Source of the DNA: Sphingomonas sp. 28-63-12
Lineage (GTDB): Bacteria; Pseudomonadota; Alphaproteobacteria; Sphingomonadales; Sphingomonadaceae
Reading direction: 5' to 3'
Assembly (NCBI GenBank): GCA_002281535.1
Contig: NCGD01000002.1
Location: 178,762-242,761, forward strand
Length of the DNA stretch: 64,000 nt
Shown: positions 1 through 64,000 of the stretch, piece after piece
Position numbering within the stretch: position 1 is the first letter of the stretch
Layout of the letters: the number at the start of each line of letters is the position of its first letter
The notes under the pieces: model-generated
The model's input: only the letters and a program-made list of their open reading frames with translations
The model's database searches: none
Told to the model about the DNA's origin: nothing
Position numbers and translations under genes: made by a program

Positions 1-486
1 ATCGTCGCGGGTCTTTTCTTCCTCGATCATGCCATGGAGCATCGCCATACCCTCGACGGTCAACATTACCGCCTCGACATCCTCGCCGACCCCGTGCCAG
101 GTCGCCCCGCTCTGCGAATTGTCCGCCAGTATTTCGTCGTGCGATGCGGAGGAAAAGGGAAAGCAGGCGTCATCATAAAAGCACAGATCGACGCATGGCT
201 CGCCGGTCACGCTGTCCCTTCGGCCGGTAATGTCGATCCCGACAGCGCTGATATCGGCCCGGTCAGGCCCAGCCAGCGCCTCACCCAATGCCGCCCAGCC
301 CTCCAGGCGAAGCGCCTCGAGCGGCATCTGGCCACAAACATCCCAAAGTTCAGGGGAAATCCGCGCGATATCGGCGGCAAGGCGCGCCTCTGCCTCGTCG
401 GCGCGGCCGTGGCGAACCATGTGCGCGATCGCGCTGCCATAATCCTGTTGCCCCGCCGGGCTGACAATGTCGTCCAAAGCGCTCAT
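1..486 (-). CDS. Unrecognised protein, 3' end beyond window
   Basis: An open frame of 162 codons runs from an ATG at 486 off the left edge without a stop. The frame upstream of the ATG meets a TAA at 538-540, so this ATG is the only good start; an AGAGG lies about 13 bases upstream. Third codon positions are GC-rich as in neighbouring genes, which supports real coding. The protein begins MSALDDIVSPAGQQDYG, is acidic, and has no signal peptide or membrane segment. I do not recognise a family. It lies 83 bases downstream of nagZ on the same strand, so it may share the argS/SPOR/nagZ transcript. The scpA gene often found after nagZ in relatives is not what this looks like. Confidence 0.7.
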   Translation of the reverse strand, partial: MSALDDIVSPAGQQDYGSAIAHMVRHGRADEAEARLAADIARISPELWDVCGQMPLEALRLEGWAALGEALAGPDRADISAVGIDITGRRDSVTGEPCVDLCFYDDACFPFSSASHDEILADNSQSGATWHGVGEDVEAVMLTVEGMAMLHGMIEEEKTRDD

Positions 487-569
487 CTCTATCGCTGACC
501 TCTGACAATTCAGGGCTCGTCGATAACAGTCGGATGCTTAAAATTCGCCTAGCGCGCCGTCGATGCGCG

Positions 570-1577
570 TCACGCGGCGGCGAGCAGTGAATCGCGCTTG
601 GCAATCAGTGCCGCCATGTCGCCCTCGGGCGCCACCCCCGCGATTGTCGCCATGGCGCGATCGAGCCGGGCGCGGGAAACCGCGGACATTTCGCCTGTCA
701 GATTGGCAATTTCCGCCATCTCGTCCATCCGCCCCCAGCAATCGAGCACCAGATCACACCCCGCCGCCAGGGCGCCCGCCGCCTTTTCGCCTGCCGTGCC
801 AGACAGCGCCTTCATGTCGATATCATCGGTCATCAACAGCCCGTCAAAGCCGATCCGGCCGCGGATGATCTCGTTGACGATGATCGGCGACAAGGTGGCC
901 GGGCGATCCGCATCCCAGGCCTGGAATACTATATGCGAGGTCATCCCCATCGGCGCCGCATTGAGCGCGCGGAAGGGCTCGAGATCGATCTCGAGCTCGG
1001 CGTCGCTCGCCGTGACCGTGGGCAAATGATAATGGGTGTCGACAATCGCGCGACCATGGCCGGGCATGTGCTTGACCACGCCGACGACACTGCCCCGCCG
1101 CAATCCGTCGATGATCGCGCGGCCCATCGCCGCGACCCGCATCGGCTCGCTACCCAGCGCGCGTGTCGCGATGGCCGGGGTGGTGTCGGGCTGACAGACA
1201 TCGAGCAACGGCAGGCAATCAACATTGATCCCGACCTCGGCGAGCATCAGCGCGATCGCCTGGGCATTGGCGCGGGCCGCTTCGATCGCTGACATCGGCG
1301 CGACGTCATAGAGCGCGTCAAACGCCGGCCCGGCAGGGAAAGCGGGCCATTCCGGCGGCCCCATCCGCGCCACGCGCCCGCCTTCCTGATCGATCAGGAT
1401 CGGCACATAGTCACGGCCCGAAAGCGCGCGCAGCTCGCTTGTCAGCGCCAACAGCTGCGGTCGGGTCGCAACATTGCGCTTGAACAGGATATAGCCGGCC
1501 GGATCGGCTTCGCGATAAAAGGCCCGTTCATCGGCGGTCAGGGCGAGCCCTGACAGCCCATAGATCACTGGTTTCAT
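570..1577 (-). CDS. nagZ: Beta-N-acetylhexosaminidase NagZ (GH3)
   Basis: Cytoplasmic GH3 glycosidase that removes N-acetylglucosamine from anhydromuropeptides during peptidoglycan recycling. The 335-residue length fits the single-domain bacterial NagZ. The family signature KHMPGHGRAIVDTH is at about 169-182, with the flexible-loop His/Asp dyad (D180, H182), and the nucleophile Asp lies in the MTDDIDM segment at about 251. The ILIDQEGGRV strand near 61 is also typical. There is no signal peptide, consistent with cytosolic recycling. It starts 15 bases after the stop of the SPOR gene, so argS, SPOR and nagZ look like one operon. Confidence 0.95.
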   Translation of the reverse strand: MKPVIYGLSGLALTADERAFYREADPAGYILFKRNVATRPQLLALTSELRALSGRDYVPILIDQEGGRVARMGPPEWPAFPAGPAFDALYDVAPMSAIEAARANAQAIALMLAEVGINVDCLPLLDVCQPDTTPAIATRALGSEPMRVAAMGRAIIDGLRRGSVVGVVKHMPGHGRAIVDTHYHLPTVTASDAELEIDLEPFRALNAAPMGMTSHIVFQAWDADRPATLSPIIVNEIIRGRIGFDGLLMTDDIDMKALSGTAGEKAAGALAAGCDLVLDCWGRMDEMAEIANLTGEMSAVSRARLDRAMATIAGVAPEGDMAALIAKRDSLLAAA

Positions 1578-1592
1578 GGCCGATCGGCTAAC

Positions 1593-2324
1593 CTAGTTGC
1601 GGGCGACGAAACAAGCCTCGCCGGCGACGCTCAGCTTGGCGCAGAGTTCGCTGGCCTGTGTCGCGCTGCCGGCATTCACCCGCAACCGGTACACCGTCTT
1701 GCTGCCGACGGTTGCGACCTGCACCGATTTGCCGAGCGGACCCAGATAGCTGAACCGCTTGGTCGCACGGGCCCAGGCGGCATTGGCCGATCCTTCATCT
1801 GGGAACGAGCCCAGCTGGACCAGCGCGCCGCCCGACGTCCCGCTTGGCGCCGCGGGCTTGACCATCGGCAAGGCACCCGGCGCCGGTGCCTTCAGCATCC
1901 CGCCCGATGGTGGCACCATTACGGCACCGGTCTTGCCGGCAACCTTGGTCGGCGTGGTGGGCGTGCCGGCTACCGGCGCTTCGGGCACCGCCTGCAAGTC
2001 GATTGACGCGTTACCTTCATTCTTGCCGACGCTGGTCGCAAAGGCGGTATCGCCCTCTCCCTCGACCTTCATGCCGCCCGGTGAATCGGGCTTGACCTTG
2101 TAATTGCCTTCGAACGCCGCGATCAGTTCGCCGGTGCCCTTGGTGAGGCTGCGATGCTGATACCAGTAAATGCCATAAATGGCGGCAGCGATCAGCCCCA
2201 GGCCGATCAGCACGAAAAAACCGATCCGCACGATCGACGGGCCGTCCCGATAATCTTCGTCGACGGTCTCCAGCCAGGGCAGCCGGTCTTCGTCGCGAAT
2301 GTCATAGTCGCCAGCCGTCGCCAT
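1593..2324 (-). CDS. SPOR-domain membrane protein
   Basis: A 243-residue bitopic protein. It has an acidic cytoplasmic N-terminus (MATAGDYDIRDEDRLPWLE), one membrane helix at about 34-52 (FFVLIGLGLIAAAIYGIYW), a Pro/Ala/Gly-rich linker, and a C-terminal SPOR domain at about 165-240 (GALVQLGSFPDEGSANAAWARA onward). SPOR domains bind denuded septal peptidoglycan, so a division or cell-wall role is inferred. I chose the ATG at 2324 because it overlaps the argS TGA by one base (TGATG), indicating translational coupling; a TTG one codon upstream is the alternative. The argS-SPOR-nagZ order links it to wall metabolism. Confidence 0.85.
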   Translation of the reverse strand: MATAGDYDIRDEDRLPWLETVDEDYRDGPSIVRIGFFVLIGLGLIAAAIYGIYWYQHRSLTKGTGELIAAFEGNYKVKPDSPGGMKVEGEGDTAFATSVGKNEGNASIDLQAVPEAPVAGTPTTPTKVAGKTGAVMVPPSGGMLKAPAPGALPMVKPAAPSGTSGGALVQLGSFPDEGSANAAWARATKRFSYLGPLGKSVQVATVGSKTVYRLRVNAGSATQASELCAKLSVAGEACFVARN

Positions 2325-4051
2325 CAACTCATCTCCTGCACCGCCTCGACACCCATGATGCCAAGACCGCTCCGTATGATCTGTCCTATCGCATCGGCGA
2401 GGAAAAGTCGCGCACAGGTAAGCGGTGCATTATCCACGATCAGGAATCGACGATCGGGGCGATCATTGCCGACATTCCATTGCGCATGCAAAAGGGCAGC
2501 GAGATCATACAGATAAAAGGCGATGCGGTGTGGCTCGCGTGCCGCCGCCGCTGTCTCGACGATCCGGGGGAATTGCGCGGCGAGCTTCACCAGCACCAGC
2601 TCTTCTGTATCAAGTTGGGACAGATCGACCGCGCCGCAGCGGATTCCGGCTTCTGCCGCCCGCCGATGCAGCGAGGCGATTCGCGCATGCGCATACTGGA
2701 CATAAAAGACCGGATTGTCCTTTGACGCTTCCACCACCTTGGCGAAATCGAAATCCATCTGCGCATCTGATTTGCGCGTCAGCATGGTGAAGCGGACGAC
2801 ATCCTTGCCGACTTCATTGACGACATCCGCCAGCGTGACGAAATTGCCCGAGCGCTTCGACATTTTGACAGGCTCGCCCGCGCGTAACAGCCGCACCATC
2901 TGCACCAGCCGCACGTCGAATTTCTTCTCGCCATTGGTCAGCGCCTGCACCGCTGCGACGATCCGCTTCACCGTACCGGCATGATCCGCGCCCCAGATGT
3001 CGATCATCTCATCAGCGGATTGCGATTTTTGGTAATGATAAGCGAGATCCGCCCCGAAATAGGTCCATTGCCCGTTCGACTTGCGGATCGGCCGGTCCTG
3101 GTCGTCGCCAAACTGGGTCGATCGGAACAGCGGCAGCACCACCGGCTCCCAATCCTCGGGCGTCTCGCCCTTGGGGGCTTCCAGCACGCCATCATAGATC
3201 AGCCCGCGTGCGCGCAACTCGGCCTCGGCCGCCTCGGGCTTGCCCGCCGCCTGCAATTCAGCCTCTGACGCGAACAGATCGTGATGGATGCCGAGCAGCG
3301 CGAGATCGGCCTTGATCAGCACCAGCATCGCCGCCACCGCACGCGTCCGGAACAGGATCAGCCAGTCGGCCTCGGGCGCAGCGGCATAGCGATCGCCAAA
3401 TTCGGCCGCGAGCGCCTGGCCGACCGGCACCAGATAGTCGCCCGGATACAGGCCTTCGGGGATCTCGCCGATATCGGCCCCCAGTGCCTCGCGGTAGCGC
3501 AGATGCACCGAGCGGGCGAGCGTATCGACCTGCCCGCCGGCATCGTTGACATAATATTCGCGGATCACCTTGTGCCCGGAAAATTCCAGCAGGCTGGCCA
3601 GCGCATCGCCAACCACGGCGCCCCGGCAGTGTCCCATATGCATCGGCCCGGTCGGGTTGGCAGAAACATATTCGACGTTGACGATCGACTTGCTGGCCGG
3701 GCTGGTCCGACCATAGCCGTCGCCCTGGTCGCGGATCGCGGCCAGCTCGGCGCGCCAGGTCGCGTCGGTCAGCGTCATGTTGATGAAGCCGGGGCCGGCG
3801 ACCGCAACGCTCGCCACCTCGGGCAGGGCGCGCAGGTGTTCCGCGATCTTGTCGGCCAGCGCACGCGGATTGGTCCCCGCCGGCTTGGCGAGCACCATCG
3901 CGGCATTGGTCGCAAGGTCACCATGGCTGGCGTCGCGTGGCGGTTCCACCGTCACATTGCGTCGCTCCAGCCCGCCCGGAAGATCGCCCGATGCGACCAG
4001 CGCATCAAGGGTGGCGTCGATATGCGCGGCAAACCGGTGGTAAAGCGTCAT
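2324..4051 (-). CDS. argS: Arginyl-tRNA synthetase
   Basis: Class I aminoacyl-tRNA synthetase charging tRNA-Arg in the cytosol. It is 575 residues, a normal length. The N-terminal Add1-type domain is followed by the HIGH-type motif PTGPMHMGH at about 133-141. The KMSKS-like loop VKMSKRSGN falls at about 365-375, and the C-terminal anticodon-binding (DALR) domain ends at VEAVQEMS. It is the first gene of a minus-strand operon with the SPOR protein and nagZ, and is divergent from the M20 peptidase across a 130-base gap that should hold both promoters. Confidence 0.97.
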   Translation of the reverse strand: MTLYHRFAAHIDATLDALVASGDLPGGLERRNVTVEPPRDASHGDLATNAAMVLAKPAGTNPRALADKIAEHLRALPEVASVAVAGPGFINMTLTDATWRAELAAIRDQGDGYGRTSPASKSIVNVEYVSANPTGPMHMGHCRGAVVGDALASLLEFSGHKVIREYYVNDAGGQVDTLARSVHLRYREALGADIGEIPEGLYPGDYLVPVGQALAAEFGDRYAAAPEADWLILFRTRAVAAMLVLIKADLALLGIHHDLFASEAELQAAGKPEAAEAELRARGLIYDGVLEAPKGETPEDWEPVVLPLFRSTQFGDDQDRPIRKSNGQWTYFGADLAYHYQKSQSADEMIDIWGADHAGTVKRIVAAVQALTNGEKKFDVRLVQMVRLLRAGEPVKMSKRSGNFVTLADVVNEVGKDVVRFTMLTRKSDAQMDFDFAKVVEASKDNPVFYVQYAHARIASLHRRAAEAGIRCGAVDLSQLDTEELVLVKLAAQFPRIVETAAAAREPHRIAFYLYDLAALLHAQWNVGNDRPDRRFLIVDNAPLTCARLFLADAIGQIIRSGLGIMGVEAVQEMS

Positions 4052-4181
4052 GGCAGATCCGAATAATGGCTAGAGCCGGGCGCCTTAGCCGATGCGTCCA
4101 GCAGCGCAAAGAGTAGCGTCGCCCGGGCTTTTGCTTAAGCTGCGACAAATTCATTTGGCAAGATCGTTCGGGGAGCCTCCA

Positions 4182-5426
4182 ATGCGCACATATAATTCCG
4201 GCCTGCTTGCCGCTGCCCTGCTTGTGTCGACGCCCGGCATTGCCGCTCCGGCGGGCAAGAACAGCCCCGTGTGGAAAGCGGCCGCGGCGGCGCGCGCCAG
4301 CCAGATCGCGCTGCTCGAAAAGCTGGTCAACATCGATTCGGGCACCAGCGACAAGCTTAGCGGGCAAAAGGCTTCCGACCTTGTTGCCAGCGAATTGCGC
4401 GCACTGGGAATGACGGTCGATCTCGTGCCGGCCGAACTGCCCACCTTGCCCGACAATGTCGTCGCGACACTGACAGGCAGCGGCAAGGGCCGCGTCCTGC
4501 TGATCGCGCATACCGATACCGTGTTCGGCCCGGGCACCGTCGCCAGGCGTCCGTTCCGGACGGACGGCACCCGCGCCTATGGGCCCGGCGTGTCGGACGA
4601 GAAAGGCGGTGTTGTTGAAGGTATTTACGCGATCAAATTGCTGCGTGATCTGAAGTACGCCGATTTCGCCAAAATCACGTTTCTAATCGAAACGTCGGAA
4701 GAGGTCGGTTCGCCGGGCTCGCGCGCGCTGATCGGGCGACTCTTGGCGGATGCCGATGCCGAGCTGAACCTCGAACCCGGTGACGCACCGGACCAGATGA
4801 CGGTTTGGCGCAAGGGCAGCAACGCCTTCACCATCACCGTCAAGGGTCGCCCCGCCCATGCCGGGGTTGCCCCGCAGGACGGCCGCAACGCTGCGCTTGA
4901 ACTGATCCACCAGATTCAGCTCGCCGATCCGCTGCCCAAGACTGGCGACGGTGTGACCGCCAATCTCACGCTGCTCAGCGCCGGCGCCCGCTACAACATC
5001 ATTCCCGAAGATGCCGAAGCGACCTTCAATGTCCGCATCCGCACCAAGGCCCAGGGCGAGGAGATCGATGCGCAGTTCCGCCGCAATGCGCAGACCACCG
5101 TCATTCCCGAGACCCAGGTCAAGGTGACGCGCAAGATCAGCTTCCCGCCGCTCCCGAACAATGTCGGGACCGACTCGCTGGCCGATAGGGCCGAGCGGAT
5201 TTATCGGACAGCCGGCCTCAACATCACGCGCGGAGGCAGCGGCGGCGCGTCCGAATCCGCGCTTGCCGCCGAAGCCGGCGTCGCCGCGCTCGACGGCCTG
5301 GGCCCGGTCGGCGGTGGCTTCCATTCCGAACTCGAATATCTCGAACTCAGCTCGCTCACGCCAAGGCTCTATCTGCTGACCAGCCTGATCATGGAATTGG
5401 GCAAAAACCCACCTGATCGCCTGTAG
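4182..5426 (+). CDS. Exported M20 family metallopeptidase (glutamate carboxypeptidase-like)
   Basis: A 414-residue zinc-dependent exopeptidase of the M20 family, closest in look to CPG2-type glutamate carboxypeptidases. The start at 4182 gives a clean signal peptide (MRTYNSGLLAAALLVSTPGIAA) and has GGGAG about 7 bases upstream; the frame extends 90 bases further but that part looks noncoding. Metal and catalytic signatures are visible: AHTDTV (His, catalytic Asp), SDEKGG (bridging Asp) and ETSEEVGS (Glu pair). The dimerisation-domain motif GRPAHAGVAPQDGRNA follows. Probably periplasmic. The substrate cannot be told from sequence. Monocistronic and divergent from argS. Confidence 0.88.
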   Translation: MRTYNSGLLAAALLVSTPGIAAPAGKNSPVWKAAAAARASQIALLEKLVNIDSGTSDKLSGQKASDLVASELRALGMTVDLVPAELPTLPDNVVATLTGSGKGRVLLIAHTDTVFGPGTVARRPFRTDGTRAYGPGVSDEKGGVVEGIYAIKLLRDLKYADFAKITFLIETSEEVGSPGSRALIGRLLADADAELNLEPGDAPDQMTVWRKGSNAFTITVKGRPAHAGVAPQDGRNAALELIHQIQLADPLPKTGDGVTANLTLLSAGARYNIIPEDAEATFNVRIRTKAQGEEIDAQFRRNAQTTVIPETQVKVTRKISFPPLPNNVGTDSLADRAERIYRTAGLNITRGGSGGASESALAAEAGVAALDGLGPVGGGFHSELEYLELSSLTPRLYLLTSLIMELGKNPPDRL

Positions 5427-5460
5427 CAGCGCACGCCCGGGTACAATGAGATCGCTTCCC

Positions 5461-5503
5461 CGGCATAGGCCCGGATTCAGCCGTGACGGTCTACCCTATG
5501 CCG
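5461..5503. terminator. Inverted repeat between convergent genes
   Basis: CGGCATAGG at 5461-5469 is matched perfectly by CCTATGCCG at 5495-5503 around a 25-base loop. It sits in the 158-base gap between the M20 peptidase and the convergent DUF1501 gene, where a bidirectional terminator would be expected. No T-run follows, so the role is a guess from position. Confidence 0.35.
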
Positions 5504-5584
5504 TGCGGCGCCAGCGATTTCCCGCCAGGCGACTTGGCCACGACCTTCGCTGGGCAAGCGGACTCCCATTGGGCCGATAAAACC

Positions 5585-6733
5585 CTAAACCAAGCCGGCC
5601 ACGCCCTGCGCGGTCGTGCCCGGGAACAGCGCCGGCATCAGCCGCGCGGGATCAAGCCCGAAATGCCCTGCCACCGCGCCCCCGATCAGCGCATCGAGCG
5701 CCATGGTCGGTTTCAGGTCTCGCCCGTCATAGAGCGCCGACGGTGCCAGCCCCGGCCAGTCGGCGAGCACCCGCCCGCCCTTGACCGCGCCGCCAATCAG
5801 CATCGTCGATGATGCCGTGCCATGATCGGTGCCGCCCGTGCCATTCACCGCCACGGTTCTCCCGAACTCGGTCGCCACCAGCACCAGCGTCTCCGGCCAG
5901 AGCGGCCCGAGCCCGTCCTTCAGTGCGGCGATCATCGCATCGAGCCCGGCGAGCTGCACACCCAATCGTCCGCGCTGCCCGGCATGCGTGTCCCAGCCGC
6001 CCGTCTCGATCATCGCGATCCGCGCGCCATCGTCGGGCGCCAGCAATTTGGCCGCCAGCGCACCGGTCGCGGCAGCATTGCGGCCGTTGTCGGCGGTCAT
6101 GTCGCTGGTCAGCATTCGGGTATTCATCGCTTCGCTCCACAGCGCGTGGAGCTGGCCATCGCCCTGATAAAGCATCGACACGCGCTGGAGCAGATCGTCG
6201 CTCGCCTGTGGCAATGCCGACGGCGCATAGGACGCCACCTCATGCGGCCCACGCAGCGCCACCGGCACCGTTGCCGCCACCGCAATCGCGCGCGCCTGAT
6301 CGGCCGGCAACTGGCCCAGCAGCCGATTGAGCCAGCCATCCTTGACCTGATAGGCGCCTACCCCGCCGGTCTCGAGCACATTTTGCCCATCAAAATGCGA
6401 TCGATCACGATAGGGTGATGCCACGGCATGCGCGAATAGCGCCTGGCGTTGGCCGAACAGCGCGCCGATCGTCTTCAGATTGGGGTGCAGCGCGAACAGT
6501 GAATCGAGCTTGGGCGCGCCGTCGAAATCCGCCGCCAGCACGCCGCGCGCGCCGACAAAAGCGGGGTCACCAACCGGGGCAATGGTTCCCAACCCATCGG
6601 CGGCACCGCGCTGGATGACGAACACGAAGCGCTTGGCGGTGGCTGCCCGCGCGAACACCAGACGCGGGGCGAAACCAAGCGCGCACGCACTCGCCGCGCC
6701 GGCACCGATGAAAAAGCGACGATCGATCATCAT
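5585..6733 (-). CDS. DUF1501 domain protein, Tat-type export signal
   Basis: A 382-residue DUF1501 protein (alkaline-phosphatase-like fold) starting MMIDRRFFIGAGAASACALG, which contains a twin-arginine export signal (RRFFIG). The family segments DTHAGQRGRLG, TEFGRT and GTGGTDHGTASS are present. The start at 6733 follows the DUF1800 stop by a single base (TAG-A-ATG), so the two are coupled; an upstream extension of the frame would overlap the DUF1800 gene and is rejected. DUF1800/DUF1501 pairs are common secreted proteins of unknown biochemical function in proteobacteria and planctomycetes. Confidence 0.88.
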   Translation of the reverse strand: MMIDRRFFIGAGAASACALGFAPRLVFARAATAKRFVFVIQRGAADGLGTIAPVGDPAFVGARGVLAADFDGAPKLDSLFALHPNLKTIGALFGQRQALFAHAVASPYRDRSHFDGQNVLETGGVGAYQVKDGWLNRLLGQLPADQARAIAVAATVPVALRGPHEVASYAPSALPQASDDLLQRVSMLYQGDGQLHALWSEAMNTRMLTSDMTADNGRNAAATGALAAKLLAPDDGARIAMIETGGWDTHAGQRGRLGVQLAGLDAMIAALKDGLGPLWPETLVLVATEFGRTVAVNGTGGTDHGTASSTMLIGGAVKGGRVLADWPGLAPSALYDGRDLKPTMALDALIGGAVAGHFGLDPARLMPALFPGTTAQGVAGLV

Positions 6734-6734
6734 T

Positions 6735-8219
6735 CTATCTCCGCATGAATTCAGGGGCGACGAACAGCAGCGCAAGCGCCTGGCCCGGGCTGTCGGCATT
6801 GGCGATGGCGGCCTGGGTGGCGGCACTTAATGCGCCCGGGAATATCTTTGGCGCGAGCGCGCGGGCATCGACGGCACCGCCCGCGCGGGTCGCCATGCGC
6901 TCCGCCGCCTCGACCCGCCGCATCACCGCATCGGGTCCGGCCCAGGTGGCCGTGACATCGTCAAAGCCCGCCGGCGACCCGGGCCGCCAGATCGGCTGAC
7001 CAAGCTGGTTCATCAGGCCCGTCACCTGCTGCGCCGGCGCGTCTTTCATGTCCAGCGCGCGCATTGCCGCGATCGACCATTCCCAGGGCGATCGGAACTT
7101 GGCTGGTGCCGGGTCCCACACTTCGGGCGAGGCGATCAGCGCGCGGTACAGCGTCGGCAAGTCGCCGCCCGATTGCAGAAACGCCGCCTTCAGCCGCGCG
7201 ACCATCGCAGGCGGCGGCGTGTCGCCGACGAAATGCCGGGCCAGCTTGGTGGCGAGATGTTCGGCCGTCGCGGGGTGAACGGCCAGATCATCAAGCACCG
7301 CCTGTGCCTGGGCTACGCCCGGCTGATCATAGCGCCGGCCGATGATTGTCCGCGCACCAGGTTCGTGGATCGGTTCGGCAAAGACGAAATCTCCGGGCGC
7401 GCCATCGGCCCCCGCAAAGCGCGCCAGCGGCCCGCGCGTCAGGCCCGCTACTGTCCAGCCCGTCATCGCCCGCGCAAATTCGGTGACGTCGGCCTGGCTA
7501 TAGCCGGTGCGCACACCCAGCGTGTGGAGCTCCAATATCTCGCGCGCGAGATTTTCGTTGATCCCGACCTTGCGCTGCCCGCGCGCCGCCACCCGGCTGC
7601 CGACCAGGCTGTTGGGCCCGATCGATTGCGCCTGATCGAGATAGAGCAGCATCGCCGGATGGCGCTCGACCGCGCTCAGCATATCGCCGAACCGGCCCAG
7701 AACATGCGGCCGTATCGCCTCGAACTCGAGCAGGCCCGCCATCCCGATCACGGTCAGTTTGTCGGCCGAAACCGCAAAATGATTGGCCCAGAAATGGACC
7801 ATGCGCTCGACAAACGGCGCCGGCGTCACCAGCGCGACGCTCGCCCGGGCGCCAACGCAGGCGACATAATTATCGCGCCCCTGGCCGCGCGCAAATTGGC
7901 GTGCTTGCTTGACCGGATCGGGTTCTGCCCCTGCACCAGCCGGCTTTGCCATCATCGCTGCAGAATCGCCTTCAGCCTGCGCAGAGTTGGCTTGCGGACG
8001 GGTCCGCAGCCCCGCCTGTCCCATGCCGCGCTGGGCGGCCAGATAATCGGCGAGTTGCCCGGCAATCGCGCGGCGGCTCGGCAGCGCGGCGATCGTCGCC
8101 GGGCGCGCATCGAAGCGATTAAATTGCCCGGTCAGCCAGCGCTTGGCATCGCCCGGCAAGGGCTCATCGGCGCGCGCGCCCAGCCCCAGCCTATTCAGTG
8201 CGATATGGGTATCGGGCAT
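6735..8219 (-). CDS. DUF1800 domain protein
   Basis: A 494-residue DUF1800 protein. The ATG at 8219 gives the typical family start MPDTHIALNRLGLGAR and has GGAGA about 8 bases upstream; two earlier in-frame starts add only unconserved residues. Family-typical segments include MVHFWANHFAVS, NENLAREILELHTLG, and YSQADVTEFARAMTGW. No clear signal peptide is seen. It is transcribed first and coupled to the DUF1501 gene, and the two are probably co-exported or function together. Function unknown. Confidence 0.88.
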   Translation of the reverse strand: MPDTHIALNRLGLGARADEPLPGDAKRWLTGQFNRFDARPATIAALPSRRAIAGQLADYLAAQRGMGQAGLRTRPQANSAQAEGDSAAMMAKPAGAGAEPDPVKQARQFARGQGRDNYVACVGARASVALVTPAPFVERMVHFWANHFAVSADKLTVIGMAGLLEFEAIRPHVLGRFGDMLSAVERHPAMLLYLDQAQSIGPNSLVGSRVAARGQRKVGINENLAREILELHTLGVRTGYSQADVTEFARAMTGWTVAGLTRGPLARFAGADGAPGDFVFAEPIHEPGARTIIGRRYDQPGVAQAQAVLDDLAVHPATAEHLATKLARHFVGDTPPPAMVARLKAAFLQSGGDLPTLYRALIASPEVWDPAPAKFRSPWEWSIAAMRALDMKDAPAQQVTGLMNQLGQPIWRPGSPAGFDDVTATWAGPDAVMRRVEAAERMATRAGGAVDARALAPKIFPGALSAATQAAIANADSPGQALALLFVAPEFMRR

Positions 8220-8389
8220 GACGCGGTCTCCGATCGGGTGGCGCATGGCATGATGCACCCGCTATGTCGCAAAACGTTGTCAGCGCTGAAATCCTTCGCG
8301 CGCCACCAAGGCTGTCGTCGCACCCACAGGGCAGGTCGTCGCGCGGCAGGAAGAAGGTGCCGCCGGGGGCGGCGCGACGGTCGATGCCG

Positions 8390-9556
8390 CTAAAACCCCT
8401 CGGGCAGATCGATCGGCCCGACAAGCTCGTGATAGCGGCTGACGGCGTAGCGATCGGTCATCCCGGCGATGAAATCGGCGATATGGCGACTGCGCTGCGG
8501 CTCATCGCCGGGCAGCCGTTCGGCCCAGTCAGCAGGCAGCCGACCGGGATCGGCGCGATAGGCCGCGAACAATCCGCCGATAATGCCCTCGGCGATCGCC
8601 GCCGCCGCCAGCTGCCGCGGATGGTGATAAAGCTCGGCATACATGAAGCGCTTCAACACACGCTCTTCTTCGCGCATCTTCGCCGAAAAGCCGACCAGAC
8701 AGCGCCCGGCCGCGCGCACATCCTCGACTGAGCCCACGCCTGAACCGGCAATCCTTGCGCGTGTATCGGCGATCAGATCGGCGACCATCTCGCCAATCTG
8801 GGTGCGGATCAGCTCACCGATCAGCCGTGCCGGTGCGACATCGGGAAAGCGCGCCCGCACGTCGCCCCATATTCGCGACACCATCGGCACCGCGAGCAAT
8901 TGGTCGAGCGTCAGCAGGCCGGCGCGCAGGCCATCGTCGATGTCGTGATTGTCGTAGGCGATGTCATCGGCAATCGCTGCCACTTGCGCCTCAAGCGAGG
9001 GCCAGCGTGCCAGATCGAGCGGCAGCGCCGCGTCCGCCTCGGCCAGCGCCCAACCCGGCGCGGTCACCGGCCCGTTATGCTTGGCCAGCCCTTCGAGCAT
9101 TTCCCAGGAGAGATTCAAGCCGCGCCAACGCGGATAGGGCGCCTCGATCGTCATCAGCGCGCGCAGCGTATGGCCATTATGATCGAACCCGCCCTCGCAG
9201 GCCAAAGACTTGGTCAGTGCCGCCTCGCCAGCATGGCCAAAGGGCGGATGGCCGATATCATGCGCCAGACACAGCGCCTCGGTCAGGTCCTCGTTGAGCC
9301 CGAGCGCGCGGGCGATGGTCCGGCCGATCTGTGCGACTTCCAGGCTATGCGTCAGCCGCACCCGGAAATGATCGCCATCCGGCGCCATGAACACCTGCGT
9401 CTTGTGGCGTAGCCGACGGAAGCTGATCGAATGGATGATCCGGTCGCGATCGCGCTGAAAGGCGTCGCGCGGGCCACGCGCGGTCGCGTTTTGTTCCTCG
9501 TGAAGCCGGCCTTTGCTGCGCGCTGGGTGGGAAGCCCAGGGCGCATGCACGCTCAT
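8390..9556 (-). CDS. Deoxyguanosinetriphosphate triphosphohydrolase-like HD protein
   Basis: A 388-residue HD-superfamily protein of the dGTPase-like group, which hydrolyses dNTPs to nucleoside and triphosphate. The N-terminal [20 protein letters not shown] and the metal-binding residues H (LTHSLEV), HD ([13 protein letters not shown]) and later D ([12 protein letters not shown]) are in the expected order. Its ATG (9556-9554) overlaps the TGA of the upstream TPR/SPOR gene by four bases, so the pair is translationally coupled. Nucleotide-pool control is inferred; exact substrate is not visible. Confidence 0.92.
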
Positions 9557-11658
9557 TTCGCGGGCAGCTTGTCGATCTTCTGCCCGACCTCGCTGGCGAA
9601 GACGAAGCCGGTCAACCCGGATTTGGCGATCTGGTTGACGAAACTCTGGGCCTCATCCTCGGTCTTGAACGGCCCCGCCAGAAGGCGATTGGTGAAGCGC
9701 AGCGGGGTTGTATAGGCGGCGCGTGCCTTGAACGCTGCGGGCGCCTTGTCGCGCAATCGCGCCCATTCCTTCGGCAGATCGCGCACGCTGGCACCGCCCG
9801 CCACCTGCACCCAAACCCGCGCGGGATTGGCCTTGGCTTCCTTGGCCTTGGCCGCCTTTTCCTCGGCGGCCTTTTTGTCGGCCAGCTTCTTTTCGGCGGC
9901 CAGCTTGTCGGCAGCGGCCTTTTTCTCGGCCGCCTTTTTGTCGAGCGCGGCCAGTTTCTTGAGATCGGGTCCAGCTGGCGCCGTATTGCCGACGACCGGT
10001 GAGGCGACAGCGGGCGATTCGGTCGGGCCGACACCGAGCTCCGACGCCGGCACGCCAATCGTCGCGATAATGCGCGCCAGGATCGATTCCTCACTGGCGA
10101 TCGGCGCTGGCCGTGACACGTCTGCGGTCGGTGGCGCAGATACCGGTGGCGCCGCCGCAGCTGCGGCCGCCCCGGGGGCCGCGGTAACAGGCGGCGGCGA
10201 GGCTCCCGCGGGCGTCTCCGATGACATGGCTGGCCGGTCAAGGTTGGCCAGCGCGGCCGGCGGCCCGGAGACCGGCGTCGGCGACGGGACAGCAACCGGC
10301 ATACGCGGCACTACGACCGACGTTCCAGACTCGGCAACCGCAGTCTGGACGGCGGTTGCCGACGATGATCGGGTTGGGGTGATCGTCTTCGCCGGCGCAG
10401 ATACCTGTGCTGATGATGGCGTCTGTGCGGGCGGCAGGCGAGTTTGTGCCTCGGGCGGGATCTGGTTTTGCGTTACGCCCTGGGTCGGTAGCGGTGGCGG
10501 TGGCGTTGGTGCTGGCGTCAACGTCCGCGCTGACCGGCTCGCCAATACCAGGGGTGATTCGCTGGCGGGCGGTGCCGGCTGCGCGGCGACCGCCGGCAAG
10601 GTCGGCGTGGGACGCGGCATTGCCGCGCTTGGCATTGGCATTGGCATTGGCGCGACCATCACCACCCGGGGGGGTGGGGGCAATTGCGTCGGAATCGGCA
10701 TCGGCGGCGGCACCAGCGCGGCGACTTCAACCGGCCGGTTCCGCCCCGATCGACGATCGCGCTTTTGCGCCGTTCGCCCGCGCACCGGTGCCACCTGCGC
10801 GGCAACCTGTACCGGCGGGGCGGCTTCGAACGGCAAGGCGGGCAGCGCCGGAATCATCCGCGCATCGGCGATCCGTTCTGGGGTCGCCCGAACCTCCCCG
10901 AAATGCACGGCAAAGGCGCGGTCGGCGGGGCTGAGCGCCGGCAAAATCTGGAAAAACGGCTGCAGCCCACCCGCCATCGCCGCCGGCAGCATTCTGGTAG
11001 CAATACGTTCGGCGCCTGGGACATCTCCTGTCATTGCTAGCACAAAAGCGCGCACGCGCCAGGCAGCGCGGTCGCTCCGTCGCAACAGCCCGTCAATCTG
11101 CTCGAGTGCGAGATCGCGCTTGCCCGAAATCCCCAGCGACAGCGCATAACGGCGCTGCGTCTCGTCATCGGGCTGGCGCTTCAAGGCGCGGCGATAGGCA
11201 CGCTGCGCGCGCTCCTGTTCGCCGATCAGATCATAGGCAAGCGCGCGTTCGGCACCGACCGACTCGACATCAAAGCCAAGGCCCTCGGCCTCGGCAAATA
11301 GCCGCAGCGCCTCGCCCGGCCGGCCGAGTTGCACCAATGTGCGCGCCTTGCCCGCTTTGATCTCGCCATTATTGGGGCTGATTCGCTCGGCACGCTGGAA
11401 AAACGCGGCCGCCGCATCAACATCGCCCAGCTTCAGCGTCCGTTCGCCGGCGCTGATCAGCGCATTCAGATCAAACGGATTATTACCGAGAATACGCATC
11501 TCAGCGGCCAGCGCATCGGCGTCGGGCGTCGGCCCCGGCATCGTCTGGTACGGCGTCTGATAGGGCGACTGGTTTTGCGCGGCCCAAGCCGGGGCCATGC
11601 CGGAAAGCATCGGCACGGCCAGCATGGCGGCTGCAAAGGGGAATGTCCGGGTGTTCAT
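9553..11658 (-). CDS. TPR and SPOR domain exported protein
   Basis: A 701-residue protein beginning with a signal peptide ([20 protein letters not shown], cleavage near AWA). GGAG lies 5 bases before the ATG at 11658. Residues about 30-260 form TPR-like helical repeats. About 290-540 is a Pro/Ala/Val-rich low-complexity linker, about 560-610 is a Lys/Ala-rich helix, and the C-terminus (from about 615, [16 protein letters not shown]) is a SPOR domain. Probably a periplasmic or outer-membrane-associated wall-binding protein acting at the septum (inference). It follows ftsZ on the same strand after a strong dyad and is coupled to the dGTPase-like gene. Confidence 0.85.
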
Positions 11659-11721
11659 CTGCGCTCCGCTAGAACCCAGCAAGCATCAACCGGCAATGTC
11701 TCGCCCCATCGCAATCGCCAG

Positions 11722-11760
11722 AGCGAGGCGTGCCGGCGATGAACCGGCACGCCGCTCGCT
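11722..11760 (-). terminator. Strong dyad immediately after ftsZ
   Basis: GGCGTGCCGG (11727-11736) pairs perfectly with CCGGCACGCC (11744-11753) around a 7-base loop. The stem is extended by AGCGAG/CTCGCT with a small bulge. It begins right after the ftsZ stop. No T-run follows on the minus strand, so it may be a weak terminator or an mRNA 3'-end stabiliser. Confidence 0.5.
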
Positions 11761-13197
11761 TTACTGGTTGTTCTGACGGTGGAGGAAGCGCGGGATATCG
11801 ACCGGATCCTTACCCGGCGGGTCATCGTCGCGGCCGGCACCGCGGGTGACATTAGACATGCGTTCGAACAACGTCCCGCCAACCTTGCCACGCGGCGGGG
11901 CCTCGGGCGCTGGCTCGGGCGCTTCGGCAACGATATCGGCAGCAGGATCGGGCGCGCTTGGCGTCCCCGGCGACAGCCACTGGCGGCCCTCTTCGGGCGC
12001 GTCGGCTTCGTCGCCAAACACCGGCGTGGCCGGCACAGCAGCATCGGCACCCAGCACCAGTTCGTCATCGGCCGCGTCAGCCGCAGGCGCTTCTTCAGCC
12101 GTTGGTGCTTCGAATGCCGTCGGCACCGGTGCACTTACCGGCGCCGGTTCGGCGGCGACCGGGGCCTCGCTGCGGCGCGGGGTGGCAAAGCTGAACGCGC
12201 GCGATGGCTCGGGCGCGGATTGCGGCCGTGCTTCCGCCTCGATGCCGGTTGCGACCACCGAAACGCGGATCTTGCCGTCGAGATCGGAGTTGAACGCCGA
12301 TCCCCAGATAATGTTGGCGTCGGGATCGACCAGTTCGCGAATATGATTGGCGGCTTCGTCGACTTCGAGCAGCCGCATGTCCTCGCCGCCGGTGATCGAA
12401 ATGATCACGCCCTTGGCGCCCTGCATCGAAACGCCGTCGAGCAACGGGTTGGCGATCGCCTTTTGCGCGGCAATGATCGCGCGATCGTCGCCCTCGGCTT
12501 CGCCGGTGCCCATCATCGCCTTGCCCATTTCCTGCATCACCGAACGGACATCGGCGAAATCCAGGTTGATCAGGCCGGGCATCACCATCAGATCGGTGAT
12601 CCCGCGCACGCCCTGCTGCAACACTTCATCGGCCATTTCAAAGGCTTCCTTGAAGGTCGTGTTGGCGTTGGCGATCAGGAACAGATTCTGATTGGGGATG
12701 ACGATCAGCGTATCGACATATTTCTGCAGTTCTTCGATGCCGGCCTCTGCAGCCTTGGCGCGCCGATTGCCTTCGAACGCGAACGGCTTGGTGACCACGC
12801 CGACAGTCAGGATGCCAAGGTCACGGGCTGCCTTGGCGATAACGGGGGCGGCTCCGGTACCGGTGCCGCCGCCCATGCCGGCAGCGATGAAACACATATG
12901 GGCGCCTTCGAGCATCTTGGTGATCGACTCGATCGTCTCCTCGGCCGCCGCGCGCCCGATTTCCGGCCGCGATCCGGCACCAAGGCCCTGCGTGATCTTG
13001 GCGCCCAGCTGCACGCGTTGCGGCGCTGTCGACTGCTTCAGCGCCTGCGCATCGGTATTGGCGACCAAAAAGTCCACGCCCTGAACATTGGCGCGCATCA
13101 TGTTGGTGATCGCGTTGCCGCCGGCCCCGCCGACCCCGATGACGGCGATGCGTGGCGTCAACTCGTCAACGTCGGGTGGAAGGAATTCGATGCTCAT
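11761..13197 (-). CDS. ftsZ: Cell division protein FtsZ
   Basis: Tubulin-like GTPase forming the Z ring. The start at 13197 ([13 protein letters not shown]) matches the family; an upstream in-frame extension of nine residues is unlikely. The signature GGGTGTG is at about 109-115, with [10 protein letters not shown] at the N-terminus and the T7 loop N-x-D (NLDFADV) near 205. A long Ala/Pro/Glu-rich linker (about 320-460) leads to the conserved C-terminal peptide DIPRFLHRQ, the docking site for FtsA and other partners. It lies 113 bases downstream of ftsA, a gap large enough for its own promoter, and is the last dcw gene here. Confidence 0.97.
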
Positions 13198-13310
13198 CGC
13201 CCTGTCTCCGTGATGGCCCCGCAAACCCAGGCCATGTGTCTATTCGTCCCGTTCTGCACCAAGCAATCGGGCGACTCTAGCCCCAATCACGATGTCGCTG
13301 TCGTAATTCT

Positions 13311-14573
13311 TTAATAATTTGCCCTGAACGTCTGAATCAGCCGCTGAAACATCGCGAATCCCTTTGGCCGCACCACCATTTGATGCGCGGCAGACACGGA
13401 TCGCAGATCTACCGGGTTGGACGCGGCATAATGCGCCAGGCCTGCCAGCGTGGCGAAGGCCGGGCCGCTATGCGCCTCCGGCAGCGCAGTCAGCCCACGC
13501 GGCCGACCGATCCGGACCGACCGGCCAAGTGCTGCCTGCGCATAATCGGCAATCCCCTTCAATTCCGCACCACCGCCGGTCAGCACGACCTGCCGGCCGA
13601 CCGGGCCTTCAAAGCCAAGCTCGGTCAGCGCCTTTTGCACTTCGCCCATCAGGTGATCGAGCCGCTGGCGGATCACTGCGATCAGCTGCGCCTTGGTGAT
13701 CCGCGCGCCGTCGCTCTCATCGTCTTCAGCCGAGAGCGGCGCGACATCGATCATGTCATGATTGTCGCGTGGCGACGCATTGGCCGATCCGTAAAAACAC
13801 TTCATCCGCTCGGCTTGCGTGCGCCGCGTGCCAAAGGCGCTGGCAATGTCGTCAGTAATGTCAGCCGCCCCGATCGGAATCGAGGTCAGGCCGACCAGCA
13901 TCCCGCCGGCGAACAGCGAGACATTGGTGATCCCCGCCCCCATTTCGACCAAGGCAACGCCCAGCTCCCGCTCTTCGTCGGACAGGCAGGCCAGTCCGGT
14001 GGCGACGGGCGAGGCGATAATAGACTTTACCTCGAGATGCGCGGAGCGGACGCACAGATCGAGGTTTCGGACCGGTGATCCGTCCGCTGCAACGACATGG
14101 ATATGCACACCAAGCCGATCCGCATGCAGGCCAAGCGGCTTCTTGACGCCGGTCAGCCCGTCGAGCGTGTAGAGCGTCGGTTGCGCGTGCAGAACCATTC
14201 GCCCGGCCGGATCGATCGATTCCCGCCCCGCCGCCAGCAATTCATCAATATCCGTCTGCTCGATCCGGTGCCCCCCCAGTTCGACCTCGACCGAGGCAAC
14301 GTCGGACACCAGGCTTCCCGCCGAAAAGCTCACCCAGACATTTTCGATGTTCAGCCCGGCGATCCGCTCGGCCTGCTCGACCGCCTCGCGCACCGCCGCC
14401 TCGGTCGCCGCCATGTCGGCGATATAGCCGCGCTTGACGCCGCGGCTTTCGCGCTGACCGGTGCCGAGCACGACCAGCTCGCCGCCCTCTGCCTTTTGCG
14501 CGATCATTGCCGAGACCTTCGATGAGCCGATATCGAGCGCGGTGATCAACCCTTCGGGAGCCGTTTTCGCCAT
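13311..14573 (-). CDS. ftsA: Cell division protein FtsA
   Basis: Actin-like ATPase that tethers FtsZ to the membrane. The chosen ATG at 14573 gives 420 residues, the usual length, beginning MAKTAPEGLITALDIGSSKV (phosphate-1 motif); the frame continues 198 bases upstream but this overlaps ftsQ and encodes unrelated Arg/Pro-rich sequence. The SHS2/1C insertion (about 85-165) and the phosphate-2 and adenosine motifs (VEMGAGITNVS; VLTGGGAELKG) are visible. The C-terminal amphipathic helix ends FQRLIQTFRANY. The start lies four bases after the ftsQ stop. Confidence 0.97.
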   Translation of the reverse strand: MAKTAPEGLITALDIGSSKVSAMIAQKAEGGELVVLGTGQRESRGVKRGYIADMAATEAAVREAVEQAERIAGLNIENVWVSFSAGSLVSDVASVEVELGGHRIEQTDIDELLAAGRESIDPAGRMVLHAQPTLYTLDGLTGVKKPLGLHADRLGVHIHVVAADGSPVRNLDLCVRSAHLEVKSIIASPVATGLACLSDEERELGVALVEMGAGITNVSLFAGGMLVGLTSIPIGAADITDDIASAFGTRRTQAERMKCFYGSANASPRDNHDMIDVAPLSAEDDESDGARITKAQLIAVIRQRLDHLMGEVQKALTELGFEGPVGRQVVLTGGGAELKGIADYAQAALGRSVRIGRPRGLTALPEAHSGPAFATLAGLAHYAASNPVDLRSVSAAHQMVVRPKGFAMFQRLIQTFRANY

Positions 14574-14577
14574 GATC

Positions 14578-15525
14578 TTATCCTTGTCTGCCGCTGGCCA
14601 TTGCCGAGCGGGTAATAGGGGGGGGCGTCTCAGCCTCGGTCGCGGTCGTATCGGTGATGGCACGCTGGCTCTGCTGGCCGGGCTTGCGCACCACCAGCCG
14701 GGTTGGATCACGCATGTCGAACCGCAGCCATCCCTTCCCGAGCAGGGGCCGCGCGCCATCCAGCTCGGCAAATTTCACCAGCGCCTTGGCCGGTTCTTCT
14801 TCGGGCAGCACCAACGTTTCGCCGGTCTGGAACACCAAATCCCAGCGCCGGTTGCCGACCCAGGTTGCCGCCTTGACCAGCGGGCGCAGCGCCGGTGCCG
14901 CATCGAGCAGAGTGCGATAAGCCGGGGCCTGCCAGTTCGCGCCCTCACCAATCACCCGGGGCAACTCGGGCAGCTGATCGGCCGCAATCTGCTGCAACGG
15001 CTCGCCATTGGCGTCAATCAGCGTCAATTGCCCCTTGTCCTGCCAAACCGCCGCCGGTTCGCGCTCGATGATGTGGACAACCAATTTGTCGGGCAGTCTG
15101 CGCGAGACCTGAGCATCGGCGATCCAGCCATATTTCAGGAGCTTGGCGCGCACTGCTGCCAGATCAACCAAAGGCATGGCGCGCGATTGCTGATCAAGCA
15201 CGACAGCATAAACCGTCATCGGGTTCATCCGCTTGACGCCGGTCACCTCAATTCCCCGCACCCGGAATCCGGCGCGGCCAATCTCCTCGGCGACGGCAAC
15301 GCCGGCGGCCTGAGGCACCCCGAACAGACTGGCGATCCCCAGCGCCGACGCGCCGATCACTGCAAGAATCGACCAGGTCGTGATCCGGCGCAGCGCCTGC
15401 TCACTGATCGGCAGCAAGGCGATAGCCTTGTCGATCGTTGACGGCTTGTGCACCTTGGGCACGCGCCGCTTGGGCTGAACAGCGCGACGCTGTGGCGCTG
15501 GGCCGCGGCGAATGGTCTTGTTCAC
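14578..15525 (-). CDS. ftsQ: Cell division protein FtsQ
   Basis: Bitopic divisome protein of 315 residues. It has an Arg/Lys/Pro-rich cytoplasmic tail (about 1-45), a membrane helix (about 50-72) and a POTRA domain starting near FRVRGIEVTGVKRMNP. The FtsQ beta domain with REPAAVWQDKG follows. Its ATG overlaps the ddl TGA by four bases (15525/15522). The C-terminal tail after KPGQQSQRA is variable. The cluster position between ddl and ftsA supports the assignment. Confidence 0.95.
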   Translation of the reverse strand: MNKTIRRGPAPQRRAVQPKRRVPKVHKPSTIDKAIALLPISEQALRRITTWSILAVIGASALGIASLFGVPQAAGVAVAEEIGRAGFRVRGIEVTGVKRMNPMTVYAVVLDQQSRAMPLVDLAAVRAKLLKYGWIADAQVSRRLPDKLVVHIIEREPAAVWQDKGQLTLIDANGEPLQQIAADQLPELPRVIGEGANWQAPAYRTLLDAAPALRPLVKAATWVGNRRWDLVFQTGETLVLPEEEPAKALVKFAELDGARPLLGKGWLRFDMRDPTRLVVRKPGQQSQRAITDTTATEAETPPPITRSAMASGRQG

Positions 15526-16442
15526 AACGCTTCCTCCACGATACGCTGGACGAAATCGGCGTAGCTCATGCCGCGGTGGCGGGCCTGTTCGGGTGCCAGG
15601 CTCAGCGGCGTCATCCCCGGCTGGGTATTGACCTCGAGCAGGAACAGCCCCTCGAGACCCTGGCTGTCATCCCAACGGAAATCGGATCGCGACGTGCCCT
15701 TGCAGCCAAGCAAGCGATGCGCCTGAAGCGCGATCGTCGTGCAGGCGGTGGCGATCGCGTCTGGCACGTCGGCGGGATAGACATGCTCGGTCATGCCGTC
15801 GGTATATTTCGCGTCGTAATCGTAGAAGCCGCTCTTTGGCTTCAACTCGGTCACCCCCAGCGCCTCGCCGCCCAGCACCGCCGTCGTTAGCTCACGCCCG
15901 CGGATGAACGGCTCGGCCAGCAGCTCATCAAACTCGGCCCAGGGCCCCTTGCTGCCCGGCGCGATCGGGTTGCCGTAATTGCCGTCATCGGTGACGATCG
16001 CCACACCAACCGACGACCCTTCATTGACCGGCTTCAGCACATAGGGCCGCGGAATCGGATCGCCCGCATACAAGCTGGCGCTCTTGACGATCCGCCCGCC
16101 GGGCATGGGAATGCCCTGCGGCACCAGCAGCAATTTGGTCAGTTGCTTGTCGATCGCAATCACCGAGGTAGCGAGCCCGGAATGCGTGTATTTCAGCCCC
16201 ATCAGGTCAAGCATGCCCTGCACCGATCCATCCTCGCCCGGCGTCCCATGCAGCGCGTTGAACACGACATCGGGCGCCGCCTCGGCCAGCCGTGCGGCGA
16301 CATCACGCCCCATGTCGATCCGCGTCACCTGGTGGCCAAGCGATTCCAGCGCCTCGGCGACATTCGCGCCCGTCACCAGCGACACTTCGCGCTCGGCGGA
16401 CCAGCCACCCATCAGCACGGCGATGTGCAGGGGCGCGCTCAT
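15522..16442 (-). CDS. ddl: D-alanine--D-alanine ligase
   Basis: ATP-grasp ligase making D-Ala-D-Ala for peptidoglycan. The ATG at 16442 overlaps the murB TGA (ATGA), giving 306 residues starting [21 protein letters not shown]. The family motif HGTPGEDGSVQG is at about 65-76, the ATP-binding lysine lies in YVLKPVNEGSSVGV, and the metal-binding segment LEVNTQPGMT is near the C-terminus. A ten-residue upstream extension in frame is rejected because of the overlap rule seen across this cluster. Confidence 0.97.
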   Translation of the reverse strand: MSAPLHIAVLMGGWSAEREVSLVTGANVAEALESLGHQVTRIDMGRDVAARLAEAAPDVVFNALHGTPGEDGSVQGMLDLMGLKYTHSGLATSVIAIDKQLTKLLLVPQGIPMPGGRIVKSASLYAGDPIPRPYVLKPVNEGSSVGVAIVTDDGNYGNPIAPGSKGPWAEFDELLAEPFIRGRELTTAVLGGEALGVTELKPKSGFYDYDAKYTDGMTEHVYPADVPDAIATACTTIALQAHRLLGCKGTSRSDFRWDDSQGLEGLFLLEVNTQPGMTPLSLAPEQARHRGMSYADFVQRIVEEAL

Positions 16443-17401
16443 GCCGCCTCGCCCACCCGCTGGATTTCCCATTCAAGCGTCACCCCCGAATGCGCCTTCA
16501 CCCGTGCAATCACTTCATCCCCCAACGCTTCGATATCGGCACTCGTCGCTGCCCCTAGGTTGAGCAGGAAATTGCAATGCTTCTCGCTCACCTGCGCATC
16601 GCCGATCTGCAGCCCCCGGCACCCGGCGGCATCAATCAGCGCCCAGGCTTTATGGCCGTCCGGATTTTTGAAAGTCGATCCGCCGGTCTTCGATCGCAAC
16701 GGCTGCGATTCCTCGCGCGCCGCGGCGATGCGATCCATTTCGGCCTGAATGGCGACAGGGTCACCGGAATGCCCCCGAAATGTTGCGCGCGTCACTACGC
16801 AACCATCTGGCAGCGCACTGTGGCGATAGGAATAACCCAGATCGGCGAGCACCAGCGTACGCTGTTCACCCGATCGCAGCACGACCTCGCATTCGACCAG
16901 AATGTCCTTCACCTCGCGGCCATAGGCACCGCCATTCATCCGCACGAAGCCACCGACGGTACCTGGGATTGAGCGCAGGAATTCAACGCCCGCAATGCCC
17001 GCGTCGCGCGCGGTGGATGAAACCAATATGCCACTCGCCCCCCCGCCGCAGACCAGGCGTGTCTCGTCGCTGGCGCTCACCTGCGCAAACGCCTTGCCCA
17101 GCCGCACCACCACGCCCGGATAACCGCCATCGCGCACGATCATGTTGGAGCCGAGCCCCAGCGCCATAACCGGCACGGCGGGGTCAAGGCCGGCGAGAAA
17201 ATCGCTCAGATCTTGCACATCCTTGGGCTCGAACAGCCAATCCGCCGATCCGCCCGATTTGAACCAGACGAGCGGGGCAAGCGGGGCGTTGGGAGTAAGG
17301 CGACCGCGCACGTCCTTAACGAGACCGTTGTGTCCTTGCGAAGGCGGGGCCCCAGTCTGGGCTCCCGCCTTCGCAGGATCACAAGAGTGAGTCGCGTTCA
17401 T
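16439..17401 (-). CDS. murB: UDP-N-acetylenolpyruvoylglucosamine reductase MurB
   Basis: FAD/NADPH-dependent reductase of the second committed step of UDP-MurNAc synthesis. The flavin-binding [13 protein letters not shown] lies at about 82-94. [11 protein letters not shown] and the C-terminal catalytic segment ([26 protein letters not shown]) are present. The start at 17401 overlaps the murC TGA by four bases, as elsewhere in the cluster, but residues about 7-24 ([18 protein letters not shown]) are encoded by a palindromic repeat and are not part of the normal fold. The conserved enzyme begins near [18 protein letters not shown] at the V of VRGRL is a possible alternative start that would avoid the repeat. 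Confidence 0.95.
17333..17378. repeat. Palindromic repeat inside the 5' end of murB
   Basis: TGCGAAGGCGGG (17337-17348) and CCCGCCTTCGCA (17364-17375) form perfect 12-base arms, with further GCCC/GGGC pairing inside. The same consensus, TCCTGCGAAGGC(G/A)GGAGCCC, recurs between mraY and murD at 22540-22558. It is therefore a dispersed REP-like element, here lying within the murB reading frame. Confidence 0.8.
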
Positions 17402-18813
17402 CGCGCCGCCTCAATCGCATCGGCCAGCCCCGCCGCCCATTTCGTAATGTCCCCGGCCCCCAGGCAGATCACCATGTCACCCGGCTGGATCATGTCGCTA
17501 AGCGTCTCCGCCAGCGCATCCGCATCCGCCACCACCGCCGCCGAGCGATGCCCACGCGTCTTCAGGCCCGCCACCAGCGCCTCGGCATCGACGCCCGCGA
17601 TCGGCGCTTCGCCCGCTGCATAAACCGGCGCGACCAGCACGATGTCGGCATCGTTGAACGCTTGCTGGAAATCCTCCATCAGATTGCCGAGCCGCGAATA
17701 ACGGTGCGGCTGGACGACTGCGATCACCCGGGCCGTCGCGCCCTCACGCGCTGCTGAGAGCACCGCGCGGATCTCAACCGGGTGGTGGCCGTAATCGTCG
17801 ATAATCGTGACCACCCCATCGCCCAACGGTACTTCGCCGACCTTGGTGAAGCGCCGCTTCACCCCGCCGAATTTGGCAAAGCCCTGCTGGATCGTCGCAT
17901 CGTCAATACCCAGCTCAAGCGCCACGCCGATCGCGGCCAGCGCGTTCTGCACATTGTGGCGGCCCGGCATCGGCATCTCGATCCCCTCGATCGATCGCTG
18001 GCTCCCATCGCGGTGGCGGATCACCGCCTCGAACCGATTCCCGCCAGGAATCGGAGTCACGTTCACGCCGCGCACATCGGCCTGCGCCGAAAAACCATAA
18101 GTCACCACCCGGCGATCGCGCACGCGCGGGATGATGCCCTGCACCTCGGGATGATCGAGGCACAGCAGCGCCGCGCCGTAAAACGGCACGTTCTCGACAA
18201 ACTCGACATAAGCGTCCTTGGCGCGCTCAAACGATCCGTAGTGATCGAGATGTTCGGGATCGATATTGGTGACGACTGCGATCGTGCCGTCGAGCCGCAG
18301 GAAACTGCCATCGCTCTCATCGGCCTCAACCACCATCCAGTCGCTCGCGCCGAGCCTGGCGTTCGATCCATAGCTGTTGATGATCCCGCCATTGATGACC
18401 GTCGGGTCTACCCCGCCGGCATCAAGCAACGCCGCGATCATGCTGGTCGTCGTCGTCTTGCCATGCGTGCCCGCGACCGCCACGGTGGATTTCAACCGCA
18501 TCAGCTCAGCCAGCATCTCCGCCCGCCGCACCACTGGGATACGACGTTCATACGCCGCCTCCACTTCCGGATTGTCCCGCCTGATCGCGGTCGACGTTAC
18601 GATCACGGCCGCGTCGCCGAGATTGTCGGCGCTATGGCCGATATGGACGGCGATGCCCTTGCCACGCAGCCCGGCGATCACATAGCCTTCAGCGACGTCC
18701 GATCCTTGCACCTTATAGCCAAGATTGTGCATCACCTCGGCGATGCCGGACATGCCGATCCCGCCAATGCCGACAAAATGGATCGTGCCGATATCGGTTG
18801 CCACGCCCCTCAT
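17398..18813 (-). CDS. murC: UDP-N-acetylmuramate--L-alanine ligase MurC
   Basis: Mur ligase adding L-Ala to UDP-MurNAc, 471 residues. The N-terminal Rossmann motif [16 protein letters not shown], the ATP loop [12 protein letters not shown] at about 114-125, the central [13 protein letters not shown] segment and the C-terminal DDYGHHP motif are all present. The start ATG at 18813 is 24 bases after the murG stop and lacks a good ribosome site. A GTG three codons later is preceded by GAGGGGC and could be the true start ([10 protein letters not shown]). The stop overlaps the murB start. Confidence 0.97.
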
Positions 18814-18837
18814 GCGCGCAAACGCCGGATGGAATGC

Positions 18838-19998
18838 TCAGGCATATGCCGCCTTGTCACCGAACTTGATCGGGCGGTGCAGGCCGATCATCATATCACT
18901 CTTGGGCGCATCGAGGCTCTCAACCAGGTCGGCCAGATCACGCGCGGCATCGGGCCGTCCACAGCTGCGCGCGCGACCGGCGGCATTTTGCAGCGCGGCC
19001 GGGTCCAGCCCCAATTTCTGCATCTGCTTGGCGAGTTCGATCGGCGTGAACTGCCGCTGGTCGATTGTCCGCGCGCCGCCCGCCATCGTCATCTCGCGGG
19101 CATTGGCCGTCTGGTGATCGTCGGTTGCGCTCGGCAGCGGTACCAGGATCGCCGGGCGCCCTGCCGCCGTCAGCTCGGCGAGCGTCGAGGCACCGGCGCG
19201 CGCGATAACCAGATGCGCCCAGGCGAGCTGTTCGGGCATATCGGCCAGATAGGTGGCCAGTTCGGCCGCGATCGACAATTCGGCATATTTGGCGCGGACC
19301 TTATCGATATCCTCGATGCGCGCCTGATGCGTCACCTGCAACCGCCGCCGAAAGCTGATCGGTAACAGGGCCAGCCCATCGGGCACAACCTGGCTCAGGA
19401 TGCTCGCGCCCTGGCTGCCACCCGTCACCAGCACCCGGAAAATGCCATCTTCCTCCAGGAGCGGATATGGCCGCGTCCGCAGCGCCAGCACCGCATCGCG
19501 CACCGGATTGCCGACCAGATGGGTCTTGCCGCGCCAGCTGTCCTTCAGCCGCTCGACATCGGGATAAGATGTCGCAATCGCCGCGACACTACCGCCGACC
19601 AGCCGGTTGACGCGGCCAAGCACGGCGTTCTGCTCATGCACCGCCGTTGGTATGCCCAGCGCAAAGGCGCCAAGCAGCGCCGGATAGGCGGGATAGCCGC
19701 CAAAGCCGATCACCGCCGCCGGACGACGCAGACGGAACAGCCGCTTCGCCATGCTGCGCCCACGCAGCATGTTGATGCCGGCACGCAGCCAGCCGATCGG
19801 GCCGCCGGCGAGCCGGCTGGCGGGCAGGATATGCGTTTCGATTCCGTCGAACAGCCCCGGGAATCGGACCCCGCGCTCATCGCTGATCAGCGCAACGCTA
19901 TGGCCGCGCCGGATCAACTCGGCCGCCAGCGCCGCCGCCGGCACCATATGGCCACCGGTGCCACCGGCGGCGAGAACGAAATGGCGTGCTTTGCTCAT
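18838..19998 (-). CDS. murG: MurG lipid II-forming glycosyltransferase
   Basis: Peripheral membrane GT28 enzyme adding GlcNAc to lipid I, 386 residues. The N-terminal glycine loop LAAGGTGGHMVPA at about 8-20, the second G-loop VTGGSQGASILSQ and the UDP-binding ARAGASTLAEL are visible. The ATG at 19998 overlaps the ftsW TGA by four bases, which decides the start against a four-residue longer frame. Confidence 0.97.
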   Translation of the reverse strand: MSKARHFVLAAGGTGGHMVPAAALAAELIRRGHSVALISDERGVRFPGLFDGIETHILPASRLAGGPIGWLRAGINMLRGRSMAKRLFRLRRPAAVIGFGGYPAYPALLGAFALGIPTAVHEQNAVLGRVNRLVGGSVAAIATSYPDVERLKDSWRGKTHLVGNPVRDAVLALRTRPYPLLEEDGIFRVLVTGGSQGASILSQVVPDGLALLPISFRRRLQVTHQARIEDIDKVRAKYAELSIAAELATYLADMPEQLAWAHLVIARAGASTLAELTAAGRPAILVPLPSATDDHQTANAREMTMAGGARTIDQRQFTPIELAKQMQKLGLDPAALQNAAGRARSCGRPDAARDLADLVESLDAPKSDMMIGLHRPIKFGDKAAYA

Positions 19999-21233
19999 TG
20001 GCCGCTCCACCGGACGATATAGGGAGATCGCGTCAGGAACGGATTGCGCCGCGTGAACGCCAGCAGCAAGCCCATTGCGATCGACAGCGCGATCATCGAC
20101 GATCCGCCATAGCTGATAAAAGGCAGGGTCATGCCCTTTGATGGCGCAATCCCGGTATTAACCGCCATGCTGACCAGCGCCTGCGCCCCGAATTGTGTGG
20201 CAAGCCCAGCGGCGGCAAGCATCCGAAACGGATCGGGCTCGTCGAGCAGTTTGACAAAAACACGCACCACGATTGCCAGGAACAGCAGCGCGATCACCGC
20301 GCATGCGATCAGCCCGAACTCCTCGCCGATGACCGAAAAAATATAATCGGTATGCGCCTCGGGCAGGCGGAACTTCATCGCGCCGCCGCCAGGCCCGGTG
20401 CCGGTAACACCGCCGGCCGTGATCGTCGCATAGGCCATGTCGGTCTGGTAATGATCAATAGTGCCGCCATCGCTGCCGCGCGATAGAAACGCGTCGATGC
20501 GGATCCGGGCGGTGTCGTAGAAGAGATAGGCCGCGATCAACCCGACCGGGACGGCGGCGACCAGCCCGCCCATCACCTTGAGCGGGGTGCCGGCAATCAT
20601 CAGCAACGCCAACCAGATTACGCCGAAAATGATCGTCTGGCCGAAATCAGGCTGCATCATCAACAGGCAGGCGACCAGCCCCGTCGCCGCAGCGGTAATC
20701 GGCACCACCGGCAGATCGGCCTCCTTGGCGCGCAGCGACAACAGCCAGGCAATGCTGACGATGAAAAACGGCTTGAGGAATTCCGATGGCTGGAACTGTG
20801 CCACGCCCACGCCGATCCAGCGCCGGGCGCCGTTCACCTCGACGCCGACAAACGGCACCGCCGCCAGCAGTACCACAAAGATTGCCGCGCCGATCAGCGC
20901 CATCCGCCGCGCCAGCGCAACCGGCATCATCGACACCACAAACATCACCGGCAGCGACACCGCCACCCACATCAGTTGGCGCCAGAAATAATAGAGCGGT
21001 GGAAAGTGAACCTTCTCTCCCGAATAACGCACTGCCGATGCCGGGCTTGCCGCCGCAACGGCGAGCAGGCCGATTGCCATCAGCAACAGCGCGAGCAGCA
21101 ATAGCACCCGATCAATATCCCAGAACCACATGCCAAGCGGGCTTCGATCGCCACGCCCGCCGCGCGGTTTGACCCGCGCCCACAGCGCCTGGCGCCGGTT
21201 CGCTGCGATGGTTTCGGCCCTGATATTGGTCAT
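19995..21233 (-). CDS. ftsW: FtsW, SEDS peptidoglycan polymerase
   Basis: Polytopic SEDS glycosyltransferase of the divisome, 412 residues with about ten membrane helices. It has the family residues around GVEVNGARRWIGVG and FQPSEFLKPF (TM4-5 region). The extracellular loop PEAHTDYIFSVIGEEFG contains the essential Asp, and the C-terminal KGMTLPFISYGGSSM is present. The N-terminal 30 residues are basic and cytoplasmic. It overlaps murD upstream and murG downstream by four bases each, and partners with the class B PBP FtsI in the same cluster. Confidence 0.97.
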   Translation of the reverse strand: MTNIRAETIAANRRQALWARVKPRGGRGDRSPLGMWFWDIDRVLLLLALLLMAIGLLAVAAASPASAVRYSGEKVHFPPLYYFWRQLMWVAVSLPVMFVVSMMPVALARRMALIGAAIFVVLLAAVPFVGVEVNGARRWIGVGVAQFQPSEFLKPFFIVSIAWLLSLRAKEADLPVVPITAAATGLVACLLMMQPDFGQTIIFGVIWLALLMIAGTPLKVMGGLVAAVPVGLIAAYLFYDTARIRIDAFLSRGSDGGTIDHYQTDMAYATITAGGVTGTGPGGGAMKFRLPEAHTDYIFSVIGEEFGLIACAVIALLFLAIVVRVFVKLLDEPDPFRMLAAAGLATQFGAQALVSMAVNTGIAPSKGMTLPFISYGGSSMIALSIAMGLLLAFTRRNPFLTRSPYIVRWSGQ

Positions 21234-22528
21234 GCCAGCGCCTCCACAGCCGACCGGAACGCGTCGCCCCGTGCCTCGAAATCGCGAAACTGATCGAACG
21301 ACGCGCAGGCCGGTGACAGCAATACTGTCTCACCGGCACGCGCCGCCGTCGCCGCCATTGCCACTGCCCGATCAAGCGTTTCACAATAGGTCACGGGCAT
21401 CTCGCCCGCCAGCAGCGCACAGAATTGCTCGCCCGCTTCGCCAATCGTGTAGGCCGCGCGGATATGCGGAAACCCGGGGCGACACGCCTCGAGCGATGGC
21501 GATTTCGCGCGGCCGCCCAGAATCCAGTGAATATCCTCGAACGCGGCAAGCGCCGGGGCCGCGCTTTCCGGGTTGGTCGCCTTGCTGTCGTTGACGAAGC
21601 GGACGCCGTGCTTGGTGGCGACGGTCTCCATCCGATGCGCCAGCCCGTGAAAACTTGCCAGACCGTCATCGATCGCCGCCTGCCCGACGCCAAGCGCCTC
21701 GCAGACATTGATCGCCGCCAGGGCATTCTGGGCATTGTGCGGCCCCTGCAGGCTCGGCCAGCGTGATTGATCCATGCAGAAACCCGACGCGATCTTGGTC
21801 AGATGCTCGCCTCGGGCCGAAAGGCTGCGCGCAATCGCGGCGGAAGGCGCATCGAAGATCGAGATGATCGCGTCATGGTCCGGCGACTGCATCGCAAACA
21901 GCCGCGCCTTGGCCGCCGCATAAGCCTCGAATCCGTCATAGCGATCGAGATGATCAGGCGTAATGTTCAGCAACACTGCCACCTCGCAATCAAGGCTAAG
22001 GGTCAGGTCGATCTGGTAGCTCGACAGTTCGAGGACATAGACACCGCCCTCGGGGAGCGGGTCTTCGCCCAAAATGGGCAGGCCGATATTGCCGCCCATC
22101 CGGCTCGGCACACCCGCAGTTTGCAGGATGTGGTAGATGAGCGCGGTCGTGGTCGACTTGCCGTTGGTGCCGGTGATCCCCACCACCTTGTGCGCTGGCA
22201 GGCCAGCACGCGCCTGCGCAAACAGTTCGATATCGCCAATCAGCGGCACGCCAGCCGCACGCGCCTTTGCAGCAATCGGATGGCGATTAATCGGCACGCC
22301 CGGCGAAACGATAACACCGTCATAGCCCGCAAAATCCAACATGTCGGTATCAGCGATCGTCACACCGCTGGCGTGATATTGGATAACCGCCTTGCGCCGC
22401 TCTTCATCCGCATCCCAGGCAAAGACGTCGGCCCCGCTCGCCACAAGCGCCTCGACCGTCGCCGCGCCTGAACGCGCCAGCCCCAGCACTGCAAAGCGTT
22501 TGCCGCGCCAGAGTTCGCTTGTGATCAC
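21230..22528 (-). CDS. murD: UDP-N-acetylmuramoylalanine--D-glutamate ligase MurD
   Basis: Mur ligase adding D-Glu, 432 residues. The N-terminal FAVLGLARSGAA, ATP loop GITGTNGKSTTT at about 112-123, central NITPDHLDRYDGF and C-terminal FVNDSKATNPESA motifs all match MurD. The start at 22528 follows a 109-base gap after mraY that contains a palindromic repeat, the largest break in the mraZ-to-ddl part of the cluster. Confidence 0.97.
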   Translation of the reverse strand: MITSELWRGKRFAVLGLARSGAATVEALVASGADVFAWDADEERRKAVIQYHASGVTIADTDMLDFAGYDGVIVSPGVPINRHPIAAKARAAGVPLIGDIELFAQARAGLPAHKVVGITGTNGKSTTTALIYHILQTAGVPSRMGGNIGLPILGEDPLPEGGVYVLELSSYQIDLTLSLDCEVAVLLNITPDHLDRYDGFEAYAAAKARLFAMQSPDHDAIISIFDAPSAAIARSLSARGEHLTKIASGFCMDQSRWPSLQGPHNAQNALAAINVCEALGVGQAAIDDGLASFHGLAHRMETVATKHGVRFVNDSKATNPESAAPALAAFEDIHWILGGRAKSPSLEACRPGFPHIRAAYTIGEAGEQFCALLAGEMPVTYCETLDRAVAMAATAARAGETVLLSPACASFDQFRDFEARGDAFRSAVEALA

Positions 22529-22536
22529 GCGCTTGT

Positions 22537-22620
22537 GCTCCTGCGAAGGCAGGAGCCCGGCGCCACGAGAGCAACCGATTGTGGCTCTGGACCCCCGACT
22601 GCGCGGGCATACCCAGGGGC
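22537..22620. repeat. REP-like palindromic element between mraY and murD
   Basis: GCTCCTGC (22537-22544) and GCAGGAGC (22549-22556) are perfect arms around GAAG. The core TCCTGCGAAGGCAGGAGCCC matches the element inside murB. A degenerate second half (CTCTGGACCCCCG ...) follows to about 22620. It sits in the only sizeable intergenic gap between mraZ and ddl and could act as a processing or attenuation hairpin (inference). Confidence 0.7.
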
Positions 22621-22637
22621 AAGGGCGGTCAACTGCA

Positions 22638-23708
22638 TCATCTCAGCTTCAACGTCGACAGGCCGACCAGCGCGAGCACGATCGCGATGATCCAGAAGCG
22701 GATAACCACCGTCGCCTCCGCCCAGCCAAGTTGTTCGAAATGATGATGAATGGGGGCCATGCGGAACACGCGCTTGCCGGTGCGCTTATAGAAGAACACC
22801 TGGATGATCACGCTCATCGCTTCCACCACAAACAACCCGCCGATGATGCCCAGCACGATTTCATGATGCGCGACGACTGATATCGTCCCGAGCGCGCCGC
22901 CCAGCGCCAGGCTGCCGGTATCGCCCATGAACACCGCCGCCGGCGGCGCATTGAACCACAAAAACGCCAGCCCCGCGCCGACCATCGCACCGCAGAAGAT
23001 CGCCATGTCACCAGCGCGCGGCACGTGTGGAATGCCCAAATATTCGGCGAATTTCGCATTACCGGCAAGATAGGCGATAATCATGAAGGCGACGGCTGCG
23101 ATGATCACCGGCATCGTCGCCAGCCCGTCCAGCCCGTCGGTCAGATTGACGGCATTGCCAAACGCCACGATCGTAAAGGCGGCAAAGGCGATATAGATAT
23201 AGCCCAGATCGATCACCGATCCGCTGTAGAAGGGCAGATACAGATGCGTGCCGTTCTGGCTGGTGATGATCCAGCTGGCGATGCCGGCGATCGCGAATTC
23301 GCCCAGCAACCGCATCCGCCCCGAAACGCCCTTGGTGCTCGCCTTGCGGACCTTGTCATAATCGTCGAGAAAACCGATCGCCCCGAACCCCAGCGTCACG
23401 AACAGACAGGCCCAGACAAACGGGTTGGTCAGATCCATCCACAGCAGGATCGCAATGACCATCGATGTCAGGATCATCAGCCCACCCATCGTCGGCGTGC
23501 CGCGCTTGGCAAGATGAGTCTGCGGTCCGTCTTCACGGATCGGCTGTCCCTTGCCCTGCCGGACGCGCAGCCAGCCGATGAATTTCGGCCCGATGATCAG
23601 CCCGATGATCAGCGCTGTCGCCACCGCGCCACCACTGCGGAAGCTGAGATAACGCACCAGGTTCAGCACGCCGGGGAAACCGAGATAGGCTGCAATATAA
23701 TATAACAT
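22638..23708 (-). CDS. mraY: Phospho-N-acetylmuramoyl-pentapeptide transferase MraY
   Basis: Ten-helix membrane transferase making lipid I, 356 residues. The catalytic motifs appear in order: [20 protein letters not shown] with the aspartate pair, [23 protein letters not shown], and [13 protein letters not shown]. The ATG overlaps the murF TAA by one base (TAATG). The C-terminus ends GLSTLKLR just before the intergenic repeat. Confidence 0.98.
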
Positions 23709-25090
23709 TATGGTTTTCCGCCCCCCAGCGCTGCAACCAGAGCCGACAGCCCCACGCCATTCGAACCCTTGATGAGTACCGCGTCCCCGGCCGTCAGCAT
23801 CGTTTTCAGATGTACCAGCGCGGCAGCAGCGTCCGGCACATGGACGAAATCAACCTGCCCCTCAAGCGCGTTTGCAAGCGCCTTCATCCCGGCACCAACC
23901 AATATGGCGGTGCTGACGCCGGCGGCGATCACCGGCGCGGCCAGATCGGCATGATACGCCGCGCTATCATCGCCCATTTCGCGCATTTCGCCCAGCACAA
24001 CCAGCTTGCGCGGCGCCGGTTCCGCCGCCAGCACCGCCAGCGTCGCGCGCATCGAGGCCGGGTTCGCGTTATAGCTTTCATCGATCACCAGCGCGGTCGC
24101 GCCATTGGCCAGCGGGGTCAGGAAACGCGCGCCACGTCCGGCCAGCCCGCCCAATTCGGCCAGCGCCAGACCGGCCAGCGCGACATCGCCCCTTGCCGCC
24201 TCGACCGCCGCCACCACCGCCAGCGCATTCGACACCAGATGCGCGCCCGGCTGGCCGACCGTGAAGCTCAGTTCACGGGTCAGCAATTGCGCGGTGACAA
24301 AGGTGCCGCCAGTCGGCGTCCGCATCGTCTCCAGCGCGCGCACGTCCGCCCCGTGGCCGCTGCCAAAGGTCACGATCCGCGCGGCCTGCGCCTGCGCCGC
24401 CGCTATCAGGCGATCGCGATGAATGTTATCGAACGGGATGATCGCCGCGCCGCCGGGTTCGAGCCCCTCGAAAATCTCCGCCTTGGCATCGGCAATCCCG
24501 GCTTCGTCCTTGAAGAATTCAATATGGACCGAGGCAACGGTTGTGATGATCGCCACATGCGGGCGCACGAAGCGCGTCAGCGTCGCCAGTTCACCCGCAT
24601 GGTTCATCCCCATTTCGAGCACCGCAAAACGGGATGTCGCGGGCATCCGCGCCAAGCTGAGCGGTACACCGGTATGATTGTTATAGCTTTTGACCGAGCG
24701 GTGGACCTGCCCGGGCGCAGCCCTGTCGAGCGCCGCGAACAGCGCTTCCTTGGTGCCGGTCTTGCCGACCGAGCCGGTCACGCCGATGATCGTCGCTGTG
24801 GTTCGCGCCCGCGCCGCCACGCCAAGCGCCTCAAGCGCGGCCATCGTGTCGCTCACCAGCACATGCGGGTGCGCGGTTTGCGCGCTGACGATCGCGCCCG
24901 CCGCGCCACGCGCAAAGGCTTGGTCGAGATAGAGATGCCCGTCGCTGGTCTCGCCCTTCAGCGCAATGAACAAATCGCCGGGGCAGACTTCGCGCGAATC
25001 GAATGTGACGCCCGTCGCCTCGAAATCGGTCGAGGTAATGCCGCCGGTGGCCGCGGCGATCGCGGCGGATGTCCAGAGCGGCGCGCTCAT
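23708..25090 (-). CDS. murF: UDP-MurNAc-tripeptide--D-Ala-D-Ala ligase MurF
   Basis: Mur ligase attaching D-Ala-D-Ala, 460 residues from [17 protein letters not shown]. The ATP loop [13 protein letters not shown], the central [19 protein letters not shown], the [14 protein letters not shown] segment and the C-terminal LVKGSNG-type end ([10 protein letters not shown]) identify MurF. I chose the ATG at 25090 because it overlaps the murE TGA by four bases; the frame runs three codons further upstream. Confidence 0.97.
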
Positions 25091-26502
25091 TGCGCGCAAT
25101 CCCGCGCAACGCTGACATCGTCGAACGGCATCACCAGATCGCCAACGATCTGGCCCTGCTCATGCCCCTTGCCGGTCAGCAGCACGATATCGCCCTCTCC
25201 AGCGGCAGTGATCGCGGCGGCAATCGCCTCGCGCCGTCCGGCAATGTTGATTGCCCCGGGCGCGCCGGCCATGACCTGGTCGCGGATCGCGGCCGGGTCC
25301 TCGCTGCGCGGATTATCGTCGGTGACGATCACGTAATCGGCGAGGCGGGCCGCCATTTCGCCCATCGGCGCGCGCTTGCCCGAATCACGGTCCCCGCCGG
25401 CCCCGATCAGAACGATCAACCGACCCGCCGCATGGGGCTTGAGCGCGGCGATGGCTGCCTCGATGGCATCGGGGGTATGGGCATAATCGACATAGACCGG
25501 CGCGCCGGTGCGTGTAATCACGGCGCGCTCGAGCCGCCCCCGCACGGGCTGCAGCCGCGCCAACGCCGCCAACGTCGCCCCGACCTCTCCCCCCGTCGCA
25601 ACGACGAGGCCGGCGGCGGTCAGCGCATTGGCCGCCTGATAGGCCCCGATCAGCGGCAAATTGACCTTGTGCAGCGTGCCCGCCGCTTCGATCACCAGCC
25701 CCTGGCCAAGCAATGTCGGGTCGCGCGACACCAGCCGCAGCGTTTCGCCCTGCTCGCCCACCGTGATCAGCTTATTGCCGCGCTCGCGCGCCAGATCGAT
25801 TACGCGCGCCGAATATTGGTCGTCGGCCCACACCACCGCCGTGCCATCGGGCGCGAGAACATCGGTGAACAGGCGCATCTTGGCGGTGAAATAATCCGCC
25901 ATGTCGCGGTGATAATCAAGATGATCGCGGCTGAGATTGGTAAAGGCAGCTGCCTGCACCGGCAGCCCCTCGGTTCGATATTGCGACAGCCCATGGCTCG
26001 ATGCCTCGAAGGCAAGATGGGTCACCCCTTCGCGCGCCAGCCCGCCGACATTGGAGAGGAAGGTGACGATGTCCGGCGTGGTCAACCCGGTGATCACGCT
26101 GTCATTGGCTGTCGTCACGCCCAGCGTCCCGATCGACGCGGCGTGATGGCCGAACATCCGCCACAGCTGACGGGTCATTTCGACCGTGGAGGTTTTGCCG
26201 TTGGTGCCGGTTACCGCCACTGCGGTGGCGGGAAAGGGGGCGAAGAACCCCGCCGCCAAAGCGGCAAAGGCAGCGCGCGGATTATCGGCGGCGATGTGCA
26301 ATGCGCCAATCACCACAGCGCCCGGTCGGGCGACGACAGCAATCGCGCCGGCAGCGATAGCGGCGGGAATAAAGTCCTCACCATTGACGCGCATGCCCTC
26401 GAAAGCGCCGAAGATCGTGCCCGGCGCGACCTTGCGATGATCGATCGCAAAGCCGGTCACGGTCTGTGGGTCATCCCCGCCGGTCAGCGCGCCCAGCTTC
26501 AT
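25087..26502 (-). CDS. murE: MurE, UDP-MurNAc-tripeptide synthetase
   Basis: Mur ligase adding the third amino acid, 471 residues. The ATP loop AVTGTNGKTSTVEM, the SSHGLSQYR and DHLDYHRDM segments, and the DDNPRSEDP motif near residue 408 are present. DNPR is the established signature for meso-diaminopimelate specificity, so the wall is inferred to be DAP-type. It overlaps ftsI upstream and murF downstream by four bases each. Confidence 0.97.
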   Translation of the reverse strand: MKLGALTGGDDPQTVTGFAIDHRKVAPGTIFGAFEGMRVNGEDFIPAAIAAGAIAVVARPGAVVIGALHIAADNPRAAFAALAAGFFAPFPATAVAVTGTNGKTSTVEMTRQLWRMFGHHAASIGTLGVTTANDSVITGLTTPDIVTFLSNVGGLAREGVTHLAFEASSHGLSQYRTEGLPVQAAAFTNLSRDHLDYHRDMADYFTAKMRLFTDVLAPDGTAVVWADDQYSARVIDLARERGNKLITVGEQGETLRLVSRDPTLLGQGLVIEAAGTLHKVNLPLIGAYQAANALTAAGLVVATGGEVGATLAALARLQPVRGRLERAVITRTGAPVYVDYAHTPDAIEAAIAALKPHAAGRLIVLIGAGGDRDSGKRAPMGEMAARLADYVIVTDDNPRSEDPAAIRDQVMAGAPGAINIAGRREAIAAAITAAGEGDIVLLTGKGHEQGQIVGDLVMPFDDVSVARDCAQ

Positions 26503-28217
26503 TCGGGATCGGCCGTGTTTTCACCGGGCGCATGCCACAGCAGCGGAGTTAGTTCTGACACGTCAACATCACGGCGCATGTCGGGCATGACGCCCAGCAT
26601 CTGGCCGGTCCGCGCGATGACGCGGCTGACCACCGGCGCAACCGTCCACGCCGCCGTCGTCTGCCCTGCCGATTGGGCATTGGCGACGGGCGAATCGAGC
26701 ATGGCGATCACCACGTAACGGGGCGCGTCCATCGGGAAGGCGGCGGCGAAGGTTGAGACATTGCGACTATGCGAATAGCCGCTCTTCATTGCAATTTCAG
26801 CGGTGCCGGTCTTGCCGCCGACACGATAGCCGGGCGATTCACCTTTTCGGCCGGTACCGTCGAGCACGACCAGCCGCAGCAGCTGGCGAATCCGGTCACT
26901 GGTAGCGGGCGAAATCACGCGCCGCCCTTCGCTGGCCTTGCCGGGCGCAACCCGCATCAATGTTGCCGGTCGCCAGATGCCGCCATTGACGAGCGCGGCA
27001 TAGGCACTCGCCAGATGAAGCGGCGTCACTGCAATCCCGTGGCCAAAGCCGCTCGTCATTACCGTCACGCGCGCCCAGTAATTGGGCCAGAGCGGGCGCT
27101 GCTTTTCGCGGAGTTCGATATCCGGTGCGGTGTCGAACCCCAGCTTGCGGAACATCGCCTGCATCCGGTCGGCACCGAGCTCGTCGGCAATCCGCGCAGT
27201 GACGATATTGGACGAATGGACAAGTGTTTCCGGAATATCGAGATAACGCCGTTGCGGATGATCGTCCTTGATCTTGAAGCGGCCGATTTGCAGCGGCTCA
27301 CGCGCGTCGAAACGCCGGGACATCGATGTAACGACACCAGAATCGATTGCCGCCGCCATCGTGATCGGCTTGAAGGTCGAACCGAGTTCATAGACCGATT
27401 GCGTCACGTTATTGCGTAACCCATCCTGCGTGGCGTCGCGGACGCGGTTGGGATTGTACATCGGAAACGACACCATCGCGATCACTTCGCCGGTCTGGAC
27501 ATCGAGCATCACGCCTGCTGCAGCCTTTGCCTTGAACGACAGCATCGCATTGCCGAGTTCACTCTCGAAAGCGGCCTGGACGCGCGAATCGAGCGACAGC
27601 GCGATCGGGGTCGAACGCTCGATAGGGTTTGTCAGCCGCTCATTGAGCACGCGCTCCATCCCGCTCATGCCGTTGCCATTGGCATTGATGAAGCCGATGG
27701 CATGCGCGGCCATGCTCGATTGCGGATACAGACGTTCGGGCTCGCGCGCGAAATCGACGGCGGGCTCGCCCAGTGCGTTCACGGCCTTGACCAGTTCGGG
27801 CATAGCGCGGCGTTGCAGGTAGAAGAATGACGTGCCCGAACGCAGCCGGGCAAGATACCAGCCGCTGTCATGCTCGGGCATCAGCGCGGCGAGCTTGGGC
27901 GCCAGCTCCTCGGGCTTGTTGACCATCTTGTTGGGATGGATGCCGATTGACCATGCATCGATGGTCCGGGCGAGCGGCGCCCCGTTGCGATCGACGATAT
28001 CGCCCCGCAACGGTACCAGCGCGGCCGCGCCCTCGCGCGTCGTCGCCGGCTGCGCAAAGGCGGCTAGAAAGGCCAGCCGCAACAGCACCAGCAACACGCC
28101 GGCGGCGATCAGCAACATCAGCATCATCAACCGCACCGGCGCGATCGCCGACATCGGGTGGTGGCGCTGTCCGGTCGGTCGGCGCGTCGCTACAGGTCTG
28201 GCGACGAGTACACTCAA
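26499..28217 (-). CDS. ftsI: FtsI (PBP3) class B penicillin-binding protein
   Basis: Septal transpeptidase, 572 residues. It has one N-terminal membrane helix (about 27-50), a PBP dimerisation domain, and a transpeptidase domain with SxxK (ELGSTFKPI), SxN (VHSSNIV) and KTG (VGGKTGTAE) motifs in order. The first codon is a TTG whose last two bases share the ftsL stop (TTGA), parallel to the ATGA overlaps elsewhere. An ATG 21 codons later (MSAIAPVRLMML) is the alternative start, and the choice is not settled. Confidence 0.95.
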   Translation of the reverse strand: MSVLVARPVATRRPTGQRHHPMSAIAPVRLMMLMLLIAAGVLLVLLRLAFLAAFAQPATTREGAAALVPLRGDIVDRNGAPLARTIDAWSIGIHPNKMVNKPEELAPKLAALMPEHDSGWYLARLRSGTSFFYLQRRAMPELVKAVNALGEPAVDFAREPERLYPQSSMAAHAIGFINANGNGMSGMERVLNERLTNPIERSTPIALSLDSRVQAAFESELGNAMLSFKAKAAAGVMLDVQTGEVIAMVSFPMYNPNRVRDATQDGLRNNVTQSVYELGSTFKPITMAAAIDSGVVTSMSRRFDAREPLQIGRFKIKDDHPQRRYLDIPETLVHSSNIVTARIADELGADRMQAMFRKLGFDTAPDIELREKQRPLWPNYWARVTVMTSGFGHGIAVTPLHLASAYAALVNGGIWRPATLMRVAPGKASEGRRVISPATSDRIRQLLRLVVLDGTGRKGESPGYRVGGKTGTAEIAMKSGYSHSRNVSTFAAAFPMDAPRYVVIAMLDSPVANAQSAGQTTAAWTVAPVVSRVIARTGQMLGVMPDMRRDVDVSELTPLLWHAPGENTADPE

Positions 28218-28789
28218 CGGCCGCCTACCGCTTCCGCATGCGCGCTGGTCATCAGGTCGCCAAGCGTCGAATCGCTGAGCAGCTTGCGGTCGAGCATGGC
28301 GATTGCGCCAATCCGCTGGCCGCCCGCATGGGTTTGCACTGCGGCGACGCTGGCGAGCAGGGTTCGACCGGGCCGGGCGGCGGGCACCACCGGCGGTGAA
28401 ACGGGCTCGGGCGCGGGGGCGATCACGTCGACGGCGCGGGGTGCCGACGGCACGATATACGAGGCGACCTGAGCCTGACTGCCGCCAGCCGGGGCATTCA
28501 AGTCGATCGACGCCAAGGTCGCCTCGTCAGCAACGAACTGGTCCGATGCCGGCGCGGTCAGCGCGAACACATCGCCGTTCCAGCGTTCGAGCTGGGCGAG
28601 GTTGGCGCGCGTATCGAACTCGGTTTCCAACGATCGGATGTCTCGCTTCGCCAGCAGGATCTTGCGATCCATGTCGGCGACACGCTTGCGCTCGGCCGCT
28701 ACCTGCAGCGACACAAGATAAAAGCCGAGCACGACGATCACGCCGCTTACGAACCAGCCCAGCCCTCGCATGCGATATGCCGCTGTCAT
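28214..28789 (-). CDS. ftsL: FtsL-like divisome protein
   Basis: A 191-residue bitopic protein with a short cytoplasmic start ([12 protein letters not shown]), one membrane helix (about 11-30) and a coiled-coil stretch (about 30-65, [19 protein letters not shown]). A Pro/Ala-rich tail makes it longer than the roughly 100-residue E. coli FtsL. Sequence alone is weak, but the position between rsmH and ftsI with four-base overlaps on both sides is diagnostic. Confidence 0.85.
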
Positions 28790-29730
28790 CTTGTCTCTCC
28801 TACTGGCCAGGGCGCTGCTACAGTTCGCTGCGCCGCTCGCAATGTTGCCGAACGCGCCCGCGGATTGCGGGCAATCTCTTCCTCGTCCGCACGAACGGCG
28901 CGGCCGGTAATATGGAAACTGGGCAGAGAAGCGGGAGTGGCTTGCGGCAGGTGTCGAGACCCGCCAGGCATGGTGCCGCTACGTTGTCTGAGGAAGCGCT
29001 TGACCAGCCTGTCTTCCAGGCTGTGGAAGCTGACGACCGCTAGGCGTCCTCCCGGGCTCAAGATGCTTTCTGATGTATTAAGAAGACTCTCTAGCTCATT
29101 AAGTTCCTGATTTATTTTTATGCGGATCGCCTGAAAGGTCCGCGTCGATGGATCCTTCTTGTCATGCGGGCGATAGCCCAGCGCGCGGCGCACCACGCCG
29201 GCCAGTTCGCCGGTGGTCGTCATTGGGCGCGCAGCGACGATGGCGCGGGCAACCCGGCGGGCGCGGGGCTCTTCACCATAAAGCTTCAGGACGTCGGCAA
29301 TTTCCGCTTCTTCGGCGTCGTTGATGAAATCAGCCGCACTGATACCGTCGCGGCTCATCCGCATGTCGAGCGGGCCATCCGACTGGAACGAAAAGCCGCG
29401 ATCAGGCTGGTCGATCTGCATTGACGAGACACCGATATCCATCACCAACCCGTCGACTGGCAGGGCATCGCGCTGGGCGAGTTCGGCCGGGATGGTCGAA
29501 AACAGCGCATGCACCAGCGTCAGCGCCCCATTGCTCTCGACGACCAGCGCCTGCCCGGCCGCAATCGCATCGGGGTCGCGATCGAAGGCAATCACCCGCG
29601 CCCCCTTTGCCAGCATCGCGCGGGTATAGCCCCCGGCGCCAAAGGTTGCATCGACATGGCATTCGCCCGGTACGATCGCCAGCGCGGCGATTACCGCATC
29701 GAGCAGCACGGGCACATGCGGGGCGTTCAC
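28786..29730 (-). CDS. rsmH: 16S rRNA m4C1402 methyltransferase RsmH
   Basis: SAM-dependent N4-methyltransferase acting on C1402 of 16S rRNA (formerly MraW), 314 residues. The start is [17 protein letters not shown]. The SAM-binding [14 protein letters not shown] lies at about 23-36, and the [21 protein letters not shown] and [13 protein letters not shown] motifs are clear. It overlaps mraZ (29730/29727) and ftsL by four bases. Confidence 0.97.
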
Positions 29731-30254
29731 AGCTTTTCCCCGCGTTCGTCGAGGAAATGTGTCACCATGTCCTTCATCGTGTCGGTCGCGCGCGGCGAGG
29801 CGAGCAGCGAGGCCGGGTCCCAGATCTCGAAATGATTGCCCAGGCCGTAGAAGAACGCATATTTGCCGATTTTCACGCGTTTGCGGGGAAAGCTGGGCAT
29901 GATGAAACGGCCGCTGGCATCGAACGGCAAGGTATCAACCGCCATGCCCCGGCGCAGAATTTCGTCATTCGGCGCGCCGTCAGGCCCGGCATGGGCCAGC
30001 GCCCGCGCCTCAAGCGCGGCAAAGCGCGCCGCACCTTGCGCCACGTCATATCCTACCAGGCACTGATCGCCTTCATGCACGCCGATCACAATCTGCGCGA
30101 TATCCTTGGGATCGCCATCGGCCGGGCTTCGGGCAATCAGCGTGGCGCGCAGCGATGACGGGATCGCGACGCGACCCTTGTCGTCGACCTGCTGCAGCGC
30201 ATAGCCCTGATAGATGCCCTTGATCGACACGCCCACCTCGTTCGTGGCGCGCAT
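29727..30254 (-). CDS. mraZ: MraZ transcriptional regulator of the dcw cluster
   Basis: A DNA-binding protein with two AbrB-like (SpoVT) half domains, 175 residues from the ATG at 30254, which is preceded by AGAGAGCT. The conserved [20 protein letters not shown] and a second [14 protein letters not shown] are in the expected places. The frame continues 60 bases upstream but lacks a better start. MraZ is established as a repressor of its own operon in E. coli, and matching box repeats lie about 105 bases upstream here. Confidence 0.95.
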
Positions 30255-30569
30255 AGCTCTCTTGCTCTGCGAAACGGCAATGTTGCCACGCGCAGCCCCT
30301 GGAATCGCCAACAAGAGAGCCCGCCCCTGTTAACCAAAGGTCTATCAAGGGTGAAACGGGGATGCAATGGGAATTTCGGGGAATTTAGGGGTAATCAGGC
30401 CATCTGCGGGCAATTACTCATCAGGATGGACCGGTATTACTCAAAATGTTCTTAGTCTGTTCTATATCGATTTGGTTAAATTCCACCACTGATGCAGTGC
30501 GCGCTGGCAATCCCTATACACCGTCCCGGTCGGTGGGGCTGAAACCCCATTGGCGGGGCTGCGCACGCT
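30255..30569. other. Upstream region of the dcw cluster
   Basis: This 315-base stretch carries the mraZ leader and probable promoter. It holds four MraZ-type boxes (30358-30392) and an AT-richer zone at about 30415-30490. Two copies of TTAACCAAA lie in opposite orientation (30330-30338 on plus; 30471-30479 on minus). I see no gene and no confident -35/-10 pair. Confidence 0.6.
30358..30392. promoter_or_regulatory. Array of four MraZ-type boxes
   Basis: On the plus strand GGGGA (30358), TGGGA (30368), GGGGA (30378) and GGGGT (30388) occur with an exact 10-base period and 5-base spacers. MraZ of E. coli is known to bind TGGGN repeats with 5-base spacers upstream of its own gene. The match in motif, spacing and position makes this a strong operator candidate for autoregulation of the cluster. 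Confidence 0.8.
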
Positions 30570-30896
30570 TCAGGGCTGGGGCCGCGTTCCATTAGCCATC
30601 GGCGCCGGGGGCGGCAACGGGGCCGTGACGTTGAGCGCCTCAGTCGCCGCACTCGGCGCCACGCCAAGTTCGGCCAGCGGCTCCTTAACCGGATCGGCAC
30701 CATTGCCCGCTGGGCTCGCCAAATTGGCGATCAGCGCCGTCTTGCGCCCGTCCGCCGCCGTCGCTGCCGCCGGCTCACGGCTTGCCGAGCTGAAAATGGC
30801 GCTCGCGAGCCCGATCAGCAGCATGACAAAGGCGAGCCCCGTCATGCCGACCTTCACTCGCTGTATAGCCTGGGACGGTTCCTGCGCACTTTTCAT
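30570..30896 (-). CDS. Small conserved membrane protein, unknown function
   Basis: A 108-residue protein from the ATG at 30896, starting MKSAQEPSQAIQRVKVGMTG. A single membrane helix (about 18-38, TGLAFVMLLIGLASAIFSSA) is followed by an Ala/Pro-rich tail ending in LPPPAPMANGTRPQP. The tail is probably periplasmic. It lies between cysK and the dcw cluster on the same strand, 64 bases after the cysK stop. I do not know its function; coding looks real from the clean N-terminus and codon bias. Confidence 0.7.
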   Translation of the reverse strand: MKSAQEPSQAIQRVKVGMTGLAFVMLLIGLASAIFSSASREPAAATAADGRKTALIANLASPAGNGADPVKEPLAELGVAPSAATEALNVTAPLPPPAPMANGTRPQP

Positions 30897-30960
30897 AATC
30901 CGCTCGCCAAATAGCCGAGTCGGCTGCCTTTGTCGAACGCACCGCCGCGCCAACGGCAAT

Positions 30961-31938
30961 TTAGGCCGGCATAGCCAGCCCCTTCGCGGCAAGCCACACG
31001 GGGTTATACAAGGTCGACAGGTAGCGAAAGCCAGTGTCGCACAGAATCGTCACAACCCGGCTTCCCGGCCCGAGATCGCGTGCCAGCCGCACCGCGCCCG
31101 CCACATTGATTCCCGAAGACAAACCCAGGCACAGTCCCTCTTCATCGAGGAGCCGCCGCACCCACTCATAGCCCTCGGCATCCGAAATCCGATATTGGGT
31201 ATCGATCGGCGCGCCCTCCAGATTGGCGGTAATCCGCCCCTGCCCGATGCCCTCGGCAACCGAGGACCCTTCCGATTTCAGCTCGCCATGCGCGTAATAT
31301 TCATAGAGCGCGGCGCCATGTGGATCGCTGAGCGCGATCGTGACGCGTTCGTCCTTGCTCTTCAGCCCCATGCCAACCCCGGCGATCGTGCCCCCCGTCC
31401 CCGCCGCACAGGTAAAGCCGTCAATCCGACCGTCCATCTGCGCCCAGATTTCCTCGGCCGTCCCAACGATATGCGCGCGGCGATTGGCGATGTTGTCGAA
31501 CTGGTTTGCCCATACCGCATTGGGCGTCTCCTCGGCGATCCGGCGCGACTGGTGGACGAAATGGCAGGGGTTGGAATAGGGGCAGGCCGGCACCAGCACC
31601 AGCTCGGCACCCAGCGCCCGCAGCGTGTCCATTTTCTCCTTGCTCTGGGTATCGGGCATGACGATGATCGTCTTATAGCCCTTGGCATTGGCGACCAGCG
31701 CCAGGCCGATGCCGGTATTGCCCGCCGTCCCCTCGACGATCGTGCCGCCAGGGCTGATCACACCGCGTGCCTCGGCATCCTCGACGATATACAGCGCCGC
31801 ACGGTCTTTCACCGAGGCGCCGGGATTGGCGAATTCACATTTGGCGAAAATCTCGGCACCACTGGTCTCGCTCGGCCCTTTCAGGCGAACGAGCGGAGTG
31901 TTGCCGATCAGCGCGAGCGTATGGGGGATCGTGGACAT
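30961..31938 (-). CDS. cysK: Cysteine synthase A
   Basis: PLP-dependent O-acetylserine sulfhydrylase, 325 residues from MSTIPHTLALIGNTPLVRL. The PLP lysine lies in NPGASVKDRAA (near residue 42), the substrate loop in EGTAGNTGIG, and the phosphate-binding glycine loop in AAGTGGTIAGVG. The C-terminal LCDTGFRYLS is also typical. An upstream in-frame extension of 12 residues is not conserved-looking and is excluded. Probably monocistronic or co-transcribed with the small membrane protein downstream. Confidence 0.93.
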   Translation of the reverse strand: MSTIPHTLALIGNTPLVRLKGPSETSGAEIFAKCEFANPGASVKDRAALYIVEDAEARGVISPGGTIVEGTAGNTGIGLALVANAKGYKTIIVMPDTQSKEKMDTLRALGAELVLVPACPYSNPCHFVHQSRRIAEETPNAVWANQFDNIANRRAHIVGTAEEIWAQMDGRIDGFTCAAGTGGTIAGVGMGLKSKDERVTIALSDPHGAALYEYYAHGELKSEGSSVAEGIGQGRITANLEGAPIDTQYRISDAEGYEWVRRLLDEEGLCLGLSSGINVAGAVRLARDLGPGSRVVTILCDTGFRYLSTLYNPVWLAAKGLAMPA

Positions 31939-32025
31939 GACTTCATCAATGGCGCGGCAACCCGCGCGCTGCAAGCCACCGAAACTGTCGAACGATCAAC
32001 CGCCACTATCGACCGGCGGCTGATC

Positions 32026-32349
32026 TCACCGCACCCCCGCCGCCATCAAATGCGCCGGCAGCCGGCCAGCTAGCCACAGGAAAAACATGCGGTAATCGCT
32101 GATCAGCGACCAGAGCGGATAGGTGAAGGTCGCGGGCCGATTCTTCTCGACCGCAAAATGCGCAGGCCAGGCCATGCCATAGCCGGCAATCGGCACCAGC
32201 GCCCACCACCAGCCGCCCAGCATCACCGCGATCGCCGCAAAGCCAAAGGTCATCGCCGTGCCGGCATAATGCAGCATCCGCGTTTCCGGCCGGGCATGTT
32301 CGCGCAGATAATGCGGCCAGAACGCGGCATAGGTGGCAATCTTGGTCAT
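32026..32349 (-). CDS. DUF962 / Mpo1-like membrane protein
   Basis: A 107-residue protein with two hydrophobic segments (about 28-45 and 45-62). It has the DUF962 pattern: FWPHYLREHARPETRMLHYAGT near the start and FAVEKNRPATFTYPLWSLISDYRMF toward the end. The yeast relative Mpo1 is a dioxygenase in phytosphingosine degradation that uses conserved histidines; conserved His residues are visible here, but enzymatic activity in this protein is only inferred. Divergent from the polymerase gene. Confidence 0.85.
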   Translation of the reverse strand: MTKIATYAAFWPHYLREHARPETRMLHYAGTAMTFGFAAIAVMLGGWWWALVPIAGYGMAWPAHFAVEKNRPATFTYPLWSLISDYRMFFLWLAGRLPAHLMAAGVR

Positions 32350-32503
32350 GGCCGGCATGCTACGCCGCGCGCGCGCCAGCGCAAGTGGCTTTCAAAAAAG
32401 GCAACGGCGATCTGCCCCGATCCGATGCCTTTTTCGCCCCGGCGTGCGCTCGCCGTCGATCGCGGGCCTTCCCTACGCATCGCCGCCGCGCTATGTTCCG
32501 TTT

Positions 32504-33883
32504 ATGTTCACCGCCGTCACCCGCACCGAACATCTCGCTGACGGCGCAGCGCCAGCCACCGCTGCCGATGCGTCACGGCCGGCCGGTCAGGTCGGCCTCA
32601 CCCTGCCACCACGGCCGCTGCGCTGGCTGTTTCTCGATCTCAATAGCTATTTCGCAAGTGTCGAGCAGCAGCTGAACCCGGCATTGCGCGGCAAACCTAT
32701 CCTGGTAGCGCCGGTCGACAGCGACACCACGGTGGCAATCGCCGCGAGCATCGAGGCGAAGAAATTCGGGATAAAGACCGGTACGCCGGTCTGGGAAGCG
32801 AAACGGCTGTGCCGCGACCTGATCGTTACGCCGGCACGGCACGACAAATATGTCGAATTCCACGACGCCATCGTCGCCGAAATCTGGAAGCATATCCCGG
32901 TTACGAAGGTCTGCTCGATCGACGAGGTCGCCTGCCGGTTGCTCGATAACGAGAATAGCCCCGCTGCCGCAACCGCGCTCGCCCACCGGATCAAAGCCGG
33001 CATCATCGCCAATATCGGTGGCTGTATGACCAGTTCGATCGGCATCGCCCCCAACCGGCTGCTCGCCAAGCTGGCATCCGACATGATGAAGCCGGACGGC
33101 CTCGTCATTTTGTCGGCAGAGACGCTGCCGCAGCGGCTATTTGACCTTAAGCTGCGGGATATTGCCGGGATCGGCGCCAAGATGGAAAAGCGCCTCGCGC
33201 AGGAGGGAATCAACGACATCCGCCAATTGTGCGAGCGGCGCCCACGCGACGCTGGCGCCGCCTGGGGCGGCACCAATGGCGACCGGCTCTGGTATCTGCT
33301 CCACGGCGTCGATCTACCCGAAAAGCCGACGCAGAGCCGCACGATCGGCCACAGCCATGTCCTGTCGCCGGGGAAGCGCGGGCTGGAACCGGTGCGGCTA
33401 ACCGCACGCCGCCTGGCGCTCAAGGCTGCCAGCCGGCTTCGCCGCAAGGGCTATCGCAGCCGGCTGCTGATGCTTCACGGCAAGTTTGAGGATGACAAGA
33501 GTCACTGGCGCGCATCCGTCAAATTGCCGGCAACGCAGGACAGCTTTGTGATCCTCGCGGCGCTTGACGCGTTGTTCCCGCAACTGGCGGCAGCGGGCCG
33601 GCAACGCGGTGGCGGCTTCCAGCTGCGGATGATCGGCGTGACGCTTGGCGAGATCGAGCCGGTTGCCGGCGAACAACAGTCCCTGTTCGCGCATCTCGAT
33701 CCCGATGATCCGCTGGCGCGCGAGACACGGGGGCTGGCCCTCAGCCGGGCAATGGACTCGATCAACGAAAAATTCGGCCGCCATGCGGTCTCGGTCGGGC
33801 CGATTCATGGCGGGCGGATCGATCGGGTCGGCACCAAAATCGCCTTTGGCCGGATCCCGGAAGCGCATGAGTTTCACGAGTAG
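32504..33883 (+). CDS. Y-family DNA polymerase (DinB-like)
   Basis: Translesion polymerase of about 459 residues from the ATG at 32504. The palm motif WLFLDLNSYFASVEQ carries the first catalytic Asp and the aromatic steric gate. The second acidic pair is in CSIDEVACRLL, in place of the more usual SIDEAYLD. The helix-hairpin-helix region (DIAGIGAKMEKRLAQEGI) and the little-finger domain follow. The divergent SIDEVACRLL separates it from classical DinB and suggests an alphaproteobacterial subgroup. No imuA or dnaE2 is adjacent, so its regulation is not visible. Confidence 0.88.
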   Translation: MFTAVTRTEHLADGAAPATAADASRPAGQVGLTLPPRPLRWLFLDLNSYFASVEQQLNPALRGKPILVAPVDSDTTVAIAASIEAKKFGIKTGTPVWEAKRLCRDLIVTPARHDKYVEFHDAIVAEIWKHIPVTKVCSIDEVACRLLDNENSPAAATALAHRIKAGIIANIGGCMTSSIGIAPNRLLAKLASDMMKPDGLVILSAETLPQRLFDLKLRDIAGIGAKMEKRLAQEGINDIRQLCERRPRDAGAAWGGTNGDRLWYLLHGVDLPEKPTQSRTIGHSHVLSPGKRGLEPVRLTARRLALKAASRLRRKGYRSRLLMLHGKFEDDKSHWRASVKLPATQDSFVILAALDALFPQLAAAGRQRGGGFQLRMIGVTLGEIEPVAGEQQSLFAHLDPDDPLARETRGLALSRAMDSINEKFGRHAVSVGPIHGGRIDRVGTKIAFGRIPEAHEFHE

Positions 33884-33999
33884 CGACGGTCGATTTCGCG
33901 ACAGTTTGATGACAGAAATATTGCAGTGCAAAATAGCGAGGCGGCGCAAAATAAGGCCCCTTGACGAAACTTGTTGCGTGCGCGAAGCGTTTCGGCGCT

Positions 34000-34380
34000 A
34001 TGAAAACATCCTTGCTCATCGCCGCTGCCGCCCTGCTGGTTTTCCCGCTGGCCGCTTGTGATCAAAAACCGGAAGTCGTGACGTCGCAGGCGCCCGACCC
34101 GCAGGCCGACGCGTTGGCAAAGGCGCCCAAGATCGTCCTGCCGCCCTCGATCAAGGCGACCGTGACGTTCCGCTGCAAGGACAACAGCCTGGCCTTTGTT
34201 GATTTCTTCTCGGGCGACACGCAGGTCAATCTGCGCGGCAGCCGCGAAGCAACGCCAATTAAGCTCACCGCTGAAAAGGCCGGCGGGCCGTTCGTCGCCG
34301 ATGGCTATTCGCTCAGCGGCACGCCGGAAGCGATCACGCTGGCGCAGCCGGGCAAGCCAAGCCAGGCCTGCAAGAAATAA
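34000..34380 (+). CDS. Small lipoprotein, MliC-like
   Basis: A 126-residue protein with a lipoprotein signal and lipobox (MKTSLLIAAAALLVFPLAAC); Cys20 would be lipidated. The mature part has two cysteines (FRCKDN and the C-terminal QACKK) flanking a short beta-rich domain. Its pattern resembles MliC/PliC inhibitors of C-type lysozyme (YSLSGTPEAITLAQPG). The resemblance is moderate and the function is an inference. The frame extends 39 bases upstream but the start at 34000 gives the clean signal peptide. A strong terminator follows. Confidence 0.75.
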   Translation: MKTSLLIAAAALLVFPLAACDQKPEVVTSQAPDPQADALAKAPKIVLPPSIKATVTFRCKDNSLAFVDFFSGDTQVNLRGSREATPIKLTAEKAGGPFVADGYSLSGTPEAITLAQPGKPSQACKK

Positions 34381-34408
34381 CTCCGGCGTCATCGTCGCCA
34401 TCCAATAC

Positions 34409-34441
34409 GGGCCGGGGTTCATCGAACCACCGGCCCTTTTT
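34409..34441 (+). terminator. Rho-independent terminator after the lipoprotein gene
   Basis: GGGCCGGGGTTC (34409-34420) pairs with GAACC-A-CCGGCCC (34424-34436): a 12-bp stem with one bulged A and an ATC loop, followed by TTTTT. Textbook structure. Confidence 0.9.
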
Positions 34442-34521
34442 CTTGGCAAAAACGGCAATGGGTTGCGCCAACCGGCCGGGTTAGGCACGATAGCGCGCCA
34501 ACGACGGAGGATCATTGCCCC

Positions 34522-35250
34522 TTGGCCACCATTGCAATCTACAGCCTGAAAGGCGGCGTCGGCAAGACGACCCTCGCCGTCAATCTCGCCTGGTGCGCCG
34601 CGACGTTGTCGTCGCGCCGTACGTTGCTCTGGGATCTCGATCCGCAGGCGGCGAGCACCTTCATGCTCACCGATCGCAAGACCAAGGATCAGGCCCAGTC
34701 GATCTTCACCAAGGATATCGATCCCCAGAAACTGGTGCGTAAGACCGACATCGAACGCCTCGACCTGATTGGCGCGGATTCGTCTCTGCGGGGCCTCGAT
34801 GTGCTGTTTCACGAGATCGACAAGAAAAAACTGCTCACCAAATTGCTTGCTTCGGTTGGCAAACATTATGATCGGGTACTGCTCGATTGCCCGCCGGGAC
34901 TGACCGAGACGAGCGATCAGGTGATGCGCGCGGCCGATCTGATCGTGGTGCCGGTGATCCCCTCGCCGCTGTCCGAGCGCGCCTTTGCCGAGGTCGCCGA
35001 ACAGCTCGGCAACCGCGCACAGCTGATGCCAGTCCATTCGATGGTTGATAAGCGCCGCAAACTCCATGGCGAGGCGCTGGCTAAACACCCCGACTGGCCC
35101 GTCATCCCGATGGCGAGCGTGATCGAATCAATGACGGTGCGGCGCGCCCCGGTTGGCAGTTTCGCTTCGAAAACTCCCTCAGGTCAGGCGTTTGCGCAGC
35201 TCTGGCAGGCGATCGAAAAGCGCCTGACGGCCTCGGCGGGCGGGCGCTGA
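34522..35250 (+). CDS. ParA-family ATPase
   Basis: A 242-residue ParA/MinD-type ATPase. The deviant Walker A KGGVGKTT is at about 10-17, the switch region in WDLDPQAAST and Walker B in RVLLDCPPGL. No ParB or parS-like context is adjacent, so it is an orphan that could position another cargo rather than segregate a chromosome. The start is a TTG (34522) with GGAGG ending 11 bases upstream; no ATG is available near the N-terminus. The aat gene follows after 8 bases, so they are likely co-transcribed. Confidence 0.88.
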   Translation: MATIAIYSLKGGVGKTTLAVNLAWCAATLSSRRTLLWDLDPQAASTFMLTDRKTKDQAQSIFTKDIDPQKLVRKTDIERLDLIGADSSLRGLDVLFHEIDKKKLLTKLLASVGKHYDRVLLDCPPGLTETSDQVMRAADLIVVPVIPSPLSERAFAEVAEQLGNRAQLMPVHSMVDKRRKLHGEALAKHPDWPVIPMASVIESMTVRRAPVGSFASKTPSGQAFAQLWQAIEKRLTASAGGR

Positions 35251-35258
35251 CGGCGCCA

Positions 35259-36005
35259 TTGCCCGTGGCCTGGCTTGATCCAAAGCTGGTGCTGGGCGCT
35301 TATGCGGTCGGCGTCTTCCCGATGGCCGACCACCGCAGTGCCGATAGCGTCTATTGGGTGGAACCCAAAAGGCGCGCGATCATGCCGCTTGACGCTTTTC
35401 ATCTGTCGCATTCGCTCAGGAAGACGGTGGTCAGCGACCGGTATCGCGTCACCGCCGACACCGCTTTTGCGCAGATCATCGCATTATGCGCTGATTCCGC
35501 GCTCGATCGCCCCGATACCTGGATCAACCCGTCGATCGAATCGGTCTTCACCGAGCTGCATCGCATGGGCTACGCCCATTCCATCGAATGCTGGGACGGT
35601 GACCGGCTGGTCGGCGGGCTGTACGGTTTGGCGCTTGGTCGCGCTTTTTTCGGCGAGAGCATGGTCAGCCGCGCGCGAGACGCCTCAAAAGTCGCGCTGG
35701 CCTGGTTGGTGGCGCGGCTGCGCGTCGGCGGGTTCGCGTTGCTCGATTGCCAGTTCCAGACGGATCATCTCGCGTCGCTTGGCGCCACCGAGATCAGCCG
35801 GCGTGATTATTTGGGGTTGTTGTCAACTGCCGTCGATGGCGCGGTGGCCGGTGCGCTCGGCGCGGCTTTGTCCCCGGGCGAGGCATCGGCCGAAGCGCCG
35901 GCTGCCGATTTCTTTGCGCTCGATCGGCTGTCGCCGGCCGCGCCGGCAACGGCTTCGCCGCCGCTCGGAAAACTCATTGCACAGCTTTTGGTCCAGACAT
36001 CATAA
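35259..36005 (+). CDS. aat: Leucyl/phenylalanyl-tRNA--protein transferase
   Basis: N-degron enzyme adding Leu or Phe to proteins with N-terminal Arg or Lys. The family segments AYAVGVFPMADHR, VYWVEPKRRAI, ECWDGDRLVGGLYGLALG, FFGESMVSRARDASK and LLDCQFQTDHLASLG are in order. The C-terminus GKLIAQLLVQTS looks like a genuine family ending, so the gene truly extends to 36005. It overlaps the convergent DUF2155 gene by 199 bases. The start is TTG at 35259 (or GTG two codons on). Confidence 0.93.
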   Translation: MPVAWLDPKLVLGAYAVGVFPMADHRSADSVYWVEPKRRAIMPLDAFHLSHSLRKTVVSDRYRVTADTAFAQIIALCADSALDRPDTWINPSIESVFTELHRMGYAHSIECWDGDRLVGGLYGLALGRAFFGESMVSRARDASKVALAWLVARLRVGGFALLDCQFQTDHLASLGATEISRRDYLGLLSTAVDGAVAGALGAALSPGEASAEAPAADFFALDRLSPAAPATASPPLGKLIAQLLVQTS

Positions 36006-36496
36006 ACCGGATGCTGGACGACGTTGAGCGCAGGACGCTCCTTGTACAGCCAGCCTGAAAAGAAACGTCGCCATTGGCGATCGGGCTGCTGGACATCGAG
36101 CTGGACGAACGCGCCGGTAAATTCTTCCTGCTCCCAGGGGGCGGTATGTTCGCAGGCGCGCAACCGCACCACGACATCGCCGACACGAACGGCCTGGCCT
36201 GGCTTCAGCGTGATATCGCGCGCCACGCCGTTGCGCTTGTTGAGCAAGCCGAGCACCGCGACTCGCTGGGCCATTGGCGTGGTGCCGCGGATCTGGGCGA
36301 GATCGGGCGTCACATCGACGGTAACGACGTCCGACGCAGCCTGCACCTGGTCGAGCACGCTGGTGCCGACCGTCTTGACAGCGACATCGTCAGCCGATGG
36401 TCCGCTGAAAAAGCGCACAGCGGCCCAAATGGCCAGGGCAAGCAGCAGCGCGCCGCCCCCAGCCAACAGCCATGGCCTTACTCGCCCGGCGTCCAC
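35807..36496 (-). CDS. DUF2155 domain protein
   Basis: A 229-residue bitopic protein with a membrane helix at about 9-30. The DUF2155 domain at about 85-175 shows RLRACEHTAPWEQEEFTGAFVQLD, FSGWLYKERPALNVVQHPVYDVW and a second Cys (TKSC). The last about 55 residues are Ala/Ser/Pro-rich low complexity and lie opposite the 3' end of aat; that tail is the uncertain part. NDUFA12 is directly upstream with a 19-base overlap, the usual alphaproteobacterial pairing. Function unknown; envelope location inferred. Confidence 0.85.
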   Translation of the reverse strand: MDAGRVRPWLLAGGGALLLALAIWAAVRFFSGPSADDVAVKTVGTSVLDQVQAASDVVTVDVTPDLAQIRGTTPMAQRVAVLGLLNKRNGVARDITLKPGQAVRVGDVVVRLRACEHTAPWEQEEFTGAFVQLDVQQPDRQWRRFFSGWLYKERPALNVVQHPVYDVWTKSCAMSFPSGGEAVAGAAGDSRSSAKKSAAGASADASPGDKAAPSAPATAPSTAVDNNPK

Positions 36497-36870
36497 GCTT
36501 CGTAATCACCAGTGGCAGCGGCGCGATGGCCGCCTTTTTCAAGCGCCCCAGCGGGCCGAAAAGCATTGGCCGTGCCGGTCTGATTGGGCTGCGCCGGCTT
36601 TTGCCAGCGGCGCGGCGGCGGCAGTGATTGATCGGGCAGCGCCTCAACCTGATGGTGCAGCCAGCCGAACCATTCGGGCGGCACGCGGCTGGCATCATTG
36701 GCGCCGGAATAGATCACCCAACGCCGGGGGATACCATTCATATCGACCCCGCCCTGATAATAGACGTTGCCGAGCGAATCCTCGCCCGCGCGCGTTTTAC
36801 CGCGCAACGCCCAATTGGTGCCGATGGTGGCTCCATTCCACCAGGTGAAGATCGATCCGAGTACGCCCAT
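36478..36870 (-). CDS. NDUFA12-family complex I accessory protein
   Basis: A 130-residue homolog of the mitochondrial complex I subunit NDUFA12 (B17.2), found in alphaproteobacteria. The family motifs RAGEDSLGNVYYQG, RRWVIYSGANDASRVPPEW and WLHHQ are intact. It begins MGVLGSIFTWWNGATIGT. It presumably associates with NADH:quinone oxidoreductase, whose main genes are not in this window. Confidence 0.93.
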   Translation of the reverse strand: MGVLGSIFTWWNGATIGTNWALRGKTRAGEDSLGNVYYQGGVDMNGIPRRWVIYSGANDASRVPPEWFGWLHHQVEALPDQSLPPPRRWQKPAQPNQTGTANAFRPAGALEKGGHRAAATGDYEAWTPGE

Positions 36871-36959
36871 TACCGGCGCTTAGCCGTTGGCGGCGCGGGC
36901 AGCAACAGCCTCGCGTGCCCAGGGGATCGATTCCGACGGGGCCGTCGTGGCATTGCGGC

Positions 36960-37463
36960 CTAGCGCGACGCACGGCCGGGCCAGTGAACCATATCATCTT
37001 CGGCGATGCCCAACTCGGCAGTCCGCCCGCCGCGCAGCTCCAGCACGGCGGCAACTGGCTCGCCCGATTCGACCGACGCTTCCGAAAAAGGCGTTGTATT
37101 TTCAGCGATATGCGCGATCGATCCGTCCCTGCGGATGAAAATAATGTCGAGCGGAGTCGGCGTATTTTTCATCCAGAATCTCGCCTCGGCCGGCGGCCCG
37201 CTCGGTGGATAGGGTGCAAACAGCATGCCGCCATCGCGCGGAATATCGGTCCGGAACATCAGCCCGCGCTGCTGTTCCTGCTCGGTCTTGGCGATTTCCA
37301 CCTGGAAATGATGCGCGCCGTTGCTGCTGGTGATTACCACGGTGATCGTCTGGGCCTTGACGTCGCTTCGTCCCGCTGCGGTCAGGCCGTTGCCCGAACA
37401 GGCCGGCAGCAGAAACAGCGCGGCCAACGCCGCAGTAGCGCCGCGACGGTGCATCAATATCAT
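36960..37463 (-). CDS. DUF192 lipoprotein
   Basis: A 167-residue protein with a signal sequence and possible lipobox (ALFLLPAC). The mature part is a DUF192 domain: VEIAKTEQEQQRGLMFR, FWMKNTPTPLDIIFI and GRTAELGIAEDDMV are characteristic. Likely periplasmic. The start MILMHRR is 7 bases after the cold-shock gene stop; MHRR three codons later is possible. Function of DUF192 is unknown. Confidence 0.88.
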   Translation of the reverse strand: MILMHRRGATAALAALFLLPACSGNGLTAAGRSDVKAQTITVVITSSNGAHHFQVEIAKTEQEQQRGLMFRTDIPRDGGMLFAPYPPSGPPAEARFWMKNTPTPLDIIFIRRDGSIAHIAENTTPFSEASVESGEPVAAVLELRGGRTAELGIAEDDMVHWPGRASR

Positions 37464-37469
37464 TATGCG

Positions 37470-38090
37470 TCAGCCTTCCCGTTCGACCATCACCGCCAGC
37501 GGCCCTTTGCGCCCCTCGACGATGCGGGCGCGCAGCGGTTCATCCGGCTCCACCTCGCCGATATTGCCACGCCGCAGCGTTTCCATATGGACGAATATAT
37601 CGGCCGAATCGGCATCGCGCACCAGAAAACCATAGCCCTTCAGACGATTGAACCATTTCACCGTCACCGGCTCGAACGCGCCCGCCTCGTCGATTAGCGC
37701 GGCGGGATCGGTCCGGTCGCCGGCGGCTCTGGCGCGAAGCGGGGGCTCGACGGCATGGGAGAGATCGATCGACACGATGTCTCGCGCTTGAAATCCCCGA
37801 TCACGCTTGACGGCCACGCATTCGATCATCGCGCCCTCGGGCAGGCTGCGTCGGCCATGGGCCTGCAACACCGAAAAATGGATCAGTACGTCCCCTATTG
37901 CCGGATCATCCGCGACCAGGAAGCCGAAGCCCCGCGTGACATCGAACCATTTTAATGTTCCCTTCACCGACATTTCAGGGACGGAAGGTTCAAGCGGATC
38001 AGCCTCAGCGCGGTCATCCGGCGCAGCGATCGCCTTTGGGCGATCAAGCGTTTCCGCGGGCGCGCTCGTCGTTTGCGGCTCCATACGCAT
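37470..38090 (-). CDS. Protein with two cold-shock domains
   Basis: A 206-residue nucleic-acid-binding protein with two CSDs. The first is at about 40-110 (KGTLKWFDVTRGFGFLVADD with RNP1-like GFGFL). The second is at about 140-205 (VTVKWFNRLKGYGFLVRDAD with GYGFL and DIFVHMETL). The ATG at 38090 has GGGAG about 8 bases upstream, deciding it over an 11-residue longer frame. Double-CSD proteins are typical of alphaproteobacteria and act as RNA chaperones. Confidence 0.93.
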   Translation of the reverse strand: MRMEPQTTSAPAETLDRPKAIAAPDDRAEADPLEPSVPEMSVKGTLKWFDVTRGFGFLVADDPAIGDVLIHFSVLQAHGRRSLPEGAMIECVAVKRDRGFQARDIVSIDLSHAVEPPLRARAAGDRTDPAALIDEAGAFEPVTVKWFNRLKGYGFLVRDADSADIFVHMETLRRGNIGEVEPDEPLRARIVEGRKGPLAVMVEREG

Positions 38091-38191
38091 GATACAAACT
38101 CCCCCCGTAACGATTATTAGCACATAAAATCATCGGGTAAAATCTCTCGACGCTTCTTTGCTAAATAGAGTGGCGCCGGCTGCGACAAAGG

Positions 38192-38725
38192 TTAGCGATC
38201 ATCGCCCAGCTGGCTTGTGTCATCGCCTGGCGCCATCGCCGCGATCCGCCGCGCCAGGCCAATCTCATGACCGGCGCGAATCATCGCCGCGACATGTTTT
38301 TCGCGCGCCGCCCGATCGGCTTGTTCATGCGCATAGGGCCCAATCCGCCGCCTCCGCGCAAACGCCAGCGCCGCCTCCAGCGCAAGGTCGGCAATGACGG
38401 GCGCGAGAGCGGCGCGGTCCTCGCTGCCGATGCCCGCATGATGCAGTGCACCAGCCACGCGCTGGGCCCCTAGTCCCCGTCGTGCCATCGCGCGCGCGCG
38501 CGCACTCCCAAAGGCGCGATCATCAATATAGCCGGCCTCGGCGAATCGTTTGGCGATCGCCGCGGTATCGGGCGGCGCGCCGTCAAAGCCGCGCAGCCGG
38601 ATCTTGCCGTCCAGATAGGTCGCCAGCCGAACCCTGGTCGTCGCGAAACGTTCAACATAGCGCAGCGCCAGCCGTTCCAAAGCAGGATCGTCGAGCGGCT
38701 TGAGAGGTTCTCTGGCAACGCGCAT
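38192..38725 (-). CDS. recX: RecX-family regulatory protein
   Basis: A 177-residue (from ATG 38725) all-helical RecX-like protein, the modulator of RecA filaments. Recognisable segments are LERLALRYVERFATTRVRL, YIDDRAFGSARARAMARRGLGAQRVAGAL and the basic helix AALAFARRRRIGP. A GTG six codons upstream (38743) is an alternative start; neither has a strong ribosome site. recA is not nearby. It faces the divergent acyl-AMP ligase gene. Confidence 0.8.
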   Translation of the reverse strand: MRVAREPLKPLDDPALERLALRYVERFATTRVRLATYLDGKIRLRGFDGAPPDTAAIAKRFAEAGYIDDRAFGSARARAMARRGLGAQRVAGALHHAGIGSEDRAALAPVIADLALEAALAFARRRRIGPYAHEQADRAAREKHVAAMIRAGHEIGLARRIAAMAPGDDTSQLGDDR

Positions 38726-38832
38726 GCCATCATTGTGCCACACTCACACCGGATTTTAAACGCTTGCTCGGGGCAAAGCGATCGACTTCTCGTTGGCGAC
38801 GGATCAAAAAGTCGCGATCAAGGGTACAGAAC

Positions 38833-40608
38833 ATGGGTACGGATATGGCGCAAATCGATAAGATCGCGGCGGATACACCGCCCTATGCGCATGTCCCAAC
38901 GGCGACCTATGATGATTTGCCACGGCGTTTCGCCGATTTCGAGACACTCGGCGAAGCGCTTGATTATGCCGCTGCGGGCAAGCGCGGGCTGAATTTTCAC
39001 GATGCACGCGGCAGTTTGTCGCGCCCCTACCCCTTTGCCGAACTGCGCACCGATGCCATTGACACCGCACTTCGCCTGATGGCGATCGGCGTGAAGCCGC
39101 TCGACCGGATCGCGATGGTCGCCGAAACTGGACCAGAATTTGCCGCCCTGTTCTTCGGCGTGGTCTATGCCGGTGCATGGCCTGTACCCCTGCCCTTGCC
39201 GACGTCGTTCGGCGGCCGCGACGCCTATATCGAGCAGATTCGTGTCCAGCTCGGCAGCTGCGATCCATCGATGCTGATCTATCCGCCCGAGCTAGCCGAC
39301 ATGGCAGGCGAAGCCGCCCGGCTCGCCAATGTTGCGGGCATGGACTGGGCCGATCTCGGCAATCGTCCTGCGCCGGCGGCACCTTTGCCTCAGGCGAAGC
39401 CAGACGATATAGGCTATCTGCAATATTCTAGCGGCTCGACGCGGTTTCCGCATGGCGTCGCCGTCACCCACCGGGCGCTGCTCAATAATCTTGCCGCACA
39501 CAGCCATGGCATGGACCTGATCGCAAGCGATCGCTGCGTCTCTTGGCTGCCTTGGTATCACGACATGGGCCTGGTCGGTTGTTTCCTGTCCCCTGTCGCC
39601 AACCAGCTGTCTGTCGATTATTTGAAGACGGAGGATTTCGCGCGGCGTCCGCTCGCATGGCTAGATCTCATCACTCGCAACATGGGAACAACCGTAAGCT
39701 ATTCGCCAACGTTCGGCTATGATATCTGCGCCCGGCGCATGTCGAGCCAGACTAAGGCATCGGGTCGGTTCGATCTATCGCGCTGGCGGATTGCCGGCAA
39801 TGGCGCCGACATGATCCGCCCGGACGTGATGCAGGGCTTTGTCGATGCCTTCGAAGGCGCCGGATTCACGGCCAACGCGTTCCTGCCAAGCTATGGCCTC
39901 GCCGAGGCGACCCTGGCGGTCTCGATCATGCCGCCGGGTGAGGGCATTCGCGTCGAGCTGGTCGAAGAAACCCAGCTGTCGGGCGTTGCCTCGGGGCAGG
40001 ATCGCCCTCAGCGTTTTCGCGCGATCGTCAATTGCGGCAAACCGGTGCGCGACATGATGGTCGAAGTCCGCGAAGAAGACGGCACGCCGCTGCCCGAACG
40101 GGCGATCGGCAAGATTTGGTGCAAGGGGCCGTCGATCATGGACGGCTATTTCCGCGATCCTGACTCTACCGCTGCCTGCCTCGTCGATGGCTGGCTCGAC
40201 ACAGGGGACATGGGCTATCTGTCTGACGGCTATGTCTATATTGTCGGTCGCGCCAAGGACATGATCATCGTCAATGGTAAGAACCATTGGCCGCAGGATA
40301 TCGAATGGGCGGTGGAGCAACTGCCCGGGTTCAAGGCTGGCGATATCGCTGCCTTTGCCATCACTACGCCGGGCGGCGAAGAGACCCCCGCGGTGCTCGT
40401 GCAGTGCCGGAGTTCGGACGAGAAGGAGCGAATTCGCCTGCGCGAAGCCATCCGCGAAAAGGTCCGCTCGGTCACCGGCATGAACTGCGTGATCGAATTG
40501 ATCCCGCCGCGTACCCTTCCCCGCACCAGCTCGGGCAAGTTGAGCCGCGCCAAGGCGCGCAACCTTTATCTGAGCGGTGATATCAAGCCCTATGCGATTG
40601 CCGCATAG
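38833..40608 (+). CDS. Fatty-acyl-AMP ligase (FAAL type)
   Basis: ANL-superfamily adenylating enzyme of 591 residues. The P-loop-like YSSGSTRFPHGVAVTHR (about 197-213) has Arg where acyl-CoA synthetases have Gly, and WLPWYHDMGLVG follows; both are typical of FAALs, which make acyl-adenylates for transfer to carrier proteins. The later motifs GLAEATLAVS, DTGDMGY, GRAKDMIIVNGKN and SSGKLSRAKAR complete the fold. I chose ATG 38833 (AAGGG upstream); ATG 38845 is possible. No polyketide synthase or carrier protein is adjacent, so its partner is unknown. Confidence 0.88.
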   Translation: MGTDMAQIDKIAADTPPYAHVPTATYDDLPRRFADFETLGEALDYAAAGKRGLNFHDARGSLSRPYPFAELRTDAIDTALRLMAIGVKPLDRIAMVAETGPEFAALFFGVVYAGAWPVPLPLPTSFGGRDAYIEQIRVQLGSCDPSMLIYPPELADMAGEAARLANVAGMDWADLGNRPAPAAPLPQAKPDDIGYLQYSSGSTRFPHGVAVTHRALLNNLAAHSHGMDLIASDRCVSWLPWYHDMGLVGCFLSPVANQLSVDYLKTEDFARRPLAWLDLITRNMGTTVSYSPTFGYDICARRMSSQTKASGRFDLSRWRIAGNGADMIRPDVMQGFVDAFEGAGFTANAFLPSYGLAEATLAVSIMPPGEGIRVELVEETQLSGVASGQDRPQRFRAIVNCGKPVRDMMVEVREEDGTPLPERAIGKIWCKGPSIMDGYFRDPDSTAACLVDGWLDTGDMGYLSDGYVYIVGRAKDMIIVNGKNHWPQDIEWAVEQLPGFKAGDIAAFAITTPGGEETPAVLVQCRSSDEKERIRLREAIREKVRSVTGMNCVIELIPPRTLPRTSSGKLSRAKARNLYLSGDIKPYAIAA

Positions 40609-40678
40609 CGCCGCAAAATGCTTCAGATCTAGCATTGCTCTAACCATCCGCTAACCAACGGCGGTGTAGAGTATCGGT

Positions 40679-43039
40679 GTGACAATCCAAATTGCCTCGC
40701 AATTCGCACAGCCGAAGATCGATGCTTGCGCATTGCTGGGCCTCTATGACCCGGCTGATTCGACCGATTGGGGCCCAATCCGCGCTGCCCAGCTACATGC
40801 CGGACGCCAACTTGCGCTGTTTATGCTCGCCGCCAATGTGGTCGGTGCTGCGATGGTCATCCTGCTGACGGTGGATTTGATCCCGGCCTGGGCGCGGCTA
40901 AGCTGGGGTGCCGCTGTGGCGGCAATCAGCGTCTCAATCGCCTTTCGCCGTCTCAGTTCCACGCATCGCAATGCATCCATCGCACCGATTGAAGCCGTCC
41001 GAGATACGGTATTGGAGGGGATCGCACTCGGCGTAGTCTGGGCAGTGCCACCCATTGCGCTTTGCACCCATGCGGATATGGGCGACGCGCTCGGCATGTG
41101 GATCATCCTATCGGTTCTGATGACGGCATCATCGGTAGCAATGGCGGCGCTGCCGCTGGCCACGATCAGTTTCCTCGCCATTTTGGGTGGTTCGATCAGT
41201 GTCGCGTTGGCGATGGTCGTCGGGGCATTGCCGGCGGCGGCGACATCGTTATTCACCATATTGCTGATGATTGGCTGTTTTGGCCGAGCCAAGGCGCTTG
41301 TTATAATCCGGGCGAATGAGATCGCCTTGGCCGAGCGCGACGAAACCGTCAGCCTGTTACTCAACGATGAGGAAGACCGGAGCGCCGACTGGCTATGGGA
41401 AATCGACGCAGCGCGCCGCATTGTGCGCGCCTCGCCACGTTTTGCCTATGCCGTCGGGCTTGATCCGATCGCCATCAACAAAATGCCGTTCCTGCAGGTC
41501 TTAGCAGGATCGGCATGGGAAACCGGTAAATTCTCCGCTGGCCTGCGAACGCTCGCCGACAAACTCAAAAGCCGCGAAGCCTTTCGCGAGCTGGTGCTCC
41601 CGGTACAAATCAATGGCGTCGATCGCTGGTGGGAAATGGCCGCGACCCCCCGTACCGACGATACGGGTAATTTTATCGGCTTTCGCGGGGTCGGGTCGGA
41701 CATTACTGATGCCCGGGCATCGGCCGACAAGATCAATCGTATGGCGCGCTTCGATATTCTAACAGGCCTCGCCAACAGGTTGCTCCTGACCGAGACCTTG
41801 TCGCGCGCCATGGCGGATGCCGAAAAATGGAATGCGCGCTGCGCGTTCATGATGATTGATCTCGACCGCTTTAAGGCAGTCAATGACACGCTTGGCCATC
41901 CGGTGGGCGATCGAATGCTGGTAATGGTGGCGGAGCGACTGCGCGGCCTGATCGGCGAACGCGACATCGTCGGGCGGCTCGGCGGGGATGAATTCGCGAT
42001 TGTGATCAGCGATGCCAGCGACACCGAGCAGGTCGTGCGCCTCGCGGAATCGATCATCGCAGCGATCTCCAAGCCTTACGACATCGACCAGAACACTCTG
42101 CACATAGGCGCCAGCCTTGGCATCGCTATCGGTCCGCGTGACGGCCGGACCACCGAAATGCTGATCAGATCTGCCGACCTGGCACTTTATCGGTCAAAGG
42201 ATGCCGGCGGCAACACCTGCCACATCTACGAACCGCAGCTCCATATCGTCGCCGAAGAACGGCGCGTGCTGGAAATGGCGTTGCGCAAGGCGCTGACCAA
42301 TGGCGAGCTCCACCTCAATTATCAGCCAGTCGTCAATGCCGCGACCGGCGCGCTCACGGGCTTCGAAGCCCTGCTGCGCTGGACGCACCCGGAGCTAGGC
42401 AATGTCTCGCCGGTCAAGTTCATTCCGCTAGCCGAGGATACCCGAATGATTGGCCCGATCGGCGAATGGGTCTTGCGCACTGCCTGTGACGAGGCGGCGG
42501 GCTGGGCCACTCCCGTACGCGTTGCCGTCAACGTCTCGCCCGAGCAACTTAATTCACCCAGCTTTGTTAACGTCGTCGCCTCCGCGCTCGCCAATAGCGG
42601 TTTGGCGCCTGACCGGCTGGAGCTTGAAGTAACTGAGAGTGTATTCATGCGTGAGGGATCAGGCGCCATCAAGGTGCTCGAGCGCATTCTCGATCTCGGC
42701 GTAAAGCTCTCGCTTGATGATTTCGGGACGGGCTATTCCTCACTTGGCTATCTCAGTCGCACACGGTTTTCGTCGATTAAGATCGATCGCAGTTTCGTGC
42801 AGGGCGCATCCAAAAAGGTGCCGGAAGCAATTGCGATCATCCGCGCGGTGGTCGCGCTCGCGCAATCTCTCGGGATGGCGACGACGGCCGAGGGGGTAGA
42901 AACTGAAGAGGAACACAGCATGGTCTATGAACTAGGCTGCACCAAGGTGCAGGGCTATTATTTCGGCCGCCCGCTTCCAGTGGAAGAAGCCCGTGCGGTC
43001 GTGCTACGCGCCGCCGGGCGGGCATCCGCAGTCGCCTGA
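40679..43039 (+). CDS. Membrane GGDEF-EAL cyclic-di-GMP protein
   Basis: A 786-residue protein starting with GTG. About 40-210 holds several membrane helices, followed by a PAS-like domain (about 230-350, ADWLWEIDAARRIVRASPRF). The GGDEF domain has an intact RLGGDEFAIV at about 432-441. The EAL domain has GFEALLRW near 560, ELEVTESVF and DDFGTGYSSLGYLS, so both diguanylate cyclase and phosphodiesterase catalytic residues appear present. The inhibitory I-site Arg (RxxD) before GGDEF is replaced (GERD). It follows the acyl-AMP ligase by 70 bases. Confidence 0.93.
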   Translation: MTIQIASQFAQPKIDACALLGLYDPADSTDWGPIRAAQLHAGRQLALFMLAANVVGAAMVILLTVDLIPAWARLSWGAAVAAISVSIAFRRLSSTHRNASIAPIEAVRDTVLEGIALGVVWAVPPIALCTHADMGDALGMWIILSVLMTASSVAMAALPLATISFLAILGGSISVALAMVVGALPAAATSLFTILLMIGCFGRAKALVIIRANEIALAERDETVSLLLNDEEDRSADWLWEIDAARRIVRASPRFAYAVGLDPIAINKMPFLQVLAGSAWETGKFSAGLRTLADKLKSREAFRELVLPVQINGVDRWWEMAATPRTDDTGNFIGFRGVGSDITDARASADKINRMARFDILTGLANRLLLTETLSRAMADAEKWNARCAFMMIDLDRFKAVNDTLGHPVGDRMLVMVAERLRGLIGERDIVGRLGGDEFAIVISDASDTEQVVRLAESIIAAISKPYDIDQNTLHIGASLGIAIGPRDGRTTEMLIRSADLALYRSKDAGGNTCHIYEPQLHIVAEERRVLEMALRKALTNGELHLNYQPVVNAATGALTGFEALLRWTHPELGNVSPVKFIPLAEDTRMIGPIGEWVLRTACDEAAGWATPVRVAVNVSPEQLNSPSFVNVVASALANSGLAPDRLELEVTESVFMREGSGAIKVLERILDLGVKLSLDDFGTGYSSLGYLSRTRFSSIKIDRSFVQGASKKVPEAIAIIRAVVALAQSLGMATTAEGVETEEEHSMVYELGCTKVQGYYFGRPLPVEEARAVVLRAAGRASAVA

Positions 43040-43101
43040 CCTCGTCGCCGAAGAGCGATCTTGCGTCGCCCGCATGGCGGGGCTAAAGGCTTGTGCCGCA
43101 C

Positions 43102-43178
43102 AGGGGTGTAGCTCAGCTGGTTAGAGCGTCGGTCTCCAAAACCGAAGGCCCTCGGTTCGAGTCCGAGCTCCCCTGCCA
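43102..43178 (+). tRNA. tRNA-Trp (CCA)
   Basis: A 77-base cloverleaf including the encoded CCA. D stem is GCTC/GAGC, anticodon stem TCGGT/ACCGA with loop CTCCAAA (anticodon CCA, Trp), T arm CTCGG-TTCGAGT-CCGAG. The acceptor stem AGGGGTG/CTCCCCT has a T-T mismatch at pair 6-67. tRNA-Trp upstream of secE-nusG is the ancestral bacterial arrangement. Confidence 0.95.
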
Positions 43179-43198
43179 AATGCCGCCTTCCCGATCCG

Positions 43199-44818
43199 CT
43201 ACTGCGCCCCGCCGAGCAAGGCCTCAATCGCCGCGAGCAGCGCTGCGGTCGCAAACGGCTTGCGGATGATGGCCACGCCGTCGCCGGTCAGCACATCGAG
43301 CCGCGCGGAATCGGCAAAGCCCGTCGCGATCAGCACCGGGCGACCGGGATGCGCCGCGCGCAATTGCGCCGCCACATCGGCACCGTTCATCGCCGGCATG
43401 GCAAAATCGACGATCACCAGATCATAAGCATCCTCGATCGCGCTCGCCAGCCCGGAGGGACCGTCATGCGCCGTCCGCACAGTGGCGCCGAGCGCGGTCA
43501 GCGAATCCGCGACGACGTTCAGAACGTCCGGATCGTCATCGATCACCAGGATATGGCGCCCGTCGAGCGGCGACGCCGGGCTGTCCGCGCTGCCGGGATC
43601 ATTGTCCGGCCCCGTCTCGATCGCGGCCGCCGCGCGCTGGAGGATGAGCCTGACGGTGGTGCCCGCCCCCGGCGCTGTATCGATCTCGACCAGGCCGCCG
43701 GCCTGCGAGACGACGCCGAACACCATGCTGAGGCCAAGCCCGGTGCCCTTGCCGACGCCCTTGGTGCTGAAAAACGGCTCGAAAGCCCGTGCCGCCACCT
43801 CGGGCGTCATCCCCATGCCCTCGTCCCGCACCTCGATCATCACATAATCGCCCGGCGGCAACGCGCGATCGGCGCTGGCGAGCGCCGGGCCACAGCGAAT
43901 GCTGACCGTCCCGCCATCCGGCATGGCATCGCGGGCGTTGATGGTGAGATTGAGCAAGGCCAGTTCCAGCTGCGCGCGATCCGCGACCACGGCGAGCGCC
44001 GGATCGGGCACCGGCATATCGAGCCGCACCAGCGGGCCGATCGACTTGTCGATCAGGAGGCGCGTTTCGGCAAAGACCGGCGCCAGGGCAAAGCGGGTGA
44101 TCTCCATCGTCTGCACGCGCGAAAAGGCCAGCAGCTGCCCGGTCAGCTTCCTGCCGCGATCCACGGCCTGGCGCGCATTGCGCCCCCAGCGCGCGATCGC
44201 CCCTTCGGCACCGGCCTTTTTCTCGATCAGCTCGATATTGCCGGCAATCGCCTGGAGGAGATTGTTGAAATCATGCGCGATACCGCCGGTAAGCTGGCCA
44301 AGTGCATCAAGCTTCTGTGCCTGCAGCAACGCCTGTTCGGCCTGTTCGCGGTGGCGGACCTGGGCCTGGATTTCAGCGATGGCGGCATCGCGCGCGCGAA
44401 TGGCCCGCGCCAGATCGGCATTGGCGGCAGCCAGTGTGGCCGTGGACGGCACCGCCACCGCCCTGGGGATCAGCGGCCACAGCGCGATTGCTGTTGCCAC
44501 GGAGATGATCGCGGTGACCACCTTGATCGCGGCCTCCGCCCCATAATTGCCGTGCCACAAGGTCCAGATCGACATCAGATGGGTACAGCCGCACGCCAGG
44601 ATAAACGCCGCGAACAGCCCCACGATCCAGCTATAGCGCACATCGTTGCGCTGCCGGATCAGCGTGACCAAAGCGACGGGAATCGAGAAATAGGCAAGCG
44701 CGATCAGCGCGTCGGCCACCACATGCGCCCAGATCAGCCCGGGCTGCCATAACAGGCAATAACCATGCGGGGCATAGCTGCCGTCGAAAAATGCCCGCGT
44801 CAGGTCAACCGTGGCCAT
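43199..44818 (-). CDS. Hybrid histidine kinase with ethylene-receptor-like sensor domain
   Basis: A 539-residue hybrid kinase from the ATG at 44818 (GGGGAGA upstream). Residues about 30-120 form three membrane helices whose sequence follows the plant ETR1 ethylene-binding domain: D36, Y43, P47, I73, C76 and H80 match ETR1 D25, Y32, P36, I62, C65 and H69 with identical spacing. A coiled coil (about 130-168) leads to the H box GGIAHDFNN (H182) and an ATPase domain (NARDAMP; DEGMGM; GTGLGL). A receiver domain follows, with phospho-acceptor Asp near 471 (VIVDFAMP). There is no GAF domain. It is convergent with tRNA-Trp and divergent from secE. Ligand is inferred, not shown. Confidence 0.9.
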   Translation of the reverse strand: MATVDLTRAFFDGSYAPHGYCLLWQPGLIWAHVVADALIALAYFSIPVALVTLIRQRNDVRYSWIVGLFAAFILACGCTHLMSIWTLWHGNYGAEAAIKVVTAIISVATAIALWPLIPRAVAVPSTATLAAANADLARAIRARDAAIAEIQAQVRHREQAEQALLQAQKLDALGQLTGGIAHDFNNLLQAIAGNIELIEKKAGAEGAIARWGRNARQAVDRGRKLTGQLLAFSRVQTMEITRFALAPVFAETRLLIDKSIGPLVRLDMPVPDPALAVVADRAQLELALLNLTINARDAMPDGGTVSIRCGPALASADRALPPGDYVMIEVRDEGMGMTPEVAARAFEPFFSTKGVGKGTGLGLSMVFGVVSQAGGLVEIDTAPGAGTTVRLILQRAAAAIETGPDNDPGSADSPASPLDGRHILVIDDDPDVLNVVADSLTALGATVRTAHDGPSGLASAIEDAYDLVIVDFAMPAMNGADVAAQLRAAHPGRPVLIATGFADSARLDVLTGDGVAIIRKPFATAALLAAIEALLGGAQ

Positions 44819-45054
44819 TGCTGTGTTCTCCCCGAGAATGTCCGTCATAAACGCGCATCGCGCGATAAAGAAACGGCCAAAACCACAGCGCCAGGCCCAG
44901 CACGGCCCCCATGCTTGCGCCCGGCATGGAAGGGCGTTATGGCAACGCTCTAATCCGAAATCGGGATTGATCATCGTCCGTGCCCCTTGCGGGACCGGGC
45001 GGCGAAACTATGTCCCGGTTTTGGGTCCGGACTTTGGTGGATCAAGGACAGCAC

Positions 45055-45252
45055 GTGGCAAAGACGACCCCTCTCGAATTCATCCGTCAGGTGCAAACCG
45101 AAACCAAGAAGGTCGTTTGGCCCACGCGCCGCGAAACGATCATGACGGGGGTGATGGTGATGGTGATGACGCTGATGCTCGGCGTTTTCTTCTTCACGAT
45201 CGATTCGATCTTCGAGGCGATCGTGAAGCTGCTGCTGTCGTTCGCAAAATAA
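45055..45252 (+). CDS. secE: Preprotein translocase subunit SecE
   Basis: Essential small subunit of SecYEG, 65 residues. The GTG at 45055 has AGGA about 6 bases upstream and gives the standard short form beginning with AKTTPLEFIRQVQTE. The conserved cytoplasmic motif KKVVWPTRRET precedes a single C-terminal membrane helix. A longer in-frame reading to 44980 lacks family similarity. nusG follows after 26 bases. Confidence 0.95.
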   Translation: MAKTTPLEFIRQVQTETKKVVWPTRRETIMTGVMVMVMTLMLGVFFFTIDSIFEAIVKLLLSFAK

Positions 45253-45278
45253 GCGTGGAAGCAAGGACGTAAGAACGC

Positions 45279-45818
45279 ATGGCACGCTGGTACATTATTC
45301 ACGCTTATTCGGGTTTTGAGGGCAAGGTCCGCGATTCGATCCTGTCGGAAGCGACCCGCATGGGCCTCGACCGGCTGGTCGAGGCGGTCGAAGTGCCGAC
45401 CGAGACCATCACCGAGGCGCGGCGCGGCAAGAAAATTCAGGTCGAGCGCAAATTCATGCCCGGCTATGTGCTCGCCAAGCTCGAAATGAACGACGACGTG
45501 TATCACCTGGTGAAGAACACGCCCAAGGTCACCGGCTTTCTGGGATCGATGGGCAAGCCCCAGCCGATCAGCGAGACCGAAGCGGCCCGGATGCTCTCCA
45601 CCAAGGAAGAAGCCGCCGCCGCCAACGTCAAGCAGCAGGTCAAGGTCGATTACGAGATCGGCGACGCCGTCAAGGTGCTCGACGGCCCGTTCGCGAGCTT
45701 CAACGGCACCGTGGAAGAACTCGATTTCGACAAGTCGAAGGTCAAGGTCTCGGTCAGCATCTTCGGCCGCGCGACCCCGGTGGAACTGGACTTCGAGCAA
45801 GTCGAACGCGTGAAATAA
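45279..45818 (+). CDS. nusG: Transcription termination/antitermination protein NusG
   Basis: RNA polymerase-associated elongation factor, 179 residues. The NGN domain begins MARWYIIHAYSGFEGKVRD and includes FMPGYVLAKLEM. The C-terminal KOW domain has GDAVKVLDGPFASFNGTVEELD. Co-transcribed with secE; the normally adjacent rplK is 5.5 kb away here. Confidence 0.97.
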   Translation: MARWYIIHAYSGFEGKVRDSILSEATRMGLDRLVEAVEVPTETITEARRGKKIQVERKFMPGYVLAKLEMNDDVYHLVKNTPKVTGFLGSMGKPQPISETEAARMLSTKEEAAAANVKQQVKVDYEIGDAVKVLDGPFASFNGTVEELDFDKSKVKVSVSIFGRATPVELDFEQVERVK

Positions 45819-45845
45819 CCGCGTCGCGGTGATTTCACGTCCGCA

Positions 45846-45868
45846 CAGGATTAGCGCAGCTAATCCTG
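45846..45868 (+). terminator. Perfect hairpin downstream of nusG
   Basis: CAGGATTAGC and GCTAATCCTG form a 10-bp perfect stem with a GCA loop, 28 bases after the nusG stop. No T-run follows, so Rho-independent termination is not assured; a 3'-end stabiliser is equally possible. Confidence 0.5.
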
Positions 45869-45920
45869 AGACGGCGTTCGACCGGCCGGCGGGTCGCGGC
45901 ACGCGATCCCGTCCGACGAA

Positions 45921-45943
45921 GACGCGGGATTTATTCCCGCGTC
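45921..45943. terminator. Second hairpin downstream of nusG
   Basis: GACGCGGGA and TCCCGCGTC form a 9-bp perfect stem with a TTTAT loop, within a larger outer inverted repeat. No T-run follows. Possible back-up terminator or boundary of the inserted island. Confidence 0.4.
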
Positions 45944-46149
45944 GCGACCCCGCGCCCTTGGCCTCCGCCACCAATTCCCTCACGGCCCGCACGCCGCGCA
46001 CCGGGAAACGAGCCACCCCCGCCAAAGACCAGCAATAGCGGCAACGGGCCGCGCGCCGACCCTAATGACCGCGACACCGCTAAAGCCTGAAGGCATGGAA
46101 TTCAGCATCAATTGGTGCTAGGATTGATGCCTTATCCGAAAGGCCGCCC

Positions 46150-46341
46150 ATGCGCACCACCATTGCCCTTGATGATGATCTCGTCAGCGCCGCGCAGCAT
46201 TATTCGGGCGTGAAGGAGAAATCGGCGCTGGTGCGCGAGGCGCTGACGGCGCTGATCGAGCGAGAGGCAGCGCGCAGGCTTGCCCGGCTGGGCGGCAGCG
46301 ATCCCGATGCCTCGGCAGGCCCCCGCAGCCGCCGCAGGTGA
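46150..46341 (+). CDS. VapB-type antitoxin
   Basis: A 63-residue protein: MRTTIALDDDLVSAAQHYSG is a ribbon-helix-helix-like DNA-binding start typical of the VapB family found with PIN toxins, followed by KEKSALVREALTALIEREAARRLARLGG. The basic C-terminus (GPRSRRR) would contact the toxin or be disordered. The stop lies 10 bases before the vapC GTG. Likely represses its own operon with VapC (family knowledge). Confidence 0.85.
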   Translation: MRTTIALDDDLVSAAQHYSGVKEKSALVREALTALIEREAARRLARLGGSDPDASAGPRSRRR

Positions 46342-46351
46342 GCCGGCGGGC

Positions 46352-46711
46352 GTGAGCAAGCTGCTGCTGGCCGATACCAGCGTCTGGATCGACCATTTGC
46401 GTCGGGGCGATGCCGAGCTGTCAAAGGCGCTGAACCAGGGGCGCGTGCTCGGCCATTCTATGGTGACCGGCGAAATCGCGATGGGCAGCCTGCGCGATCG
46501 TGCCCAGATTCTGGATGCGCTGCAGCGGCTGCCCCAGGCGGTACGCGCTACCGACGATGAAGTGATCGATCTGGTTGAGCGGCAAAGGCTGTTCAGCCTG
46601 GGGCTGGGCTTTATCGACGCGCATCTGCTGGCATCGGCGCTGCTGACGCCTGAGGCGATCCTCTGGACGCGCGATGCGCGATTGCGCGAGGTGGCGACAG
46701 AGTGCCGATAG
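46352..46711 (+). CDS. VapC-type PIN domain ribonuclease toxin
   Basis: A 119-residue PIN domain RNase. The metal-binding acidic residues are at LLADTSVWIDHL (Asp7 or so), VTGEIAMG (Glu), LGLGFIDAHLL (Asp) and LWTRDARL (Asp), in the right order. The start is the GTG at 46352, since the frame upstream overlaps vapB and is not PIN-like. VapC toxins usually cleave tRNA or rRNA; the target here is unknown. Confidence 0.88.
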   Translation: MSKLLLADTSVWIDHLRRGDAELSKALNQGRVLGHSMVTGEIAMGSLRDRAQILDALQRLPQAVRATDDEVIDLVERQRLFSLGLGFIDAHLLASALLTPEAILWTRDARLREVATECR

Positions 46712-47014
46712 CCGCCCGCCCGCTTGTTCAGGACCAGCCGGGCAGGAAGCGCCCCAATCTCCGTCGTTCGGCGCAGATTTTCGGTTTCCTGAAACCTGCC
46801 GCTCATTTGTCGCTTGCCGTGCTTCGACGAACGGCGACGTCTGGGACATACCCGTCATTCCCGCCAGTTCCGCCAAATGTCAGCTTCCGACACGAGCCGA
46901 CATTCGTACTTTCGGCTACCTTGGCTCATTGAACGAGCAAGACTGGCCGTTTTAAGACTGGCAGGTATCGGGAGACAACTTACACGCCGCAGCGCCAACC
47001 ATCTGCTAGTGTAG
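46712..47014. other. Gene-free, degenerate-looking stretch
   Basis: About 300 bases without a credible gene; base composition is less GC-rich than its surroundings. It contains one arm of a 27-base inverted repeat (46945-46971) whose other arm is at 48955-48981. No promoter is convincingly visible for the downstream gene. Confidence 0.5.
46945..46971 (+). repeat. Left copy of a 27-nt degenerate inverted repeat
   Basis: AGACTGGCAGGTATCGG (46955-46971) matches the reverse complement of 48955-48971 at 16 of 17 positions, and GGCCG just upstream extends the similarity outward. The outward extension argues for two copies of a dispersed repeat rather than exact transposon ends. Confidence 0.55.
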
Positions 47015-48463
47015 GTGCATGATGACGCGACAGACACTCCCATGCCCGTGATCGTGATGCTGGAAATCGAGTCCGGCTCGCCGGATCTCTGGCCCGCGGA
47101 GTTTGCCGACTCGCTCGGCTCTCCAAGCTGCGGCCGGGTTCGCGAGACTCTGTGCCTTGCTGCGATCGATCACCGCGCTGCGGATATCCGCGAACGCCTC
47201 ACGAACTACACAAAGCGATCCGCTGTCGGGGCGGCCGAGATTTGGACCGCGTTCCCCGAATATAGATGGGAATACTATGTCAAGATCGAGCGCATGACGC
47301 CCGGCGGGCCTGCGCGCGGCGAAGTCCGGCTGGGCGATGTCGTGAATGGCGACCGCCTGACCGAGATGACGCTCACGCTCTATAATCAGCGATGGTTCGG
47401 TGGCCCACCGCCAGATCCCAAGGCGCGCGAGACGATCAGCGTTTCCAAGGCGGATTTGGACGCATTCGCGTTCCTCCTCGAAACGGGCATCCCGCAACCT
47501 GCGGCACCATCCCAGATCGAAAGTATCAAGGGCAAGGAACTCTATTTCTGTCGCATCTTTTCAATTGTGGGCCTGCCCGATCCCGAGATCGTCCCGGGAG
47601 TGCGCTTCCTAACGATGCGGGAATTCCTCGCTACCGACTGTCTACAGCTAATCGCCGCCCATCACGCGCGGCAGGCAGCGAATGTCGAACAGTTCAGAAG
47701 CGCGGGCATCACGATTCCATCGCTCCAGATCACGCTGCCGCCGGACGCCAGCGGCGTTTTCCTCGCCGATCTCTCAATCATGAGCAAATCCTACGCCGAC
47801 GCTCTTGTTAGCCGCCTGCTCGCAGCGGTCGCGCTCACCTCGGGCGTGTCCGGTCAGATTGCCCTACAAATGAATATCGACGACGATCGCTATTCGTCAG
47901 AAGTGCGTTCAGAACAATGGAGCCGCCCCTATCAGAATGGCGCTGGCGTCTGGCAGAATGTCGCCTGGGCTGACAACCCGGTCCTACAGACTCTCATCAC
48001 GCTCATCGCCAGATCGACCGAGGGCAAGTTCATCGCTGGCAAAGAGGATTACCGGCTGCTTGCGATCGATACGGTGGAGGACAGTCGCCGGCCCGGGGTC
48101 GCCGTGCTGCAGCTTGCCCAGCTCTGGATGGCGTTAGAGCGGCTGCTGTCCTTCAAGAACGAAACCACCATCCAACTCGCGCTCGCTTTGTCCGCGCTGT
48201 CCCCCGCTGCGAAACGGGTCGCGGCTTTCGATGCGATCAAGAAATCTTATAATCTGCGGTCGCAGATCGTTCACGGCTATGCCTTCAAGCGTGATGAAAC
48301 CATCAACGCCGAACTCCAGCAACATGCCCAAACTTTCCGCGAAGTGCTGGCGCTCGCGCTCGACCCCATGATGACCAACGGGGACAGCCTGCGTGCTGCG
48401 ATGATCGCGCACGTCCTGTCTGGCACCGCCTCACCGATGACGGCCACACCACCCCCGCCCTAA
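47015..48463 (+). CDS. Uncharacterised protein with C-terminal HEPN-like domain
   Basis: A 482-residue protein I cannot assign to a named family over its full length. Its last third (about 360-450) looks like an Apea-type HEPN domain: LWMALERLLSFKNETT followed by YNLRSQIVHGYAFKRDE. R415 and H420 form the Rx4H motif of HEPN ribonucleases. The N-terminal 300 residues have no recognised motif. The first codon is GTG at 47015; ATG at 47042 is an alternative, and neither has a clear ribosome site. It sits in an island with VapBC and gene remnants, in lower-GC sequence, suggesting horizontal acquisition (inference). Confidence 0.75.
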   Translation: MHDDATDTPMPVIVMLEIESGSPDLWPAEFADSLGSPSCGRVRETLCLAAIDHRAADIRERLTNYTKRSAVGAAEIWTAFPEYRWEYYVKIERMTPGGPARGEVRLGDVVNGDRLTEMTLTLYNQRWFGGPPPDPKARETISVSKADLDAFAFLLETGIPQPAAPSQIESIKGKELYFCRIFSIVGLPDPEIVPGVRFLTMREFLATDCLQLIAAHHARQAANVEQFRSAGITIPSLQITLPPDASGVFLADLSIMSKSYADALVSRLLAAVALTSGVSGQIALQMNIDDDRYSSEVRSEQWSRPYQNGAGVWQNVAWADNPVLQTLITLIARSTEGKFIAGKEDYRLLAIDTVEDSRRPGVAVLQLAQLWMALERLLSFKNETTIQLALALSALSPAAKRVAAFDAIKKSYNLRSQIVHGYAFKRDETINAELQQHAQTFREVLALALDPMMTNGDSLRAAMIAHVLSGTASPMTATPPPP

Positions 48464-48559
48464 TCACCAGCATCAACGCGGCGCGCCTCCGATCAGAGCG
48501 CCACTCAAGCAGCACCGTCTCTACCGCAACCCAGCTATCCCCTTGTATGCCGATAGACG

Positions 48560-48703
48560 CGGTCTTGGCCGCCAGGCCCTGTGCCAAAGCGGTCCGCTCA
48601 GCGCGACGACGACATCGGCGGCGCGATCGTCTTTCTCGCCTCCAACGATGCCCGTTGGATCACCGGAGACACACTCCACGTCGACGGCGACTACCAGTTG
48701 TGA
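48560..48703 (+). pseudogene. Remnant of a short-chain dehydrogenase/reductase
   Basis: Read in the frame ending at TGA 48701-48703, the sequence gives PGPVPKRSAQ followed by DDDIGGAIVFLASNDARWITGDTLHVDGDYQL. This is the canonical C-terminal end of an SDR enzyme (PGPV turn, then PEDI-type and TGxxLxVDG segments). No start codon or Rossmann half precedes it, and the spacing between PGPV and DDIGGA is shorter than in intact SDRs, so it is a truncated, internally deleted remnant. The left boundary is approximate. Confidence 0.75.
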
Positions 48704-48707
48704 GCGT

Positions 48708-48739
48708 ATGGGCGGCCCCTAACGGAGGTCGCCCATTTT
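48708..48739 (+). terminator. Terminator-like hairpin behind the SDR remnant
   Basis: ATGGGCG (48708-48714) pairs with CGCCCAT (48730-48736), extended inward by a wobble and two GC pairs, and is followed by TTT. It lies 4 bases after the SDR remnant stop and is probably its original terminator. Confidence 0.6.
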
Positions 48740-48954
48740 GACTTTGTCTTCGAAAGGCAGGTCTGCTTTTTGGGCGAGCTTCTCATCGCGTGAATGGCTA
48801 GGAAGGGCGTGCCGCTGGACCACCCAATGGGATAAGAATGGCGGGTCCGGGCAGGATCGGTCACTCATGCTCACGCCGTGGAACGACTTTAGTTGGGTCG
48901 AAAGCGGTCAATGATGCGCTGCCCTCAGGATAGGCAGCTATCCGACTTTTGCTG

Positions 48955-48981
48955 CCGAAACCTGCCAGTCTCCAACCGGCC
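48955..48981 (-). repeat. Right copy of the 27-nt degenerate inverted repeat
   Basis: Reverse-complement copy of 46945-46971: the minus strand reads AGACTGGCAGGTTTCGG with one mismatch in 17, plus GGCCG further out. Together the two copies bracket the HEPN gene and SDR remnant, about 2.0 kb. Confidence 0.55.
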
Positions 48982-48999
48982 CAAAATTTGACATAGCCA

Positions 49000-49971
49000 C
49001 TACCCCTCCCAATCCCCCAACCGCCACCCACCAAACAGCGCCACATCCGGGTGATATGCCGCCGCATCCCCCTTCCCCCTCGACCACCCCGTCACCTGCG
49101 CCAGATCGGGCAGCACCGGGCGTTGGGGCAGCTGCTCCGGGCCGAACAGCCGGGGCTCGCCGCGCGCGCGCCGCTCGGCCTCGGCGATGTCGAAACGCTC
49201 GCGCTCCCGGGCGAGGTGCGCCTTGTACATCGCAGCGAGGCGGAAGCTGTGCGCTTCGGCGCTTTCGCCCCGGCGGCGCCTGATGTGCGCGGGCTCGCTC
49301 TGCAGCCGGGCTTGCTTCTGGTGCAGATACATCAGCTGCAGCGCCTGATTGGCGCTCATCGGCGGGATCGGCGGGGGATCATTGTGGCGCCAGGCATCGT
49401 CCTGGTGACTGGCCGGCTGCATGCTTTCGAGCAACGCCAGCTCGATCCGGTCATAGCCCATCTGCAGCGCGAGGCGCATTTCGCGCGCAAAGGCCGGGTT
49501 GTCGCGACGGCGGCGGTAAAAGGCCGCGACAGAGGCGCCTGCCGCCGCCGCCGACAATCGCACGTTTGCCGTTGCCGAAAGCGCCGCCAGGAACGCCTGC
49601 TCGCACTGCCGCGTCAGCTTGTTGGGCTGGGCGCTGCGCACCTGCAGCTTGCCGTCGCGCCCCCGCACCACGGCATATTCGCCGCCGCGCGTGCGGTGGC
49701 CACGATCATCACCGCTGATCGCCGCGCGTTCAGCGACCGGCGCGGCAAGGCCGCCCTGCGCCGCGCAATCGGCTTGCGCCAGCGCGATCGTCGCATCGAC
49801 GGCCTGGGCAAAGGCGGGGTGCTGCGCGCGGCGATGCTGGATGGTGCCATATTTGAGGCCGGTCTGCCGCGCGGCGAGCCGGATATTGCCGGTGCGGCGC
49901 AGCGCGCGCAGGAACGCGGCATTCTCCAGCTGTTGCGCGCGGGTGAGCGGACGGGCCATACCCGCAACCAT
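49000..49971 (-). CDS. Protein with duplicated HTH, terminase-small-subunit-like
   Basis: A 323-residue basic protein. Two similar helix-turn-helix units are visible at about 19-60 (FLRALRRTGNIRLAARQTGLKYG) and about 127-175 (FLAALSATANVRLSAAAAGAS), each followed by an R/P-F-A segment (HPAFAQAV; NPAFAREMRLAL). The second continues GYDRIELALLE, which resembles small terminase or GTA-type DNA-binding proteins. No large terminase or capsid gene is near, so it is an orphan. Starts at ATG 49971 or 49959. DNA binding is inferred; the function is unknown. Confidence 0.65.
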   Translation of the reverse strand: MVAGMARPLTRAQQLENAAFLRALRRTGNIRLAARQTGLKYGTIQHRRAQHPAFAQAVDATIALAQADCAAQGGLAAPVAERAAISGDDRGHRTRGGEYAVVRGRDGKLQVRSAQPNKLTRQCEQAFLAALSATANVRLSAAAAGASVAAFYRRRRDNPAFAREMRLALQMGYDRIELALLESMQPASHQDDAWRHNDPPPIPPMSANQALQLMYLHQKQARLQSEPAHIRRRRGESAEAHSFRLAAMYKAHLARERERFDIAEAERRARGEPRLFGPEQLPQRPVLPDLAQVTGWSRGKGDAAAYHPDVALFGGWRLGDWEG

Positions 49972-50032
49972 CTCGCGCGCGAAATCCTACATTGCAAGAG
50001 GGTTGGGCGGTCTCCCCTCCCCACATATGCAC

Positions 50033-50111
50033 GTCACCCCGGACTTGAACCGGGGTCCCGCTTCGTCTGTTTGTCGGCGATGGCGGGCCCCCGGGTCGAG
50101 CCCGGGGTGAC
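50033..50111. repeat. Paired REP-like palindromes
   Basis: GTCACCCCGG (50033-50042) and CCGGGGTGAC (50102-50111) are perfect 10-base outer arms. Each end also folds on itself: CCCCGG/CCGGGG at 50037-50055 and CCCCGGG/CCCGGGG at 50089-50107. This is a two-unit REP arrangement of a different family from the murB element. It lies between two genes of the island. Confidence 0.75.
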
Positions 50112-50149
50112 GGCGCTGTGGAATCGTGGGCTGGCGGAAAAGCCTCCCC

Positions 50150-51046
50150 CTACCCCACCGCCTCAATCACCCGGTCGAAATCGCTCGCATCGTGCCGCTC
50201 GGCCAGTTGCAGTGCCGGGTCACCAAAGGTGCGGTTCACCCGCGCGCCCCGCTGCACCGCGTCGCGCGCGCCGATCTGGTCGGTCCAGCGCGCCAGGTTC
50301 TTGTACTCGTCGATGCCCAGGAATTCGCGGGCGTTATAGGCCACGCGGATGCCGGCACCGTACCAGGGGTAAATCGCCATGTCGGCGATCGTGTATTCGT
50401 CGCCGATCATATATTCATGGGCAGCCAGATGCGTGTCGAGCACGTGCAGCTGGCGCTTCACTTCCATCGCATAGCGATCGATCGGATATTGCATCTTGAA
50501 CGGTGCATAGGCGTAGAAATGGCCGAAGCCGCCGCCCAGAAACGGCGTTGCGCCCATCTGCCACATCAGCCAGTTGAGCGTCTCGGCGCGCTGCGGCTGG
50601 GCGGTGGGCAGGAAGGCATCGAATTTCTCGGCGAGATAGACCAGCATCGATCCGCTTTCGAACAGCCGCGTCGGCGGGCTGGTCGAATGGTCCATCATCG
50701 CCGGGATTTTGGAATTGGGGTTGATCGCGACGAAGCCGCTGCCGAACTGGTCGCCCTCGCCGATCTTGATCAGCCAGGCGTCATAATCGGCGCCGGCATG
50801 GCCAGCGGCGAGCAGTTCCTCGAGCATGATCGTGACCTTCACCCCGTTGGGGGTGCCGAGCGAATAGAGCTGGATCGGGTGCTTGCCGACCGGCAGCGCT
50901 TTTTCGTGCGTGGCGCCCGAGACGGGGCGGTTGATGTTGGCGAACTGGCCGCCATTGCCGGGCTCCCAGGTCCAGACGGCGGGGGGCACATAGCCTTCAG
51001 GCTGGTTGGCAGGGGGAATAGGGGCTTCTGGGGCGGCGTCGGTCAT
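50150..51046 (-). CDS. yghU: YghU-like glutathione S-transferase family protein
   Basis: A 298-residue GST-fold protein of the YghU/YfcG (Nu-class) type, which have glutathione-dependent disulfide reductase activity. The start MTDAAPEAPIPPANQ (AGGAGA 6 bases upstream) leads to PIQLYSLGTPNGVKVTIMLEEL (thioredoxin-fold N-domain) and NPNSKIPAM. The glutathione-binding ESGSMLVYLAEKF and the C-domain GGFGHFYAYAP and DEYTIADMAIYPW follow. The 93 codons upstream in frame are not part of the protein. Confidence 0.9.
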   Translation of the reverse strand: MTDAAPEAPIPPANQPEGYVPPAVWTWEPGNGGQFANINRPVSGATHEKALPVGKHPIQLYSLGTPNGVKVTIMLEELLAAGHAGADYDAWLIKIGEGDQFGSGFVAINPNSKIPAMMDHSTSPPTRLFESGSMLVYLAEKFDAFLPTAQPQRAETLNWLMWQMGATPFLGGGFGHFYAYAPFKMQYPIDRYAMEVKRQLHVLDTHLAAHEYMIGDEYTIADMAIYPWYGAGIRVAYNAREFLGIDEYKNLARWTDQIGARDAVQRGARVNRTFGDPALQLAERHDASDFDRVIEAVG

Positions 51047-51318
51047 GGCGGGTCTCCTGTCGATAGCGTCGCTGGTGTTAGCGCCATATGGGATGGCGGG
51101 CAGGCAGCGCCAGCCAGTGGGATGATTGCGCACCGAAAAGCAAATCCATCGTTGCGGCGCGCCCGCGCATCCGCTATGGCCCGCGCCTTCCAACGCTATC
51201 GCCCAAAGCTGAAGTTGCGGAATTCGCGCGGGAGGCAGACCCCATGGGTCAGCCGCTTGTACCGCTAAACTTGAACGGGGGGCACCGCTGGTCGGCGTTC
51301 CCCTTGAAAGAGTGAGAC

Positions 51319-51750
51319 ATGGCAAAAAAGATTACCGGCTATATCAAGCTGCAGGTCCCTGCAGGCAAGGCCAACCCCTCCCCGCCAATCGGCCCTGCAC
51401 TGGGCCAGCGCGGCGTGAACATCATGGAATTCTGCAAGGCGTTCAACGCGGCGACGGGCGACCAGGAATCGGGCATGCCGATCCCGACCGTCATCACCGT
51501 CTATGCCGATCGCAGCTTTTCGTTCGAAACGAAGACGCCGCCGGCATCTTACCTCATCAAGAAGGCCGCTGGTCTGAAGTCGGGCTCCAAGGAGCCGGGC
51601 AAGATTTCGGCGGGCACGATCGCTCGGTCCAAGCTGACCGAGATCGCGCACACCAAGATGAAGGACCTCAACGCCAACGATATCGAAGCGGCAACCCGCA
51701 TCATCGAAGGCAGCGCCCGCGCAATGGGCCTCGACGTGGTGGAGGGCTGA
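51319..51750 (+). CDS. rplK: 50S ribosomal protein L11
   Basis: L11 of the GTPase-associated centre, 143 residues. The N-terminal domain [39 protein letters not shown] is split here only for length; the C-terminal rRNA-binding [25 protein letters not shown] is intact. It starts a two-gene unit with rplA, 4 bases apart. The 272-base gap upstream separates it from the divergent yghU and must hold its promoter. Confidence 0.97.
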
Positions 51751-51754
51751 TATC

Positions 51755-52453
51755 ATGGCAAAACTGACCAAGAAGGCAAAGACCCTGGCTACCGCGGTTG
51801 ACCGCGAGAAGCTCTATGGCATCAACGACGCGATCGCGCTGGCCAAGGCCAATGCGACCTCGAAGTTCGACGAAACCATCGAAATCGCGATGAACCTGGG
51901 CGTCGATCCCCGCCATGCCGACCAGATGGTCCGTGGTGTCGTAACGTTACCCGCTGGCACCGGAAAAACCGTGCGAGTCGGCGTGTTCGCCAAGGGAGCC
52001 AAGGCTGACGAAGCCCGCGAAGCCGGTGCGGATGTTGTCGGCGCCGAAGACCTGATGGAGCTCGTTCAGGGCGGCACGATCGAATTCGATCGCTGCATCG
52101 CGACGCCTGACATGATGGGTGTCGTCGGTCGCCTAGGCAAGGTGCTGGGCCCCAAGGGCCTGATGCCGAACCCCAAGCTCGGCACGGTGACGATGAACGT
52201 CGCCGAAGCCGTGAAGGCAGCCAAGGGCGGCCAGATCGAATATCGCGTCGAAAAGGCAGGCATCATCCATGCGGGCCTTGGCAAGGCGAGCTTCACGCAG
52301 GAAGACCTGCGTCGTAACTTCGACGCGCTGGTCGATGCGGTGGTCAAGGCCAAGCCGACGGGCGCCAAGGGCAAATATGTCCGCAAGATCGCCGTCAGCT
52401 CGACGATGGGCACGGGCGTGAAGGTTGACGTGACGGAAGTCGCCGGGGCCTGA
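51755..52453 (+). CDS. rplA: 50S ribosomal protein L1
   Basis: L1 stalk protein, 232 residues, starting [19 protein letters not shown]. The family signature [35 protein letters not shown] is clear (about 110-145). In bacteria L1 also represses translation of the rplKA mRNA. A strong terminator follows 29 bases after the stop. Confidence 0.97.
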
Positions 52454-52482
52454 TCGGCGCACGACAGCTGCCGAAAAAGATC

Positions 52483-52511
52483 AAGGGCCGGGCTCACCCC
52501 CGGCCCTTTTT
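52483..52511 (+). terminator. Rho-independent terminator after rplA
   Basis: AAGGGCCGGG (52483-52492) and CCCGGCCCTT (52499-52508) form a 10-bp perfect stem with a CTCACC loop, followed by TTTTT overlapping the stem end. It ends the rplKA unit, so rplJL must have its own promoter. Confidence 0.93.
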
Positions 52512-52564
52512 CGTGCGCGTTGGCGGCATCGGGCCTGACGCACCCAAGCAGCCCCGCGACCGCC

Positions 52565-53599
52565 TCAGGCGTGGATGATCGAAACCTTGGTGCCCGGTTG
52601 CAGATCGACCAGTTCGACCGTGGCCTGAAGCTGCTTTGCCAGCGCTTCGATGATGCTGGTGCCCAGCCTAGGCGTTGGCGCATCATCGCCCCTCGGCACG
52701 CCGACGCCATCGTCGCTGACCGATAGCGCCCAGGCGCCGTCGAGCGATTCATACCTGACCTGGATGGTCCCGCGATGGAGCCCGGGATAGGCGTGCTTCA
52801 AGGCGTTGATCACCAGCTCCGTCACGATCAGGCCAAGACTGACGGCGGTATCGGCAATCGCCATGCTGTCATCGACCTTAGTGACGATCGAGATCCTATC
52901 GTGATCGCGGATCATCGATGCGCCCAAGCTTTCGCACAGGTCGCGCAGATAATGGGCGAGCCTGACGTCGCTCGCGCTCGTCACCGCCAGCTGGCGTTGG
53001 ACGGCGGCGACCGACATCACGCGCTGATGGGCATCGCGCAGATGGACGCGGGTTTCTTCCGATTGCACGCGCCGCGCGCTGAGCAGCAACACGCTCGCCA
53101 CGATCTGCAGGCTGTTGGCGACGCGGTGCTGCAGTTCCTGCAGGAGCACGGCCTTTTCGCGGAGCAGATCATCCTTGGCCTTCAACGCCAGCCGCGCTTC
53201 GGTGACATCGGCAATCGACAGCGTCAGCCGGACGCTGTCAGCATCGCCATAATCCAGCCGCCGGGCGGTAAGGATCAGCTTGCGCGGCGGCGCGTCGGCC
53301 ACTGCGAGATCCATTTCATAGGCTGGAATGTCGGCATGGCCAGATACCGTGGCGCGCAGCAGCGCGCGAAGCTGGGGTACAGCCCATTGCCCGTTCCCGA
53401 CCCTGGCCAGATCGTCGCCAACCACGGCGGCCGAATCAACTCCGAACGCGGTGCCAAAGGACCGGCTGGCGGCCATCACCAACAGATTGTCGTCAAGCAG
53501 CAGCAACGGGACATCCGATGCCGCGATCAACGCAGCGGCCAAGCCATCTGCGGCTTCAAGGCCGACAGGAACTCTGCTATGCAAAGCAAGCACTTTCAA
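52565..53599 (-). CDS. PAS sensor histidine kinase, HisKA_2/HWE group
   Basis: A 344-residue soluble kinase. It has a PAS-like domain at about 25-135 (VPLLLLDDNLLVMAASRSF), then a HisKA_2 box LLQELQHRVANSLQ with the phospho-acceptor His158. The ATPase domain has VTELVINALKHAYP and DDGVGVP. This class is abundant in alphaproteobacteria and often feeds the general stress response or light responses; no response regulator is adjacent. The start codon is TTG (53599) and uncertain. It is antisense to the ribosomal genes and sits between rplA and rplJ. Confidence 0.88.
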   Translation of the reverse strand: MKVLALHSRVPVGLEAADGLAAALIAASDVPLLLLDDNLLVMAASRSFGTAFGVDSAAVVGDDLARVGNGQWAVPQLRALLRATVSGHADIPAYEMDLAVADAPPRKLILTARRLDYGDADSVRLTLSIADVTEARLALKAKDDLLREKAVLLQELQHRVANSLQIVASVLLLSARRVQSEETRVHLRDAHQRVMSVAAVQRQLAVTSASDVRLAHYLRDLCESLGASMIRDHDRISIVTKVDDSMAIADTAVSLGLIVTELVINALKHAYPGLHRGTIQVRYESLDGAWALSVSDDGVGVPRGDDAPTPRLGTSIIEALAKQLQATVELVDLQPGTKVSIIHA

Positions 53600-54096
53600 A
53601 GGGTAACCGGAGGCTCACGGTGCGAAAGCCATCCCCGGTATCGGACTCTCGGCTAGCTTTAACGACGCCCCATTTTAAGACGCGAAATTCAGTATCGCAT
53701 GGTGTGATGGGCATAGCTATCGGTAAAATGGGCCCCATCGTACGACCAATGGCTGATACGCACCGATCGCGTAGCCCGCCCGCACGCCTGATCCGCGTTG
53801 ACTTTCGCTGCCATTTCGCTACCAGCACGCGCTCACCCAGCACAGGTTCGCTTGCGCCGGGCACCGTCCGAGACGGCAGGTGCGGGTTTCCCGCTTAATC
53901 TCCTGCCTAGACGGGGAATGGAATTTTCGGCCTTGCGGGTGTGATCCGTGCGGCCGGTCTGTCGCGGCCCGATGGCTGCGCCCAGAAGCCCCATGCCCCT
54001 TTGACGGACAACCCGGTGATGCGGGGCTTGTCCCGCATTGCCGGTTTAACCGGCCCGTTTGCGTGTCGCAGGCGGGCTAGAAACGTGGAGAATGGC
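53600..54096. other. Gene-free region upstream of rplJ
   Basis: About 500 bases between the divergent kinase and rplJ. No credible gene. A possible -35/-10 pair (TTGACT at 53798, TACCAG at 53820, 16-base spacer) points to rplJ but is weak. The last 80 bases carry a structured leader (54019-54054). Confidence 0.5.
54019..54054 (+). promoter_or_regulatory. Structured rplJ leader, candidate L10 autoregulatory site
   Basis: Two adjacent hairpins: ATGCGGG/CCCGCAT with a GCTTGT loop (54019-54038) and GCCGGT/ACCGGC (54040-54054), ending 42 bases before the rplJ start. L10-L12 binding to a folded leader upstream of rplJ is established in bacteria, so this is the expected place for it. Assignment rests on position and folding only. 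Confidence 0.5.
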
Positions 54097-54612
54097 ATGG
54101 ATCGTGCTGAAAAGTCCGAACTCGTTGCCGAGCTGAACCGTAGCTTTTCCGAAGTTGGCGTGGTGGTTGTCACCCGCAATCTCGGCATGACCGTTGCACA
54201 GTCTTCTGTGTTGCGCTCGAAAATGCGGGAAGCCGGCGCGAGCTACAAGGTCTCGAAGAACAAGCTTGCCAAGATCGCGCTCGATGGCACCGACTATCTC
54301 TCGCTGGGCGAACTGCTCACCGGGCCGGTCGGCCTCGCCACCTCGATTGACCCCGTTGCGGCCGCCAAGGTGGCCGTGGAATTCGCGAAGACGAACGACA
54401 AGTTCGAAATCGTGGGTGGGGCAATGGGCGCGACCGTCCTTGACGTTGATGGTGTGAAGGCACTCGCCACGATGCCCTCGCTGGATGAACTGCGTGCCAA
54501 GATCCTTGGTCTGCTTGTTGCCCCGGCAACCAAGCTGGCGACGATCGCGCAGGCCCCGGCAGCGCAGCTCGCGCGTGTTCTTGCCGCCTATGCGGAAAAG
54601 GAAGCAGCCTGA
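54097..54612 (+). CDS. rplJ: 50S ribosomal protein L10
   Basis: Stalk base protein, 171 residues from [17 protein letters not shown], with GGAG 8 bases upstream. [16 protein letters not shown] and the rRNA-binding [13 protein letters not shown] are characteristic; the C-terminal helix binding L12 dimers ends AAYAEKEAA. The frame extends 156 bases upstream through the leader but that part is not protein-like. rplL follows 106 bases on. Confidence 0.97.
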
Positions 54613-54620
54613 ATTCGGCG

Positions 54621-54638
54621 CCCCGGCAACCGCCGGGG
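54621..54638 (+). other. Hairpin between rplJ and rplL
   Basis: CCCCGGC (54621-54627) and GCCGGGG (54632-54638) form a 7-bp stem with an AACC loop just after the rplJ stop. A REP-like CCGGGGTGAC fragment follows near 54690. It may help protect or separate the rplL message, which must be made in excess; this is inference. Confidence 0.5.
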
Positions 54639-54718
54639 TCTCGTGCCCGCAAGGGTGCGCTTGTTGAGAAATGCCCGGGCTGACGCCGGGGTGACGCACA
54701 TTAAACTGGAGAACTAAC

Positions 54719-55096
54719 ATGGCAGACCTGAACGCGCTCGTTGAGAGCCTGAGCGAACTGACCGTCCTCGAAGCCGCTGAGCTTTCGAAGATGCTTGAAG
54801 AGAAGTGGGGCGTTTCGGCCGCAGCAGCGGTTGCAGCACCTGCAGCCGGTGGTGGCGGTGCCGCTGCACCTGCAGTGGAAGAGCAGACCGAATTCGACGT
54901 GATCCTGACCGGCGACGGTGGCAAGAAGATCAACGTCATCAAGGAAGTCCGCGCGATCACGCAGCTTGGCCTGACCGAAGCCAAGACGCTGGTTGAGTCG
55001 GCGCCGAAGGCCGTCAAGGAAGGCGTGTCGAAGGACGAAGCCGAGAAGATCAAGGCGCAGCTCGAAGCCGCTGGTGCGACTGTCGAGGTCAAGTAA
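54719..55096 (+). CDS. rplL: 50S ribosomal protein L7/L12
   Basis: Multi-copy stalk protein, 125 residues. The N-terminal dimerisation helices ([19 protein letters not shown]) lead to an Ala/Gly-rich hinge at about 36-55. The C-terminal factor-binding domain has [35 protein letters not shown] and a final GATVEVK. GGAG lies 7 bases before the ATG. Confidence 0.98.
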
Positions 55097-55436
55097 TCTG
55101 CAGCGGGCGTTCGGTTCAGCCCCGGCTGGATCGCCCACCCGCCTGCCCGACATGAGCGATGCTCATGGCGGACAGAGCGGAACAGAAAAGGGCGGCCTGG
55201 CAACGGGTCGCCCTTTTTCGCGTTCCCAACGCATCAATCAGCGCCCCAACGCCATTATCCTTTTGACGAAATCAATCGCCCGCGAACACAGGAGCCGAGG
55301 GCTCCTGAGCGCTGTGCGCTGCAGCCCTGCCTCCCCGCTTTTGCCGGGGTGCGGCGATGGTTCAACCTCCCTTGAATCGACTCCAGTGCCGCAATTTGCC
55401 TTTGGCGGCGTTGCGCCGGGCGTTATGCTGCCGGCA
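55097..55436. other. Gene-free region after rplL
   Basis: 340 bases with no gene. It contains three or more hairpins: CATGAGC/GCTCATG with a GAT loop (55151-55167), the rplL terminator (55186-55218), and CAGGAGCC/GGCTCCTG with a GAG loop (55289-55307). No other signal is clear. Confidence 0.6.
55186..55218 (+). terminator. Rho-independent terminator after rplL
   Basis: AAAAGGGCG (55186-55194) pairs with CGCCCTTTT (55209-55217) across a 14-base loop and ends in a T-run. It closes the rplJL unit, so rpoB is not reached by simple read-through. Confidence 0.85.
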
Positions 55437-56315
55437 ATGAAACGACCGCGACTCATGATGTTACCTGCCGCCGTGGCCGTGCTGGCGGGATCGATGACCG
55501 GTGCGCCCGCCGTCACCGCATCGGTGCGCGACCGGATCTATCCAGCGCCATCGGCACCGCTCAGCCTGACCGGCCTGCCGACCGATGCGACGCTGGTTGC
55601 GGTGAAGACCACAGACGGGCTGATCCTGACAGGCGTTATGCGCCCCGCCCGAGCCGGCATGCCAACCGTGCTGATCCTGCACGGCAACGCATCGAGCGCC
55701 AGCGGCATGATCCAATGGTTCGCGCCGCTCAGCGCGCTGGGCTATGGCATCGTTGCGGCCGAATATCGCGGCTATAGCGGCAACCCCGGCACGCCCGATG
55801 AGGCCGGGCTGATCGCCGATGCCGAGGCATTTCTGGCGCTTGCCCGGCAACAGGCCGGGACGGCCCCTGTCTATGTCGTCGGCCACAGTCTGGGCGGCGG
55901 CGTCGCTTTCGGGCTCGCGCGGCGGCACCGGCTCGACGCGCTGTTCACGATCGGCACCTTCACGCGGCTGCGGGCCCTAGCGCCCAGGATCGCCCGATCC
56001 TTCGTTCCCGACTCCTATCAAAACGAAGCCGCCGTTGCGACACTCGATGAGCCCTGGTTCCTGATTCACGGCCTGCGCGACGATGTCGTGCCCGCCGATG
56101 AGGCCGCCAAGCTCCATCGCGCGGCTACGCTGGCCGGCCGCGACGGCGCGTCTTTCGCGCTGCCTGCCGCCGATCACCACCCCGACGGGGCGCTGATCGC
56201 GGCGATCATCGAGGCAGCACGCGGCAAGCTGGCAACCGGCAGCTATGAAACGAAGGGCCTGCCGGCCGATGTCAGCATCGTCCCCTTTGGCGCCAGCAAG
56301 CCGATTGATCGCTGA
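55437..56315 (+). CDS. Exported alpha/beta hydrolase
   Basis: A 292-residue serine hydrolase with an N-terminal signal peptide (MKRPRLMMLPAAVAVLAGSM). The oxyanion-loop motif ILHGNASSASG, nucleophile elbow GHSLGGG, Asp in HGLRDDVVPADEA and His in ADHHPDGA give a full catalytic triad. It resembles the BEM46/ABHD13 group. Probably periplasmic; substrate unknown. ATG 55425 (four codons earlier) is an alternative start. Convergent with the next gene at 6 bases. Confidence 0.85.
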   Translation: MKRPRLMMLPAAVAVLAGSMTGAPAVTASVRDRIYPAPSAPLSLTGLPTDATLVAVKTTDGLILTGVMRPARAGMPTVLILHGNASSASGMIQWFAPLSALGYGIVAAEYRGYSGNPGTPDEAGLIADAEAFLALARQQAGTAPVYVVGHSLGGGVAFGLARRHRLDALFTIGTFTRLRALAPRIARSFVPDSYQNEAAVATLDEPWFLIHGLRDDVVPADEAAKLHRAATLAGRDGASFALPAADHHPDGALIAAIIEAARGKLATGSYETKGLPADVSIVPFGASKPIDR

Positions 56316-56321
56316 GCGGGA

Positions 56322-58238
56322 TTATTCCCCCGCCACCACCGGCAGCCACACCGCGCTGGGCATCGCGCCGCCGCGCACCAACGTTACCGTCGCCTTCTGA
56401 TAATCCTCTTTCCTGGCGAGGAAGATGTTGGGCACGAATTTCTGCGGGTTGCGATCATAAAGCGGGAATAGCGAGGACTGGACCTGCACCATGATCCGGT
56501 GCCCCGGCTGGAAGACATGGTTCACCACCGGCAGGCGGAATTTATAGCGCTGCACCTTGCCGGCCGGAATGGCGGTTGGCGCGGACACGCTGTCGCGGTA
56601 GCGGCCGCGGAAAATGTCGAGCGAGACCGCCAGTTCATAGCCGCCCATCTTGGCGTCGCCCGGCACTTCGTCTGGATAGACATCGATCACTTTCACCACG
56701 AAATCGCCGTCGGTGCCGGTGGTTTTGGCAACGATGTCGGCGATCGGCGCGCCGGACACACGGACCGGCTGGGTAAGCACCGGCGTCTGATAGGTCATCA
56801 CATCGGGGCGACCGTCAACGCTGCGCTGATCCTGCACCAGCCAATCGGGCCAGCGACCATCGCCAAAATTCACCGGGCGCGGCAAATGGGGGACCGGCTT
56901 GGCGGGATCCGACACATAGCTGTCTTCACCCGCGGCCGCTTTGCCAAAGCCCAGGCCGCCTTCGCTTTGCAGATAGATCGGCGTCAGCGGGGAGGCGCAG
57001 CCGCTTTCGCAGGCGAGCGGCCAGCTCGCGAAACGGTCCCAGTGATTTTCACCTGTGTTGTAGATGGTCGCCGCCGGCAGCGCCGCCGCCGGGCCATCCT
57101 TCAGATATTGATTGAACAAGGGCAGCACCATCTGCTCGCGGAACTGCGCTGCGGTGTCGCCATTCCATTTGAACGGCCCGAGCTCCCTGCCCTCGCGGTT
57201 GATCTGGCTGTGCCGCCACGGGCCCATGACGAGGAAGTTGTTCCCCAGCTTGCCCTTGGCCTTCAGCGCTTCCCAGGCGGTGATCGCGCCGTACATATCC
57301 TCCTGATCCCACAGCCCCTGTTCCCAGATGGTCGGGATATTGGACGGGTTGGCGGCGAGCAGCTTGTCGAGCGCCTGCCCCTGCCAGAAGGCATCATAGG
57401 CGGGGTGGGCGACCATTTTCTGCCACGCCGGCAGCTGATCGAAGCCCGATGCCTTAGCCCATTCGGCGGCGCCGCCCAGGCGGCGGAATTCCTCATAATT
57501 GTCATAGATGCCGGTGGCGGGATCGTCGCCCTTGCCCTTGTAGCCGGTCTGCGAGGCGATCCAGCCGATATTGGCCAGACGGAAGGCGCCATAATGGAAC
57601 CAGTCGTCGCCCATCCAGCCATCGATCATCGGGCTTTCCGGTGCGGCGACCTTCAGCGCCGGATGCGGCGCGAGCAGCGCCATGACGACGGTAAAGCCCT
57701 CATAGGACGAGCCGATCATGCCGACCCGGCCGTTCGATTCGGGCAGATTGGCCTTGTTCACCAGCCAGTCGATCGTGTCATAGGCATCGGTGACATGATC
57801 GACCTTGGTGGGGTTCAGGGGGCCGATCACCGGGCGGGTGACGATATAATCGCCCTCCGATTTATATTTGCCGCGAATGTCCTGATAGACGCGGATATAG
57901 CCGGCATGGACGAAGACCTCATCCGACAGCGGCAGCGCCGACAGAAGGTTCGGGCTGTCCATCCGGTTCGCGCGCGCTGTGGCATTATAAGGTGTGCGCG
58001 TCAGCACGATCGGCGCGTTGATCGCCCCCTTTGGAATCATGATGACGGTGTAGAGCTTGGTCCCGTCGCGCATCGGCACCATCGCTTCGCGGCGGATATA
58101 GTCATTGGCGGTGACCGGTGGGGTAAAATGGGCCGGCACATCGCTGGCGGCCGTGGTGAGATCGGGCGCCTGCTGCGCCATGGCGGGGGTCGCCAGGATC
58201 GCAGCCGCGATCCCGAGGCGAAGAAGTGAAGGCTGCAT
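56322..58238 (-). CDS. CocE/NonD-type hydrolase, alpha-amino-acid ester hydrolase-like
   Basis: A 638-residue exported serine hydrolase. A signal peptide (MQPSLLRLGIAAAILATPAM) precedes an X-Pro-dipeptidyl-peptidase-like alpha/beta domain. The nucleophile is in GMIGSSYEGF (about 167-176), the cap domain has GWMGDDWFHYGAFR, and the His is in GPWRHSQ. A C-terminal jelly-roll domain (about 425-630) ends the protein. GSSYEG plus DDWFHYGAFR is typical of alpha-amino-acid ester hydrolases, which act on beta-lactam side-chain esters; the physiological substrate is unknown. Confidence 0.87.
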   Translation of the reverse strand: MQPSLLRLGIAAAILATPAMAQQAPDLTTAASDVPAHFTPPVTANDYIRREAMVPMRDGTKLYTVIMIPKGAINAPIVLTRTPYNATARANRMDSPNLLSALPLSDEVFVHAGYIRVYQDIRGKYKSEGDYIVTRPVIGPLNPTKVDHVTDAYDTIDWLVNKANLPESNGRVGMIGSSYEGFTVVMALLAPHPALKVAAPESPMIDGWMGDDWFHYGAFRLANIGWIASQTGYKGKGDDPATGIYDNYEEFRRLGGAAEWAKASGFDQLPAWQKMVAHPAYDAFWQGQALDKLLAANPSNIPTIWEQGLWDQEDMYGAITAWEALKAKGKLGNNFLVMGPWRHSQINREGRELGPFKWNGDTAAQFREQMVLPLFNQYLKDGPAAALPAATIYNTGENHWDRFASWPLACESGCASPLTPIYLQSEGGLGFGKAAAGEDSYVSDPAKPVPHLPRPVNFGDGRWPDWLVQDQRSVDGRPDVMTYQTPVLTQPVRVSGAPIADIVAKTTGTDGDFVVKVIDVYPDEVPGDAKMGGYELAVSLDIFRGRYRDSVSAPTAIPAGKVQRYKFRLPVVNHVFQPGHRIMVQVQSSLFPLYDRNPQKFVPNIFLARKEDYQKATVTLVRGGAMPSAVWLPVVAGE

Positions 58239-58305
58239 GAAAATCTCCAGTCGGAACGACGATGGGCGATAGTGTCATGCCAGCCGTAGGGCGCAAGCCT
58301 AATCG

Positions 58306-59571
58306 CTATCGGCGAATGCCCATGTCGTGGAGGCGATAGGTGATGCGCTCGGCCATGCGCGGCTCATGATCGAGCCAGAAGGGCTGCATCTTGTTCTGCC
58401 CCTGGTGCCCGATACCGAGGATATAGGCGTTGGCGGTGCTGCCGCCCTGCCCGCGCTCCCCTTCCCAACCATAGACGGCGCGGACCGCCAGGATCGGCAC
58501 GAACATCGGCCGCCCCTGCAGATCCACCCGGCTGATCTTGTCGAGCGCCAGCGTGCCGACCGCCTTGATCGAGGCAAGATCGCCGGGATCGAGCGGGAAC
58601 GGTGCGATCACCGGCTTATCGGTCGGGACGCCGAAGGCCGCGGCGATCTGGGCATTTTGCTGGGGATTGGCGGTCAAAAGCTGGACCATGATCCGCACGT
58701 CACTGGCCGCGATCGAGCCGATATTGCGCACGGCGAGTTCGAATTCCACCGCCGCACCGGTCAGATTCCGACCCGCGCGAAACGGCGTGAAATCGATCTC
58801 GAGCCACGGCCGGAGCACCGGCGCCGTCACCCGGGGCACCGGCGCGGCGGGGGGTATTGGAGCTGGGGCTGGGGCCAATGCGGGCACCGGAGTCAGCAGC
58901 GGCGAGGGTATGGATGGGGGGAAATCGATCACCGCCTCTTGATCGCGCCGCGCGCCCGCCCGGCCGCCTGCAGGCGTCATCGCCCGACGGCGGGCAAGCG
59001 CGCTTACCCCCGTGAACAGCAGCACGCCGAGCCCGCCCGCAATCAGGACCAGCCCCGCGATCATGATCCATTGTCGCTCGCCTTGCGGCGGCGTCGGTGC
59101 CAGCGGGACGCGGGTGACGGTGCCCGTCGGCTCGGTGATTGGATCGGCCTGGTTGAGCGATGCTGCCGCAAAAGCAGGCGGCAGCGGAACAACCGACGTG
59201 ATGGCCGGTGCGGGCTGGATCGGCGCATCAGTTCGTTCGGGCTTGGGCGATGGCGCCGGGGTCGGCGTGGCGATGGGCTGTTGGGCAGCCTTGGCCAGGG
59301 CCGGGGTCTTGACTGGGGCCGGGGCCGGCAGGCGGGGCGCCATATTGATCACCGTTTCGCTCAGATCCGTCTCGGGCGTCACTTGCGGTGGGGGTAGCAG
59401 GGCGCGCCGGGTGGGCGCCGGTGTCGGACTCGATGGCTGTGCCGCGCCGGCTGGCGGCGGCGCATCCTGACCGAGGGCCAGCGCCGGCAGGCCATGCAGG
59501 ATGGCGGCAGCGATCACCGTTCCGACGAAGAGCCCCCGCCCCCGCAACAATATCAACTTTTGCTTGCTCAC
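58306..59571 (-). CDS. Proline-rich membrane protein, unknown function
   Basis: A 421-residue protein with an N-terminal hydrophobic signal (about 12-35) and a Pro/Ala/Thr-rich region (about 36-165). A membrane helix follows (about 170-192, WIMIAGLVLIAGGLGVLLF), then a second Pro-rich stretch. The C-terminal globular domain (about 255-421) begins PWLEIDFTPFRAGRNLTG. The C-domain has an immunoglobulin-like beta pattern (AAVEFELAVRNIGSIAASDV). I do not recognise the family. It is upstream and divergent to rpoB. Confidence 0.75.
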   Translation of the reverse strand: MSKQKLILLRGRGLFVGTVIAAAILHGLPALALGQDAPPPAGAAQPSSPTPAPTRRALLPPPQVTPETDLSETVINMAPRLPAPAPVKTPALAKAAQQPIATPTPAPSPKPERTDAPIQPAPAITSVVPLPPAFAAASLNQADPITEPTGTVTRVPLAPTPPQGERQWIMIAGLVLIAGGLGVLLFTGVSALARRRAMTPAGGRAGARRDQEAVIDFPPSIPSPLLTPVPALAPAPAPIPPAAPVPRVTAPVLRPWLEIDFTPFRAGRNLTGAAVEFELAVRNIGSIAASDVRIMVQLLTANPQQNAQIAAAFGVPTDKPVIAPFPLDPGDLASIKAVGTLALDKISRVDLQGRPMFVPILAVRAVYGWEGERGQGGSTANAYILGIGHQGQNKMQPFWLDHEPRMAERITYRLHDMGIRR

Positions 59572-59936
59572 GCGCCCCGTGTACCGATTTTTGGGCGGAG
59601 AACAGCCCGGCTTTTCACCCGCCCGCGTTAATTTGGCACGCCCATCCCGATCAAACCGCCTTCACGAGGGTGGCCGGACCATGATATGACCAGTGAACAT
59701 GCACGTTGTTGGGCACGATGTTGGGAAAGCCTGTTTGACTTCCCCGGCCTGTCTGCCTATATCCCGCATTCCACCACAGCTTTCGGGAAATGAGGTGCCG
59801 TCGCGCAGTGCCTCGATCGTATAGGGAGTTGTGGTTTCAGAGACGCTGCAAGCTGCGGTTCCCGCGATAGGGAGCACGCGGCTTTTTGTGTCTCTGGCGT
59901 GCCCGACAATATTGGCTGATTGAGGCAAAAATTTCT
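59572..59936. other. rpoB promoter and leader region
   Basis: 365 bases between the divergent Pro-rich gene and rpoB. Holds a good promoter (59735-59763) and a leader of about 165 bases. Alternative pairings there include CAGAGAC/GTCTCTG (59838-59844 with 59890-59896) and CCGCG/CGCGG followed by CTTTTT (59862-59887). No gene. Confidence 0.6.
59735..59763 (+). promoter_or_regulatory. Probable rpoB promoter
   Basis: TTGACT (59735-59740), a 17-base spacer and TATATC (59758-59763) make a near-consensus sigma-70-type promoter, about 165 bases before the rpoB ATG. It is the clearest promoter in the window. Confidence 0.7.

Positions 59937-64000
<4,064 letters not shown>

Follow-up and report, generated by a model that had tools for sequence, protein, structure and literature searches.

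The window (the whole 64,000-nucleotide stretch of DNA analysed) carries a gene encoding a hybrid histidine kinase with an ETR1-like sensor domain (Table 1), whose coordinates and strand had been given correctly in a preliminary description. A tRNA-Trp gene adjoins it, as had also been described, 20 bases from the end of the kinase gene, and is flanked in turn by a gene encoding a PAS-GGDEF-EAL protein. On the other side of the kinase gene is an ORF that we take, from its sequence, to be secE-like. Among these neighbours, no response regulator gene was found beside the kinase gene, and nothing pointed to the PAS-GGDEF-EAL protein as a target of the kinase. Farther along, an ORF at 46280-46711 (+) presumably encodes a PIN-domain VapC-type toxin, judged by eye. 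The reading frame upstream of the ATG of the kinase gene stays open to 44974; in the homologue L052, the N-terminus is 2 residues shorter, and the earliest possible start lies only 9 bases further upstream.

Table 1. Features of the kinase gene, its product and its surroundings in the window (aa, residues of the product)
Feature	Position	Strand	Basis
PAS-GGDEF-EAL protein, conserved neighbour at tRNA-Trp	40679..43039	+	Pfam; relatives
tRNA-Trp (CCA), conserved junction landmark	43102..43178	+	ARAGORN
ETR1-like hybrid histidine kinase, 539 aa	43199..44818	-	ORF, ATG at 44818
Receiver, aa 423-532, putative phospho-acceptor Asp471	43223..43552	-	Pfam PF00072, 70.4 bits
HATPase_c, aa 280-395	43634..43981	-	Pfam PF02518; DHp-CA fold closest to CckA 5idj
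HisKA dimerisation/phosphoacceptor, aa 173-236, His182	44111..44302	-	Pfam PF00512, motif IAHDFNNL
ETR1_N ethylene-binding-type sensor, aa 28-122	44453..44737	-	Pfam PF25487, 130.7 bits
Predicted TM3, aa 92-113, with K99	44480..44545	-	AF2; hydropathy 93-123
Predicted TM2, aa 63-89, with I73, C76, H80	44552..44632	-	AF2; hydropathy 59-88
Predicted TM1, aa 26-56, with D36, Y43, S45-I46-P47	44651..44743	-	AF2; hydropathy 26-56
Motif P17-H18-G19-Y20-C21, N-terminal to TM1 and shared by bacterial homologues	44756..44770	-	
secE-like ORF (presumed), start uncertain	44980..45252	+	ORF list; named from its sequence

The Pfam search gave the domain order ETR1_N, HisKA, HATPase_c and receiver, with no match to GAF or PAS at E 0.001, which bears out the order without GAF proposed earlier. 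The ETR1_N match had an E value of 2.4e-38 and scored 130.7 bits against a cut-off of 27 (134.7 bits when the whole genome was searched), and its assignment is thus far above chance. The preliminary description had placed the protein in the ETR1-type family and had suggested a profile search; membership is supported by that profile as well as by the alignment and the structural model described below. The HisKA score, 28.0 bits, was barely above its cut-off of 26.9. The kinase and receiver residues H182, N294 and D471 were all found. ETR1_N had a single match in the window's genome, whose completeness of 94.78% leaves room for a second copy.

All seven ethylene-binding positions of ETR1, which we take to be D25, Y32, I35, P36, I62, C65 and H69, are matched in the window protein by D36, Y43, I46, P47, I73, C76 and H80, respectively. 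Five of these residues and the SIP motif had been pointed out before, and they lie as claimed, with spacings of 7, 30, 3 and 4 residues along D36, Y43, I73, C76 and H80. The equivalent of the helix-3 lysine, K99, is also kept. The claim that the sensor aligns with ETR1 without gaps fails through helix 3, because H80 and K99 are 19 residues apart and the ETR1 counterparts 22, so that a 3-residue gap is placed between them. In the published pairing of ETR1 H69/K91 with H79/K98 of AzoEtr1, a receptor of Azospirillum brasilense, the residues are likewise 22 and 19 apart, respectively (PMC11819568). Seven residues are reported to be required for ethylene binding in ETR1 (PMC11819568, PMC6682694), and D25, C65, H69 and K91 are named in the literature on the receptor (PMC11819568).

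AF2 predicted three transmembrane helices ahead of the transmitter, and the same three were obtained by hydropathy. The full-length model, based on an alignment of 40 full-length sequences, had a mean pLDDT of 86.3 and a low pTM of 0.49; after TM3, it contained a long helix (126-200) running through the phosphoacceptor site. A model of the sensor only (170 residues, 41 sequences) had a pLDDT of 89.0 and a pTM of 0.64, with helices near-identical to those of the full-length model (TM2 63-88) and a continuous linker helix. Structure prediction had been proposed as a check on the sensor residues; the models place C76 and H80 inside predicted TM2 and D36 and Y43 inside predicted TM1. C76 and H80 are described here as putative Cu(I) ligands. 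The positive charge of the TM1-TM2 loop, which holds 3 K/R, suggests that the N-terminus faces out. In the PDB, the sensor had no solved structural relative by profile (E 1), and a fold search with the sensor model returned nothing at E 0.001 or better.

The protein was compared with the ethylene receptors already described. AzoEtr1, from an alphaproteobacterium, was published as an ethylene receptor in 2025, and its residues 1-130 fused to GST showed saturable 14C-ethylene binding in yeast (PMC11819568). The novelty implied by the preliminary description is not supported, since an alphaproteobacterial receptor with measured ethylene binding was already on record; the cyanobacterial receptors to which it referred are indeed published. 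An A. brasilense protein among our homologues (L126; 525 aa with D35, C75, H79 and K98) agrees in length and in these residues with published AzoEtr1; the sensors of L126 and the window protein share 54% identity. AzoEtr1 and the window protein are both alphaproteobacterial ETR1_N kinases with the same seven residues, the lysine (K98/K99) at identical spacing and one receiver as partner. They differ in that AzoEtr1 contains a PAS domain and its response regulator, of 135 aa, is encoded by a gene of its own downstream (PMC11819568), whereas the window protein has no PAS match and a fused receiver. The partner regulator of AzoEtr1 is reported to lack a recognisable output motif (PMC11819568).

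Arabidopsis ETR1, of subfamily 1, shares with the window protein the three-helix domain with the seven equivalents, followed by a kinase and then a receiver. The plant subfamily-1 receptors ETR1 and ERS1 have a GAF domain placed after the membrane part and before the kinase, for which the window protein gave no match at E 0.001; the stretch from H80 to K99 is 3 residues shorter, and the kinase is of the bacterial CckA class. The CTR1/EIN2-type output of plants (PMC7700396) is not expected for the window protein. SynEtr1 (slr1212) of Synechocystis is another bacterial receptor kinase for ethylene and signals through a phosphorelay (PMC11819568, PMC7700396), but it has a GAF domain that binds a chromophore and responds to light as well, whereas neither GAF nor PAS was matched in the window protein; this likeness was drawn from published descriptions of SynEtr1. 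An ETR1_N-type domain was noted in 2020 in many proteobacteria and cyanobacteria with diverse outputs (PMC7700396). In the partial literature searched by title, no paper on an ethylene receptor of Sphingomonas or Sphingomonadaceae was found. The window protein is a further member of a recognised bacterial receptor family and is not new in kind.

ETR1_N was found in 32 of the 201 genomes sampled in the window's genus, 20 of 199 in the family, 28 of 385 in the class and 29 of 398 in the phylum (28 of the last scoring over the cut-off of the Pfam model). The genome of the window is counted in every sample, and some closer relatives are among the wider ones. Several loci from the genus sample are identical in sequence to loci of named Sphingomonas genomes, which points to Sphingomonas as the genus. 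In a scan of named genomes, 533 stretches matched two motif patterns, 489 of them were relatives, and the best 80 of the 489 were kept. These 80 include Sphingomonas, Novosphingobium, Sphingobium, Belnapia, Azospirillum and other alphaproteobacteria, as well as gammaproteobacteria, betaproteobacteria, cyanobacteria and a Nitrospinales MAG, with classes taken in part from record titles. Eighteen plasmid records, seven of them from Azospirillum, contained a sensor match, and phage records contained none. All seven residues were present in 40 of 49 Pfam-drawn proteins from the genus and family (the window's L001 included, the partial loci L049 and L051 excluded) and in 76 of the best 80 named loci, for which the scan itself was motif-selected. 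Three further matches in the genus comprised one with all seven residues (L235) and two without (L233 and L234).

The motif ahead of TM1 was counted in 107 domain rows, which were the Pfam-drawn matches listed, with L001 and split rows included and 17 rows gapped. Among the matches listed, each of the 74 gap-free rows that carry the complete set of seven has C21, and the 16 rows without the full set kept it in 9 cases and lacked it in 7. Under looser gap rules, again among the matches listed, C21 was absent from 7 of 9 rows without C76 versus 4 of 88 rows with it. C21 was also found in 79 of the best 80 named loci, a motif-selected set. The raw counts hint at a correlated loss of C21 and C76, but phylogeny-aware pair tests yielded 2 (C76-C21) and 4 (full set-C21) supported pairs, with which significance was out of reach. 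Counterexamples occurred both ways, with C21 kept without C76 in L176 and L200 and the reverse in L020, L027, L196 and L198. A role of the H-G-x-C motif in copper capture is put forward as a hypothesis only.

C76 was absent from 8 of the 33 ETR1_N copies in the genus sample. Six copies (L021, L023, L024, L025, L029 and L030) have G or D at this position and also lack C21 and P47; H80 and K99 are kept in all six and D36 in five, L030 having E. L030 is also shorter and has no receiver. The six form one clade (SH-aLRT 100) within the cysteine-bearing hybrids. L233 and L234 have Tyr in place of C76 and lack Y43, P47, I73 and K99, with D36, H80, the kinase motif and the receiver motif kept. A single loss of C76 was considered and given up, as the tree needed two losses once L233 and L234 were added; the support of the deciding fork was 10. 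The dN/dS of the sensor, from Nei-Gojobori counts with high synonymous differences that make all values rough, was 0.186 in five of the six G/D copies (L030, L233 and L234 left out). Two groups that bear the cysteine gave 0.171 and 0.184, and the three-member clade of the window gave 0.285. The value of 0.186 indicates purifying selection, and these copies therefore appear to be still in use. No description of such copies was found in the literature searched. We regard as speculative, and on balance doubtful, the combined proposal that a periplasm-facing P-H-G-x-C is part of the bacterial ethylene site and passes Cu(I) to C76/H80, and that the cysteine-less copies of the genus, with Gly, Asp or Tyr at this position but with the kinase, most receivers and a sensor under selection retained, are natural copper-free receptors that are constitutive or sense another ligand. 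The constitutive signalling envisaged for these copies can be likened to the plant etr1-1 allele, reportedly a dominant ethylene-insensitive change of Cys65 to Tyr.

The window gene groups in a single clade (SH-aLRT 99-100) with L052, from Sphingomonas sp. QA11, and L094/L020, from a Sphingomonas MAG. All three lie near tRNA-Trp, although in L052 an intervening gene puts the tRNA about 2.2 kb away. Beyond the tRNA, both L052 and L094 have a GGDEF-EAL-like gene, and the opposite flank of L052 holds secE/nusG-like ORFs, all named by likeness to the genes of the window; the opposite flank of L094 is cut off by the contig end. Among the best 30 tRNA-Trp loci from 61 genomes of the genus, 16 lacked a sensor match and had a secE-like ORF no more than 1.5 kb downstream of the tRNA, one was the window's own, and 13 had no secE match in the stretch covered. 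In L203, L207, L214 and L221, GGDEF-EAL, tRNA and secE are consecutive, with a tRNA-secE gap of about 0.15-0.26 kb. Because relatives have this junction without the sensor, the receptor gene looks like a single-lineage insertion, and we regard it as an inherited insert in a junction that varies. The spacer at the GGDEF-EAL/tRNA-Trp/secE-like junction (window 43039-44980; L203-L232) varies in length across the genus. A mobile element at the tRNA was rejected as an explanation, as no integrase-like ORF was seen by eye at 40000-48500 and the sensor occurred in no phage record; the neighbourhood common to two relatives also disfavours it.

The orthologue at the same tRNA-Trp locus, L094 375-1988 (= L020), no longer has Y43, the serine of SIP, H18 or C21 and keeps D36, C76 and H80; its sequence would fit a possible decaying receptor.

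At least four types of kinase occur in fusion with the sensor, as classified by the phosphoacceptor motif and, for eight examples, by Pfam. Two of the best 80 of 489 named loci were incomplete, and 72 of the 78 counted have a receiver either fused or encoded in an adjacent gene. In the same set, 29 of 30 HDFNN-type hybrids have no neighbouring regulator gene, and a regulator gene adjoins all 16 HDFNN-type kinases without a receiver (12 downstream, 3 convergent and 1 upstream); Fisher's test on this table gives p = 1.7e-11, which is not a true probability because the rows are related. Among the other kinase types, a regulator gene lies downstream of 4 of the 5 hybrids and of 21 of the 27 kinases that lack a receiver. 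The receiver profile was composed mostly of the hybrids' own receivers and six own-genome sequences, and distant regulators may escape it. The idea that the hybrid arose when a kinase of AzoEtr1 type fused to the regulator encoded next to it was unsupported, since the hybrid receivers fall outside the adjacent stand-alone regulators in a receiver tree of few columns and many unresolved forks. HWE/HisKA_2-like phosphoacceptor motifs occur with ETR1_N in L022, L026, L032, L034, L037, L041 and L043-L047 of the genus and family (by Pfam in L032 and L047), and L048 has Gln in place of the aligned phosphoacceptor His.

The kinase part of the window protein was closest in the PDB to 5idj and 5idm by sequence and to 5idj (CckA DHp-CA) by fold. 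The CckA models NF046020 and NF046026 gave 267 and 229.2 bits, respectively, below the equivalog cut-off of 1000. Another protein of the same genome, L135, scored 572 bits with the CckA model, also below 1000; since this far exceeds the 267 bits of the window kinase, L135 is likely to be CckA, and the window kinase is not the cell's CckA. The window protein shares with Caulobacter-type CckA the sequence class and fold of the HisKA-CA part and receiver and differs from it in its sensor. The genome has one ChpT-type HPTransfase (L144), three Hpt matches (L145-L147) and 34 receiver matches, of which 33 are above the cut-off. Of the Hpt matches, L145 is part of a frame of 791 aa, and the frame of L147 is interrupted by a stop.

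We consider it probable, at about three chances in four, that the window protein is a membrane-bound Cu(I) ethylene receptor of the bacterial ETR1_N family with a CckA-class kinase relay to its own receiver. The three transmembrane helices, with the N-terminus out, would dimerise and build a Cu(I) site in which C76 and H80 of TM2 are joined by D36 of TM1. Ethylene bound there would shift the helical linker (aa 126-200) and alter the activity of the kinase, which would autophosphorylate H182 and hand the phosphate to D471 of the fused receiver. From D471, the phosphate might be dissipated, or it might travel on through a phosphotransfer protein to a response regulator, both with genes elsewhere. 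We infer the binding of ethylene and copper from the aligned residues, and likewise dimerisation, the downstream partner and the direction in which the protein responds; the copper/ethylene chemistry and the phosphorelay signalling, the latter from Synechocystis, would carry over by analogy with published homologues. We count against this reading the losses in L094, the copies without C76 (8/33), the clade dN/dS of 0.285, the lack of an adjacent regulator gene, the failure to find a solved sensor structure, and the pTM of 0.49.

The aligned residues report a copper site and not its natural ligand, and the Cu(I) site could be kept for another signal, such as copper availability, carbon monoxide or a small alkene or alkyne, with ethylene as an accidental ligand. 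The occurrence of the family in diverse bacteria, including the gammaproteobacteria, cyanobacteria and Nitrospinales MAG among the best 80 of 489 loci, would fit such a signal. However, AzoEtr1 and SynEtr1 are both reported as ethylene receptors, and mutation of the equivalent Cys abolished ethylene binding in ETR1 and SynEtr1 (PMC11819568, PMC6682694), and we judge another natural signal unlikely. It is less probable still, and in our view very improbable, that the sensor no longer binds a ligand and is retained as a module for membrane attachment and dimerisation, which is the likely state of the cysteine-less copies. The loss of Y43 and other residues in the orthologue L094 means that function may be lost in the window's lineage, and C76 is missing from 8 of the 33 genus copies; against this, the seven residues and K99 are intact in both the window protein and L052. 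A further alternative concerns the output only and can be compatible with the ethylene-receptor reading: a CckA-class kinase with a grafted ethylene sensor could be wired to ChpT/CtrA-type signalling. The relationship of the kinase to 5idj and 5idm, its 229-267 bits with the CckA models and the single ChpT-type HPTransfase of the genome speak for such wiring, yet the protein is not a CckA orthologue, given the higher score of L135 with the same model, and in a poorly resolved tree its receiver falls apart from that of L135, whereas the receivers of two other hybrids, L054 and L067, fall with it. We hold this output to be possible, with odds well below even.

The window protein adds a compact single-protein form, with sensor, kinase and receiver and without GAF or PAS, to the bacterial ethylene receptors. 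Small bacterial forms of this kind are useful structural targets, as no solved ethylene-binding domain was found in the copy of the PDB searched. Within the genus, copies that have the copper-ligand cysteine can also be paired with natural counterparts that lack it, and the effects of copper and ethylene on a histidine kinase could be compared within such matched pairs.
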